The position numbers were made by a program, and so were the translations under genes. From Arenicellales bacterium (GTDB taxonomy: Bacteria > Pseudomonadota > Gammaproteobacteria > Arenicellales > JAJDZL01): a stretch of 64,000 nucleotides of DNA. Positions 1 to 64,000 of the stretch are shown here, piece after piece (position 1 is the stretch's first letter; each line of letters begins with the position of its first letter). Under the pieces are notes generated by a model that had not been told where the DNA came from, did not search any database, and saw nothing but the letters and a program-made list of their open reading frames with translations. The stretch is taken from contig OY282380.1 of NCBI GenBank assembly GCA_958295885.1, positions 3,410,001 to 3,474,000 of the forward strand. The letters run 5' to 3'.

Positions 1-3000
1 TCAGACGCGAGCGCATGGGGCATATTCAACTGGCGAGTCCAGTCGCGCACATTTGGTTCTTGAAGAGCCTGCCGTCAAGACTCGGGTTGTTGCTTGATAT
101 GACGGTTCGGCAGATCGAATGTGTCATGTACTTCGAAGCCTATGTTGTCGTAGAACCGGGATTCAGTACGGATCTCAAGCGCGGCGACTGCCTGAACGAA
201 GAAGAGTATCACGAAGCGATCGAAAACTACGGCAGCGAATTCGATGCCCGCATGGGTGCGGAGGCCATTCGCGAATTGGTAGTCAGCATTGACTTGGAAA
301 CAGAATCAAAGAAACTGCGTGAGGAAATTGGCAAAACCAGATCGGTAACGAAGATTAAGAAATTGCTGAAGCGCTTGAAACTGATAGAGTCCTTCATCGA
401 GTCGGGCAACAAGCCCGAATGGATGATTCTCAAGGTGTTGCCCATTCTTCCGCCGGATTTAAGGCCGTTGGTACCATTGGATGCAGGGCGTTTCGCAACA
501 TCTGACCTGAATGATCTGTATCGACGGGTCATCAATCGCAACAATCGGCTCAAGAAGCTGTTGGATCTGAACGCGCCAGACATCATTGTACGCAACGAAA
601 AGCGCATGCTGCAGGAAGCAGTGGATGCGTTGCTCGACAACGGACGGCGCGGCAAGGTGATCACCGGTGCGAACAAGCAGAAACTGAAGTCCCTTGCTGA
701 CATGATTAAAGGCAAGCAAGGTCGATTTCGACAAAACCTGCTGGGCAAGCGCGTGGACTATTCGGGCCGTTCAGTGATTGTCGTCGGGCCGACGCTGAAA
801 CTGCATCAGTGCGGACTGCCGAAACGAATGGCGCTGGAGCTGTTCAAGCCATTCGTGTATCACGAATTGATCAATCGGTATCCGGACCGAGCGAATATAC
901 GACGTGCGAAGAAAGCGACCGATCAGGAAATTCCTGAAGTGTGGGACATTTTGGAAGCTGTAATTCGAGAGCATCCCGTCCTGCTAAATCGTGCTCCGAC
1001 GCTTCATCGACTTGGAATTCAGGCTTTTGAACCGATTTTGGTCGAAGGGAAAGCGATTCAGCTGCATCCGCTGGTCTGCACTCCGTACAACGCGGATTTT
1101 GATGGAGATCAAATGGCGGTGCATATTCCTCTGACGGTTGAATCGCAGATCGAAGCTCGTACCCTGATGATGTCGACCAACAACATTTTGTCGCCAGCCA
1201 ATGGCGAACCGATTATCGTGCCATCCCAAGATATCGTGCTTGGACTGTACTACATGACGCGCGACGCGAACAATCCGAAGGGATCCGGAAAAACCTTTGC
1301 AGACGTTTCCGAGGTGCGAAGAGCATATTACGTAGGAGCAGTCTCATTGCATGCGTCAATTCGAGTCCGAATTGAAAGAAGCGAAGTTCGCAAAGACATT
1401 GTTCAGCAAACCAACAATTTCTATCATACGACGGTTGGGCGAGCGCTGCTTTCGGATATTCTGCCACCAACGATGGATTTTGCACTGATCAACCGGGTGC
1501 TCAATAAGAAAGCGATCTCTGAGATTGTCAATTCCTGTTACCGCCATGTTGGTTTGAAAGAAACCGTCGTATTGGCCGACCAGCTGATGTATTTGGGATT
1601 TGAATATGCTGCCAAAGGCGGAATTTCAATCTGTATTGATGACATTGCAATTCCAGGCGACAAAAAGAAGATTTTAGAAGATGCCGATGATCAGGTGGAA
1701 TTCGTGCAGAAGCAGGCCAATGCCGGACTGCTTACGGATGGAGAACGCTACAACAAGGTGGTTGACATTTGGGGGCGTGCGAGCGATCAGGTCGCCAAGT
1801 CTATGATGGAAAATTTACGTACTGAAGAAGTGATAGACCAGGATGGAAAAGAAGTTCAGCAGCTTTCATTCAATCCAGTCCATGTTATGGCGGACTCTGG
1901 TGCAAGAGGTTCGCATGCACAGATTCGGCAGCTGGCCGCCATGCGAGGTCTCATGTCAAAACCGGATGGAACCATTATTGAAACACCCATCAAGGCGAAT
2001 TTCCGGGAAGGCTTGGATGTGCTGCAGTATTTCATCTCTACGCACGGCGCGCGGAAAGGGTTGGCGGATACCGCGTTGAAAACTGCAAATTCAGGGTATT
2101 TGACGCGTCGGCTCATTGACGTCTGCCAGGATTTGGTTGTCGCAGAAACGGACTGTGGAACCGGCAAGGGAATTCTTCTTGAAGCGTTGATTAAAGGCGG
2201 TGAGATTGTCGTACCGCTGGCAGATCGGATCCTGGGACGCAGTACCGCAGTTGATCTGGTTTCGCCAACGACTCGGGAGGTGATTCTTGAAACCGGAAAA
2301 ATGATAACCGAGCAGGTGATCAAAGATCTGAAGCGGCACCCGATCCATCAGGTAATGGTGCGGTCTCCGGTCACATGCGAGACCAAGTACGGAATTTGCC
2401 GAACCTGTTATGGGCGCGATCTTGGTCGCGGTCACCCCGTCAATCGCGGCGAAGCGGTCGGAGTGATTGCGGCACAAAGCATCGGTGAGCCCGGGACGCA
2501 GTTGACCATGAGAACTTTTCACATGGGAGGCGTGGCGGAACGGGAGCAGTCGTCTACTGGAATTAAGGTCAAGACCTTGGGCATACTGCAGTTCGACCGA
2601 ATCAAGTTCATAGAAAATTCGAAAGGGAATTACATCGTTACGACTCGATCCGGTGAAATTAAGATTCTTGATCTCAACGGTGTCGTTGCGGAGCGATATC
2701 AGGTTCCGTATGGTGCGGAACTGTTTGTGAAAGATGGTGCGAGAGTTTCTCCGGAACAGCCCATCGCCAGCTGGGACCCGCATGTGCACCCCATCATCAA
2801 CGAAGTGCAAGGTATCGTCAAGCTGGAAAACATCGTTGATGGCCTGACCGTTTCTCAGTCTACTGATGAATTCGATCATGTTGGAGAGGACAAATCGCAT
2901 CCTTACTTCACGGTGCTTGAGTCCAAGCTGCGCTCGATTGATGACCGTCCTGCGATACGGCTGGTCGATGAGCACGATGAAACGATGATGCTGCCCAACA

Positions 3001-4328
3001 CCAACCGCGAAGTCCGATATTTGCTGCCGACGGGCGCCCAGATATTGGCGCAGCACGATTCAGTTGCTGAAGTTGGCGATGTGCTCGCCAGAATTCCGCA
3101 TGAGTACGATTCCACCCGCGACATTACCGGCGGCTTGCCGCGCGTAGCTGAGCTGTTCGAAGCTCGAAAACCCAAGGATCCGGCAATTTACGCTAGGTAT
3201 ACCGGCGCCGTCAGTTTTGGGGAAGAAACGAAAGGAAAGGTGAGGCTTATCATTACCGATAAAGACGGTGAGGAACATAAGGAGCTGATTGCCAAGGGTC
3301 GAACCTTTATGGTATTTGATGGTGAAACAGTTGAACGAGGTGAACAGATCGTAGATGGCGCTCCAGTTTCTTCCGATATTCTCGAACTGAAGGGAGTTGA
3401 GGAACTGACCGCTTATATCGTGCGGGAAGTACAGGAAGTGTATCGCTTGCAGGGTGTGACCATCAACGACAAGCATATTGAAGTGATTGTTCGACAGATG
3501 TTGCGCAAAGTTCGCATCGAACATCCCGGTCCGACGACTTTTCTGCCAGATGAGTTTGTTGAACGGGCGCGCTATCAGGAAACGAACGAAAAATTTGCCG
3601 CGGAAAATGAAATCATTCGAGCCGAAAACAAAAAAATCAGTGCGAGATATGAAGAAATTGATGCGACGATCAAAAAAATTCGTGCGGAGAATGAAAAATT
3701 TGTCGCTGGTGAGACAATTAAAGAAATTCGCGCAGAGTATGAAAAAATTGTTGTGCGAAACAAAAAAATTCGTGCGGAATATGAATATATTGTTGCGGAG
3801 AATGAAAAATATCGTGCGGACAACAAAAAAAATCGTACGAATTATGAAAAACTTGGTCTGGAAAATGAAATCATTCGTGCGGAAAATGAAATCATTCAAG
3901 CCGAAAATGCAGCTCAGTCCAGATCGCAACAGATGGAAGAATTGAAAGAAGTGGCCAACGCGACCCGCGTTCTTTTGGGAATCACCAAGTCCTCGCTGAT
4001 GACTGAGTCCTTTATTTCCGCAGCTTCGTTCCAGGAAACCACCCGAGTGCTGACAGATGCTTCGGTGAGCGGGCGTGTGGACAAACTGCGCGGCCTCAAG
4101 GAAAACGTAATTGTCGGTCGTCTCATTCCAGCAGGAACCGGATTGGTTCACCACGAAGAACGGAGACGCCAGCGACAGATGTCAATCGAGCAGTCAAAAG
4201 CCTTTGAGGAGATGTTTAGCGACGTTGATATCGGCGAGGCGATGACGATGCAGTCAGACAGGGATAAGGACGATTCCTCGGTACTGGATAAGGAAGTATT
4301 TTTTGCCAATCGACCAGCGCGGATCTGA
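1..4328 (+). CDS. rpoC: RNA polymerase beta' subunit, 5'-truncated by window edge
   Basis: Catalytic beta' subunit of RNA polymerase. Reading is open from base 3 (RRERMGHI...), matching E. coli beta' from about residue 98, so only the N-terminal zinc-ribbon part lies outside the window. Visible landmarks are the bridge to the active site [12 protein letters not shown], the zinc-site cysteines around [15 protein letters not shown], the trigger-loop entry [11 protein letters not shown] followed by an SI3-like insertion, and the C-terminal [15 protein letters not shown] block. Just upstream of LLGITKSSL the protein has an extra stretch of about 107 residues of AENEKIR-type heptads (nt 3600-3920) where E. 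coli has a short loop. The frame stays open throughout, so the gene looks functional. rpsL follows after a 161-nt gap holding a promoter-like sequence and a terminator. Confidence 0.98.
3600..3920 (+). repeat. 21-nt/heptad tandem repeat inside rpoC
   Basis: About fifteen consecutive heptads of the pattern A-[ED]-[NY]-[EK]-x-[IFY]-[RV] (for example [28 protein letters not shown]), with a single two-residue insertion in the sixth unit. At DNA level this is a degenerate 21-nt tandem array in the rpoC frame. The hydrophobic spacing and high Glu/Lys/Asn/Arg content predict a long charged coiled coil protruding from the polymerase. No counterpart exists at this position in E. coli beta'. Confidence 0.93.
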
Positions 4329-4372
4329 GCCGATGAAGCAGAAAAATATACTGAAAAAAATCTTCATATAGG

Positions 4373-4401
4373 TTGAATTCAACTGATAAATGGTTTAAAC
4401 T
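4373..4401 (+). promoter_or_regulatory. candidate sigma70 promoter for the str operon
   Basis: TTGAAT at 4373-4378, a 17-nt spacer and TAAACT at 4396-4401, lying between rpoC and rpsL. Spacing is ideal; each hexamer departs from consensus. It would start transcription upstream of the terminator-like hairpin at 4441-4470, which suggests read-through control of the ribosomal operon. Found by eye only. Confidence 0.4.
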
Positions 4402-4440
4402 TATATGCATAATTTCAATTCACCGAAAGGATGACAGTTA

Positions 4441-4470
4441 AGGACAGACTGTAAGCGGTCTGTCTTTTTA
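4441..4470 (+). terminator. intrinsic terminator or attenuator before rpsL
   Basis: A perfect 7-bp stem GACAGAC / GTCTGTC (4443-4449 with 4458-4464), loop of 8, followed directly by TTTTTA. This is a textbook intrinsic terminator. It can end rpoBC transcripts; because the candidate promoter at 4373-4401 lies upstream, it could also attenuate rpsL-rpsG-fusA transcription. Confidence 0.75.
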
Positions 4471-4489
4471 TTCATATAGAAATTCAGCA

Positions 4490-4864
4490 ATGCCAACGAT
4501 CAATCAGTTAGTGAAAAAATCACGGAAAAAGCAGACGAAGAAGTCGAATGTGCCGGCGCTTGAGGGCTGTCCCCAGAAGCGCGGAGTCTGTACTCGCGTC
4601 TATACGACAACCCCAAAAAAACCGAATTCAGCGTTGCGGAAAATTGCCCGCGTGCGCTTGACAAACGGGTATGAGGTTACAACTTATATTGGTGGTGAAG
4701 GTCATAATCTGCAGGAGCATTCGGTAGTCTTGATTCGGGGTGGCCGAGTCAAAGACCTGCCAGGTGTTCGATACCACACGGTACGTGGAGCGCTCGATGC
4801 CTCAGGTGTTGACCGTCGGCGCCAGGGCCGTTCAAAATACGGTGCAAAACGCCCCCACCGGTAA
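4490..4864 (+). CDS. rpsL: 30S ribosomal protein S12
   Basis: S12, 124 residues, sits at the decoding centre of the 30S subunit. It has the expected start [13 protein letters not shown], the [13 protein letters not shown] segment bearing the lysine that is altered in streptomycin-resistant mutants (here the sensitive-type K), and the [14 protein letters not shown] block. First gene of the str operon, 36 nt before rpsG. The usual E. coli-like length and sequence leave little doubt. Confidence 0.98.
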
Positions 4865-5371
<507 letters not shown>

Positions 5372-5400
5372 AATATTCAGCATTAGAGGCAGACCGAAAA

Positions 5401-7500
5401 ATGGCACGCAAAACGCCATTGGAGCGTTATCGAAATATTGGCATCATGGCACACATTGATGCTGGTAAGACGACGACGACTGAAAGAATTCTTTTCTATA
5501 CCGGAATTTCACACAAGATGGGTGAAGTTCATTACGGTAACGCGATCATGGACTGGATGGCTCAGGAACAAGAACGCGGGATCACGATTACATCTGCAGC
5601 GACTACTTGTTTTTGGGGTGGAGCGAGAAGTCGGATTCCGGAGCATCGCATCAATATTATTGATACCCCGGGGCATGTGGATTTTACCGTTGAGGTGGAG
5701 CGCTCGCTGAGGGTTTTGGATGGCGCCATTACCGTACTGTGCGCTGTGGGTGGCGTAGAGCCTCAGACTGAAACCGTATGGCGGCAGGCGGATCGATACG
5801 GTGTGCCGCGTCTGATTTTCATCAATAAGATGGATCGCATTGGTTCGGATTTTCAAAGCGTTCTGTTGCAGATAAAAAAGTATCTCGGCGCTCAGGCATT
5901 GCCAATGCAACTGCCAATCGGAGCTGAGGAAAAATTTGTTGGAATCGTAGACTTGGTGTCTATGAAAGCCTGGTACTGGGATGACGGCAGTATGGGAACA
6001 CGTTACTATCTGACGGACATTCCTGAGGATTTGGCCGATGAAGCCGAAATCATGCGTGAGCAGATCATTGAAACAGCAGCTGAGGCAAATGATGATCTGA
6101 CTACTGAGTGGCTGGAAAATGGCACCTTGACTGAAGATCAGATCCGAGAGGGCATACGGGAAATGACGCTGGACAACGCGATTGTTCCGGTGTTTTGTGG
6201 ATCAGCATTCAAGAACAAAGGGGTCCAGCTGCTGCTCGATGGAGTGATTGATTACCTGCCAAATCCGATGGATGTTCCACCGATTGAAGGCATCGTTGAC
6301 GCAAATGCCGAAATACTCGAGAAGAGAGTGGCCGACGACAGCGAAAAATTCTCGGCGCTTGCCTTTAAGATCATGACCGATCCCTACGTTGGTCAATTGG
6401 TGTTCCTGCGTGCTTATTCAGGCATCCTCAGGTCCGGTCAGAAAGTTTTGAACATCTCCAGTGGCCGGAAAGAGAGAATTGGCCGCCTGCTGCAAATGCA
6501 CGCAAACGACAGGGTGGACATCAAGGAAATCAGAACCGGAGACATTGTTGCTGTTGTCGGTTTGAAAAATGTGACAACCGGTGACACCATCTGCGATCCA
6601 AGCGGGGAAATTGCCCTTGAACGTATGGAGTTTCCAGAACCGGTAGTGTCTCAGGCGGTTGAACCAAGAACCAAAATCGATGAAGAGCGTCTGTCCAAGG
6701 CGCTGATTAAGCTGTCGAAGGAAGACCCGTCGTTCCAGGTGCGGACTGATTCTGAATCAGGTCAGACCATCGTGTCGGGTATGGGAGAATTGCACCTTGA
6801 AATCATCATGGACCGACTGCGACGCGAGTTTGACGTAAAAGCAAATATTGGTCAGCCTCAAGTCGCGTACCGAGAAACAATCACGAAAACAGTTGTGCAT
6901 GAGACACGACATATTCGACAGACTGGCGGCAGGGGACAGTATGCTCATATCGTGATCAAACTCGAACCGCTGGGATTGGGAAATGGTTTTGAGTTTGAAG
7001 ATAAAATTGCCGGAGGCGCGGTTCCGAAAGAATTTATTCCCGCTGTGAAAAAAGGAATCCAGAACGCTATGGCCTCAGGTGTTGTCGCGGGTTATCCCAT
7101 GGTTGACATCAAGGCAACGTTGATGGATGGCTCTTTTCATGAAGTTGATTCTTCGGAAAAAGCGTTTTCAGTAGCGGGTACCATGGCTTTTCGAGATGGA
7201 TCTCTGCGTGCAGCTCCGCAGCTGCTGCAGCCCTTTATGTCGGTCGAGGTTGTAACACCGAGAGAATACCTTGGTTCGATTACCGGCGATTTAAATTCGA
7301 GAAAAGCAATCATTGAAGACGTGGCTGATGTTGCTAGTGGAAAGGTAGTTCGAGTGCTGGTTCCATTGATTCAGATGTTCGGTTACGTTTCTTCTCTGCG
7401 TTCGCAGACGCAGGGACGAGCAACTTATTCCATGAAGTTCAACTCTTATCTGCCGGTCAGTCTGCGCGAAGCGGGCGTGACTTTCAGAATGGCGAGCTGA
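5401..7500 (+). CDS. fusA: elongation factor G
   Basis: EF-G, 699 residues, the translocation and ribosome-recycling GTPase. Domain I has the P-loop AHIDAGKTT, switch [10 protein letters not shown] and NKMD (G4). Domains II-V follow, with the domain IV segment [12 protein letters not shown] and the C-terminal [12 protein letters not shown]. Length matches the family (E. coli 704). Third gene of the str operon; codon use is ordinary for the window, in contrast with tuf just downstream. Confidence 0.98.
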
Positions 7501-7538
7501 AGAACTTGAATTACTTAACCATTAACTGAGAACTGAAA

Positions 7539-8729
<1,191 letters not shown>

Positions 8730-8755
8730 TTCTGAAACCATAGAGAACACTGGCA

Positions 8756-9085
8756 ATGTCCGCAGCTAGAAAGGCAGAAAGTCAAAAAGTAAGAATCCGA
8801 TTGAAGGCATTTGATCATCGAATGATCGATAGCTCGGCTTTGCAGATCGTGGAGACGGCACGTCGTACCGGTGCGATCGTGCGAGGTCCAATTCCTTTGC
8901 CGACCCGGATGGAACGGTATACCGTTCTACGTTCGCCCAACGCGGACAAGAAGTCACGCGATCAGTTTGAAATTCGCACTCATAAGCGCATTATGGATAT
9001 TGTTGATCCGACAGATAAGACGATTGATGCGCTGATGAAGTTGGATCTGCCATCTGGCGTAGATGTAGAAATTAAACTCAAATAA
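8756..9085 (+). CDS. rpsJ: 30S ribosomal protein S10
   Basis: S10 (NusE), 109 residues, a 30S head protein that also joins the Nus antitermination complex. Recognised by [36 protein letters not shown] and the C-terminal [14 protein letters not shown]. The first six or so residues (MSAARK) extend beyond the E. coli start. First gene of the S10 block, joined here directly to the str operon. Confidence 0.98.
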
Positions 9086-9102
9086 GCGAGAGATAGAGAA
9101 CG

Positions 9103-9750
9103 ATGTCCATAGGATTGGTTGGCAGGAAAATCGGAATGACCCGCGTGTTTACGCAGGAAGGAGCATCGATTCCGGTCACGGTAGTGCAGGTCGAGCCGAA
9201 TTTGGTGACACAGGTGAAATCCAAAAAAACGGATGGTTACAGCGCGGTGCAGGTGACGACCGGAACGATCGCGGACCGTAAGCTGAAAGCGCCGCAAAGA
9301 GGAACTTTTGAAAAAGCTGGTGTGCAACCGGGTCGAGGGCTGTGGGAATTTCGAATTGAAGACGGTGAAGTAGGGAAATTTCAGACCGGTGATCGATTCA
9401 GTGTAGATGTTTTCGCAGAAGGTCAGAAAGTTGACGTGCAGGGCACATCGATCGGCAAAGGATTCGCTGGGGTCATGAAACGCTGGAGCTTCGGAGGTGG
9501 TCGGGCCACTCACGGCAATTCGAAGGCACATCGAAAACCGGGCTCGATTGGTCAAAATCAGACTCCAAGTCGAGTTTTTCCAGGTAAGAAAATGGCCGGG
9601 CATATGGGCAATCAGCGAAAAGTTCAACAGAATTTGAAAGTTGTTCGAGTTGACGCATCTCGATCCTTGCTGTTGATTCAGGGCTCAATTCCGGGTTCGC
9701 GGCAGTCGGACATTGTTGTGACATCTGCAGTTAAGCAGAAGAATCGATAA
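9103..9750 (+). CDS. rplC: 50S ribosomal protein L3
   Basis: L3, 215 residues, an early 50S assembly protein near the peptidyl transferase centre. It starts [16 protein letters not shown] and has the [18 protein letters not shown] loop followed by the [10 protein letters not shown] segment. In many gammaproteobacteria the glutamine of this loop is methylated by PrmB; the [13 protein letters not shown] segment is present here. Length agrees with the family (E. coli 209). Confidence 0.97.
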
Positions 9751-9772
9751 CAGAATATTCGAGTAAACGGTC

Positions 9773-10390
9773 ATGCAGTTGAATGTATTGGACAGACAGG
9801 GCAACGTCGAAAAATCGGTGGACGTTTCCGACGCGGTCTTCGATGCAAAGTTTAACAATGCTTTGGTGCATCAGGTCGCAGTAGCTTACCGCGCAGGGGG
9901 ACGCGCCGGCACTCATGCGGGTAAGAATCGTTCAGCAGTCCGCGGTGGAGGAGCAAAACCCTATAAGCAGAAAGGTACCGGTAGAGCGAGAGCAGGAACG
10001 CTTTCAAGCCCAATAGTTCGAGGTGGAGGTCAGACATTTGCCAAGTCACCCAGAGATTATTCGCAAAAGGTGAACCGAAAATCCTATCGAGCTGCGATGC
10101 GTTCAGCGCTGTCAGAAACGAGGCGGTTAGGTAATTTGATCGTCGTCAATGACATGAATCTTGAGTCTCATAAAACCAAAGAAGCCTTTAAACAACTTCA
10201 GGCGTTAAAATGTCAGTCCGTACTGATCGTGGATGACAATGTAAGTGAGAATTTAGATATGGCGACTCGAAATCTGCCACATGTTCATGTTATTGCGCCA
10301 TCGATGCTGAATCTGGTGGATGTTATTGATATCGGTAAAGTGCTGATGACGGAAAGCGCGGTTAAATTTGTGGAAGAGTGGCTGCAATGA
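9773..10390 (+). CDS. rplD: 50S ribosomal protein L4
   Basis: L4, 205 residues; lines the exit tunnel and in E. coli also represses the S10 operon. The tunnel loop is seen as GGGAKPYKQKGTGRARAG, followed by the C-terminal Rossmann-like domain. Its stop codon overlaps the rplW start (ATGA at 10387-10390), so the two are probably translationally coupled. Confidence 0.97.
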   Translation: MQLNVLDRQGNVEKSVDVSDAVFDAKFNNALVHQVAVAYRAGGRAGTHAGKNRSAVRGGGAKPYKQKGTGRARAGTLSSPIVRGGGQTFAKSPRDYSQKVNRKSYRAAMRSALSETRRLGNLIVVNDMNLESHKTKEAFKQLQALKCQSVLIVDDNVSENLDMATRNLPHVHVIAPSMLNLVDVIDIGKVLMTESAVKFVEEWLQ

Positions 10391-10686
10391 ACGAAGAACG
10401 CATGTATCAGGTGATTCGCTATCCGATTATTTCGGAAAAGAGCAATTTAGTCGCTGAGAGGCATAAGCAGTTTATGTTTGAAGTTGCGCCGGACGCAAAT
10501 AAAAGCGAAATTCGCGAAGCTGTCAAGAAGATTTTCGATGTGCGCGTACTTTCAGTTCAGGTTTTGAACCGAAAAGGAAAGCGAAAGAGATTTCGGAACG
10601 CGATGGGCCAGCAGTCCAGCAGGCGTACGGCATTCGTGAGAATTCACAAGGACGATGACATTGATTTTTCACAGACCTTGGGTTAA
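10387..10686 (+). CDS. rplW: 50S ribosomal protein L23
   Basis: L23, 99 residues, at the tunnel exit where trigger factor and SRP dock. Matches include RYPIISEKS near the start and the FEVAPDANKSEIREAVKKIF segment. I chose ATG 10387 because it overlaps the rplD stop as ATGA. An in-frame start three codons upstream (10378) is possible but would overlap rplD further. Confidence 0.95.
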   Translation: MNEERMYQVIRYPIISEKSNLVAERHKQFMFEVAPDANKSEIREAVKKIFDVRVLSVQVLNRKGKRKRFRNAMGQQSSRRTAFVRIHKDDDIDFSQTLG

Positions 10687-10701
10687 TGGAAGATTAGAGA
10701 A

Positions 10702-11529
10702 ATGACACTGGTCAAGCAAAATCCGATTACGCCCGGTCAAAGGGGAATGGTGCGCGTGAAAAACGCGGAACTCTATCGAGGGCGTCCTTACAAACCGTTG
10801 GTTGAACCGGTTCGAAAGACCGACGGACGGAACAACTACGGAAGAATTACTGTCCGTCACCGAGGCGGCGGGCACAAGCGACTTTATCGAATCCTAGACT
10901 TTAAGCGAGATAAAGAGAACATTCCGGCACAAGTTGAAAGAATCGAGTATGACCCGAATCGAAGCGCCAATATTGCACTTTTGCTCTACGCAGATGGTGA
11001 GCGTCGATACATCATCGCACCCAAAGGCTTGAAAGTTGGAGCGACAGTGCAATCAGGAAGTTCGGCATCAATCGCACCAGGAAACTCCCTCAAGCTGAGT
11101 CGAATGCCACAGGGAACAGTCGTGCATTGCATCGAAATGAAACCAGGCAAAGGTGCCCAGATCGCTCGGTCTGCCGGAACTTCTGCCCAATTTCTCGGAC
11201 AGGAAGGAAACTATGCTCTTTTGCGTCTGCGGTCAGGCGAGATGCGCAAGGTTCATTTGAATTGTCGGGCAACCATTGGTGAAGTGGGCAATGCGGAACA
11301 TGCTTTACGTAAGCTGGGCAAGGCCGGTGCAAAAAGATGGCGCGGCATTCGGCCCACAGTGCGGGGTGTGGCGATGAATCCGGTTGATCACCCTCACGGC
11401 GGCGGTGAAGGACGGACCTCAGGCGGAAGGGATCCAGTATCGCCATGGGGCGTTCCTACCAAGGGGTACCGTACGCGTCGAAACCGAAGAACTGGAAAAT
11501 TAATCATTCGAAGACGTAAGCGCAAATAA
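10702..11529 (+). CDS. rplB: 50S ribosomal protein L2
   Basis: L2, 275 residues, needed for subunit joining and peptidyl transfer. It shows [31 protein letters not shown] and, near the C-terminus, the highly conserved [15 protein letters not shown] containing the functionally important histidine. Length equals the family norm (E. coli 273). Confidence 0.98.
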
Positions 11530-11547
11530 TTTGATGGAGTAGATTGA

Positions 11548-11829
11548 GTGGGCAGATCGATAAAAAAGGGTCCTTTTGTTGACCACAACCTGTGGGCAAA
11601 AGTTATCGAAGCAAAGAAACATAATATTCGACGGCCGATACGAACATGGTCACGTCGTTCGATGATTATGCCTGAATTTATCGGCTTGACGATTGCAGTG
11701 CACAACGGTCGCTATCACGTGCCAATTTTAATTACTGAGAACATGGTTGGGCACAAATTGGGTGAGTTCGCGCCGACCCGCACATTCAAGGGTCATGCAG
11801 CAGATCGAAGAGCCAGGAAAGGCCGATAG
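11548..11829 (+). CDS. rpsS: 30S ribosomal protein S19
   Basis: S19, 93 residues, in the 30S head next to S13. Starts with GTG and reads [16 protein letters not shown], then [19 protein letters not shown] and the [16 protein letters not shown] block. Twelve nt upstream of rplV. No oddities. Confidence 0.97.
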
Positions 11830-11840
11830 GGAACACGATC

Positions 11841-12176
11841 ATGCAGGTAAGAGCCGTTTCAAAGTATGTTCGATCCTCACCTTTCAAGGTGAGGCTTGTG
11901 GTGAATCAGATTCGTCGGCTGCCGGTTGAGCAGGCGCGGGATGTTTTGACCTACAGCAATAAAAAGGCTGCGAAGTTGGTGCTGAAAACACTTGATTCCG
12001 CAATCGCAAACGCGGAGGTGAATAACAACGCGAATATTGACGAATTGGTGGTTCGGTCCGCATTCGTTGATCAAGCCCCAGTGATTAAGCGTTGGCGGGC
12101 GAGAGCGAGAGGTCGAATGAACCGAATTCACAAACAAAACAGCCATATCACGATCATAGTATCGGACGAAACCTAG
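11841..12176 (+). CDS. rplV: 50S ribosomal protein L22
   Basis: L22, 111 residues; its long hairpin forms part of the exit-tunnel constriction and is a macrolide-resistance site. Recognised by [16 protein letters not shown] and the hairpin region [22 protein letters not shown]. Eleven nt separate it from rpsC. Confidence 0.97.
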
Positions 12177-12187
12177 AGAAGGAAAGT

Positions 12188-12814
12188 ATGGGACAGAAAG
12201 TACAGCCAGTTGGCATTCGCTTGGGCATCACTTCAGAATGGAGTTCAAGCTGGTATGCATCGGGTCAAGATTATGCGAAGAATTTGAAGGAAGATTTGCG
12301 GGTGCGCAGCTTCATCCGGGAGCGTCTGGCCAATGCCGCCGTCAGTAAAATCACGATCGAGCGTCCGGCGCAAAACATGCAGGTTGTTATTCATACCGCA
12401 CGGCCTGGATCCGTAATTGGAAAAAAAGGCGAAGATATCAACAAGTTGCGAATGGAACTGACAAAGATCAACGGGGCGCCGGTTTCCGTTTCAGTGGAGG
12501 AAATTCGTAAGCCGGACTTGGATGCAAAACTCGTTGCAGAGAGCATTTGCCAGCAGCTCGAAAAACGGATGATGTTTCGGCACGTGATGAAGCGTGCGGT
12601 GCAAAATTCCATCCGAGTTGGAGCGCTCGGCGCGAAGGTCATGATTTCCGGCCGATTGAATGGCGCTGAGATCGCGCGTACGGAATGGTACCGAGAAGGC
12701 CGAGTTCCGCTTCACACTTTTCGAGCCAACGTTGATTATGGCATTGCTGAAGCGCATACGACATACGGTGTGTTGGGTGTGAAAGTTTGGTTATTCACCG
12801 GAGAAGTTTTCTAA
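12188..12814 (+). CDS. rpsC: 30S ribosomal protein S3
   Basis: S3, 208 residues, at the mRNA entry tunnel with helicase activity. ATG at 12188 gives the conserved start [14 protein letters not shown]; the open frame continues upstream into rplV but that part is not S3. The KH domain GXXG loop is seen as [12 protein letters not shown], followed by the C-terminal [20 protein letters not shown]. It is shorter at the C-terminus than E. coli S3 (233). Confidence 0.97.
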
Positions 12815-12862
12815 AGAAGGAAAACGAAAGCGTAAGAATAAAATAATGTGAGTCGATGAACG

Positions 12863-13276
12863 ATGTTACAGCCAAAGCGAACTAAATATCGTAAACAGCA
12901 AAAGGGACGAAATCGCGGTTATGCCACCCGCGGCAATCTCGTTAGTTTCGGAGAATACGGTCTGAAAGCAACGACGAGAGGTCGAATAACAGCACGGGAA
13001 ATCGAGTCTGGAAGACGTGCAATCAATCGCTACGTCAAACGAGGTGGAAAACTGTGGATTCGTATTTTTCCCGACAAACCCATTTCAAAAAAGCCGCTGG
13101 AAGTCAGAATGGGCAAAGGCAAAGGAAATCCCGAATTCTGGGTATTCGTGGTCAAACCTGGACATATGCTGTATGAAATTCAAGGTGTCAGTGAAGACAT
13201 GGCCCGTGAAGCATTTCGCCGCGCAGGTGCGAAGATTTCCGTGCAGACCACGTTTGCGAAAAGGCAGGGTGTGTGA
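12863..13276 (+). CDS. rplP: 50S ribosomal protein L16
   Basis: L16, 137 residues, near the A-site and needed for late 50S maturation. It has [16 protein letters not shown], the [15 protein letters not shown] block, and [12 protein letters not shown] close to the C-terminus. The TGA stop overlaps the rpmC ATG (TGATG). Confidence 0.97.
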
Positions 13277-13470
13277 TGAACACGGCAGGTGAACTTCGAA
13301 CGCACACTGTTGACGAGTTGAATCAGATGATTACTGATCTGCGTCGAAAGCAGTTGGACATTCGCATTCAAGTATCGACCGGACAATTCGCTGATATTTC
13401 AAAGTTTAAGGAATATCGGCGCGATGTCGCTCGCATCAAAACCGTTTTGAACGAAAAAGGGAGCAGCTGA
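13276..13470 (+). CDS. rpmC: 50S ribosomal protein L29
   Basis: L29, 64 residues from ATG 13276, a small two-helix protein at the tunnel exit. Shows the [25 protein letters not shown] and [14 protein letters not shown] type pattern of the family. A GTG one codon upstream (13273) is an alternative start, but ATG overlapping the rplP stop is the usual arrangement. Confidence 0.94.
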
Positions 13471-13472
13471 AT

Positions 13473-13742
13473 ATGGTGCATTCACAAGAACGCGGACCGC
13501 GCACTGTGGCGGGTTTGGTTACCAGTGCCAAAATGGACAAGACAATTGCCGTCAGGGTCGAACGAAAGGTCGCACATCCGCTGTATCGAAAGTACGTAAA
13601 GCGGTTTACGAAGCTGTATGTTCATGACGAAGACAATATCTGTCAGGAAATGGATCGAGTGTTGATTCAAGAGTGTCGCCCAATTTCGAAAACAAAGAGT
13701 TGGCGGCTTATCAAGAAACTAGAACCCAATCAAAGTGTCTGA
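13473..13742 (+). CDS. rpsQ: 30S ribosomal protein S17
   Basis: S17, 89 residues, an OB-fold primary 16S rRNA-binding protein. Features are [19 protein letters not shown], the [10 protein letters not shown] segment and the late [14 protein letters not shown]. It starts two nt after the rpmC stop, so translation is probably coupled. Confidence 0.97.
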
Positions 13743-13754
13743 GGTCCATAAGCT

Positions 13755-14123
13755 ATGATTCAGATGCAGACTATGTTAAATGTAGCCGACAACAGCGGAG
13801 CGAAACGAGTGCAGTGCATTAAAGTTCTCGGCGGCTCGAAACGTCGGTACGCTGGCATTGGCGATATCATTCGGATTACGATCAAGGAAGCGATTCCGAA
13901 CAGTCGCGTGCGTAAAGGTGATATTTTTTTTGCTGTCGTCGTTCGAACCAGAAAAGGGGTAAGGCGGGCGGATGGTTCGCTGATTCGATTCGACCGCAAT
14001 GCTGTAGTTTTGCTCAATGCACAGAAGCAGCCTGTTGGAACCCGAATTTTTGGCCCGGTTACAAGAGAACTTCGCACAAAACAATTCATGCGAATCGTTT
14101 CTCTGGCGCCTGAGGTCATCTGA
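13755..14123 (+). CDS. rplN: 50S ribosomal protein L14
   Basis: L14, 122 residues, in an inter-subunit bridge. Starts [18 protein letters not shown] and ends with [12 protein letters not shown], both typical. The [16 protein letters not shown] segment is conserved. First gene of the spc block, separated from rpsQ by 12 nt. Confidence 0.98.
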
Positions 14124-14133
14124 GAATGAATGC

Positions 14134-14454
14134 ATGAAGAAAATTAAGAAAGGTGATGATGTCATTGTGCTGGCCGGCCGCGACCGGGGTCGGCGCGGTA
14201 CCGTATTGGACATTTCGAGTGATGGCAAAAGAGCGCGCGTCAACGATATCAATCTGGTGCGTCGACATACTCGACCGAATCCGAATGCGAATCAGGTTGG
14301 TGGAATAATCGAAAAGGAAGCGCCCATTCAAATATCCAATCTTGCGTTGTACAATCCTGCAACTGGGAAGGGCGACCGCGTAGGATTCAAATTTTTGCAG
14401 GATGGGTCAAAAGTTCGTTATTTCAAATCCAACGGTGAAGTGATAAGTGACTGA
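14134..14454 (+). CDS. rplX: 50S ribosomal protein L24
   Basis: L24, 106 residues, a KOW-domain initiator of 50S assembly. ATG 14134 gives [22 protein letters not shown], the KOW motif. The open frame extends upstream into rplN but without family similarity. The C-terminal half has the usual [20 protein letters not shown]. Confidence 0.96.
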
Positions 14455-14461
14455 TACTGAC

Positions 14462-15019
14462 ATGGCTGAAAATCCCAGACTAGAAAAATTTTATCGGGAA
14501 GAATTGTTCGACCGATTGAGGGAACAGTTCGATTACAAGAACCCGATGCAGGTTCCGAGAGTCCAGAAAATTACTCTGAACATGGGCGTTGGCGATGCGA
14601 TAAGAACCAAAAACAAAAATCTCTTGTTGAATGCGCGCGACGATCTTGAATTGATTTCTGCTCAAAAACCCGTAATTACCAAAGCGCGAAAAGCGGTTGC
14701 TGCTTTTAAGATCCGAGAAGGATATGAGATCGGCTGCATGGTAACATTGCGCAGAAGCCGAATGTACGAATTCCTGGATAGGCTGATCGCTATTGCGATC
14801 CCTAGAATCCGAGATTTTCGCGGCTTGTCGCCGAAGTCGTTTGACGGCCGCGGCAATTATTCTTTCGGGATCAAGGAACAAATCGTGTTTCCCGAGATAA
14901 ATTATGACAATGTTGATGCGATTCGGGGCATGAACGTTACTATTACCACGACAGCAAGAACGGATGAAGAAGCAAGAGCGTTGCTGCGTGGATTTAAATT
15001 TCCAATGAAACAGAACTAG
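14462..15019 (+). CDS. rplE: 50S ribosomal protein L5
   Basis: L5, 185 residues from ATG 14462, binds 5S rRNA in the central protuberance. It has [37 protein letters not shown] and [17 protein letters not shown] at 14447 overlapping the rplX stop is an alternative start adding five residues. I prefer the ATG because it matches the family N-terminus better. Confidence 0.95.
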
Positions 15020-15022
15020 ATC

Positions 15023-15328
15023 ATGGCAAAAAAATCGATGTTGGCTCGTGAAGTCAAGCGAGTGAAGCTGGCGAAAAAATATGCGACCAGACGAGCGCAG
15101 CTGAAGCAGCGGGTCATTGACCCTTATCTGTCGCACGCAGAGAGAATGGAGGCGATGATGAATTTGCAGAAGCTGCCGCGTGACAGCAATCCAAACCGCC
15201 AGCGTAATCGATGTAATCTGACCGGACGGCCTCGGGGGTACTACCGCAGGTTCGGCCTTGGGCGCAACAAACTCAGAGAAATTGTAATGAAAGGTGAAGC
15301 GCCTGGAGTTACGAAAGCCAGCTGGTAA
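15023..15328 (+). CDS. rpsN: 30S ribosomal protein S14
   Basis: S14, 101 residues, the long zinc-free form found in most proteobacteria (no CxxC pair). Family signatures are [13 protein letters not shown], the [23 protein letters not shown] block and the terminal GVTKASW. Three nt after rplE. Confidence 0.97.
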
Positions 15329-15360
15329 TAAGAGAGCGAAACGGACGGAGAATTAGTCTT

Positions 15361-15756
15361 ATGACGATGGCAGATCCAATTGCGGACATGATTACAAGAA
15401 TTCGGAATGGTTGCCGTGCCAGGCATTCCGAAGTGAGTATGGCAAGCTCTCGAATGAAGTGCAGCATTGCCAAGGTATTGAAAGACGAAGGCTACATCAC
15501 GAACTACTCCGTGAGTGACGACAAGGTTCATCCGACATTGACGATTGTGCTGAAATACTATAATGGCCGATCTGTTATTGAAACCATCACTCGCATTAGC
15601 AAGCCAAGTCGAAGAGTGTATAGAGGAATTGATGATTTGCCGGTAATCAGCGGCGGACTAGGAGTTGCAATCGTTACAACGTCCAAAGGCGTACTCACTG
15701 CGAAAGCAGCAAAGGCTGCTGGCATCGGTGGCGAAGTCTTGTGCAGCGTAACTTAA
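15361..15756 (+). CDS. rpsH: 30S ribosomal protein S8
   Basis: S8, 131 residues, binds the central domain of 16S rRNA and in E. coli represses the spc operon. It reads DPIADMITRIRNG at the start, KPSRRVYRGIDDLPVISGGLG in the middle, and ends GGEVLCSVT. An in-frame ATG two codons downstream (15367) may be the true start. Confidence 0.97.
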   Translation: MTMADPIADMITRIRNGCRARHSEVSMASSRMKCSIAKVLKDEGYITNYSVSDDKVHPTLTIVLKYYNGRSVIETITRISKPSRRVYRGIDDLPVISGGLGVAIVTTSKGVLTAKAAKAAGIGGEVLCSVT

Positions 15757-15773
15757 AGCAGGAGATTGCTGAC

Positions 15774-16322
15774 ATGTCGAGAATCGCAAAGGAACCGGTG
15801 AAAATCCCAGACAAAGTTCGCGCTTCTGTCGAAAATGGAATCATTTCCGTGATTGGACCAAAAGGAGCGTTGGAAATGTCAGTTCATCCAGCGGTAAAGG
15901 TCTTGATGAAAGATCAGCTTGTTACGGTAGCTGCCCGACATTCCACCGTGAAGTCCAGAGCGATGTCCGGCACCACCCGATCATTGATCAATAACATGGT
16001 GATCGGTGTCAGTGAAGGGTTTGAAAAGAGACTGACTTTGATCGGTACTGGATATCGAGCGAAGGCAGACGGTTCTACCGTTAATCTTTCCCTCGGTTTT
16101 TCGCATCCGATTGTGTATCAGGCATCGAAAGAAATTACCTTTCATGTCGAATCTGAATCGAGTGCGCAAGTCAAGCTCGTTGTGCGGGGAATTGACAAGC
16201 AGGAAGTAGGACAGGTGGCCGCTGACCTGCGCCGAATGCGCCCGCCGGAACCCTACAAAGGAAAAGGTGTTCGCTATTCGGACGAACGAGTGCGGCGCAA
16301 AACAATTAAGAGTGTTGGTTAA
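15774..16322 (+). CDS. rplF: 50S ribosomal protein L6
   Basis: L6, 182 residues, two alpha/beta repeats near the GTPase-associated centre. ATG 15774 begins MSRIAKEPVKIPDKV; frame open upstream is not L6. The second half has GIDKQEVGQVAADLRRMRPPEPYKGKGVRY, with the usual C-terminal basic tail. Confidence 0.96.
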   Translation: MSRIAKEPVKIPDKVRASVENGIISVIGPKGALEMSVHPAVKVLMKDQLVTVAARHSTVKSRAMSGTTRSLINNMVIGVSEGFEKRLTLIGTGYRAKADGSTVNLSLGFSHPIVYQASKEITFHVESESSAQVKLVVRGIDKQEVGQVAADLRRMRPPEPYKGKGVRYSDERVRRKTIKSVG

Positions 16323-16325
16323 ATC

Positions 16326-16682
16326 ATGAGTGTAAAAAGATCAAAGCGATTGCGCAGATCTCGAAAAACCAGAGCTCTGCTGAAACTTAAGGGGAAACAG
16401 CGTTTGTGTGTGCACCGGTCTTTGCAGCACATTCACGCACAGGTGATTTCGGCAGATGGCGGTGAAACTCTTGCCTCTGCGTCTACAAACGAACCGTTGA
16501 TTCGCAGTCAGGTGAAATACGGTGGAAATGTGGAGGCAGCGAGATTGGTTGGTGCAGTCATTGCCGACCGTGCGAAGCAGATGAATATTGAGTCCGTGGG
16601 ATTCGACCGTTCGGGATATCGCTATCATGGAAGAGTGAAAGCGCTCGCTGATGCAGCTCGAGAAGCTGGTTTGAAAATTTAA
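16326..16682 (+). CDS. rplR: 50S ribosomal protein L18
   Basis: L18, 118 residues, binds 5S rRNA with L5. Recognised by the [16 protein letters not shown] segment, the middle [15 protein letters not shown] helix and the [25 protein letters not shown]-terminus. Three nt separate it from rplF. Confidence 0.97.
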
Positions 16683-16700
16683 ATTGAGGAAAATTCGTTT

Positions 16701-17210
16701 ATGGCGATTACTGAGCAGGATGGCATCAATCGAGACGAGTTTAGAGAAGAACTGATAAAAGTTCGACGCGTAGCCAAAGTGGTCAAAGGCGGACGAATCT
16801 TCAGTTTTTCGGCGTTGACTGTCGTTGGCGACGGCAACGGAAATGTAGGCATTGGACTCGGAAAAGCACGAGAAGTGCCGGTTGCCGTTAGAAAATCATT
16901 CGACGACGCAAAACGTAACATCGTGAAAGTTCACATCAAAAATGGAACATTACAGTACGCGGTGAGTGGAAAGCATGGTGCTGCAAAGGTTATCATGCGA
17001 CCGGCTGCGCCGGGGACTGGAATAATCGCAGGTGATACCATGCGAGCCATTTTCGAACTGGCGGGCATTCGTGACGTGCTTTCAAAAATAATCGGCACAA
17101 CGAATTCAATTAATGTTGCGAGAGCAACAATTAACGGACTGCAGTCGATACATAGCCCAGAATTCGTAGCCGCAAAGCGTTCCAAAAAAGTCTGGGAGCT
17201 GTTTCACTAG
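16701..17210 (+). CDS. rpsE: 30S ribosomal protein S5
   Basis: S5, 169 residues, at the mRNA entry and accuracy centre. It shows the double-stranded RNA-binding start [17 protein letters not shown], then [20 protein letters not shown] and the [16 protein letters not shown] segment. Normal length. Confidence 0.97.
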
Positions 17211-17231
17211 CGCGAACAAGGAAGTGACGAT

Positions 17232-17432
17232 ATGGCCGCTGAAGAAATTGGAAGAGTGCGAGTAAAGTTGGTTCGCAGCTTAAATGGACGCCTCAAGAAA
17301 CACAAAGCGTGTGTGCGAGGATTAGGGCTGCGCAAGATTAACGATGTTAGAGAACTTGAAGATACGCCAGAAGTGCGAGGAATGATTCGAAAAGTATCCT
17401 ATATGGTGGAAAGCGAAAAGGTGATCCAGTGA
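17232..17432 (+). CDS. rpmD: 50S ribosomal protein L30
   Basis: L30, 66 residues. Typical features are [20 protein letters not shown], the [23 protein letters not shown] block and YMVESEK. It overlaps the rplO GTG start by four nt (GTGA), suggesting coupled translation. Confidence 0.96.
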
Positions 17433-17869
17433 AAAATCGAATAGAACTTCGAAGCACGAAAGGCGCGAGAAGAAAATCCAAACGGGTTGGAAGAGGCGCC
17501 GGGTCGACTCGCGGCAGCACTTGCGGGCGCGGTGACAAAGGACAGAAATCCAGATCGGGTGGCGGTGTCAAACTTGGATTCGAAGGCGGTCAGATGCCTA
17601 TCCAAAGAAGGCTCCCGAAAAGTGGATTTAAGTCATTGACGAGCCAGGACACCGCGCAGGTCAGACTGCAGGATCTGGAAAAGTGTGATGCAGATGTTAT
17701 CGATCTGGAGACGCTCAAAAAACATTCATTGGTTCCTCGTAAGGCATTAAAAGCAAAATTGATTGCCTCGGGCAGCATTCGAAAGAGCGTAGTTGTGCAA
17801 GGATTGCTCGTTTCGAAAGGTGCCCGCGCCGCAATCGAAGCTGCGCAAGGAACGATAAAAGAGGACTGA
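17429..17869 (+). CDS. rplO: 50S ribosomal protein L15
   Basis: L15, 146 residues, a late-assembly 50S protein. GTG start. Conserved parts include [21 protein letters not shown], the [25 protein letters not shown] stretch and a C-terminal domain ending in [15 protein letters not shown]. Three nt before secY. Confidence 0.97.
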
Positions 17870-17872
17870 CAA

Positions 17873-19216
17873 ATGGCAGCCCCAAAAACATCAAGAAGAT
17901 TGCCCAATTTAGGGACGTTAAGTGAACTGCGGAAGAGACTGCTGTTCATTATCGGCGCGATGGTTGTGTTTCGGTTTGGTACGCATATTCCCGTACCAGG
18001 CGTTGACCCAGTTGCGGTAGCTGCATTATTTGAGCAGACTCGCGGCTCGATCGTAGATATCTTTAATGTGTTTTCGGGTGGTGCGCTGTCGAGGCTGTCA
18101 ATATTTGCTCTCGGTGTCATGCCATACATCTCCGCTTCAATCATTATGCAGATGATGAGCGCAGTGATTCCACAGTTGGAACAGCTGAAAAAGGAAGGGG
18201 AAGCAGGTCGTAGAAAAATAACCGAATACACGCGTTACGGAACGGTTCTGCTTGCAACTTTTCAGGGTCTTGGCATTGCAATTGCCATTGAAGGTCAGGT
18301 TGCAGGTGGGAGTGCCGTTGTGTTGACACCTGGACTCGGATTCAAGCTGACTACAGTGGCGAGTTTGGTGACAGGAACAATGTTTCTGGTCTGGCTGGGT
18401 GAACAGACAACCGAGCGAGGAATAGGCAATGGAATTTCGTTGATCATTTTCGCAAGTATTGTCGCAGGATTGCCTTCCGCCGTTGCAGGAACCCTTGAGC
18501 TGGCTCGAACGGGCGCCTTTACGCCAATCGGCGTGCTGTTGCTTTTCGCGGGTGCAGTTCTCGTGACAGGCTGTGTGGTTTTCTTTGAGCGTGGTCAGAG
18601 ACGGATCGTAGTGAATTATGCTCAGCGCCAACGCGGACGAAGAATGCTGGCTGGACAGACTACTTTTTTACCCCTGAAGATCAACATGTCTGGCGTTATT
18701 CCTCCGATCTTTGCATCGAGCATAATTTTATTTCCAGTCAGTCTGGGCAGCTGGTTCGGACAGCAGGATAACATGCGCTGGCTTCAAGACATTGCAACTA
18801 CGATTGGTCCGGGTCAGCCAATCTATATGATTCTGTACGCAGCTCTCATTGTGTTCTTCTGTTTCTTCTATACTGCTCTGGTTTTCAGCCCGAAGGATAT
18901 GGCTGACAACTTGAAGAAATCAGGTGCGTTCATTCCGGGCATTCGTCCAGGCTCACAGACTCTGAAGCATATCGATGGAATCGTATCAAGACTGACTTTG
19001 GCAGGGGCAATCTATTTGGTGATCGTTTGTCTGATCCCTGAATTCTTGGTGGTGCAGTGGAGCGTGCCGTTCTATTTCGGTGGTACTTCACTATTGATTA
19101 TTGTGGTTGTGATGTTAGATTTAATTGGCCAAGTGCAGTCACATTTGATGTCCAGACAGTATGAAAGCCTGATGAAGAAATCAACGATGACCGGTGGATT
19201 GGGGATTACGCGTTAA
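17873..19216 (+). CDS. secY: preprotein translocase subunit SecY
   Basis: SecY, 447 residues, the channel of the Sec translocon with SecE and SecG. Ten hydrophobic membrane segments are visible. Landmarks are [14 protein letters not shown] near the first helix, the plug region after it ([26 protein letters not shown]), and the cytosolic loop [15 protein letters not shown] that docks SecA and the ribosome. Length matches E. coli (443). It lies in the spc block between rplO and rpmJ, the classical order. Confidence 0.98.
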
Positions 19217-19235
19217 CTCGAACAAGGACAGAAAC

Positions 19236-19352
19236 ATGAAAGTTAGAGCTTCTGTAAAAAAAATGTGTCGCAACTGCAAAATAATTAAGCGTCATGGTGT
19301 ATTGAGAGTGATTTGCAGCTCAGACCCACGGCACAAGCAGCGACAGGGATAA
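19236..19352 (+). CDS. rpmJ: 50S ribosomal protein L36
   Basis: L36, 38 residues, between secY and rpsM. It reads [20 protein letters not shown] and ends [11 protein letters not shown]. The zinc-ligand pattern of the C+ form is present: C-x2-C, then C and H (CRNCK..., VICSSDPRH). A GGACAG ribosome-binding region precedes the ATG. Usual position and length. Confidence 0.97.
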
Positions 19353-19381
19353 ATCATCATTTTGTCATTAGGAGTATTCTC

Positions 19382-19738
19382 TTGGCACGTATAGCAGGGA
19401 TCAATTTACCGCTTCAAAAGCATATTCGGATTGCACTGACGTCAATCTACGGTATCGGCATTAGTACTGCTGAGAAGATCTGCGTCGATTCCGGTGTATC
19501 GCGAACGAAAAGAGTTCGAAACTTAACCGAACGAGAAGCAGAGAAACTAAGAGCAGAAGTCGCCAGATATCGAATTGAAGGTGATTTGCGAAGAGAAGTA
19601 TCGATGAACATCAAGCGTCTAAAAGACCTTGGCTGTTATCGCGGACTTCGGCATCGTCGAGGCTTGCCGGTACGAGGTCAGAGAACCTCTACAAACGCCA
19701 GAACTCGCAAAGGACCAAGACGTCCGATTAAGAAATAG
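19382..19738 (+). CDS. rpsM: 30S ribosomal protein S13
   Basis: S13, 118 residues, at the head of the 30S in contact with tRNA. The TTG at 19382 is chosen as start because it gives the conserved [13 protein letters not shown] and has AGGAG about eight nt upstream; the longer open frame from 19313 overlaps rpmJ and has no S13 similarity. The C-terminus [21 protein letters not shown] is diagnostic. A TTG start is unusual for a ribosomal protein. Confidence 0.95.
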
Positions 19739-19746
19739 GTGGAAAC

Positions 19747-20139
19747 GTGGCAAAGGGTAGAACAAGAAAACGAAAAGCTAGGATCAAACGCGTCGTAACG
19801 GAAGGGATCGCGCATATTCACGCGACCTTCAATAACACGATAGTTACGATAACCGACCGACAGGGCAATGTGCTGTGTTGGTCAGCTGCTGGGAAAATGA
19901 ACTTTAAGGGTTCACGAAAAAGTACGCCATTTGCAGCGCAGATCACCTCGGAGGATTGTGCGAAGTCTGCAATTGACATGGGTATGAAATACATTGACGT
20001 GGAAGTTTGCGGCCCAGGACCGGGCAGAGATTCTGCCGTGAGAGCACTCAATGCGGCAGGTCTCGAAGTGAGTCGGATCACCGACGTCACGCCGATTCCG
20101 CATAACGGTTGCCGTCCTCCAAAACGTCGAAGAATTTAA
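19747..20139 (+). CDS. rpsK: 30S ribosomal protein S11
   Basis: S11, 130 residues, on the 30S platform. GTG start giving [16 protein letters not shown]. Conserved segments are [36 protein letters not shown] and the C-terminal [15 protein letters not shown]. Eight nt after rpsM, in the alpha block. Confidence 0.98.
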
Positions 20140-20153
20140 GTGGAGTTTGAATA

Positions 20154-20771
20154 ATGGCTAGATACACTGGACCCACTTGTAAATTGATGCGTCGAGAGCA
20201 GATGGATCTTGATCTGAAGTCGCTTACGAGAAAGACATTAAATACAAAGTGTCGTTTTTCAAAGCTGCCCGGTCAAAAAGTCACGGGGCGTCGACCGCGA
20301 GTTACGGTTTATGGACGGCTTTTGCGAGAAAAGCAAAAGCTGCGAAGAATGTATGGCGTGATGGAAAAACAGTTTCGCCGACACTACAAAGAAGCGGCTA
20401 GACGTCCAGGTTCAACGGGCATCAACTTGCTTCAGATACTAGAGGCTCGATTGGATAACGTAGTCTATAGAATGGGATTTGGCTGCACGCGGGCTGAATC
20501 AAGGCAGCTGGTGAATCACAACGCAGTTGAAGTGAATGGAATGAGAGTCAATATTCCTTCCTACGAAGTGAAACGCGGCGACATCATCAGCATTCGTGAA
20601 AAAAGCCAAGATCAGGACCGAATTAAAGCCGCACTTCAGGATTCAAATCCACCAACTTGGGTAGATGTCAATTCCAGTCAATTTAAAGGCAGACTTCTGT
20701 CTTTGCCGGAAAGAGAAGATCTGACCTACGACATCAACGAAACACTCGTAATTGGATATTACTCTAAGTAA
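20154..20771 (+). CDS. rpsD: 30S ribosomal protein S4
   Basis: S4, 205 residues, a primary 16S rRNA binder that represses the alpha operon in E. coli. It starts [15 protein letters not shown], has the S4 RNA-binding motif [24 protein letters not shown] and ends LVIGYYSK. Length equals E. coli S4 (206). Confidence 0.98.
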
Positions 20772-20804
20772 TACCAATATCTTTTTGTTATAGAAAATAT
20801 TTTT

Positions 20805-21815
20805 ATGTACGATACATCAGACTTTTTAGTTCCAGAAATTATTTCAATCAACACTGAAGACTATCGGTCTAAAATTGTGCTTGAGCCGTTGGAGCGCGGC
20901 TTCGGTCATACCATGGGGAACGCTTTACGTCGAATATTGTTGTCTTCCATGCCTGGCTCCGCAATCACAGAGGTGAAAATCGAAGGAGCTCTGCACGAAC
21001 TCACTGTGCTGGAGGGAGTTCGAGAAGAAGTCATCGAAATTCTAATGAACCTGAAGAATCTTGCAATCATGATCACAGGAATGGAAAGAGACGAAGTCTC
21101 ATTAAAACTTTTGAAAGAAGGTCCTCACGTCGTGACAGCCGCGGATATTCAACTCTCTCATGATGTTGAAATCGTCGATGAAAACCATGTCATCGCGCAT
21201 TTGCAGTCAGGAGCGAAACTGGATATGGAGTTGAAAGTAACTCGAGGGCGGGGATATCGCCTGCTGGATTCTGATGAGACAAATGAACAATCGACTACCA
21301 TTGGACTGATGAAAGTCGACGCTTACTACACTCCCATTCGAAGGGTTTCATACACTGTAGAAAATGCGCGGGTGGAGAAAAGAACGGATTTGGATAAATT
21401 GATCATCAATATTGAAACAAATGGAACGATTGATCCGGAAGATGCAGTGCGCTATGCCGCTAAAATTTTACATACGCAGACCAGCATTTTCGCCGACTTG
21501 GAAGAAAAGGTTCCTGTTGTTGAAGAAATCGAAGAACTTCAGTTTGAACCGATTCTCCTTAAACCCCTTGATGAGCTTGAACTTACAGTTCGTTCTGCAA
21601 ACTGCCTCAAGGCCGAGAGCATCCACTACATTGGGGATTTGGTTCAAAAAACTGAAACTGATTTGCTGAAAACCCCCAATTTAGGAAAAAAATCACTTAC
21701 GGAAATCAAAGATGTATTGGCGGAACGAAATCTTACGTTAGGACAAGTTCTTGAAAATTGGCCCCCCATGTTTCTGCGTCGAGAGGTTGCAGAGATTGAA
21801 AGATTTGGGAATTAG
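20805..21815 (+). CDS. rpoA: RNA polymerase alpha subunit
   Basis: Alpha subunit, 336 residues. The N-terminal assembly domain shows [26 protein letters not shown], and the C-terminal domain has the two helix-hairpin-helix DNA/activator surface regions [15 protein letters not shown] and [19 protein letters not shown]. Normal length. With rpoC it is the second polymerase subunit in this window; its sequence shows nothing corresponding to the RpoC coiled coil. Confidence 0.98.
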
Positions 21816-21820
21816 CAGTT

Positions 21821-22204
21821 ATGCGACATCGAAAATCCGGAAGAAGTTTGAATCGCACATCAAGTCATCGTAAAGCGATGATGAGAAACATGGCTGCGTC
21901 CTTGTTTCGGCACGAACAGATACAAACCACCGTACCGAAAGCCAAAGAGTTAAGGCGTTTTGCAGAGCCTTTAATCACTCTCGCCAAGACTCCATCAGTC
22001 GCCAATCGCAGAATCGCTTTTGCGAGATTGCGTGACCGAGAGATGGTAACAAAACTGTTTGATACTCTGGGCGAACGGTATCGCGACAGACCTGGTGGAT
22101 ACACTCGTATTCTAAGGTGTGGATATCGCGCCGGAGACGCCGCTCCGATGGCCTATATTCAGCTGATTGACTCTGATGTTCTCTGGGGCGACGATGAAAG
22201 TTGA
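21821..22204 (+). CDS. rplQ: 50S ribosomal protein L17
   Basis: L17, 127 residues, last gene of the alpha block. Starts [20 protein letters not shown] and has the [16 protein letters not shown] segment and [20 protein letters not shown]. Five nt after rpoA. The superoperon ends here; a 334-nt spacer follows. Confidence 0.97.
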
Positions 22205-22538
22205 GTTCAGTATGTCCTTCATCAATGGTGAATCGAACGGACAGTCATCAAGTCAATTCTGTAATTTCATTTGAAACGCGTATGACCTGGGGTTTCAAAA
22301 TCACCCCGCAACGATGAAATGAAACGCAACTTTGCTGCTTTTTTCGGCTGTCATTGAAGTGAAAGCTGCGAGGATTTAAGCGGATTAGCTAAGAATTTGA
22401 GCGAATGCAATTCAATGACGGAATTGAAGTCCACGACATCGGCCAGGCAGCCGCATGAACTTTTTCTACACACACACGAAAATCGGCAACAGCTCAGCAG
22501 TCATCCAGATATTGGCTGATTTCAAGTAAAATTCGTGC
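22205..22538 (+). other. intergenic spacer after the ribosomal block
   Basis: No open frame or RNA gene that I can support. A weak GGGGT/ACCCC hairpin occurs near 22290-22310 without a T tract, so no convincing terminator was found for the superoperon. Promoters of the next gene may lie here but none stands out. Confidence 0.5.
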
Positions 22539-23279
22539 ATGATTTTTCTTTGCACTGATTATCAGAATTCCATATACTCCAGCCAAGTCATTGCTAGAAT
22601 ACTTGCAATCGATTCAAATATAACGACAGTCAACGCAATTGACGACTTAGATGCCTACAATGTCCGAGCTGCCGCCTATTTGCTGAGTGCCTATGCAGAA
22701 CATTTGCCGGTGTCATCGGTCGTACTTTGCATCGTTGATCCTGGCGTCGGAGGTGAGAGAAAACCCATTTATTTCCGTAGTAAATCCAAGTGGTTCATTG
22801 GACCCGACAACGGAATCTTATCACGAATATTTGCGGCAGACCCGTATATTTCGGACCGTCACATCAACGAAATTGCTGATGTTGATGCCAATGCCTCTCT
22901 AACATTTCACGGCCGCGACATATTTGCGCCGGCTGCCGCTCGGATTTTTCTGGATCCTTCTAAAATGTTACGCAAAGGCATATCGAGCTCCGCGACGGTC
23001 AAATTGAGTCAGGAGTGGCCGGATGATTGTTGCGAAATCATTTATATTGACGGCTACGGCAACTGTTTTACTGGAGTTCGGGGACCTGGCATTCATACAA
23101 AAAACACGATCACCATTGGAGTTCACCAATTTCGTCATGCCGATACGTTTTGTGAAGTCGACGAGGGCGAAGGATTTTGGTATGTGAATTCCATAGGTCT
23201 GTTGGAATTAGCGGTCAGTCAGGGTTCAGCTGCAGAAAAATTTGGAATAGCAGTAGGTGACCATTTACAGATAGATTGA
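22539..23279 (+). CDS. SAM hydroxide adenosyltransferase / SAM hydrolase, DUF62 family
   Basis: 246 residues. Family members hydrolyse S-adenosylmethionine to adenosine and methionine (the relatives are fluorinase and chlorinase). Family hallmarks are visible: LCTDYQNS at the start in place of the usual TDFG, VDPGVGG, IGPDNGILS and TFHGRDIFAPAAAR, and the C-terminal SIGLLELAVSQGSAAE domain. Seven nt before the next gene, so probably co-transcribed with it. Cytoplasmic. The physiological role of these hydrolases is poorly settled. Confidence 0.88.
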   Translation: MIFLCTDYQNSIYSSQVIARILAIDSNITTVNAIDDLDAYNVRAAAYLLSAYAEHLPVSSVVLCIVDPGVGGERKPIYFRSKSKWFIGPDNGILSRIFAADPYISDRHINEIADVDANASLTFHGRDIFAPAAARIFLDPSKMLRKGISSSATVKLSQEWPDDCCEIIYIDGYGNCFTGVRGPGIHTKNTITIGVHQFRHADTFCEVDEGEGFWYVNSIGLLELAVSQGSAAEKFGIAVGDHLQID

Positions 23280-23286
23280 GGACAAA

Positions 23287-23922
23287 TTGATGATCGATAG
23301 CGACAAAGTATTGGAATTTTGGTTTGGTGACAGCATTCACTCTACAGATAAATTCACAAGGCGACTGGAAACTTGGTTTATGGCAGCCGATGAGTTTGAT
23401 GAAGAAATACAAAATCGTTTTGAACCCTGCATCGAACGAGCGGTGCAACGAAGCAAAGAATGCTCAAGCAGCGACCCTAGAGAAATACTCGCACTGATCA
23501 TTCTGCTAGATCAGTTTCCTAGAAATGTCTATAGAGGCACACCGAAAGCATTCGCCTACGATTCGTATGCGTTGGGACTGACCAAAAAATTGATTGAGAC
23601 GGGATTGGATGAATCATTTACGTATGTAGAGCGGTTGTTCGTCTATATGCCCCTTCAGCACTCGGAGGAAGTGGAAGTGCAGCAGCTGTCTGTTGAGACG
23701 TTCCAAAAGCTCATTGCTGCAGCCGATAATAAGGTTCACAGACAAAGTGCGGAAGATTCTCTGAAATACTCGGAATTGCACAAAGAAATCATTGATCAGT
23801 TTGGTCGTTTTCCTCACAGAAATGAAATTCTCGGTCGAATTTCAACTCAAGCGGAGCTCGATTATCTTGCTGCCGGTGCTGAAAATTTCGGTCAGGTAAA
23901 GAAAAAACCCTCTGAGGATTAA
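23287..23922 (+). CDS. DUF924 family protein
   Basis: 211 residues, all-helical, TPR-like family of unknown function. Family signatures visible are VLEFWFGD at the start, the LALIILLDQFPRNVYRGTPKAFAYD region, and VYMPLQHSEEVEVQ. The C-terminus has the usual HKEIIDQFGRFPHRNEILGR. Follows the SAM hydrolase by seven nt. No function is assigned. Confidence 0.88.
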   Translation: MMIDSDKVLEFWFGDSIHSTDKFTRRLETWFMAADEFDEEIQNRFEPCIERAVQRSKECSSSDPREILALIILLDQFPRNVYRGTPKAFAYDSYALGLTKKLIETGLDESFTYVERLFVYMPLQHSEEVEVQQLSVETFQKLIAAADNKVHRQSAEDSLKYSELHKEIIDQFGRFPHRNEILGRISTQAELDYLAAGAENFGQVKKKPSED

Positions 23923-24069
23923 ATATCATAGAGTACTTGTAAAGTGAGATGATCAGCCGCATTGCTGGTTTATGGAGAACGACGCGCTGCCAATTGATCA
24001 CGTGAACTGAATGAATTTGTCGTTGGAATTTACGTCACTGATAAAAAAACGAGAAAGAGGAAAAAAAGT

Positions 24070-25047
24070 ATGGCTAGTCCAGTTAGAGTTACGGTTACTG
24101 GTGCCGCCGGGCAAATCAGCTACGGATTGTTATTTCGAATTGCTTCGGGTCACATGCTGGGGCCAAATCAACCCATCATACTGCAGTTGCTGGAAATTAA
24201 ACCAGCGATGAAAGCACTGTCTGGGGTGGTGATGGAGCTGGATGATTGTGCATTTCCAACCTTAGTCGAAGTCATTGCGACAGACAATCCGGAGCTTGCG
24301 TTCGGAGATGCTGACTATGTTCTGATGGTTGGCGCACGCCCGCGGGGTCCAGGAATGGAGAGAAAAGATCTTTTGCAGGCCAACGCAAGAATTTTCACAA
24401 AACAGGGCACAATTCTAGATGAGAGCGCCAGTCGCAACGTACGGGTTTTGGTAGTTGGCAATCCTGCAAATACCAACGCCTTGATTACAGTCAGTAAACT
24501 CAGCAGGTTGGACTCCACACAGGTGACAGCGATGACTCGCTTAGATCACAATCGCGCCACGAGTCTGTTGGCAGGCGTAGTGGAAAGACCAACTACTTCG
24601 GTAAAACGCGTTGCCATTTGGGGCAATCATTCAACTACACAGTACCCGGACATTCATCATGCACTGGTGGATGGCAAGCCAGCGATGAATCTAGTTGATG
24701 AGGAGTGGATGACGGAAGAATTCATTCCGAGAGTTCAGAAGCGAGGTGCGGAAGTTATTGCCGCGCGAGGTCTTTCGAGCGCAGCTTCAGCTGGGTCTGC
24801 CGCGATGGATCATATCCGTACATGGATTGAAGGAACGAAATCGAATGACTGGACAAGCATGGCCGTTTATAGCGATGGTTCATATGGAGTTGAATCGGAA
24901 ATCATGTATTCCTTCCCTGTAAGGTGCAGAAGAGGCAAATACAAGATCGTTCAAGGTTTGAACATTAACGAATTCAGTCGAGAACGAATGACGGTCACTG
25001 AAAACGAATTGATCGAAGAACGCGACGCCATCCGTGACTTGCTCTGA
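24070..25047 (+). CDS. mdh: malate dehydrogenase
   Basis: 325 residues, NAD-dependent malate/oxaloacetate interconversion in the TCA cycle. Cytosolic-type MDH: N-terminal dinucleotide loop [10 protein letters not shown], substrate arginine region [34 protein letters not shown], and catalytic histidine in [12 protein letters not shown]. Length is typical (about 325). GGAAAAAAAGT precedes the ATG. Its end overlaps the next gene by 14 nt. Confidence 0.96.
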
Positions 25048-25888
25048 CCAGTTCAAATGTTCCGTTGTAATTCCAACTTACAACCGCTGCAGACTTCTCA
25101 GGCGTGCGCTTGAGTCCGTTTTTTGTCAGTCACTGCAGCCGCTTGAAGTAATCGTAGTTGATGACGGGTCAACCGACCTGACTCATGATTTCGTAAGAAC
25201 TGAATTCCCTGAAGTTGTCTTGGTCTCCCAGGACCGGGCAGGCGTAAGCGCGGCGAGAAACAAGGGCATTTCAAGCAGCAGCGGAGATTGGGTTGCTTTT
25301 TTGGATTCAGATGATGATTGGCATCCGCAAAAGTTGGAAAGACAGGCGACTTGGTGGTGCAGTCATTCAGATTTTCAAATTCTTCACTGTGACGAAATTT
25401 GGATTCGCAACGGCGTTCGGGTGAATAGCAAAAAACGCCACGCAAAATCTGGAGGCCGGATTTTTCCTCGCTGCTTGTCTCTTTGTCTCATCTCACCATC
25501 AGCTGCCGTCATTCATAAATCCGTATTTTCAGATGTTGGCGTTTTTGACGAAAATCTTCCAGTCTGCGAGGATTACGATCTTTGGCTGAGAATTTGCTCG
25601 AGATATCCAGTCGGTTATGTTGACGAGAAACTTGTCAATAAATTTGGAGGTCACAGTGATCAGCTGTCAAGGGCTTATCCAGCAATGGACCGCTATCGAG
25701 TGTATGCAATTCAAAAGCTGTTGAATAGTGAAACTCTGGAAAAAGAGGATAAACTGTTAGCTGTGACAACTCTCATCCAGAAACTGGAAATCTTGATCAA
25801 CGGCGCTCGCAAAAGAGGCAACTTGGCAAGAGTGCAAAAGTATGAGCGGTCACTGAAGGAATATTCGAACTTGCAGCAGGCAGAATAA
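25034..25888 (+). CDS. family 2 glycosyltransferase
   Basis: 284 residues. A GT-A fold: [20 protein letters not shown] at the N-terminus, [10 protein letters not shown], an [11 protein letters not shown] block and the metal-binding DSDDD near residue 95, then [10 protein letters not shown], the acidic base region typical of GT2 enzymes. No membrane segment. GTG start overlapping the mdh end by 14 nt. It is followed without a gap by the phosphorylase gene. The sugar and acceptor cannot be told; it would act on a cell-surface glycan or lipid. Confidence 0.88.
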
Positions 25889-26710
25889 TTGTCATTTCCG
25901 GTAAACATCGTCGTCGCTTTACACTCAGAAGCCAAACCTATAATTGAATGCTTCGATTTGGAATTAAGTCATGAACTCTCAGAGTTTCCGGTCTACGAGA
26001 ATGAGCGCATAAGGCTGATACGCAGTGGAGTAGGGAAGCAGTCAGTCATTAGAGCTACGGAATTCTTGTCGAATTCTGACAGAGTTTCGCGTTATAGAGC
26101 TTGGTTGAATGTTGGAACAGCAGGTCATCATTCGTTTGCAGTCGGAACGGGTGTCTTAGTGAATAAAGTCGTTGACCAAGCAACAGGAAGATCCTGGTAT
26201 CCGTCAGCATTCTGCAGCGCCAGTTGGACTTGCGGTCAGGTCATTACAGTTGATGAAGCTGAACTGGATTACCAAGAAGATGCCTGTTTCGACATGGAAG
26301 CTGCCGGCTTTTATCCAACAGCATGCCGAAGTTCCCTTATCGACCTGATTTTTTGCTACAAAGTCATATCGGACAACATGACTCATCCTGTTCAGAACAT
26401 AACCCGTTCACTGGTAAATCAGCTAGTGAATTCTCATTTAGCCAGCATCAAAGTTCTGATTGATGAATTGGACAATCGAATTCAGATTGTGTCGGACAAA
26501 TATCTTCAACAAGACCTTACCGAAAGTTTTTCACAAAAATGGAGATTTACCGTAACGCAGCAGCTGCTGATGAGAAAGCTCTTGAATCGGTGCGCGGTTC
26601 TAGGATATGAAATCACTGCTGAGTCCGAGTCGATAGCACACTGTCGTGACTCACGCGCGGTGATTCGCACAATTGAAAAAACGTTGGATTCTCACTGGAA
26701 ACCAATATAG
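25889..26710 (+). CDS. nucleoside phosphorylase / nucleosidase-like protein
   Basis: 273 residues, similar in plan to the purine nucleoside phosphorylase/MTA-SAH nucleosidase fold. Seen: VNIVVALHSEAKPII at the N-terminus, IRSGVGKQSVI, LNVGTAGHHSF, and DMEAAGFYPTAC around residue 135, the counterpart of the EMEGAA ribose-binding motif. The C-terminal 90 residues are charged and not recognised. TTG start directly after the stop of the glycosyltransferase. Sits ahead of an SPL-type radical SAM gene and an SDR gene in one cassette. The base and sugar specificity are unknown. Confidence 0.75.
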   Translation: MSFPVNIVVALHSEAKPIIECFDLELSHELSEFPVYENERIRLIRSGVGKQSVIRATEFLSNSDRVSRYRAWLNVGTAGHHSFAVGTGVLVNKVVDQATGRSWYPSAFCSASWTCGQVITVDEAELDYQEDACFDMEAAGFYPTACRSSLIDLIFCYKVISDNMTHPVQNITRSLVNQLVNSHLASIKVLIDELDNRIQIVSDKYLQQDLTESFSQKWRFTVTQQLLMRKLLNRCAVLGYEITAESESIAHCRDSRAVIRTIEKTLDSHWKPI

Positions 26711-26719
26711 GAGAGAATC

Positions 26720-27715
26720 TTGTATAGAACGATATATGTTGAATATGATGTTCAGCATTCTCACAGAACTTCGTCGGTGCTTCAAAAGTTTCCGCTCGCG
26801 GAAGTAATTTATTGCGATCGATATACGGAAATTTTCAATCGTAAAGCTCAAAACTTTCGACTGCAGAAAAATAATTCAGCTCTGATTTTGGCACGAAAAC
26901 ATCAAGGACATGTGCAGTCAATTCCAACTGGTTACGGAGTAGGTGGTACGCACAATTATTATTTTTCCATAATGTTGAACTGCGTATTTGACTGTCGTTA
27001 CTGCTTTTTGCAGGGGATGTACAGATCGGCACACCATGTATTGTTCGTAAATTACGAAGACTTTGAACAGGCAATTGACGATGTTTCCTCACGTCATCAA
27101 GAGTCAGAGCAGATTTGGTTTTTCTCTGGCTATGACTGCGACAGTCTTGCATTAGAACCGGTGGCCGGATTAGCGGGATTTTTTATAGATGCGCTGCATT
27201 CCAAGCAGAATATTTGGTTGGAACTTCGTACAAAGAGCACACAGATACGTTCTTTGCTTGAAAGGCCTCCAGCATCAAATGTTGTTGCTGCTTTCAGCAT
27301 TACTCCTGAGAATATATCGGACGAACTGGAACACGGAGTTCCATCTGTAGGCAAGAGAATATCAGCGATGCAAAATCTTCAGGAAGCGGGTTGGAAAATA
27401 GGACTGCGCTTTGATCCATTGATTTATTCAGCTGATTTCAAAGATCAATATTCTGATCTTTTTCGAAGCATATTTTCTCGAATTGATCTTGATCTGCTGC
27501 ACTCAGTCAGTATTGGTGTTTTTCGGCTGCCGTCGGTATTCTACAAAAGAATGGAGCGGCTTTATTGGAGCGATAATTTTATGGCGCAGCCCTTTGACAC
27601 TCACAATGGCGTTGTTTCGTATCCAAGACATATTGATAATGCAATGAAAACGTGGTGTTTCAGTGAAATCAATCAATATTTGCAGGAAGATCGGCAAATT
27701 TTTTGCATTGATTGA
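26720..27715 (+). CDS. SPL-family radical SAM protein (spore photoproduct lyase-like)
   Basis: 331 residues. The 4Fe-4S/SAM motif is C88-x3-C92-x2-C95 (NCVFDCRYCF), the spacing of SplB/COG1533 enzymes. Also seen are the upstream YYFSIMLNC, WLELRTKS and VVAAFSITPE strands of the barrel. SplB reverses the thymine dimer known as the spore photoproduct, but many relatives in non-sporulating bacteria have unknown substrates. TTG start with AGGAG about 8 nt upstream. Nine nt after the phosphorylase and ten nt before the SDR gene. Confidence 0.82.
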   Translation: MYRTIYVEYDVQHSHRTSSVLQKFPLAEVIYCDRYTEIFNRKAQNFRLQKNNSALILARKHQGHVQSIPTGYGVGGTHNYYFSIMLNCVFDCRYCFLQGMYRSAHHVLFVNYEDFEQAIDDVSSRHQESEQIWFFSGYDCDSLALEPVAGLAGFFIDALHSKQNIWLELRTKSTQIRSLLERPPASNVVAAFSITPENISDELEHGVPSVGKRISAMQNLQEAGWKIGLRFDPLIYSADFKDQYSDLFRSIFSRIDLDLLHSVSIGVFRLPSVFYKRMERLYWSDNFMAQPFDTHNGVVSYPRHIDNAMKTWCFSEINQYLQEDRQIFCID

Positions 27716-27724
27716 GGGTCCCAA

Positions 27725-28432
27725 TTGACGGATCGATTTACATTAGTCACCGGGTGCAGTTCAGGTATTGGCGAAGCGGTCGCCAATCGTCTGCTAGCAG
27801 AAGGACACCAGGTATTGGGAGTGTCCCGAAGCAGGGGCAGATCCAGTGTTGATTTTGATTCGAAATTTCAGTTCGAATCAGTTGACTTGTCTGATTTACG
27901 AATGCTGGAAGTAAGTTTACCAAAGTTGGCTAAAGCGTATCCCGATGTAGATTCCATTGTGTTTTGCGCTGGCATTGGCAGATTCGGCAATCTGGAAGAA
28001 TTTTCCTATGTTCAAATCGCACAGATCATTGAAGTCAATCTAACTGCACAACTTTTTTTGGCCAAGGCTTTTCTTTCTCTTTTTAAATCAAGAAGACGCG
28101 GAAATCTTGTATTTATTGGATCGGAATCGGCATTGTCAGGGGGACGAAGAGGAGTCGCCTACACCGCTTCAAAGTCAGGAATTCAGGGAATAGCAAGAGC
28201 ATTGCGAAGTGAATGTTCTGCGAGTGGCGTTCATATTGGCGTCGTTACTCTGGGAATGACAAAATCAAAATTTTATGACGCTGCGAAATTCACTCATGGA
28301 GATTTGCCGGAAAATTTTATTCGACCTGAGGATGTTGCCGATGCGGTTTCGCTTATGCTTCACAGCCGTGCAGGTACTGTAATTGACGAAATTAGAATGT
28401 CACCATTGAAATCAGTGATTCAAAGGAAATAG
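27725..28432 (+). CDS. short-chain dehydrogenase/reductase
   Basis: 235 residues. Rossmann glycine motif VTGCSSGIGEA near residue 8, VDLSDL, the FCAGIG strand in place of NNAG, the catalytic serine in IGSESALS, and Y146-x3-K150 (AYTASKSG). No membrane segment. TTG start with GAGGG upstream. Third gene of the phosphorylase/SPL/SDR cassette. Likely uses NADP(H) or NAD(H) on a small carbonyl or alcohol; the substrate is unknown. Confidence 0.88.
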   Translation: MTDRFTLVTGCSSGIGEAVANRLLAEGHQVLGVSRSRGRSSVDFDSKFQFESVDLSDLRMLEVSLPKLAKAYPDVDSIVFCAGIGRFGNLEEFSYVQIAQIIEVNLTAQLFLAKAFLSLFKSRRRGNLVFIGSESALSGGRRGVAYTASKSGIQGIARALRSECSASGVHIGVVTLGMTKSKFYDAAKFTHGDLPENFIRPEDVADAVSLMLHSRAGTVIDEIRMSPLKSVIQRK

Positions 28433-29096
28433 ATGCCAGATTTTTTATCACACAAACTAACTGAACCGAACTGACATTGAGCAAATGTTGCCAGCATCTC
28501 TCAAAAACCTGAAGTGCATTTTCCGTGAATGCCAACTTTTGGTAAAGTATGGGCGAATGATGGAATTCTCCTCCTCATTCAATCGATTCGTCATTGCAGT
28601 CGAATTTCAGACTGTTCCGCATTCTTTTTTTATTTTCTCATAAATCGATAATCTCTTAAATATGGAATTCAATGAAATGCATTACGCTGCTTGGCAGAAT
28701 GTTCGCCTTGAAAAAATCAAAATATTTGATTGATCTTAAACGTTGAAGAAAGCGATTGCATAGAATGCACCTTCTCAACTCTTGCAAATATTTCTTGACT
28801 TTTGCCTTCAGGGACTTGGAAAAAACCAACTCGGCCAGCAATTTCAGTATCTCCACTGGATTACGCTACGGAGTTGTCTGGAGCACCCGCGATTCAATTT
28901 CACATGTTTTCATGAATATGGAAGCATTTGCCGGCGGCAAAACAAAATGAGGATGCTGCAAACCGGCAGCAACAATATATACGAAAAGACTTTGACTCCA
29001 AGACAAGCAAACTAATGGGGGATTAGCTATAGCATGCTTTGCGGTTTTGCAACATGTTTGCAGAACAATGGAATGAGGACACAGACAACCGTAAAA
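28433..29096 (+). other. low-coding region without a supportable gene
   Basis: Short overlapping frames around 28756-29015 exist in two phases but none has a ribosome-binding site, a family motif or a steady codon pattern. The stretch may contain the remains of a coding sequence. No RNA gene or strong promoter is apparent. Confidence 0.4.
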
Positions 29097-29530
29097 ATGA
29101 AATTTTTTGGCGCGTTTGACAGCGACAGTGAATGGACGAACTTTATGGTAAAGAATGATGATTCATTCCTAAGTAGGCTAGCGAATTGCATGGAATTCGA
29201 GATTCACAGAGAAATTTATTATTTGGATGTTGTGTACTGCAAAAAAGAGAACAGGATAAATTCCTTTTGGGTCATCCTGATCATGTATATCCGAACTGTC
29301 TGCATGCGGTCGTCGAACATGAAAACAACAGTAAAAGTGTTCGCGAGGAAATGTATGCCTTGCTCAGGGTTCTGTTACCTCTCAAGGTGCTGATTTTCTA
29401 TGATTACGACGAATGGACTAAACTTAAAACTCAAAATCATACTGAGTGGTTGGATGAAAAATTTGCCAGCTTATTTAGCTTGGGCAAAGCAGTGCGAGAC
29501 GCTTGGCCGGAATCAGAAGATTCGGAGTAG
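29097..29530 (+). pseudogene. frameshifted hypothetical gene
   Basis: Two overlapping frames join into one plausible protein. The first (from ATG 29097) reads MKFFGAFDSDSEWTNFM and runs to YLDVVYCKK. The second continues REQDKFLLGHPDHVYPNCLHA through to the stop at 29530. They meet at a run of six A (29241-29246); one additional A would restore a protein of roughly 145 residues with a charged, aromatic C-terminal half. I do not recognise the family. Either a real single-base loss or a sequencing error in the homopolymer. A second possible phase change near 29100 could extend the N-terminus. Confidence 0.5.
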
Positions 29531-29543
29531 AATTACCTGCTGT

Positions 29544-29902
29544 TCACTGTTTGGCAGCCAGGCCGAGCAGTCCGGTTTCATCTAGGACTTCATACACTTG
29601 CTGTTTGATGAACTCGGTATCCGTTTTCAACATCGCATTCTCTTTCAAAAACTCGACATCGGATTTAAGAACGGCAACGTCGGTTTTAAGGGCAGTGAAG
29701 TCGGTTCTAAGAACGGTAGAGTCGGACTTTAGGAGGGCGACTCATCTCTGATGTCTATCATCAACACCACGATTGCAATCATCGCAGCACCGAAAATCGA
29801 AACAATCCAGAAAAAATATTTTTCCCGGATTCGATTTGACGCTTCAAGTGCTGTAACCCTGTGTTCGGATTGCAACTCGTCGCATCTTATTACATATTCC
29901 AT
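29544..29902 (-). pseudogene. membrane-anchored coiled-coil gene, copy 1, frameshifted
   Basis: Starts (minus strand) at ATG 29902, MEYVIRCDELQSEHRVTAL, then a basic RIREK and one membrane helix WIVSIFGAAMIAIVVLMI. After DIRDE the frame ends in SPS-stop, but the other frame continues a coiled coil with LKSD/LRTD/LKTD/LKSD heptads and ends in VLDETGLLGLAAKQ. Compared with copy 2, one T is missing near 29743, causing the shift. There is no start codon for the second frame. No family is recognised. Confidence 0.65.
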
Positions 29903-30010
29903 GTAATTCCTCAATACAACATGAATCAAATCAACTGCGCGGCTTCGTCCTGTCGAATCTCTTCGATGAACAGCTGTCCGGATTGCTTGATCTGTCGCAG
30001 CTGAGTGCGG

Positions 30011-30175
30011 AAGCATATCACACTGATTGTGGAGGACACACTCCCAAGTAGTGTTGCGTCTGATGCTCCGCGGAATGAACCGCTGGGATTACGGTTAATC
30101 TGTCTTTACAATTCCAGTATGGATAATCGGCCGAGTAGCATTGCCAATTGTTCACTGTTTGGCAGCCAGCTCAAG
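30011..30175. repeat. diverged duplicated block (partner at 31289-31436)
   Basis: The sequence beyond the 3' end of coiled-coil copy 2 matches that beyond copy 3: shared words include TCACACTGA, CGTCTGATGC, CCGCGGA, TTAATCTGTC/CTAATCTGTC and TTCACTGT. A short part of the same block also lies at 29523-29550 beside copy 1. The duplication unit therefore included more than the gene. Confidence 0.6.
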
Positions 30176-30492
30176 CAGTCCAGTTTCATCTAGGACTTCA
30201 TACACCTGCTGTTTGATGAACTCGGTATCCGTTTTCAACACCGCATTCTCTTTCAAAAACGTGACATCGGTTTTAAGGTCAGTGACGTCGGTTTTAAGAA
30301 CAGTAAAGTCGGACTTTAGGAGGGCGCGACATCATCTCTGATGTCTATCATCAATACCACGATTGCAATCATCGCAACACCGAAAATCGAAGTAATCCAG
30401 AAAAAATATTTTTCCCGGATTCGATTTGACGTTTCAAGTGCTGTAACTCTGCGCTCGGTTTGCAACTCGTCGCGTGTTACAACATTTTCCAT
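30152..30492 (-). pseudogene. membrane-anchored coiled-coil gene, copy 2, frameshifted
   Basis: Same architecture as copy 1: MENVVTRDELQTERRVTALE, RIREK, the helix WITSIFGVAMIAIVVLMI, DIRDDVA, then LKSD/LKTD heptads and the tail VLDETGLLELAAKQ. Here the frame is broken by two additional bases (a CG duplication near 30329). Both copies therefore lose the frame at the same junction through different indels. Restored, the protein would have about 113 residues with a cytosolic head, a single membrane segment and a coiled-coil tail. Confidence 0.65.
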
Positions 30493-31412
30493 GTCATTCC
30501 TCAATCGAATGTGGTTCCACAGGTCAACTCTCTCTTCCGAGTTTCGTTTACACCGAAAGGTTGATGAATTCGGAACCTGAACCTCGTTCGCTAAACCAAG
30601 CCTTACTTGACTTAGCTTTTATGCTGAAGTCTCCGCACTTGAAGTTTCTTGCGACCGTCCCTCGCTCCTATAGTTATGCGAAGAATTTTTGCACACCCTG
30701 TAGTATACAGTGATTTTGGTGCCAGCAGCTTGCAGAACCAGTTTTTGCCTAATATCACAAATTAATTCGCCTAGAGGAGGTTTGGTGGTGGAAAAATTAA
30801 ATCTTTCCACCGCTATTGATGAGCAAGTTCGAGAACATTCTCAAATTCTTCAATTTCCAAGTCCGGTACAGCGGATTCCGTCGGTTACTCTTTACGCTCA
30901 GCAGGATGGGAAAGCTATGCAGTAGAAATCTGAGAATCCATTTTTATAACGAACCTTGTCGACTTGACAGCAAGAGCAGTAGTCGAGTGAAAGGAATCTG
31001 TCACTTCGCTGGAAGAATTGTCAGATTGTGATCCGGCAACGTTGGAGGTCAGCAGCATTTTTCGCTAGGTAGTCGGTTGCTAACACTCCTTCGGGAGAAG
31101 TAGACGCATGCCTCATATTGGGTTCCGAAATCTTCACCCTGTCAGTGAATCTGAATTGCAAGAGAGTGCTCCTTGGATTCTAGAATCTCCAAAATTGCTC
31201 AATCTATGAAAAGAGGCCACTTCACTCATCATTGTTCAATGATGCCTAAATCTCTTGATTCTGAGGAAGTCCACAAAATAATGCAGGATAGCATGTCACA
31301 CTGACTGCGCAGGAAATACTCCCTGCAGTGATCGTCTGATGCCCCGCGGAGACTGCGGCTAATCTGTCATTGCAATTCCATTTTGAATGAATCCGAGTAG
31401 AATTACAGCTGT
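30493..31412. other. decayed region between coiled-coil copies 2 and 3
   Basis: No convincing gene. A weakly structured segment near 30690-30790 resembles 31665-31770 (both hold CTGTA-N3-TACAG and a GCAGAACC/GCAGAATCC word), so another element was duplicated here. Short frames exist but lack family motifs. Confidence 0.4.
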
Positions 31413-31592
31413 TCACTGTCGAGCTGCCATGTCGAGCAGTCCGGTTTCATCTAGGACTTCATACACCCATTGCTTGATGAACTCGGCATCCGTTTTCAAC
31501 ACCGCATTCTCTTTCAAAAACGCGACGTCACTTTTAAGAACGGCAACATCGTTTTTGAGAACGGTAAAATCAGACTTCAATTGGGCAACATC
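31413..31592 (-). pseudogene. membrane-anchored coiled-coil gene, copy 3, N-terminally truncated
   Basis: Only the coiled-coil half survives: DVAQLKSDFTVLKNDV, further LKSD heptads, LKENAVLKTDAEFIKQ and the tail VLDETGLLDMAARQ. It shows the undisturbed junction DVAQLKSD that supports the reading of copies 1 and 2. Upstream sequence no longer matches the membrane-anchor part. No start codon or ribosome site is seen. Confidence 0.6.
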
Positions 31593-32630
31593 GAATGTCT
31601 TGTTTGGCCTGTCTTTATTCTGATATCGAATTTTTAATGTCCCTCAGACGTTCAACGTATTTCTAGCATACTCTGTAAAATACAGTAACTTTGGGCGGTC
31701 GTTCGCAGAATCCGTTGCTGCTAAATATTGCCAGTTAGTTTACTGGGTCACTTAAAAACAGATCGAGAAATTATTCAATGCCGTTGGATTGGGACAAAGA
31801 GAAGGGCCAAATATGAGAACTTGAGCAGACAATTACAAAGTCACACATTCCTGAAATTTTTGAAATCCTGTGTTAGTCTCGGGAAGAGTTAATTCTTTCA
31901 CGTGCAGAAGTCGCAATAAAATAGAAAAAAACGGAAGAGGATATTGCAGCTGGAGAAACAGGATGAAATTCGCGAAGCCAAGTTATGTTCGATTGGAACA
32001 GTCAGCCTCCACAGTTTATCCTCGGCCAATCGCTCTGATCTTTATTCTAAACCCAGCCGCTGGAGAACCTACTGAAGAAATGTTTCATGCTCTACCACAT
32101 CAGGAACTAGAAAGCATTCTCATAAAAAAATCGCTTCCTTCTGCAAAAAGCCAGAATTCTTGATCTTTGTCTTACGAATTTCTTGTATTTAAAGACTCTT
32201 TTAAAGAACTAGAAAAAAATCGAAGTCGCAATTTCGGTTTTTGTTTGTATGAGCGATATCGCTCGATTATCTTCGGCAACATCGATGACTTCAGCGTAAA
32301 TATGGCTCGTGGACATCACGGGAATCGCAAATTTATTTTGAGGAATCTTGAAGATTACCAACTTTTAGACTCGAACATTTACAACCAAAAAGTCATGCGG
32401 CGGTCGAATTGAGCAGATAGTCGACAAAGTGGGATGAAAATTTAGATCTAAACAATGTTGCACAATCAGGAGACTGGTAGACATCTACCGGATTTTCGAA
32501 CTACAGTCATAGTCGAATATCGATTGAACAGGCAGCGGACTACTTTGCCATGAAAGTGAAAAATGTCACTGTCTTGGAATACAAACTTTTGGAACTTGGA
32601 GTTTCTGGGAAATGAATCTTGAGATTAAAC
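31593..32630. other. low-coding region upstream of mcrC end
   Basis: Two short plus-strand frames (31963-32163 and 32167-32412) and a trailing one ending at about 32613 could be scraps of one or more genes; none shows a family motif or a good ribosome site. I see no RNA gene. Taken with the neighbouring pseudogenes, this is probably decayed sequence. Confidence 0.35.
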
Positions 32631-33878
32631 TCAAAAATTGTTTTTAACAATGTTATCGAGTGTTTTGGGGACACTGCTTAAATTTCCAACATCAACTGTC
32701 GCTATGTCTACGACGACATCCGAACTAGACGCCCGCCAACGACGGTGAATTGAATTTGATTTTCCTAAGTCTTTATGCCATGGATATAGAAGAATTACCC
32801 GCTTAGATTCGTACGCTTGAGCATACACAAGAATTTGGTAAATATCGGATATGTTTATTCCCATTTGGTCAGCATTGGGTTCGAGGCGTTTCCACTTTGT
32901 ATCAAGAATGATTGTGTTTTGCTGTGACCCGATCACTGCATCTGGGCGCAGGCTGAAAAGAGAATTTCCATTTTGTTTCAACGCAGATCGCTTCTGCTGC
33001 TGTAAGAATACTTCGTTGCCTTGGGGTTGCAGAACTCGTTTTAGAGAATTTCCAATATACTTTTCAAACAAGTCATTCATTGGAAACAACAAAGAAAATC
33101 CTTGTGTTGAACCGCTTTTCGTACTTTGCCACAGATCATCCAGAAAAACGAGAGCAAGGTTGAACAGAATTCTATAGGCTGTATTGGTTCGATCAAAATG
33201 AACGAATTTAAGGAGAGAATGCGGGTCGGTCGCGTCACTCACTTGTTCAAACCGTGTCTCGAGCTCCCTCAATAGCCGATAATTCGTAAGTGATTTGGTA
33301 TTTCTGGACAGACGCAAGATTATCGCCTTAAAGATACGATTCAGTGGTGTGTCTACCGACAAGTTGTCAAAACCACAGGCGAGGATATCTGGTCGAACTG
33401 CAAGATGGGTTAGCTGACGCGCAACGTTTAATTTTCCTCGCAACAACCGAAGGTCTTCTCTATAGTTAACATAGCGACGGGACAGACCGCGATGAACTTG
33501 AGCAACCAGTTTCGTAGCGAAAAGTTGAGTGACGATTTCGAGGAGATTATAGCGTTGGGTATCCAATGCCGCGAGTTCACCGTCTGCTACTTTGAGATCT
33601 TTCGCAACATTGATCATTCGAACAAGTGCTTTACGGACATTTTCGTCTTTGTCGTCTATTTTAGGCAGTATTTCAAGAGTATGGCTAGGCGTGGACAGCA
33701 CTCCTACTACCTGACCTGCTTTTAGTCCATGGCTGGTACGAGCTAAAATAGCATTGCTATTTAAATTCAATCGTTTAGCCGAGCGTTCAGCATGAATTTG
33801 AAATTGCTGAAGATTACGCTCCGTAAGCCTGTGATCTACAGCAGGAAGTGTTTGCCACTCCCGACAGGTAAGGATCAT
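32631..33878 (-). CDS. mcrC: McrC-family restriction endonuclease subunit
   Basis: 415 residues, the nuclease partner of McrB. The N-terminal half has the family pattern (GVLSTPSHTLEILPKID, LRLLRGKLNVARQ). The C-terminal PD-(D/E)xK site is visible as RPD313 and LD326-x-K328 (ILDTKWK), followed by ISDIYQILVYAQAY. It starts seven nt after the McrB stop, so the two are translated together. In this system McrB recognises modified DNA and, with GTP, drives McrC cleavage. The gene appears intact. Confidence 0.92.
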   Translation of the reverse strand: MILTCREWQTLPAVDHRLTERNLQQFQIHAERSAKRLNLNSNAILARTSHGLKAGQVVGVLSTPSHTLEILPKIDDKDENVRKALVRMINVAKDLKVADGELAALDTQRYNLLEIVTQLFATKLVAQVHRGLSRRYVNYREDLRLLRGKLNVARQLTHLAVRPDILACGFDNLSVDTPLNRIFKAIILRLSRNTKSLTNYRLLRELETRFEQVSDATDPHSLLKFVHFDRTNTAYRILFNLALVFLDDLWQSTKSGSTQGFSLLFPMNDLFEKYIGNSLKRVLQPQGNEVFLQQQKRSALKQNGNSLFSLRPDAVIGSQQNTIILDTKWKRLEPNADQMGINISDIYQILVYAQAYESKRVILLYPWHKDLGKSNSIHRRWRASSSDVVVDIATVDVGNLSSVPKTLDNIVKNNF

Positions 33879-33884
33879 AACTGC

Positions 33885-36041
33885 CTAGCTCAGCTCAGGC
33901 TTAGATGCAGAAATTTTTCCATTGATAAGGTGTTCGTACGCATTCTTGTCAAAATCACTTCTCACCCTCCACTGATAACGATCATCAACGTGATCATATT
34001 GGACGTTATCAAGGCCTGGAGGCATGCTTAATTTTGTTCTTTCCAAGAACTGGTTTCCGCCGCCAAGTACAGCGTGAATTTTTTGCCAGTCCTCGACAAA
34101 GTATTCCGCAATCAGAGGAATGATATCCTGCCGCATTATTTCATCAACATCCGACCTCTCTTTTGCCTGCATAAACCAAGCATGGCCGATTCTATGATCT
34201 CGGTCAAGGAACCATTCCAAACGAGCATTAATGACGTCTAATACTTTGTCCAGTTCGACTCCGGTTTTATTGGCATAAGAGACTAGAAGCGAGGAATTGG
34301 GTTCTAGTTCTTCGAATTTGAAACGTCGACGCAGTGCGGTGTCTAACGAGGTGATGGAACGGTCGGCTGTGTTCATGGTCCCAAGTATGTACAGATTGGC
34401 TGGCAGACTGAACTCTTCTTGAGAGTACGGCAGAGTCACGGTAACTTCGTTTTCTTTGCCTAACCTTTTGTCCTCTTCCAAGAGCGTAACAAGTTCTCCT
34501 AACACTTTGGAAACATTAGCGCGGTTGATTTCGTCAATTATTAAAACATGTCGCTGATTCTCAGACTTTCTCGCATGTTTAGCCATGTGCTTGAGGATGC
34601 CATCTTTTGTCACGAGCCGAAAACCGGAAGAGTTCTCCTTGTCATCATTGGCTGAATTGGTTTCAGGACGCAGGCCCTCAACGAACTCTTCATATCCATA
34701 TGATTCATGGAAAGTCACGAACATGACTCGATCTTTTTCGACAAGTTCGTTATAGCGGGACTTATTGTCGTCATTAGAAAGTCCTGTAACGCCATCGCAA
34801 ATTTTAACGGAACGTCTGATGGCAGTGAAAGTTTTTCCAGTTCCTGTGGGACCATATAGAATTTTGTTGAGTGGATGAACGATGTCGGGTATAACATCAT
34901 CGTCATCAATCCTTACACCTAGAGTGTTCAGCAACTTAAATGTGTTCCAATACGCTTCAGAATTTCTAAATGCTAGAAATGTCTTTGAATTGACATTTAC
35001 TTTACCAAAGCTGGCTTGTTCTGTCGCACTATCCAAGCTGCTTGCTGACTTGTTTATCCAAACTACATGAATCCTAAAATTTTTGTCGAATCTTCCATTC
35101 GAATCATATTCGTTGTCTAGAACGACACCGATTCCTCTGCCTTTTCGCTGTCCATGTCTTACTAAAATAATATCTCCTGTTTTCGGAGTTGTAGCTGGAT
35201 CTGCTTTTTCGGCCATGGAGCGACTCAGATAGACAAAAGAGTTTACCTTGAAAGTCAATTGATCATCGGTGTTATTTTCATTCGCTTCCCAGCAGTCTCG
35301 TCCATCATTGTTGATATCAGTGCTAATCTGATAGAAATTTGAGTTACTTGTGACAAGTTCCTCGCTTGCTTGCCAGTACAAGAACAGATTAATTTCGTAA
35401 AAGTGGCATCGTGGGAAATAATCCTTTATTTTCTTAATTGTGTTTTGGTATTCTGCATAACCATTTTTTTCAATTCTGTGTTTCAATGCATCAGAGTCAC
35501 GAATGGAAAATAAATTCGCTATTGGATTTAAATTTTTATCTATGCCAAGAAAATTCTTAGGGTTTATTAGAAAAAGAGTTTGTGTCAGATTAGCTACCCC
35601 TACCCCGGTTATTGCTAACACCGCACCAAATAGCTGAGGGTCAATCTTTTTGTTTCCTTGAACAGCCTGACCGAGTAGCCCCCAAAGCAACTTCGGTCGG
35701 AAGATTTCACCATTGTGAAACAGAACACTAGCTCTAGCAACAGGAATCGGAAATATGAGAATTTGGTCTGAAATTCTTTCGCTCGACAACTCAAAAACAT
35801 TGTGAATACTATCGTACACTGGCTGAACTTGATGTGTCGTATTCTTCTGAGCGAGAAAGTAAATGAAGGAAAATGGGTCAATATTTTCATCTCCAAACAT
35901 TAGAAGAGGGACTTTATCCTTTCGCTTGATCCAATTTACATTTTTTGATTTCTCAATCAAATACGACTTATCATTTTCAGAAATCTTATTTACCAGTTCA
36001 TTGAACCACGGAACCCAAGTGTAATATTTGCCGATTTTCAT
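33885..36041 (-). CDS. mcrB: McrB-family AAA+ GTPase, restriction subunit
   Basis: 718 residues. AAA+ motor: Walker A GPTGTGKT at 397-404, Walker B LIIDEINRA near 500, the McrB signature MNTADRS at 556-562, and the arginine-rich TALRRRF after it. The N-terminal 390 residues differ from E. coli McrB: first a segment with IDPFSFIYFLAQ, the DPF-type motif of many McrB relatives, then around 270-340 a beta-rich part (GDIILVRHGQRKGRGIGVV) that may be the DNA-specificity domain. First gene of a two-gene operon with mcrC. Function is DNA defence against modified or foreign DNA; the target is unknown. Confidence 0.93.
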   Translation of the reverse strand: MKIGKYYTWVPWFNELVNKISENDKSYLIEKSKNVNWIKRKDKVPLLMFGDENIDPFSFIYFLAQKNTTHQVQPVYDSIHNVFELSSERISDQILIFPIPVARASVLFHNGEIFRPKLLWGLLGQAVQGNKKIDPQLFGAVLAITGVGVANLTQTLFLINPKNFLGIDKNLNPIANLFSIRDSDALKHRIEKNGYAEYQNTIKKIKDYFPRCHFYEINLFLYWQASEELVTSNSNFYQISTDINNDGRDCWEANENNTDDQLTFKVNSFVYLSRSMAEKADPATTPKTGDIILVRHGQRKGRGIGVVLDNEYDSNGRFDKNFRIHVVWINKSASSLDSATEQASFGKVNVNSKTFLAFRNSEAYWNTFKLLNTLGVRIDDDDVIPDIVHPLNKILYGPTGTGKTFTAIRRSVKICDGVTGLSNDDNKSRYNELVEKDRVMFVTFHESYGYEEFVEGLRPETNSANDDKENSSGFRLVTKDGILKHMAKHARKSENQRHVLIIDEINRANVSKVLGELVTLLEEDKRLGKENEVTVTLPYSQEEFSLPANLYILGTMNTADRSITSLDTALRRRFKFEELEPNSSLLVSYANKTGVELDKVLDVINARLEWFLDRDHRIGHAWFMQAKERSDVDEIMRQDIIPLIAEYFVEDWQKIHAVLGGGNQFLERTKLSMPPGLDNVQYDHVDDRYQWRVRSDFDKNAYEHLINGKISASKPELS

Positions 36042-36440
36042 TTCGTTGCTCCAATTGGTTTAGTGCTGTTTTTCGAGATTGTTTTCCGTCAAGAATTGTG
36101 TGTCAGTTATAGGCAGATGCCATGCTTGAGGAAGGACTAGAAAGAAACGGCGGATCCATTGAAATGCAGACTCACAACATTTGCAGATCAACCAGAATAG
36201 GTGTGTCACTACGGACTAGAATAACGTAATTTCATTTGAAAAACAATAAGTATCAGCAATTGTAATGATGGGAGTGCATTCATTTCATTCTCCAATTAGA
36301 GCGTGATTTCAGTTCAGGTCGAGTGAAGGCAGGCACACGCAGCAACCGTAAAATTATGAAAGGATCAGTTGATGAACTTCAGGATTTTGATTTTAGGAAG
36401 GCGTAGGATCTGCCTTTGGTTGAATCGATTCAGAACTGAT
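36042..36440. other. intergenic region between mcrB and the Slam gene
   Basis: About 400 nt upstream of mcrB and downstream of the Slam-like gene, AT-rich. It should contain the mcrBC promoter on the minus strand but I could not single out a good -10/-35 pair. A small plus-strand frame at 36369-36572 overlaps the Slam gene and has no support. Confidence 0.4.
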
Positions 36441-37784
36441 TCAGAATACGCGGGAAATGTTGATGTTCAAGCCCTGATTCCGATATTCGTTCACTGGAAT
36501 ATTCGACTGATTTCGCTCATAGACATAGCTGAAGGCAGGTACGAATCCTCTATGCCGCAATGCTCGATGTGAGAAACCGACACTGAAAATGAACTGCTTA
36601 TCCAAACGTCTCACGCCGAACAGTGGATCTTTCGCTGCGTGTCGTTTCCTGTGAAAAGAAGGATTCAGTGCAATTGATAAACCGCTCTCAAAAGATTTAT
36701 TGAATCCGAACCCGATTCCGACAACCTGCATTTGGTGATGTGCGCTCTTCGCCCCGATGAGTTCCACTTTAGGCTCTACTCCAATCAGGGTCCGATCATT
36801 GATCGCAAAATTGAAACGGGGAGCAAATGAAATCTGAGATCCATCCCGATAGGTTTGGGTATCGTACTTTCGATATTCCACACTTATGGGAAATTCGAAC
36901 TCGACTGACCTAGACAACTGCCAGCGCATCTGAGTCCAAATACCAAGACTCTGACGGAAGCGCTCGCCTCCAATCCACTGCCAGCCGAACCGAAATCCTT
37001 CCGACAGGCTTCTTCGTCCATAATGATGCGACAGTCCAATATCCGCGGCAACGGTGACGTCGTTCCATTCGGAGCGCTCATAGATTTTCGCGGCCCCAGA
37101 GATCGCGAGCAGGCCGCGAAGATTGGAGGAGATGTTTGGCGAGTGCGACACGCCGGCAGAAACCAGACCGCCCACGCCCGAAGACGGTCTTGAATCCTGG
37201 TCCAGCTGAAACGGCAGGCCACCGATTGAAACGACTTTAAGGTCCGAACGCCTTAACGTATTTGATTCTGGCAGCACGGAAAAAGAAAAGGAAGCTGACC
37301 ATGGCTTGCGGGCGTCAATCTGCCGAAGAAATTCCACGACGGCAGATTCGACCGAGAGCGGAAGATTTTCCGTGAGTGATGTTTTGAAGTGGAGTTTTGC
37401 CTTCTTGTCGATTCCCAAGGCGTAATAGGCGGCGGCGAGTTCCAGCTGCACACGCGTCAGGTCAGGACGCCGTTCAAGTATGGCCTCGAATCGCTCGGCA
37501 GCATTTTGCGGCATCCCAAGACGCATTTCGATGCGCCCGAGCAGGAACAGGCGTTCAGTCCATTCTTCTTCATTCTGAGGCCGCGCACGTTCGAGGAAAA
37601 CATGCGCGTCCCGCAGCCTGTCGGCCGCGATCAGCAGCCGTGCAGCCTGCAGATCCGTAATCTCAATGTCAGCAGAAGTGGACGGATTGTCCGAATCTGC
37701 ATGTACCGCAGCAGCGAAAAGAAATATGATCGCTGCTGCAGCACGCACAGCAATACGACAAGAAAGTCTTTTATTCAGCCTCAC
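36441..37784 (-). CDS. Slam-type outer-membrane protein (surface lipoprotein assembly modifier, DUF560)
   Basis: 447 residues from GTG 37784. This start gives a clean signal peptide (MRLNKRLSCRIAVRAAAAII, cleaved near VHA-DS); a TTG at 37811 would add nine residues. Residues about 50-150 form TPR repeats (LFLLGRIEMRLGMPQNAAERF, LELAAAYYALG), then a beta barrel of alternating strands ending NINISRVF with a terminal phenylalanine. This is the plan of Slam proteins, which move lipoproteins to the cell surface. The gene overlaps the 3' end of the large repeat lipoprotein by 14 nt, marking that protein as its likely client. Confidence 0.85.
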   Translation of the reverse strand: MRLNKRLSCRIAVRAAAAIIFLFAAAVHADSDNPSTSADIEITDLQAARLLIAADRLRDAHVFLERARPQNEEEWTERLFLLGRIEMRLGMPQNAAERFEAILERRPDLTRVQLELAAAYYALGIDKKAKLHFKTSLTENLPLSVESAVVEFLRQIDARKPWSASFSFSVLPESNTLRRSDLKVVSIGGLPFQLDQDSRPSSGVGGLVSAGVSHSPNISSNLRGLLAISGAAKIYERSEWNDVTVAADIGLSHHYGRRSLSEGFRFGWQWIGGERFRQSLGIWTQMRWQLSRSVEFEFPISVEYRKYDTQTYRDGSQISFAPRFNFAINDRTLIGVEPKVELIGAKSAHHQMQVVGIGFGFNKSFESGLSIALNPSFHRKRHAAKDPLFGVRRLDKQFIFSVGFSHRALRHRGFVPAFSYVYERNQSNIPVNEYRNQGLNINISRVF

Positions 37785-40700
37785 GGCTGCCGCCGAACCA
37801 GCCAATTCCAACCGAATTTGAGGTTGACGTAGTTTTGATCACACCGCCAACTTCCTGCGCCGCTGGACCGTAGAATGCACCAGACATTTCACCACTAAAT
37901 TCATCCGTCGCACCTGTTACTTCAAGATTTGCACTGAACTTGTTTCCATCAATTGTGCCGTCGCTGATAACCCCGTTGGCGTTTGGGACAGAAATGAAAG
38001 AACTTCCGGCATTTCTTCTGTATTCGATTTCATCTATCGAGCCACGAATCGTATTTTCCACGAAATTAGCTCTCAAGCTAAGATTGCCTTTCGTTGATGC
38101 TCTATCACGAAAATTCAAACAGCAGTCAGTCCAAGAATCGATCCAGGCTTTGCCCAAATAGGTGGCTCTACCACTTGGAATATTATCGACATCTGTTTGA
38201 AGTCCATTTACAAACAGGGAAAGAGGATGCTGAGTGTCACCTAATGCACGACTTGAAAAATAGTATGAATTAATATATTTGAAATCTGGAGTCGAAAAAC
38301 CATTGCTGTTGGTCCAAATCCATTGATCGCGATTATTTGAAACTTTATTGTAACTAGAACTGGAAACTACGTCGCTGTCTTCGAACTGAACCGAATATTG
38401 AGTTCCATCAACCATATAGGTCAGGGTAATTCCGCCACTGTCATTGCTTTGTATTGACACTACTTGTGTAGAATCGTCTGAAAGTTCAACACTCTTGTTG
38501 TTGTCAGAGAAATCTCGTTTGACTGTCGCGTCTAATGGTGCGGAATTGGCTTGTTCGAGAGGACCTGTAGGATTGAATGGACTACTGCCTGTCATATACC
38601 CAAACAGAACCGCATTTCTGCGAGTGGCATTGAGAACTGCTCCGACTTCATTTGCCTGTGGTCCGAAAAACTCACCCAGAACATTGCCGCTAAACCCCTC
38701 AATACTCGCGATCACCTCATTTGAATTTTGTGTATCGCTCAAGTCAGATGAGCTGTCAGCACCCCTTAGATTTGCCAGAAATTGACCGTTTTCTATGTTG
38801 CCGGTTTCAATTATGAATCTGTTGTCTTCGAGTGAAGAATAGCTGTCGGAAGATTCTGGACGTACCCTAATTTTCGAAATTTCTCCGTTTACAGTACTTT
38901 CTCCAAAATTTGCTCTCAGAACTCCTACGCCACTTACATGCGTTCTATCCAACTGATTCGCATTTCGCCAAATTTCACCTTTCATACTCCCAACATATCT
39001 AGCTGTAGCATCCGGTAAATTTCCAGTCTTAGCGCCGCCGATGAAGTATAAACGAGACCGTTTGTTGGGATCGAGACTGCTACTTTGTCCACCGTAAACA
39101 GCAAAATACGTAAATCCGGTACGCTCGAACCAGACACCGTTGGAAAAAGGGGCGTTGTCTTCAGACTTAGACCCAAAGCTATCAAAATTTGGTAGATAGT
39201 GCTGTTTTGTATAGTGTTGAATCCATTCCTCATCATCAATCACGAACGTCACAAAATATCCACCGTCACCATCGCTTGAAATCGACTTAATCGCAGCATC
39301 CGAACTTTCCGCACTGCTTGGATCACCTGAAATCCTGTCTAACGCAGTCGTAATGGGTGCGAAAACATTTTCTGAATTTAGAATCAATTGGTCGAATGGA
39401 ATATTGTTTGCGTCGTTCGAATTTACAGTTTCATTCAGACTCTTACTCAGGCCAGTTCTAACCTGAAGAACAGGTAGCAATGTAACCGTAGGCATGCCAC
39501 CGCTGAGGTCGTAGGTGACCATCCCATCTTCCGTTGCAGTCAATCTACAGGCATAATCGCCCGACGGACATGAGATCTTGACGTTACCACGGGTTTCGGA
39601 CATGCCGGGTTGAACTGCAAACTGCCCGGGAGAGAGGCCGTGGTTCATCGGCGGGCTCAGTGTTCTGCTGGCGGCCAAAACAGTTGGCGTTCCACCTGTT
39701 GCGCTGTAACTGACACTGCCGTCATCGGCAATCATAATATTGCAGGCGCTGCCTTCAGCAGGGCACGAAAACTCGACGTTGCCACGGGATTCGGACATGC
39801 CGGGTTGAACTGCAAACTGGTCGGCGGTGAGGCCGTGGTTCATCGGCGGGCTCAGTGTTCTGCTGGCGGCCAAAACAGTTGGCGTTCCACCTGTTGCGCT
39901 GTAACTGACGCTGCCGTCATCGGCAATCATAATATTGCAGGCGCTGCCTTCAGCAGGGCACGAAAACTCGACGTTGCCACGGGATTCGGACATGCCGGGT
40001 TGAACTGCAAACTGGTCGGCGGTGAGGCCGTGGTTCATCGGCGGGCTCAGTGTTCTGCTGGCGGCCAAAACAGTTGGCGTTCCACCTGTTGCGCTGTAAC
40101 TGACGCTGCCGTCATCGGCAATCATAATATTGCAGGCGCTGCCTTCAGCAGGGCACGAAAACTCGACGTTGCCACGGGATTCGGACATGCCGGGTTGAAC
40201 TGCAAACTGGTCGGCGGTGAGGCCGTGGTTCATCGGCGGGCTCAGTGTTCTGCTGGCGGCCAAAACAGTTGGCGTTCCACCTGTTGCGCTGTAACTGACA
40301 CTGCCGTCGTCGGCAATCGTTATACTGCAGGCGCTGCCTTCAGCAGGGCACGAAAACTCGACGTTGCCACGGGATTCGGACATGCCGGGTTGAACTGCAA
40401 ACTGGTCGGCGGTGAGGCCGTGGTTCATCGGCGGGCTCAGTGTTCTGCTGGCGGCCATGACAGTTGGCGTTCCACCTGTTGCGCTGTAACTGACACTGCC
40501 GTCGTCGGCAATCGTTATACTGCAGGCGCTGCCTTCAGCGGGACACGAAAACTCGACGTTGCCGCGGGATTCGGACATGCCGGGTTGGACTGAAAACTGG
40601 TCGGCGGTGAGGCCGTGGTTCATCGGCGGGCTCAGTGTTCTGCTGGCGGCCATGACAGTTGGCGTTCCACCTGTTGCGCTGTAACTGACACTGCCGTCGT

Positions 40701-40947
40701 CGGCAATCGTTATACTGCAGGCGCTGCCTTCAGCGGGACACGAAAACTCGACGTTGCCACGGGATTCGGACATGCCGGGTTGGACTGAAAACTGGTCGGC
40801 GGAGAGGCCATGGTTTTCCGGAACCATCAATGCCATGGAGCTTATCTTTTTGGTACCCGCGCAACCAAGCAGCATGGACATGAAAATCGCAATGAGAAAT
40901 ATGGAAATATATCGACATATGTTTATGTTAATAACGAGTAGTTTCAT
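37771..40947 (-). CDS. large TbpB-like surface lipoprotein with seven 65-residue repeats
   Basis: 1058 residues. Lipoprotein signal with lipobox LLGC (Cys29). Residues 45-499 are seven tandem 65-residue units beginning NHGLTADQF and containing SCPAEGSAC (two cysteines, probably a disulfide) and DDGSVSYSATGGTPTV. The rest holds two related beta-barrel-like lobes, ending EFFGPQANEVGAVL (about 770) and AFYGPAAQEVGGVI (about 1040), the GxFYGPxAxExGG motif of TbpB-type transferrin-receptor lobes. The Slam gene overlaps its end. It is presumably a surface-exposed binding or adhesion protein; whether it binds an iron protein is unknown. Confidence 0.85.
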   Translation of the reverse strand: MKLLVININICRYISIFLIAIFMSMLLGCAGTKKISSMALMVPENHGLSADQFSVQPGMSESRGNVEFSCPAEGSACSITIADDGSVSYSATGGTPTVMAASRTLSPPMNHGLTADQFSVQPGMSESRGNVEFSCPAEGSACSITIADDGSVSYSATGGTPTVMAASRTLSPPMNHGLTADQFAVQPGMSESRGNVEFSCPAEGSACSITIADDGSVSYSATGGTPTVLAASRTLSPPMNHGLTADQFAVQPGMSESRGNVEFSCPAEGSACNIMIADDGSVSYSATGGTPTVLAASRTLSPPMNHGLTADQFAVQPGMSESRGNVEFSCPAEGSACNIMIADDGSVSYSATGGTPTVLAASRTLSPPMNHGLTADQFAVQPGMSESRGNVEFSCPAEGSACNIMIADDGSVSYSATGGTPTVLAASRTLSPPMNHGLSPGQFAVQPGMSETRGNVKISCPSGDYACRLTATEDGMVTYDLSGGMPTVTLLPVLQVRTGLSKSLNETVNSNDANNIPFDQLILNSENVFAPITTALDRISGDPSSAESSDAAIKSISSDGDGGYFVTFVIDDEEWIQHYTKQHYLPNFDSFGSKSEDNAPFSNGVWFERTGFTYFAVYGGQSSSLDPNKRSRLYFIGGAKTGNLPDATARYVGSMKGEIWRNANQLDRTHVSGVGVLRANFGESTVNGEISKIRVRPESSDSYSSLEDNRFIIETGNIENGQFLANLRGADSSSDLSDTQNSNEVIASIEGFSGNVLGEFFGPQANEVGAVLNATRRNAVLFGYMTGSSPFNPTGPLEQANSAPLDATVKRDFSDNNKSVELSDDSTQVVSIQSNDSGGITLTYMVDGTQYSVQFEDSDVVSSSSYNKVSNNRDQWIWTNSNGFSTPDFKYINSYYFSSRALGDTQHPLSLFVNGLQTDVDNIPSGRATYLGKAWIDSWTDCCLNFRDRASTKGNLSLRANFVENTIRGSIDEIEYRRNAGSSFISVPNANGVISDGTIDGNKFSANLEVTGATDEFSGEMSGAFYGPAAQEVGGVIKTTSTSNSVGIGWFGGSREAE
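39451..40815 (-). repeat. seven tandem 195-nt repeats in the TbpB-like gene
   Basis: The unit is exactly 195 nt (65 codons): the same word recurs at 39821, 40016, 40211, 40406, 40601 and 40796. Units 4-6 in protein order are almost identical, units 1-3 differ at a few sites, and unit 7 is strongly diverged and marks the array edge. In-frame, so copy number may change without breaking the gene. Confidence 0.95.
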
Positions 40948-42434
<1,487 letters not shown>

Positions 42435-42446
42435 AGGTCGCAGATG

Positions 42447-42653
42447 TTAACCTAAAGGAAGGTTGGCTCCGGTTATCATATTGATATAGCAGGCGGCGAT
42501 TTCAATGTAATCCGAATTGGGCAGGGAGAAATAACGAAGAAACTCAGCGGCAGTCATGCGACCTTCGTTAAAGTAATTCATAATCAACTCACTGACTGGA
42601 TGGAGTCGAAGTGGAAAGTCACAAAAAATTTGAGCAACTGTGTAGTCCATCAC
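42447..42653 (-). CDS. small hypothetical protein
   Basis: 68 residues: MMDYTVAQIFCDFPLRLHPV, then VSELIMNYFNEGRMTAAEF and ending MITGANLPLG. Convergent with dapB, 12 nt away. It has mixed helical composition and no signal or membrane segment. I do not recognise a family. Possibly a real small protein, possibly chance. Confidence 0.4.
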   Translation of the reverse strand: MMDYTVAQIFCDFPLRLHPVSELIMNYFNEGRMTAAEFLRYFSLPNSDYIEIAACYINMITGANLPLG

Positions 42654-42766
42654 GCGTTAAGAATTGAAGACGTTAACAACGAATGCAAAATTACTTGCAG
42701 TACCGTAAACCATACTTCTTTTTTGTCAGAGTTTCCTTTTAATTTTCGAGTCGATAGTTTGATTCA

Positions 42767-43906
42767 ATGACTAATGCTGTTCTTGCACTTGAAGATGGCA
42801 CTGTATTTGAAGGTCGCTCATTTGGTTCCATCGGCAGCACTGTCGGTGAAGTCATATTCAATACGTCAATTTCGGGTTACCAGGAAATCATCAGCGACCC
42901 TTCGTACGCGAAACAAATCGTTACGCTGACGCATCCCCAGATTGGAAATGTGGGAGTTAATTCCGACGATGTGGAAGCCAATCAGATTTTCGCATCTGCG
43001 TTAGTAGTTAAAACACTTCCGAAAAAGTTCAGCAATTGGCGTTCGACTTCGTCACTCAATCAATTTCTGATTAACAGCCACACTTTGGGCATCTATGATA
43101 TTGATACCAGAAAGCTGACGAAATTGATTCGAACTAAGGGCGCACAGAACGGGTGTGTCATGGCAGGTGACGGAATTGATCGGGACGATGCGGTCCGCCA
43201 AGCCAGAAAGTTTGAAGGATTGAAAAACATGGATTTGGCAAAGGTTGTGTCTACGAAGGAGGAGTACGCCTGGACGGAAGGGTTGATTGATCTGGATCAG
43301 GGAAATATGCAGCCAAGTCTGATATTTGATCGTCCGTTCGTGGTGGTTGCATTTGACTATGGCATCAAGCACAACATTCTGCGGATGCTGGCTGAGCGAA
43401 ACTGCCAGGTTAAGGTCGTGCCCGCAGAAACCCGCGCCGATCAGCTGGATCAGAAAATCGACGGTGTGTTTTTGTCCAATGGTCCGGGTGACCCGGAACC
43501 CTGCACCTATGCCATCGAGACGATTCGTGAACTCATGAAGTGGCGGATTCCTATTTTTGGAATCTGCTTGGGGCATCAGCTGCTGGGACTCGCCTCAGGC
43601 GCTCGAACCATAAAAATGAAGTTTGGACATCACGGCGCGAATCATCCAGTACGTAATTTGGAGACAGGTGAAATCATGATCACCAGTCAAAATCATGGAT
43701 TTGCAGTTGAAGAAAAATCACTGCCAGATAATCTGATTGTCACCCATACATCTCTTTTCGATGGAACGATTCAAGGACTACGACACGCGAAGTACCCTTG
43801 TTTTTCATTTCAGGGACATCCCGAAGCAAGTCCTGGTCCACACGACTGTGGATATCTATTTGATCACTTTATCGAATTGATGCAGGTAAGAAGACGGTCG
43901 AAGTAG
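42767..43906 (+). CDS. carA: carbamoyl-phosphate synthase small subunit
   Basis: 379 residues; glutamine amidohydrolase subunit feeding ammonia to CarB for arginine and pyrimidine synthesis. N-terminal domain [33 protein letters not shown]. Class I amidotransferase domain with nucleophile C267 in GICLGHQLL and the histidine/glutamate pair in [11 protein letters not shown]. Normal length (E. coli 382). Ten nt before carB. Confidence 0.97.
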
Positions 43907-43915
43907 ATTCAGGAC

Positions 43916-47152
<3,237 letters not shown>

Positions 47153-47232
47153 CACTGGATAACGGTTTCTCGACAAATCTAAAGTGATCGCTTGCGCTCG
47201 TTCGGCGAGAACGAGTCTGTTGTCACATGCTT

Positions 47233-47898
47233 TTATTCTCGACCAAAGATGCCTAGAATCTGAATCAGGCTAAGAAACAGGTTATAGATGGCAACGAATA
47301 AAGTCACTGTTGCCATGATGTAGTTGGTTTCGCCGCCATGGACAATTGCGCTGGTCTGGTAAAGAATCAATCCGGACATCAGAAGAATAAATATGGCGGA
47401 GACAGCAATTGACAGCGCGGGAATCTGGAAGAATATTGCGGCCAGTGACATCAAGAACGCCACTAAAATTCCGGCAAACAGCATTCCGCCCATAAACGCA
47501 AAATTCTTTTTTGTGGTCAAGGCATATGCCGAAAGTCCAAGAAAGATTAAGCCGGTACCGCCAAATGCGGTCATAACGATTTGATCACCGTTGGGCAAAA
47601 CGGTCAGATAGTAGCTTAATATCGGACCTAAGGTCAAACCCATAAATCCAGTTAACGCGAAGACAAATACAAGACCAAGTGCAGAATTTCTAAACATACT
47701 GGTTAAGAACAGTAGTCCAAAATACCCTATTAAAGTTATGATAAGGCCCATAGGAGGCCATTGAAATATGATCGAACACGCTGCTACGGCTGAGCTGAAC
47801 AGCAGAGTCATCGACAACAGGATATAGGTGTTTCGAAGTACTCTGTTGGCTACAGCGGTTGACGGAGCACGAGTAAGCACCTGTTCATTAAATCTCAT
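47233..47898 (-). CDS. Bax inhibitor-1/YccA family inner-membrane protein
   Basis: 221 residues, hydrophobic, with about seven membrane helices after an N-terminal VLRNTYILLSMTLLFSS segment. BI-1/YccA traits are GLVFVFALTGFMGLTLGPIL, YALTTKKNFAFMGGML and the late MATVTLFVAIYNLFLSLIQI. E. coli YccA modulates FtsH; here the partner is unknown. Convergent with carB, with the hairpin at 47135-47169 between them. Confidence 0.9.
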   Translation of the reverse strand: MRFNEQVLTRAPSTAVANRVLRNTYILLSMTLLFSSAVAACSIIFQWPPMGLIITLIGYFGLLFLTSMFRNSALGLVFVFALTGFMGLTLGPILSYYLTVLPNGDQIVMTAFGGTGLIFLGLSAYALTTKKNFAFMGGMLFAGILVAFLMSLAAIFFQIPALSIAVSAIFILLMSGLILYQTSAIVHGGETNYIMATVTLFVAIYNLFLSLIQILGIFGRE

Positions 47899-48300
47899 AA
47901 GAATGTAACCTCGATAAAATCAAATTAACGAAATAAAGCCTTCACACCACGAAAACTTTTCCAAAAATCTATTGTAGTTAATATAACGGCTGTTGGCAAA
48001 AAATCAAGAGCTCTGAAGGTTTTCAGGGGTCTGAGTTTATATGTGTTTTAATCCAGCAGTCTAATTGAAAAATCATTGATTTGGTGAATGAACAAAGACT
48101 TCCATCTACTATTTTACTACACATAACTCCTTAACCCAAATCAGCAATTTTAAGAGAGGCAGTTGCGCTGTGGAGATTTTCATGACGGTTAGGAATTTAC
48201 TGAATGCAAGGATACAGGGTCGGAGTCTCTCACAATCGTTCATTTGACGACTCCTTTGTCGCATTGACGGAGTTCTGGCAATTTTTATAAAATTAGTCCT
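47899..48300. other. intergenic region between BI-1 gene and vapB
   Basis: About 400 nt between divergent genes. It ends with the vapB promoter described separately. The rest is AT-rich and shows no gene. The promoter of the BI-1 gene must lie in the left part but is not obvious. Confidence 0.4.
48264..48291 (+). promoter_or_regulatory. strong sigma70-type promoter of vapBC
   Basis: TTGACG at 48264-48269, a 16-nt spacer, TATAAA at 48286-48291. Transcription would begin about 48298-48300, next to the ATG at 48301, leaving no room for a Shine-Dalgarno sequence. The vapB message may thus be leaderless or nearly so. Confidence 0.6.
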
Positions 48301-48540
48301 ATGAAAACAACTTTATACTTAGCTGATGATCTGATGCGGGATGCAGAGGAACAAGCTGCTAAGGACGGCATGTCATTGACAAAACTGATTGAATGCGCTG
48401 TGCGCGGTTATTTGGATGAGTTGAACCGAGTCAGTGAGCCAATTGAGATCCAGTTGCTGACAAAGAATTGCGGATTCATTTCTGATGCCAGTCTCGCTGA
48501 TAGAAATGCTCTCTACGCCTTGATGGAAATTCAAGATTGA
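48301..48540 (+). CDS. VapB-like antitoxin
   Basis: 79 residues. N-terminal ribbon-helix-helix-like part MKTTLYLADDLMRDAEEQAA, then MSLTKLIECAVRGYLDEL, followed by a short acidic tail that would bind the toxin. Overlaps the next gene by four nt. It should bind VapC and repress its own promoter at 48264-48291. Confidence 0.8.
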   Translation: MKTTLYLADDLMRDAEEQAAKDGMSLTKLIECAVRGYLDELNRVSEPIEIQLLTKNCGFISDASLADRNALYALMEIQD

Positions 48541-48962
48541 TTGCCGTTGATACCAACATGCTGGTTTACGCGCATCATGAAGCGTCGCCGTTACACAAAA
48601 AAGCCAAATATCAATTGACCGAGTCTGTCAATTCCTCAGTGGGTTGGGGAATTCCTGTTTTCTGTATCGGAGAATTTCTTCGCGTAATCACACATCCTAA
48701 GGTGTTCTCCAACCCTTATACGCCATCTGAAGCAATTGAAGCTCTGGCCCGGCTTGTCCAAGCACCAACACTCAAATTGCTCTATCCAAGTGCCAATTAT
48801 CTATCACTGCTTGCCTCTGCAATACGAGAAACCAATGCTGCCGGAAATCTAGTTTTTGATGCACAAATTGTCGCAGTCTGCCGCGAAAATGGAGTAACGG
48901 CATTGTTGACTGAAGATCAAGATTTTGATCGATTTCATAAATTTACTACGAAGCGACTTTAA
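48537..48962 (+). CDS. VapC-like PIN-domain toxin
   Basis: 141 residues, PIN-domain RNase. The acidic active-site residues are seen as D5 (AVDTNMLVYA), E47 (CIGEFLRV), the aspartate of VFDAQIVA and that of LTEDQDF near the C-terminus. TTG start at 48537, overlapping the vapB stop (TTGA). VapC toxins usually cut tRNA or rRNA; the target here is unknown. Intact. Confidence 0.85.
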   Translation: MIAVDTNMLVYAHHEASPLHKKAKYQLTESVNSSVGWGIPVFCIGEFLRVITHPKVFSNPYTPSEAIEALARLVQAPTLKLLYPSANYLSLLASAIRETNAAGNLVFDAQIVAVCRENGVTALLTEDQDFDRFHKFTTKRL

Positions 48963-49052
48963 CAGCCCCACAATATAGGAGAAGAACCTCAGCAAAAAAT
49001 ACCAGCAATGCTCATGAATTCGGAGTGAAAACGCCGAAGTCATCTATGCGGT

Positions 49053-49511
49053 ACGGTCGGTAAAACTGCTGTAATTGGAGTGAAAGAACGAGAATCAAAA
49101 AAGGTTAAAGCGAAGGTGATTGAAAACACCAAAAGAAATACTTTGCATGGCTTCATTGAAGGCACTGTCGAAGAAGGTTCAACAGTCAATACGGATGATT
49201 TCAAAAGTTACGAAAAGCTTGAAGGCTGTGAACATCGGACTGTACAACATAGCGTAGGTGAATATGTTGAAGGTCAAATTCACATCAATGGTATGGAATC
49301 GTTTTGGTCAATGCTCAAAAGAGTACACAAAGGCACTTACCCCAAAATGAGTAAGAAACATTTAGGTCGTTATGTTGAAGAATTTGCTGGACGGCATAAC
49401 CTTCGAGAACTGGACACAATTATCCAGATGGAACGAGTTGTTGCTGGCATGGTCGGAAAACGATTGAAATACAAAGAGCTGGTTTCTGGTGTAGATGGGC
49501 GATTGTATTGA
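49053..49511 (+). pseudogene. IS1595-family (ISXO2-like) transposase remnant
   Basis: The C-terminal half of an IS1595-type DDE transposase. Reading begins TVGKTAVIGVKERESKK (from about 49053; first possible start GTG 49080), then VNTDDFKSYEKL, the NGMESFWSMLKRVHKGTYPKM motif with the catalytic glutamate region, and ends HNLRELDT... . A complete protein would be roughly twice as long; the N-terminal zinc-finger and first Asp are absent. No terminal inverted repeats found. Non-functional relic. Confidence 0.8.
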
Positions 49512-49551
49512 AAATAAATACAGGTAAACGTCCATTGAATTAGAGATTCAA

Positions 49552-49941
49552 ATGACAGATCCAATAATTGCGGCATATAAGAAAGTTCAATACATCACTT
49601 TATTACAAGAAGCTAGACGTAGAGCACCAGCGAGATTTAATGCTGAATATGAATATAATTACTTTGAATGGTTAAAGAGATTAGATAAATCATCCAAAAA
49701 TAAAATCACTTCACACATCAAGAATTTCATTCAATACGAAAAGGGAGATAAAAAGAAGTTAGATTTAACAAGATATGAGGATTATCTTGAAGGTGAGGAA
49801 TTGTGGGAAATTAGAATTGGGATGAAATATAGAGTTTATTTTAAATACATGGATAATAAGTCCATTGTGATACTACACGGTGGGAGTAAATCAACACAAG
49901 AAGAAGATATTCAAATAGCTAGGAGACTTGGTAATGAATAA
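49552..49941 (+). CDS. RelE/ParE-type toxin, HI1419-like
   Basis: 129 residues. The C-terminal 90 residues match the HI1419 family of addiction-module toxins: FEWLKRLDKSSKNKITSHI, then ELWEIRIGMKYRVYFKY and LHGGSKSTQEEDIQIARRL. The N-terminal 40 residues are an extension not typical for the family (usual length about 100). AT-rich codon use unlike the flanking core genes. Overlaps the next gene by eight nt, as in toxin-first pairs. Confidence 0.75.
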   Translation: MTDPIIAAYKKVQYITLLQEARRRAPARFNAEYEYNYFEWLKRLDKSSKNKITSHIKNFIQYEKGDKKKLDLTRYEDYLEGEELWEIRIGMKYRVYFKYMDNKSIVILHGGSKSTQEEDIQIARRLGNE

Positions 49942-50110
49942 ACGTAAACGAATGAAATGGGATGCGGCGCTATTTCTTGAAGATGAAAGAGATAGAGCTC
50001 TCTATCTTTTTCATATTTCAAAATTTAAAAATAACGAATTGATGGAATTAGCGCGCAATGATGTGGAGCGTTCTAGAATTTTACATGAAAATAAACTAGT
50101 TGAAGCCTGA
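49934..50110 (+). CDS. short HI1420-like antitoxin, probably truncated
   Basis: 58 residues from ATG 49934. It shows KWDAALFLEDERDRALYLFH and later LMELARNDVERSRILHENK, the pattern of the HI1420 antitoxin N-terminus. The usual helix-turn-helix C-terminal domain (family about 90-100 residues) is missing, since the frame stops at 50110. So the antitoxin is probably shortened and might bind toxin but not DNA. TTG 49928 is an alternative start. Confidence 0.6.
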   Translation: MNKRKRMKWDAALFLEDERDRALYLFHISKFKNNELMELARNDVERSRILHENKLVEA

Positions 50111-50149
50111 ATGCGGGAAATTACATTAATTGGTAATTTGTTGTAGTGA

Positions 50150-50419
50150 CTCGCCGAAAAAAGAAACAAGCTATTCCGAAAGCCTGAAGAAACTGGAATT
50201 TGCAATGGTTGTGCAATGGAATTTCGATTTAAGACTTTTGAGATTGATCACATTGTTCCTCGCTCTCAAAACGGTTCAGATCACATCAGTAATCTTCAAT
50301 TGCTCTGTCCAAATTGCAATAGACGGAAAGGAAATAAGAGCATGAAAGAATTTGTTGAAATAATGAAAGCAGAAAAAGAAGCGGAATTGAAACTTTTCTA
50401 CGGACTGCACGGAAACTAA
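50150..50419 (+). pseudogene. HNH domain remnant, perhaps of a DNA methyltransferase/nuclease
   Basis: An open stretch from after the stop at 50147 reads AEKRNKLFRKPEETGICNGC, then FEIDHIVPRSQNGSDH and LLCPNCNRRKGNKS, a complete HNH core with CxxC zinc pairs. The preceding part resembles the linker of DNA methyltransferases that end in an HNH domain. No start codon exists before ATG 50216, so only 67 residues could be translated by themselves. Probably the C-terminal fragment of a lost gene. Confidence 0.6.
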
Positions 50420-50422
50420 TAT

Positions 50423-50566
50423 ATGGAAAAAAAACGAAAGACTTACAAATTACTGCAAAATAAGATTCCACAAGACGTTCACTTGAAAGCAAGACTGGTC
50501 ATGAAACGCCTACTAAATACCCCACCAGAATCCCAAAAAGAAATACTAAAAAAAAGGAAAAAGTAG
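50423..50566 (+). CDS. small basic hypothetical ORF
   Basis: 47 residues, very basic: MEKKRKTYKLLQNKIPQDVH and ending KKRKK. No recognised family. It follows the HNH remnant by three nt. Ribosome-site GGAAACTAATAT precedes the ATG. Might be a real small protein of the same island or chance in AT-rich DNA. Confidence 0.35.
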   Translation: MEKKRKTYKLLQNKIPQDVHLKARLVMKRLLNTPPESQKEILKKRKK

Positions 50567-50578
50567 CATTATGATATT

Positions 50579-50597
50579 GCTAATGACAATCATTATC
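50579..50597. promoter_or_regulatory. Fur-box-like operator, orphan
   Basis: GCTAATGACAATCATTATC matches 17 of 19 positions of the classical Fur box GATAATGATAATCATTATC. A TATAAT-like -10 lies downstream at 50628-50633. No intact gene follows on the plus strand; the next recognisable coding sequence is a degenerate IS256 transposase on the minus strand. It may be the surviving operator of a lost iron-regulated gene. Confidence 0.55.
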
Positions 50598-50789
50598 ATT
50601 TAGTTATTTCAAAGGGTTAAACAGGTATATAATTCCCTTTCAATTTTTACTTTGATCAAATTCAGGTGAGACTGTAGGACGACATCACAGTGCCACTATC
50701 CTCTGATTTTGTCCTTCTTCAAAATGGAACTGTAATGGATAAAGCATTCGTGTAGCATAGTGTGTAGGGGGAGGGTTAATCGAGTTACT

Positions 50790-50827
50790 GCGGAAACTAG
50801 TGCGCAGAGAGGAACCTAGTTTCACGC
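50790..50827. repeat. 11-bp hairpin with one bulge
   Basis: GCG-GAAACTAG (50790-50800) pairs with CTAGTTTC-A-CGC (50816-50827), loop of 15 nt. Not followed by T residues. It may be an RNA stem, a recombination site or an insertion-element end; I cannot assign it. Confidence 0.4.
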
Positions 50828-50866
50828 GGCTGCCTAGTCTAACTTGGTTACTTCATTTCCATCCTT

Positions 50867-51130
50867 AAATTACATTCCAGCGATGATTTTTCCAAGTTGC
50901 CAAAAGCCTCGTAATCAATTTCATTTTTGTTGCACTTACCGCTCCAACTTGAATGGCATCACGGTGTGATTTAATCAACCAGTTGATAATTTGCTGTGAA
51001 GTCGAATCGTAGCGAAGTTTGATTCAATTGGGTTGATGGTACGCAAATTCTGTCAGTGATTGGATGAAAATTCATAAAACATCAACAGTTCGTTTCAGTT
51101 CTGCTTCGGACACTGGCTGGCTATAGGATA
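50867..51130 (-). pseudogene. degenerate IS256-family transposase C-terminus
   Basis: On the minus strand the frame reads YEFSSNH-stop-QNLRTINPIESNFATIRLHS, matching the IS256 motif YDFPAEHW-x-HLRTTNPIES-x-FATVR, with the tryptophan replaced by a stop codon and further stops and phase changes downstream; LLATWKNHRWNV appears later. Contains the conserved glutamate. Clearly a dead relic. Confidence 0.7.
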
Positions 51131-51752
51131 TTTCGCTTCAAAATGTGATGATCCAAAGTTCTTTACCAAGTTTGGATGGAACGATTTGTCGGTTAACAAT
51201 GTATCGACTTGGAAAATGACACGAAGTCACTCGAAAATTGGTTGACCTTGAGTCAATGGTGTAAGAAACCCCAGTACTCATATTAAGCGAAGGAGTGATC
51301 AATGCCGCACAATGTTGCTACCTACTGAAATTTGTGAAATTGTCTTCGAAAGTGTGCCGTTGCACGGAGGCGTTTGTCCGTTTTTTCTCAATGTGAGTCT
51401 ACTACGACACCTAATTTGATTGAGTCGAGAATAATCATCAGCGTCATCGAACCTAGTAGCAGAACATGGAAAAATGTCTTCTCCTAGGTAAGATTTATTT
51501 GTGACTCTGACTACGAAGTTCGCATTGTCCAAAATGTGCCACAAGGCTAATATAAAAGGTCACTAATATTGATTTATATATATGAAATCATTAGTAATTT
51601 TTTGTTTCAGTTAAAGTATTGGATGAAGATGCACACCACATCGAGCTGAATGACTGAAGTTAGATTAAAACTCTGATTGCCATTGCCAGACAGAACGAAT
51701 TGAAATTCTGGTGAGGATGGGAATGAATTTAAGCGGTACAATATGGTGCGTT
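51131..51752. other. intergenic region before tRNA-Ser
   Basis: No gene that I can support. A minus-strand frame at 51299-51544 (81 codons) has no recognisable motif. The last part contains TACAAT at 51737-51742, a plausible -10 box for the tRNA gene. Confidence 0.35.
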
Positions 51753-51841
51753 GGAGAGGTGGCTGAGTGGACGAAAGCGGCGGTCTTGAAAACCGTTGAA
51801 GGCAATACCTTCCGGGGGTTCGAATCCCTCCCTCTCCGCCA
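51753..51841 (+). tRNA. tRNA-Ser (anticodon UGA)
   Basis: 89 nt including an encoded CCA. Acceptor stem GGAGAGG pairs with CCTCTCC, discriminator G, then CCA. Anticodon loop CTTGAAA (51785-51791) with anticodon TGA at 51787-51789, flanked by GCGGT/ACCGT. A long variable arm and the T-loop GGTTCGAATC are present. The UGA anticodon reads UCA and related serine codons. Lies beside pntB and the decayed island, a place where integrases often act, but no integrase is seen. Confidence 0.97.
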
Positions 51842-51921
51842 AATCTGATCGGCCGAAAGCCAGAGAAAAGAGTCAATTGAAGCGGGTGATTTTACGACTT
51901 GAATTTCGTCAGTTCAAGCGA

Positions 51922-53310
51922 TCAGGATACGAGAGCGACCAGCCGATCTACGCTGTCTTTCGCATCACCGAAATACATTCGGTTGTTCTCTTTGTAAAAC
52001 AGAGGATTATCAACTCCCGCGTAGCCGGATGCCATGCTGCGCTTCAGGACAATCGTGTGCTTTGCTTTCCATACCTCTATCACTGGCATGCCAGCGATCG
52101 GACTGTCTGGCGTGTCTTGAGCGGATGGATTTACGATATCATTTGCGCCGATCACCAAAACAACATCCGTATCCGGCATTGAAGGGTTGATCTCGTCCAT
52201 TTCAAACACGATGTCGTAGGGCACTCGAGCTTCTGCTAGAAGCACGTTCATGTGGCCCGGCATTCTACCTGCCACCGGATGAATTGCAAATCGAACGTCA
52301 ATATTGTGGGCCTGCAGTTTTTTGGTCAGTTCAGCGACGGGGTGCTGGGCGTGAGCTACAGCCATTCCATATCCAGGAACGATTACGACAGATCGAGCGG
52401 TTTCAACAAGCATGGCTGCTTCGTCAGACAAAATCTCAGAAATTTCACCTTCTACTGCACTGGATGCTGACCCGCCTGTGGTTCCAAATCCGCCCATTAT
52501 TACGCTGACGAAGTGACGATTCATTGCACGACACATGATGTAGCTCAGAATTGCACCGCTGCTGCCCACAAGCGCTCCGACGAGAATCAAAAGATCGCTT
52601 TCCAGCATGAATCCTGTCGCAGCAGCAGCCCAGCCGGAATAACTGTTCAGCATCGAAATTACGACGGGCATGTCTGCGCCGCCGATCGCCAGTACGAGAT
52701 GCAGTCCTAGCAGGAACGCGAGCAGTGTCATGATGAGTAAGAAGTTCGTCGCAGCAGCGTGAGACTCATTTCCCAAAAACTGTGCGCCCAGCCAAATGCT
52801 GACAATGATGATGACTAAATTCAGCCAGTGTCGCGCCGGTAACATTAAGGGACGGCTTGTAATGATTCCCTGCAATTTCCCAAAAGCAGCAACCGAACCC
52901 GTGAACGTTATGGCACCGATAAACACACCGATGAAAATTTCAACTTCATGAACGATGTTTTCGACACCCTCGTAGGTTTTTAAAGGTTCGATAAAGTTCG
53001 CAAATCCCACAAATACCGCCGCTAATCCGACGAGACTGTGCAGGATGGCAACCAGCTGCGGCATTGCGGTCATTTGAACTCTTCTGCTGACAAGAATCCC
53101 GATTAAACCTCCAATGGCCATCATCGCAACCACGATTTCCAGGTTGTCGGTAACTCTTGCTGCAATCGTACCCAAAACAGCAAGAATCATTCCTAAGATT
53201 CCGAAAACGTTTCCGCGTACTGCAGAGGTCTGGTGGCTTAACCCGCCTAAGCTGAGAATGAAAAATATTGAGGCAAGGATATAAAGTGAATTGATGAAAC
53301 CGTCAAACAT
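51922..53310 (-). CDS. pntB: NAD(P) transhydrogenase subunit beta
   Basis: 462 residues. N-terminal half is hydrophobic, with about eight membrane helices forming part of the proton channel; the C-terminal domain III binds NADP(H), with [38 protein letters not shown] and [15 protein letters not shown] visible. Length matches E. coli PntB (462). Ten nt after pntA in the same operon. Couples hydride transfer from NADH to NADP+ to proton entry. Confidence 0.96.
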
Positions 53311-53320
53311 GTCTACAGAT

Positions 53321-54874
53321 CTACTTGCGGAACATTTTCAGCATGCGCTGAGTAACAAAAAAGCCACCGAATATGTTGATTGACGCAATTAAGATTGAAA
53401 TTGCCGCCAGTGCCTGAACATAGGGGTTTACCGCGCCGATCTCCAGCAGAGCACCAACAATTATGACGCTGCTGATTGCATTTGTCACACTCATCAATGG
53501 AGTGTGAAGGGAAGGCGTAACGTTCCAGATCACGTGCCAGCCCACGAAAATTGCCAGTACGAAGACAGTGAAATGTGACAGAAAGGATGATGGTGCAAAA
53601 AGACCTACTCCCAAAATGGAAAGTACCGCCAGACCGAATGCATACGGTGCGACTTTGAACTTCTTTTTCGGAGTATCCGATGCAGTGGCGGATGCTTCTG
53701 TGGCAGCATCTTTCTTAGGCTGTGGTGGTGGTTCTTTCCGCGGAGGAGGCCAGATGATTTCTCCATCCTTGACGACCGTGGAATCGCGGATCACCTCGTC
53801 TTCCATATCCAAATGCAGCTGTCCGTCATCGTTCGGGCATAATTCGTCGAGCAGATTCAGAACATTGGACGCATACAGCTGGCTGGACTGTGTCGGCAGG
53901 CGACTCGGCAGATCGGTGTAACCAATGATTTTCACCCCGTTGACATCTACAATCTCATCAGCCTGAGTCAGTTCGCAGTTTCCGCCTTGTTCCGCTGCCA
54001 GGTCGATGACTACACTGCCTTCTTTCATTGACCTGACCATGTCAGCTGTGATCAGTTTGGGAGCAGGGCGACCTGGAATCAAGGCAGTTGTGATAATGAT
54101 GTCGACTTCCTCGGCTTGTTCTGCAAACAATGCCATCTCAGCTTCAATGAACTCTTTGCTCATTACTTTGGCATAGCCACCGCCACCAGCACTGTCTTCT
54201 TCAAATTCGAGCTCTAGAAATTCAGCTCCCATGCTTTCGACTTGCTCTTTCACTTCTGGTCGGGTGTCAAACGCGCGTACGATCGCACCAAGACTTGTCG
54301 CTGAACCAATCGCAGACAAACCGGCGACACCAGCGCCGATGATCATGATTTTTGCCGGATGAACTCGACCGGCGGCAGTAATCTGTCCCCCTAGGAATCG
54401 GCCGAAATGATGAGCTCCTTCAATGACGGCTCGATAGCCGGCCACATTTGCCATTGAAGACAACGCATCCAATTTTTGCGCTCTTGAAATGCGCGGCACT
54501 GCATCCATCGAAATCGCACTGACTCCGGATTCAGCCAAACGTTCGAGAAGCTCCGGATTCTGTGCCGGCCACAGGAAGCCGATCAGAGTCTGACTCTCAT
54601 GAAGTAGATCTAATTCGTCAAGGTTTTGATTTTCATCTTTCTCTGGAGCGCGAACTTTGATTACAATATCCGAACTGCTCCAAATGTCGCTGCCAGCAGG
54701 TAAAACTCTGGCTCCTGCTTCCAGATAAGCTGAATCGCTTAGATTTGCGAGTTCACCAGCACCAGATTCTATTTGTACTTCGAAGCCTTTCGCGATAAGA
54801 GCAGGGACGACGTCAGGCGTAATCGCTACTCGTCGTTCATTTTGGTGAATTTCTTTTGGAATTCCGACTTTCAT
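53321..54874 (-). CDS. pntA: NAD(P) transhydrogenase subunit alpha
   Basis: 517 residues, the fused alpha form (domain I plus membrane segment) as in E. coli PntA (510). Domain I starts [20 protein letters not shown] and has the NAD-binding [19 protein letters not shown] proline/lysine-rich linker near residue 380-410 leads to C-terminal membrane helices. Forms the transhydrogenase with PntB at the inner membrane. Confidence 0.96.
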
Positions 54875-55055
54875 TGTGTTTGAAAAGCTAAAGGAGATGG
54901 AAATTTCAAAGAATTATGTGAATCGAAGATAATTTTATTATATATATCGCTTTCGCTGTTTCTTCTTTGATTGAAACCAAGGATTGTTCGGAATCATTGA
55001 ACCACGAAATTTGCAAATATTATTAATTTTCGCCGCATTTAAAATGGGATTTGTT

Positions 55056-56151
55056 ATGGAAAAGTCATCAGTAATTGAACAGTTGATCAGTATCCAACTA
55101 CGTGTTGATTCCTTACGGAGGTTTCTTTGACGTCGCTGGCAAGCAGCACCGATTGCAAGAGATATATCAGCAACTGCAGAATCCGGAAATTTGGGAAAAC
55201 TATTCGCTGGTTCAAGAGTTAAGTCAGGAACAGAGTGCCATTCAAAAATCACTCAAGCCGATCTCGTCACTCTCAGATGAAGTGTCAGATTCCATAGAAC
55301 TGGCTGAACTCGCCTCAGAGGAGGGTGATCTTGACACTTTGGCGGAGATCGGCAGTGAGCTGGCGGGATATGTCAGAAAAATTGACCGACTTGAGTTTAC
55401 AAGCGTTTTTAGCGGGGAAATGGATTCGGCCAATGCGTTTGTAGATATCAAACCAGGTTCTGGCGGCACGGAAGCACAGGACTGGGCGGAGATGCTGTAT
55501 CGGATGTATCAGCACTGGGCGACCAATAAAGGTTTTAAATTTGAGACTGTGGATTATTCACCCGGTGATGTTGCAGGCATCAAAAGCGCAACGTTAAAGA
55601 TCATAGGCAGTTATGCATTTGGCTGGATTCGCACCGAAAGTGGAATCCATAGATTAGTGCGTAAATCTCCATTCGATTCTGGTCAGCGTCGGCACACGTC
55701 GTTTGCGTCCATATACTCCTACCCAGAAGTGAATCATGAAATTGAAATTGAAATTGACACTGCAGACTTGAGAATTGACACCTACCGCGCGAGTGGAGCA
55801 GGTGGACAGCACGTTAACCGAACGGACTCAGCAGTTCGCATTACGCACAGGCCAAGCGGAGTCGTTGTTCAATGCCAGAACGAGAGATCCCAGCATCGAA
55901 ACAAAGCAGAAGCGATGTCCATGCTGCGTGCCCGACTTTATGAGCTGGAACGTCAGGAAAAAGAAAAGCAGCGACAGGAGATCGAAGCATCAAAACCAGA
56001 TATATCCTGGGGGTATCAGATTCGATCCTATGTATTGGATCAGTCTCGAATCAAGGATGAACGCACACAAGTGGAAACCGGAAATGTCAACGCTGTGCTG
56101 GCAGGAAATCTCGACTTATTTATTGAAGCAAGTCTAAAAGCAGGTTTATAG
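55056..56151 (+). CDS. prfB: peptide chain release factor 2, programmed +1 frameshift
   Basis: RF2, about 365 residues when read as 55056-55127 joined to 55129-56151. The first frame begins MEKSSVIEQLIS (ATG 55056; ATG 55044 is an in-frame alternative) and ends at CTT-TGA (stop 55128-55130). The second frame continues DVAGKQHRLQEIY. It has the SPF stop-codon motif (RKSPFDSGQRR) and the GGQ motif (ASGAGGQHVN). Reads UGA and UAA. Followed by lysS after four nt, a common pairing. Confidence 0.95.
55114..55131 (+). promoter_or_regulatory. prfB autoregulatory frameshift site
   Basis: CGGAGG (a Shine-Dalgarno-like stimulator) lies just before TTT-CTT-TGA-C. The CTT codon sits in front of an in-frame TGA followed by C, the classic RF2 arrangement: when RF2 is scarce, the ribosome slips forward one base and completes the protein. 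Confidence 0.93.
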
Positions 56152-56155
56152 ATTC

Positions 56156-57640
56156 ATGTCACAAGATAACGATCAATCCCAACAAAGAAAGCGAAAGCTG
56201 ACTCTGTTGAGAGAGCAGGGCAGGGTCTACCCGAATGATTTTCGTCCCACCGTCAGCGCCAAAGAATTACAGGATCGGTTTGTAGACTACGACGCAGGCA
56301 GCCTGAAAGAAATCAATTTTTTTGTGCGTCTTGCGGGACGCTTGATGAGCCGACGGCGCATGGGAAAAGTAACTTTCGTAGATTTGCAGGACGCGTCCGG
56401 CAGAATTCAGCTGTTCATTCGACAGTCAACAGTTTCCAAGCTGGAGTACGACAGATTTTTGGCATATGATATTGGTGACATCATTGGCGTGAGTGGAGCC
56501 GTTTTTCGAACTCGAACTGGTGAATTGAGCATTGGCGTTGAAACGATAGCTTTGCTGGTTAAGGCATTGCGCCCGTTTCCAGAAAAATTTCACGGCTTAT
56601 CGGACCGGGAGCTTCGATATCGAAGACGATATCTAGACCTGATCATCAATCAGGACGTTAGAGAAACTTTTAGAATTCGAACGAGGATCATCCAATCTAT
56701 CCGCGAATTTTTGGGTCGGCACGGGTTTTTAGAAGTAGAAACTCCAATGATGCACACCATTCCTGGCGGTGCAATTGCAAGACCGTTTGCGACTCATCAC
56801 AATGCATTGTCTGTTGACATGTTTCTTCGAATTGCACCTGAACTGTTCCTGAAGCGACTCGTGGTAGGTGGATTCGAGCGCGTCTACGAAATCAATCGAA
56901 ATTTCCGTAACGAAGGGATCAGCACTCAGCACAATCCCGAATTCACGATGCTGGAGTTCTATCAAGCCTATGCTGACTTTGAAGACTTCATAAAGCTGAC
57001 TGAGGACCTGATGGAAGAATTGGCGGAAGGTGTATCGCAATCGCTGACTGTTCCATATGGCCAGCACGCGATCAACCTGGAGAAGCCTTATCGGAGAATT
57101 TCCTTGTTGGATGCAGTTTTACAGCACAATCCCAAACTTTCCGAAAACGGTGTAGAAGATGAAGAAGTTCTTCGAACTTACCTGCAGAAGCTGGGCGGAA
57201 CGCCCGGCAGGGCGTGGGGTCTTGGCAAGCTTCAGTTTGAGGTATTTGAACAGACCGTTGAAAATAAGTTGATTCAGCCAACTTTTATTACGCACTACCC
57301 AGTCGAGGTCTCCCCCCTGTCAAGGATCAATGACTCAGATTCAACAATAACGGATCGTTTTGAATTCTTCGTGGCTGGCATGGAAATCGCAAATGGCTTT
57401 TCGGAATTGAACGATCCAGAAGATCAGGCTCATCGATTCCGTGAACAGTTGAAACAGAGGATGGGCGGAGATGAAGAAGCGATGCATTTTGACGAAGACT
57501 ATATTCGAGCGTTGGAGTATGGGCTTCCACCCGCAGCCGGAGAAGGGATTGGAATTGACCGACTTGTGATGCTGCTGTCAAACAGTCAGTCCATACGTGA
57601 TGTAATTTTATTCCCGCACCTGAAGCCGTCGACTCGCTGA
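56156..57640 (+). CDS. lysS: lysyl-tRNA synthetase, class II
   Basis: 494 residues. N-terminal OB-fold anticodon-binding domain (VRLAGRLMSRRRMGKVTFVDL), then the class II catalytic domain: motif 1 around FLEVETPMMHTIPGGAIARPF, motif 2 FRNEGISTQHNPEFT, motif 3 at the end GIGIDRLVMLL. Length agrees with E. coli LysRS (505). Four nt after prfB and followed at once by lolC. Confidence 0.97.
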   Translation: MSQDNDQSQQRKRKLTLLREQGRVYPNDFRPTVSAKELQDRFVDYDAGSLKEINFFVRLAGRLMSRRRMGKVTFVDLQDASGRIQLFIRQSTVSKLEYDRFLAYDIGDIIGVSGAVFRTRTGELSIGVETIALLVKALRPFPEKFHGLSDRELRYRRRYLDLIINQDVRETFRIRTRIIQSIREFLGRHGFLEVETPMMHTIPGGAIARPFATHHNALSVDMFLRIAPELFLKRLVVGGFERVYEINRNFRNEGISTQHNPEFTMLEFYQAYADFEDFIKLTEDLMEELAEGVSQSLTVPYGQHAINLEKPYRRISLLDAVLQHNPKLSENGVEDEEVLRTYLQKLGGTPGRAWGLGKLQFEVFEQTVENKLIQPTFITHYPVEVSPLSRINDSDSTITDRFEFFVAGMEIANGFSELNDPEDQAHRFREQLKQRMGGDEEAMHFDEDYIRALEYGLPPAAGEGIGIDRLVMLLSNSQSIRDVILFPHLKPSTR

Positions 57641-57643
57641 CAC

Positions 57644-58894
57644 ATGATTCGTCCTTTCGAACTGTTCATTGGTTTTCGATACATCCGAGCAAGGCGAAAC
57701 ACTCGCTTTATTTCCTTTATTACAGGCACATCAGTACTTGGAATCATTATTGGAGTTTGGGCCCTGATTTCAGTGCTTTCGGTAATGAATGGTTTTGAAC
57801 GCGAACTGAAGGAGAGAATTCTTACAGTTGCTTCGCACATTCAAATCAGCGGTTCCAGCGGTTGGTTGAGAAATTGGCAGCAAGTAATGACCAATGTCGA
57901 AAACGTTCAGGATGTGGATGCTCAGTCGCCGTACATTCTCAGTCACGGAATGCTCAAAGCGAACAATAGAGTCAGTCCGACACTGGTTCGAGGTGTGGTT
58001 CCCCAGTACGAGGATGATGTTTCATCAATCGGATCTCATTTGGAGGTTGGTGAGCTTGCAAGCTTAGTATCGGGTGAATTTGGCATTATTCTCGGCGACG
58101 AGCTCGCAAAACGACTTGGAGTGACCGATATTGGTGACGCTGTTGTATTGATCAGCACCGTCGGAAGATCGACACCGGTGGGGGTCGTACCACGCGTGAA
58201 GAGATTTACTGTAGTTGGTGTTTTCAATTTGAACTTCTATGAGTACGACAATGGTTTGGCGCTGGTTCATCTTGATGATCTTTCGGTACTGCAGCGAACT
58301 GGAAATCAAGTATCCGGTCTGCGAATCAAGACCGATGATGTTTTTAAGACCCCGTTGGTTGTTCGTGATATCAAACAGACGCTGGGAGGTGGTTTTCAGG
58401 TCTGGGATTGGACGCGGGAATATCGGAATCTATTTGAAGCGCTCAAAATCGAACGAAGGGTGATGTTCATAATCCTGCTGCTGATTATCGCAGTCGCTGC
58501 TTTTAACATCGTATCTTCCTTGGTCATGCTGGTTTCTGACAAAAAATCGGACATCGCTGTTTTAAGAACAATTGGAGCCAGTCCGAAGAGCATCATGGTA
58601 ATTTTCATCGTGCATGGTGTGACGATTGGAATTGTTGGAACCGTCATCGGCGTAATTGCTGGTGTCTTCACCGGGATTCACCTTGAAACACTGATTCCTT
58701 GGGCTGAAGAGCTGTTTGCAACGGAATTTTTTCCAGATGACATTTACATCATTTCCAAGTTTCCCGCAGAACTGATATGGGATGACGTCATAAAAATCGC
58801 CGGCGCATCTACGGTGTTGAGTCTGCTGGCAACAATTTACCCTGCATGGCGCGCATCCAAAGTTCAGCCAGCCGAGGCTTTGAGATATGACTGA
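57644..58894 (+). CDS. lolC: lipoprotein-releasing ABC permease (LolC/LolE type)
   Basis: 416 residues. One membrane helix near residues 25-50, a large periplasmic domain, and three helices in the C-terminal third. Matches FIGFRYIRARRNTRFISFIT, GVWALISVLSVMNGFERELK and, late, DIAVLRTIGASPKSIMVIF. It releases outer-membrane lipoproteins from the inner membrane with LolD. Only one permease gene is seen here, so the complex may use a single LolF-like permease, or a second gene may be elsewhere. Overlaps lolD by eight nt. Confidence 0.92.
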   Translation: MIRPFELFIGFRYIRARRNTRFISFITGTSVLGIIIGVWALISVLSVMNGFERELKERILTVASHIQISGSSGWLRNWQQVMTNVENVQDVDAQSPYILSHGMLKANNRVSPTLVRGVVPQYEDDVSSIGSHLEVGELASLVSGEFGIILGDELAKRLGVTDIGDAVVLISTVGRSTPVGVVPRVKRFTVVGVFNLNFYEYDNGLALVHLDDLSVLQRTGNQVSGLRIKTDDVFKTPLVVRDIKQTLGGGFQVWDWTREYRNLFEALKIERRVMFIILLLIIAVAAFNIVSSLVMLVSDKKSDIAVLRTIGASPKSIMVIFIVHGVTIGIVGTVIGVIAGVFTGIHLETLIPWAEELFATEFFPDDIYIISKFPAELIWDDVIKIAGASTVLSLLATIYPAWRASKVQPAEALRYD

Positions 58895-59573
58895 TGTAGT
58901 GCTTCGAGCCAATGCGGTTTCAAAATACTTTTGGCAGGGGAAAAGTGAAATTCGCGTATTGAAGAACATTGAACTGGAAGTCCGACATGGAGAGCAGATT
59001 GCAATTGTCGGTTCATCCGGTACGGGCAAGAGCACGCTGCTTCATCTGTTGGCTGGATTGGATTCTCCTACGAGCGGCAGCATCGAGTTGAACGGGTTGA
59101 ATTTATCGAACCTCAACGAATCGGACCGGGGTAAGCTGCGCAATGAAGTCTTAGGATTTGTCTATCAGTTTCATCACCTGCTGCCCGAATTTACAGCTCT
59201 CGAAAACGTGATGATGCCACTATTGGTCAGACGAAGAAAAACGGAAAAAGTCCGACAGGAGGCAATGAGTCTGCTTGACAAAGTTGGACTTTCGCACAGG
59301 ATCAATCACAAACCCGGTGAACTCTCCGGTGGAGAGCGGCAACGAGCGGCGATCGCCCGCGCCCTTATCATTCAGCCTTTGTGCCTGCTTGCGGATGAAC
59401 CGACAGGAAACATCGACCGTCAGAACGCGAAAGCCGTTCAGCAGTTGATGGTGGATCTGGACCGAGATTTGCAGGTGAGTTTGATCGTAGCGACTCATGA
59501 CATGCAGCTGGCAGCTTCAATGAACCGAATCTATCAGCTCCAAGACGGCGTGCTCAGGGTCTATGAACAGTGA
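58887..59573 (+). CDS. lolD: lipoprotein-releasing ABC transporter ATPase
   Basis: 228 residues. Walker A GSSGTGKST, Q-loop, the ABC signature LSGGERQR, Walker B LLADEPTGN and switch histidine ATHD. N-terminal half also has the FQFHHLLPEFTALENV-type LolD motif (read here YQFHHLLPEFTALENV). Cytoplasmic ATPase driving lipoprotein release to the Lol pathway. Required for the surface lipoprotein of the Slam locus to reach the outer membrane. Confidence 0.95.
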   Translation: MTDVVLRANAVSKYFWQGKSEIRVLKNIELEVRHGEQIAIVGSSGTGKSTLLHLLAGLDSPTSGSIELNGLNLSNLNESDRGKLRNEVLGFVYQFHHLLPEFTALENVMMPLLVRRRKTEKVRQEAMSLLDKVGLSHRINHKPGELSGGERQRAAIARALIIQPLCLLADEPTGNIDRQNAKAVQQLMVDLDRDLQVSLIVATHDMQLAASMNRIYQLQDGVLRVYEQ

Positions 59574-59585
59574 TCAGGCAGGTGG

Positions 59586-60329
59586 CTAACAGTGAACGAC
59601 AACCTCCGAGTATTCTTCCAAAGTAAATAAATTGACTTGATTCACCGTTGATTCTCGAACGTTCGCGATTCTGAAATCCAGCTGGAGTCGAAATTCAAAC
59701 TCGTCTAGAAATTTTTCAAAGAGGGTGCCGCCTAGCGCACCCAAAGCATAAAAGCAGTTTTCGTTCTCATCATATTCCAGCAAGATGGTCGCAATGGGTT
59801 GAGGCGCCGGTCCACCTAACACCTTGCCGCCGTTTTGGGCATCATACACGCTGCGCTCTGAACAGCAGTAAATTATCTTCTCTTTCTCCTGACGATTTTG
59901 ATTCTCGTCAAAATAGACAACTTTGGAATGTCTGTAGTTCAGAAAACTGACGGCTTTTGCCGGATATGTCATTCGGTGAGCGCAGATTGCAGAATAGCAC
60001 ACGATTGAATGATCCGGACCCGCCCCTCCTGGCCAAACATAATCTTCTCCCGATTCGGTGGTCAATGTGATTTGATGACTGATGCGATTCCCGACATTGA
60101 AAATCATGCATGGTGTGGTGACATAGGGATAATTGAAAATGTAGGTTTGTCCAGGTTGGAAGTCTTCGGCTCCAATGGGAGTCTTGTTGCGCATCAGCTG
60201 AACGCGTTCAGCGTACTGCCTGGTGGTTGCGGACTGTGCGTGAGTGGGATGCCAAGTGGCGAATGCTGCCGCATAGGTGCCGCATACTTTTAAAAATTTT
60301 CTTCGATTTTTCCGATCTGAATTATTCAT
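59586..60329 (-). CDS. Tat-exported Rieske-like protein with an altered ligand
   Basis: 247 residues from ATG 60329, which overlaps the preceding stop. The N-terminus has a twin-arginine signal (NRRKFLKVCG, then hydrophobic residues to HAQ). A Rieske-type first half C116-x-H118 (ICAHRM) is followed by C155-C156-S-E-R159, where the Rieske motif C-x-x-H would need His; a single base (CGC versus CAC) separates the two. GGPAPQP follows. Probably a periplasmic electron-transfer protein with one changed or missing ligand. Last gene of the putative formate dehydrogenase cluster. Confidence 0.7.
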   Translation of the reverse strand: MNNSDRKNRRKFLKVCGTYAAAFATWHPTHAQSATTRQYAERVQLMRNKTPIGAEDFQPGQTYIFNYPYVTTPCMIFNVGNRISHQITLTTESGEDYVWPGGAGPDHSIVCYSAICAHRMTYPAKAVSFLNYRHSKVVYFDENQNRQEKEKIIYCCSERSVYDAQNGGKVLGGPAPQPIATILLEYDENENCFYALGALGGTLFEKFLDEFEFRLQLDFRIANVRESTVNQVNLFTLEEYSEVVVHC

Positions 60330-61074
60330 TGTGTTGAAATTTACGAAGGAGTTCAGCAATTTCTGTCTGGTTGGCTACGGCGGCTCTTCCTAAGGCTGTA
60401 TATCCGAATTTGTCTTCAATATCAAGGTTTGGATTATATTCAAGCAGAACCATTACGACTTCCTTGTTTCCATTGGCAACCGCATGATGTAGCGAAGTTG
60501 CGCCATTTTCATCTTGGAGGTCGATGTTCGTTTCAGGATGCTCCAGCAGTGAGTGGACCGCTTCTCGATATCCCGCAAATGACGCACGCATCAGCGGTGT
60601 CCATTGATAGGTGTCGCGATGATTGGCATCTGCTCCGCGTGCGAGCAGGTATTCAATTGCTTGACTATGACCTTTTGCGGCCATGACCATCAAAGCTGTC
60701 CAGCCAAATTTGGCAGTTACATTCACTTCCGCACCATGGTCAACCAGCAGTTTTACGATAGATTGATTGGATTGAATTGCTGAGTACATCAATGGGGTGC
60801 CCCCATTGTTGTTTCGAGCGTTCACGTCGGCACCCGCTCGCAATAAAGCTTCCGTAACATCCGTCAGTCCGTGCTTCGACGTCAGCATCAGAGCGGTTCT
60901 GCCGTCTGCCAATCGAGCATCGACATCAGGTATTTGATCGATCATTGCACTTAATCGATCAAAGTCATGTTCTTTAAGCGCCTTTAAAAACTTTGTCGTA
61001 TCTGCCCACGCTACAGACTTTAACGCAATGAGAGTAAAGGCTATTACGATCGTTGAAAGTTGTTTGAACAGCAT
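60322..61074 (-). CDS. exported ankyrin-repeat protein
   Basis: 250 residues. Signal peptide (MLFKQLSTIVIAFTLIALKS, cleaved near AWA-D) followed by about six ankyrin repeats, for instance DGRTALMLTSKHGLTDVTEAL, GGTPLMYSAIQSNQSIVKLL and GATSLHHAVANGNKEVVMVL. Periplasmic protein-protein adaptor. Its last codons overlap the start of the Rieske-like gene (ATGAATAA), so the two are likely coupled and perhaps interacting. Confidence 0.88.
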   Translation of the reverse strand: MLFKQLSTIVIAFTLIALKSVAWADTTKFLKALKEHDFDRLSAMIDQIPDVDARLADGRTALMLTSKHGLTDVTEALLRAGADVNARNNNGGTPLMYSAIQSNQSIVKLLVDHGAEVNVTAKFGWTALMVMAAKGHSQAIEYLLARGADANHRDTYQWTPLMRASFAGYREAVHSLLEHPETNIDLQDENGATSLHHAVANGNKEVVMVLLEYNPNLDIEDKFGYTALGRAAVANQTEIAELLRKFQHNE

Positions 61075-61089
61075 AGATCATAAATAATA

Positions 61090-61671
61090 TTACTGTATGG
61101 ATGAAGAAGAAAACGCTCGATTGGAGCCTACGCTGCGAAACTCGTAATGCGAAACTACTTCCCGAAGAGCCGATTCAACGTCGTAGGTTCCGGTCAATCG
61201 AATAAATGCATCATGTCTTGTTGCATCATCGAGCACCTGCTGAAATGCTGCGTGTTCAGTTCCTCCCAAACGATTTTGCTGGCTGTGAATGATCCAGTAC
61301 GCTGAATCTGAGAAAAACCATTTTAGCGCATTCTGCTGAGTCAGCAGTCGAATCGTTTCAAAATGGGCACTGATGTGACCCGGTGTTAGAAGCACTTCGC
61401 CGATGAGGGGATTGTCCTGTCGGGTAAACACTTCAAAGCGAATCACGATCACGGCTGCATTGTTATGGTCAATCAGGTCCGTTTCGACACTGACTGGAAC
61501 GGTAGAACTGAGACGGGACAAAATTCTTCGATCGTCCTTGCTTTCTCTTCCCCCTAACTGAAAAAAGATTGCCGATTCCCAATCACCACCGTCAATCTGC
61601 ACCGGCAGGCATGTGGCGCCAGAGCCAGTGTAATCCATGCTTTTTCGAATGAATTCTGGAAATCTCTTCAC
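61090..61671 (-). CDS. hypothetical protein
   Basis: 193 residues, no signal peptide or membrane helix. The sequence mixes strands and helices (DWESAIFFQLGGRE, VSVETDLIDHNNAAVIVIRF) and includes GEVLLTPGHISAHFETIRLL. I do not recognise the family. It lies on the minus strand 15 nt upstream of the ankyrin gene and 105 nt downstream of fdhC, so it may belong to the same operon. Confidence 0.7.
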   Translation of the reverse strand: MKRFPEFIRKSMDYTGSGATCLPVQIDGGDWESAIFFQLGGRESKDDRRILSRLSSTVPVSVETDLIDHNNAAVIVIRFEVFTRQDNPLIGEVLLTPGHISAHFETIRLLTQQNALKWFFSDSAYWIIHSQQNRLGGTEHAAFQQVLDDATRHDAFIRLTGTYDVESALREVVSHYEFRSVGSNRAFSSSSIQ

Positions 61672-61776
61672 GGTTTATGACACTGACCGATGCTGCTGCA
61701 TAGCGTTTTCGATAAAAAACGCATCTTCAGCCATAAGACTAAAGATGCGTCTGAAGTTTTTCGTTGAGCTGAAGGA

Positions 61777-62877
61777 TCAGCTGCTCATTTGTGCGGACCG
61801 GCTCGGTGCACCCTCCGCAGATTCAGCATCCACTACTGTATCTTTCACGTCTTCATACCAAAGATCATGATGCTGTTCTGCCCATTCAACGCTAACGTGT
61901 CCTTTTGTCATTGCGTCAAGAGAACCTTCGGAACCGAAAGTACCGATATAAGCGTGACCGAAGAACACTGCAATCCATAAAAGAGCGCATACCGCATGTA
62001 CTGTATGCATTGTTTGTGCCATTTCCCTGGTATTTTCGACGCCAAAGTATTGATCCAGCCAGCCGATCAACGCAAATCCGGAAATACAGACTGCGCCGAG
62101 TCCGAGCAGAATCACAATCCAGAACCACAGTTTTTCACCGCCGTTCGCCTTGCCGGCGCTTGGATGTGCTGAACCTACGATACCGCCGCCTTTCGCGAAC
62201 CAAGCGATGTCCGTTCCGGTCGGTATGTTGTGCCGCAGCCAGCAGAAGAACATCAGAATGGGTCCAATTGCAAAGAATGGCCCCAGTGTGTTGTGTGCGT
62301 TGATTGAGAAGCTGGCCCAAAAAGAAAATCCTGAAGGGCCTAGCAGAGGTATGAGGACAGCTCGTCCGAACAGCAGGCTCAAGCCGGTAATCGCAAGAAC
62401 TACAAATAAGGTTGCAGTGTACCAGTGAAGGGTTCTTTCTAGGACTGTCCAGCGTGGAACACGTTTTCCAGATGGTTTTTTATCAAGGTCAATACGTCCC
62501 CGCGATGCGAAGAAGGCTATTATCGCGACAACGACGACAAATAGAAACCAGCCACCGTAATTGCCGATGAGTCCATTGCGAACCTGTCGCCAATTTTGCC
62601 CGGTGATGTTGTACAAAACGTTGGTTTCGATATTAGTATCGGACCCTGTGACTGAACTGTATCCAACACCGCCTTCTCGGACTACCCGCCAAAAATTGGA
62701 TCGTTGATTTGTATCGCTAGCAGCTTGCTGTGCCTGAACTGTTGTTAGTGATTCCGGGAGCAGGTAACCTGTCATTGGCAAGATCATTGCACATGCGACG
62801 ATGAGGACTAAGCTCCATGTCATCATGCGACGGCGTCTCGACCTTCCAGAATTCAAAATTCTATTTGGCGTGGCCAT
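61777..62877 (-). CDS. fdhC: formate dehydrogenase gamma subunit, cytochrome b556 type
   Basis: 366 residues. After a membrane-anchored N-terminal helix (residues about 20-42) and a periplasmic stretch, four helices of the FdnI/FdoI family are seen, with haem-ligand histidines in ERTLHWYTATLFVVL, NAHNTLGPFF and MHTVHAVCALLWIA. Membrane subunit passing electrons from the FdhA/FdhB unit to quinone. Strong ribosome site (GAGGAG) upstream. Confidence 0.9.
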   Translation of the reverse strand: MATPNRILNSGRSRRRRMMTWSLVLIVACAMILPMTGYLLPESLTTVQAQQAASDTNQRSNFWRVVREGGVGYSSVTGSDTNIETNVLYNITGQNWRQVRNGLIGNYGGWFLFVVVVAIIAFFASRGRIDLDKKPSGKRVPRWTVLERTLHWYTATLFVVLAITGLSLLFGRAVLIPLLGPSGFSFWASFSINAHNTLGPFFAIGPILMFFCWLRHNIPTGTDIAWFAKGGGIVGSAHPSAGKANGGEKLWFWIVILLGLGAVCISGFALIGWLDQYFGVENTREMAQTMHTVHAVCALLWIAVFFGHAYIGTFGSEGSLDAMTKGHVSVEWAEQHHDLWYEDVKDTVVDAESAEGAPSRSAQMSS

Positions 62878-62992
62878 ATGTATAACTCCTCGTTTCAGTA
62901 TCAGCTATGTAGCCAATTGTTAATTTGTTTTTTACTCGTTAATTAATTCGTTCTGATGATGCGCCAGCGCAGGAGCATCTTTACTAGCCAAA

Positions 62993-63190
62993 TTACCGAT
63001 CAATCTGAACGGTTTGAAAACGTTCACCGAGCACACTCGACTGAGATCCTTTACTGAGCAGCGCATCGTCACTGCCCAAATAGACCCCCGGTTGATGTAA
63101 GACTACATCTGCGTCTTCAAGGCATCCGCTCAGCATGCCCAAGCTAGCAATTAGGATAAGAATCACAAATAGCTTTCTCATTTCACTCAA
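62993..63190 (-). CDS. small lipoprotein in the formate dehydrogenase cluster
   Basis: 65 residues (or 62 from the second methionine MRKLF). Signal peptide MRKLFVILILIASLGML and lipobox LSGC; the mature part is about 44 residues with LHQPGVYLGSDDALL. Lies between fdhB and fdhC. I do not know its function; small lipoproteins at this place could help anchor the complex. Confidence 0.75.
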   Translation of the reverse strand: MSEMRKLFVILILIASLGMLSGCLEDADVVLHQPGVYLGSDDALLSKGSQSSVLGERFQTVQIDR

Positions 63191-63247
63191 ACCACTCCGG
63201 TTTAATCTACTGATTATTTCAAAAAATCAATTTATTTATCATGTAGG

Positions 63248-63277
63248 GAAAAGGAGGAAGTCTTCTTCCTCCTTTTC
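63248..63277. terminator. 13-bp hairpin between fdhB and the small lipoprotein
   Basis: GAAAAGGAGGAAG (63248-63260) pairs with CTTCCTCCTTTTC (63265-63277), loop TCTT. The stem is A-rich at one side and T-rich at the other, so it would read as a terminator-like hairpin in the minus direction after fdhB. It could lower expression of the downstream small lipoprotein and fdhC or protect the fdhB message. Confidence 0.6.
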
Positions 63278-63289
63278 TCATACTTAATG

Positions 63290-63877
63290 CTATCCAGATG
63301 GATAAGCAGTTTCCCATCCCCAAGTTTGAGGACGACCACCACGCTGCAGAATGCGTTCGCGGTAAATGTCAGCGATTATGTCGCCGTCACCTGCAATGAG
63401 TGCTTTAGTCGCACACATTTCAGCGCATAACGGTAGTTTGCCTTCAGCAATTCGATTGCGTCCATACATTTCGTATTCCGCATCCGAATTGTCATCCAGC
63501 GGACCGCCGGCGCAGAAGGTGCACTTGTCCATTTTTCCACGTACGCCAAACGCCTGTTCCTGCGGGTACTGCGGTGCGCCAAAGGGGCACGCGTAGAAGC
63601 AATAGCCGCAGCCAATGCACAGGTCTTTGTCGTGCAGAACGATCCCATCATCCGTTGTATAGAAACAATCGACAGGACAGACTGCAGCACAAGGCGCGTC
63701 TGTGCAGTGCATGCAAGCGACCGAGATAGATTTTTCACCGGGATTGCCATCATCCAAGACGACGACGCGCCGACGATTGACGCCCCATGGGACCTCATTC
63801 TCGTTTTTACAGGCAGTAACACAACCGTTGCACTCGATACAGCGCTCGGCATCACATAGAAACTTCATTCTAGCCAT
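63290..63877 (-). CDS. fdhB: formate dehydrogenase iron-sulfur subunit (FDH beta)
   Basis: 195 residues, four 4Fe-4S clusters: CIECNGCVTACKNE, CMHCTDAPCAAVCPVDC, CIGCGYCFYACPFG and the later CTFC/CAEMC group. No membrane anchor. The plan is that of FDH3-type beta subunits. A perfect TAGGAGGT Shine-Dalgarno sits upstream. Passes electrons from the FdhA active site to the membrane gamma subunit. Confidence 0.92.
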   Translation of the reverse strand: MARMKFLCDAERCIECNGCVTACKNENEVPWGVNRRRVVVLDDGNPGEKSISVACMHCTDAPCAAVCPVDCFYTTDDGIVLHDKDLCIGCGYCFYACPFGAPQYPQEQAFGVRGKMDKCTFCAGGPLDDNSDAEYEMYGRNRIAEGKLPLCAEMCATKALIAGDGDIIADIYRERILQRGGRPQTWGWETAYPSG

Positions 63878-63889
63878 ATCTCATACCTC

Positions 63890-64000
63890 CTAAGTTGTGA
63901 CCTTGCAGAGAGTGACTTTCGTCTCCTGCATTTGAGTTACTGAATCATATCCGTAGGTAAACGCCGTATTGCATGCCTCACCTCGGATGTAAGGTGCAGT
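63890..64000 (-). CDS. fdhA: formate dehydrogenase alpha subunit, 3' end only
   Basis: Last 36 codons on the minus strand, stop at 63890-63892: TAPYIRGEACNTAFTYGYDS and ending LCKVTT. The GEACN segment resembles the C-terminal end of molybdopterin formate dehydrogenase alpha chains. Together with fdhB 12 nt downstream, the identity is supported by position. Whether it has selenocysteine or cysteine lies outside the window. Confidence 0.7.
   Translation of the reverse strand, partial: TAPYIRGEACNTAFTYGYDSVTQMQETKVTLCKVTT

Follow-up and report, generated by a model that had tools for sequence, protein, structure and literature searches.

A Slam-type exporter and its putative lipoprotein cargo with seven 65-residue repeats and two TbpB-like lobes in an Arenicellales bacterium

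Introduction

The genome of an Arenicellales bacterium carries, side by side, the gene of a TPR-plus-barrel protein and that of a lipoprotein in which seven long repeats precede two TbpB-like lobes. Do the two genes encode an exporter and its own cargo, and what might the repeats contribute? Most known cargoes of type 11 secretion (T11SS, Slam) come from pathogens of animals and symbionts of nematodes, and it is in their N-terminal parts that they differ from each other. The DNA analyzed here, referred to as the window, is a stretch of 64,000 nucleotides. A preliminary description of the window had proposed a dedicated surface-display system, perhaps for host attachment or nutrient capture, and had placed both open reading frames exactly where they are found (Table 1). 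The reading developed below, which is considered probable, is that of a T11SS pair of exporter and own cargo, in which the repeats would serve as a stalk and the lobes would bind a ligand at the surface.

Table 1. Features of the Slam locus in window coordinates
Feature	Position	Strand	Basis
Slam / T11SS outer-membrane protein, longest ORF 456 aa	36441..37811	-	SlipAM, TPR_19; start maybe 37784 or 37748
SlipAM barrel, residues 171-456, C-terminal Phe	36444..37301	-	Pfam match
Putative surface-lipoprotein cargo gene, 1058 aa	37771..40947	-	ORF; TbpB_B_D twice
C-lobe, residues 785-1058, handle and 8-strand barrel	37774..38595	-	TbpB_B_D 1.3e-13; AlphaFold2; PDB TbpB C-lobe
N-lobe, about residues 496-783, handle and barrel	38599..39462	-	TbpB_B_D 4.6e-7; likeness to C-lobe
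65-residue repeat, copy 7, diverged (58%)	39451..39645	-	
65-residue repeat, copy 6	39646..39840	-	
65-residue repeat, copy 5	39841..40035	-	
65-residue repeat, copy 4	40036..40230	-	
65-residue repeat, copy 3	40231..40425	-	
65-residue repeat, copy 2	40426..40620	-	
65-residue repeat, copy 1	40621..40815	-	
Signal peptide and lipobox LLGC (Cys29, then Ala)	40861..40947	-	Read from sequence
Shine-Dalgarno AGGAGA	40956..40961	-	Sequence; 8 nt before cargo ATG

Identification of the exporter

Identification of the exporter relies on two Pfam domains. The barrel matches SlipAM (PF04575, DUF560) from end to end (positions 1-288 of 288; 1.2e-23; 84.5 bits against a cut-off of 22), and the N-terminal part matches TPR_19 above the cut-off (1e-6); the Slam-specific TPR_Slam profile reaches 17.3 of 35.2 bits. 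The chain closes with ...SRVF, which bears out the TPR-plus-barrel protein with a terminal Phe that had been described, and a gene for a TbpB-like cargo adjoins it. A profile search for a solved Slam structure returned TPR proteins alone among its 60 best matches. The SlipAM match, taken together with a cargo C-lobe whose fold is closest to that of TbpB, identifies the pair as a T11SS exporter with its probable cargo. The core of the preliminary description, namely a Slam, TbpB-like lobes and a pair dedicated to display, has good support from sequence, AlphaFold2 and fold search, and surface exposure would follow from it.

The two genes, of which the cargo gene lies upstream and the Slam gene downstream, had also been described as overlapping, which is true of the longest Slam reading frame (41 nt) and depends on the choice of start. 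In-frame candidates are TTG 37811, TTG 37805, GTG 37784 and GTG 37748; the GTG at 37784 overlaps the cargo gene, whose stop codon lies at 37771-37773, by 14 nt, and that at 37748 leaves a 22-nt gap and no overlap. A paralogous Slam at 1.65 Mb (L016) starts with an ATG 26 nt past the stop of its client, and visual comparison aligns the signal sequence of this paralogue with the 37748 start. A short gap is therefore as likely as an overlap, which is possible.

The putative cargo and its two lobes

The cargo contains the MLLGC lipobox expected of a T11SS cargo, in agreement with the earlier reading of the sequence. The NCBIfam profile slam_lipo (NF041636) matches the protein in two stretches with 78.6 bits, 1.4 bits under the cut-off of 80. 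Pfam TbpB_B_D likewise matches in two stretches (1.4e-20 for the whole protein), with the N-lobe match located at genome positions 3448599-3449009. The lobes match not only this profile but also each other (29% identity, BLASTP 8e-29), and hence arose by internal duplication.

The C-lobe was modeled with AlphaFold2 on an alignment of 18 rows that included the N-lobe as well as 16 cargoes encoded at Slam loci. The model has a mean pLDDT of 72: the eight-stranded barrel (about residues 135-272 of the modeled piece) is mostly above 90, and the handle strands that precede it score about 50-70. Its best PDB match is the TbpB C-lobe 5kkx (Foldseek 1.4e-10), with which VIA-align superposes 204 residues at 4.1 A with a Z of 16.9. 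Further matches are other TbpB structures, NHBA, fHbp, LbpB and HpuA, all of which are Slam-dependent lipoproteins or proteins of the same fold. The claim of two TbpB-like lobes is thus upheld by the double Pfam match, by AlphaFold2, which had been suggested as a check, and by the fold search. The motif proposed for the lobe ends applies to the C-lobe, which ends GAFYGPAAQEVGG, but is approximate at best in the N-lobe (GEFFGPQANEVGA).

The repeat array

The array spans residues 45-499, with copies beginning at residues 45, 110, 175, 240, 305, 370 and 435. The unit of 195 nt keeps the frame throughout, and the seven repeats of the preliminary description are confirmed at an exact spacing of 65 as six near-identical copies and a diverged seventh. 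Copies 1-6 share 93-100% of their DNA and copy 7 shares 58%, which means that the array expanded recently through duplication of an older unit. The array is under purifying selection, with differences between copies that are mostly synonymous (dN/dS about 0.15-0.17). Two cysteines spaced seven residues apart are invariant in all seven copies, which suggests one disulfide-closed hairpin per repeat, and the unit as a whole looks folded. The AlphaFold2 model of the whole cargo, run without an alignment, has a pLDDT of 32 and is uninformative, repeats included; a rod-like stalk is therefore a guess from position.

Within the 4.42-Mb single-contig genome, the repeat is confined to the cargo gene. 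A single unit searched against Pfam reaches at best an E-value of 0.09 (13.7 of 25 bits), and the diverged copy has no match. Matches of the full array to Phage_depo_C, EcpB_C, DUF6033 and other Pfam families were set aside as scores summed over copies. Searches of 369 class, 109 order and 398 phylum genomes, samples that overlap one another, gave weak matches alone (E 1e-4 to 0.008 per genome). Three class matches (L033-L035) were read, and none lies inside a cargo: two fall in unrelated genes, apparently by chance, and the third corresponds to a hairpin with two cysteines within a protein of 744 aa (L038) that has neither repeats nor lobes. The repeat was not found in IMG/VR, the whole cargo had no match among plasmids, and the repeat profile found nothing under E 0.3 in the PDB. 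Derivation of the repeat from the handle disulfide hairpin of other cargoes (e.g. L018, 9757-10551) was considered and rejected, as the two share 22% identity along a short segment and cargoes showed no enrichment for the motif when scanned. Among 31 other cargo ORFs, some of them partial and cut at the ends of the fetched stretch, no long-period repeat was detected, the best self-identity at a period of at least 20 being 0.41; at period 65 the cargo described here reaches 1.00. Judged by its sequence, the 65-residue unit is without a credible match in Pfam, the PDB, IMG/VR or the sampled genomes.

Comparison with known cargoes

The locus resembles T11SS/Slam systems (PF04575) in its TPR and SlipAM barrel, C-terminal Phe and adjacent lipoprotein with handle-barrel lobes. 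It differs from those elsewhere in that the Slam is about 20-30% identical to the Slams of other genomes and no TonB or receptor genes lie alongside. With TbpB and LbpB, the cargo shares lipidation signals and two handle-barrel lobes, including the close C-lobe fold; in contrast to them, it has a repeat array, lacks a TbpA-like partner and is about 19% identical.

In published T11SS cargoes, a conserved barrel carries N-terminal effectors that vary and that include repeats (PMC12282271). The array had been presented as absent from TbpB, which is right for TbpB itself, but other T11SS cargo classes have one (PMC12282271). Surface proteins of Sphingomonas, with PT repeats, and of Psychrobacter, with about 12 PTD repeats, carry multiple TbpBBD domains (PMC12282271). 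They resemble the present cargo in the order of N-terminal repeats followed by at least two lobes and in often being lipidated, but they repeat a short PT or PTD motif, tracts of which are absent from the seven two-cysteine units described here. The Pls-like cargo of Haemophilus parahaemolyticus, whose T11SS dependence is confirmed experimentally (PMC12282271), likewise places a repeat-rich effector before the barrel; its repeats are helical and perhaps glycosylated and it has one barrel, whereas the present cargo has two lobes. As cargoes with N-terminal repeats and one or more lobes are already on record (PMC12282271), the class is known, and it is the 65-residue unit that is matched by nothing found. 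If the array is indeed a new folded repeat, it would widen the range of Slam passengers, here to a protein of 1058 residues. A cargo with perhaps seven disulfide hairpins ahead of its lobes would offer a clean test of whether a Slam tolerates folded, disulfide-bonded passengers; the understanding of the Slam system as such would be unchanged.

Genomic context

The genome harbors four SlipAM matches. A second intact pair at 2.39 Mb consists of a 448-aa Slam (45% identical) and a 264-aa single-lobe lipoprotein. At the 1.65-Mb locus (L016, 5205-8086), the Slam is 75% identical and contains an in-frame TAG, and a transposase-like insertion has reduced the client to its C-lobe (62% identical); the dN/dS between this Slam and the one described here is 0.21. 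Divergence of the L016 Slam is still mostly synonymous despite the TAG. The fourth match, at 3.386 Mb, is a broken, divergent Slam in a fragmented remnant. With two of its loci decayed, the system may be in the course of being lost from this genome.

In five genomes of the same genus, the cargo was not found; four of the five have no Slam match, and the fifth has a single weak one covering TPR residues only. The pair sits in a 13.2-kb stretch (28433-41630) bounded by dapB and the gene of a short-chain dehydrogenase, two genes that lie 85 nt apart in two congeneric genomes (L105, L106) and flank a RelE-like ORF in another (L107). The stretch holds three small ORFs, genes that read as McrC-like and McrB-like, and the Slam pair, and is a lineage-specific insertion at a hot spot for accessory genes. 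The three small genes (29540-31640, minus strand), which precede the McrC-like gene, are related to one another, encode a membrane segment and a VLKTDV-type coiled coil, and are apparently decayed. Elsewhere in the window, a region of low GC (0.36-0.39) at 48001-51000 contains a PIN-like ORF, a transposase-like fragment and a small toxin-like ORF.

Proposed role and alternatives

In the current model of the Slam pathway, lipoproteins are exported by Sec, lipidated, brought to the outer membrane and passed across it with the aid of Slam (PMC5449769, PMC8406197). By analogy, the cargo would leave through Sec, be lipidated at Cys29 and be transferred to the outer membrane, where Slam would recognize its C-terminal barrel and move it to the surface. 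The lipid anchor, the seven repeats and the two lobes follow one another along the chain and would do so outward from the cell. The position of the repeats between lipid and lobes underlies the stalk reading, in which they would raise the lobes above the envelope to bind a putative ligand. The most likely role is that of a stalked surface receptor or adhesin, and host attachment is a possible function. That the repeats are a new family of folded, cysteine-paired units, a T11SS stalk whose length is shifted by recombination and tunes the distance between lobes and envelope, is offered tentatively, as a possibility rather than an expectation.

In the converse division of labor, the repeats would do the work, like the adhesive or glycosylated N-terminal effectors proposed for Pls-like and PTD-repeat cargoes (PMC12282271), and the lobes would act as export signal and pedestal; near-identical repeats can change in number by recombination. 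This reading is nevertheless doubtful here, as the array adjoins the lipid anchor and would thus lie nearest the membrane, six almost identical copies under purifying selection are unlike a diversifying adhesin, and known adhesion domains are unmatched. Nutrient piracy in the manner of TbpB and LbpB, in which the lobes take an iron- or haem-bearing protein and hand it to a TonB receptor, would suit the two handle-barrel lobes and the TbpB-like fold, but that fold also occurs in cargoes whose ligands differ widely (fHbp, NHBA). The paired TonB-dependent receptor that characterizes TbpB proper (TbpA) is absent beside the pair; the whole 4.42-Mb genome has two Plug matches, and the closer of them is about 67 kb from the pair. 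No Fur-box-like site lies upstream, the sole one in the window being a palindrome at 50579-50597, 9.6 kb off, with two mismatches (0.03 expected in the window). The want of a nearby receptor or Fur box argues against iron piracy, so that nutrient capture, one of the roles first suggested, is unlikely in a TbpA/TbpB form.

The pair could also be a decaying remnant devoid of present function, given that two of the four Slam loci are broken, but with both genes intact, a good Shine-Dalgarno and low dN/dS in the repeats and in the Slam, this is very unlikely. The number of repeats could be an assembly artefact, collapsed or expanded, since assemblers are known to struggle with copies as alike as these (93-100% in DNA). 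Such an artefact is highly improbable in a single-contig genome whose copies are separable by site differences, with the exception of the identical copies 4 and 5.

Distribution in other genomes

A Slam alignment scan of named genomes, leaving out that of the window, found 48 loci, the majority of them gamma- or alphaproteobacterial. In about half, the Slam has a lipoprotein ORF, TbpB-like or other, as its neighbor, so the adjacency recurs in the comparison across genomes that the preliminary description had called for. Two members of the same order carry Slams (G022, G027); from their bin names, both presumably derive from marine sponge metagenomes. Three alphaproteobacterial Slam-adjacent lipoproteins (L057, 2244-3947; L060, 335-2005; L064, 2869-4854) have an Ala/Glu-rich stretch before the lobe; these stretches are probably helical and represent another solution for the stalk position. 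A search with PF01298 in the 398 phylum genomes found larger multi-lobe ORFs, the longest of which has 1754 aa and four TbpB_B_D stretches (L137). One Slam-adjacent ORF (L141, 1358-3421) joins a C-terminal TbpB lobe to a lipase-like N-terminal part with GHSLGG (Lipase_3, below cut-off) and is possibly an enzyme cargo of T11SS. Another ORF, of 1152 aa (L138, 1788-5246), combines a FecR domain with a weak TbpB lobe at its C terminus, and opposite it lies a TPR-barrel protein just below the SlipAM cut-off.
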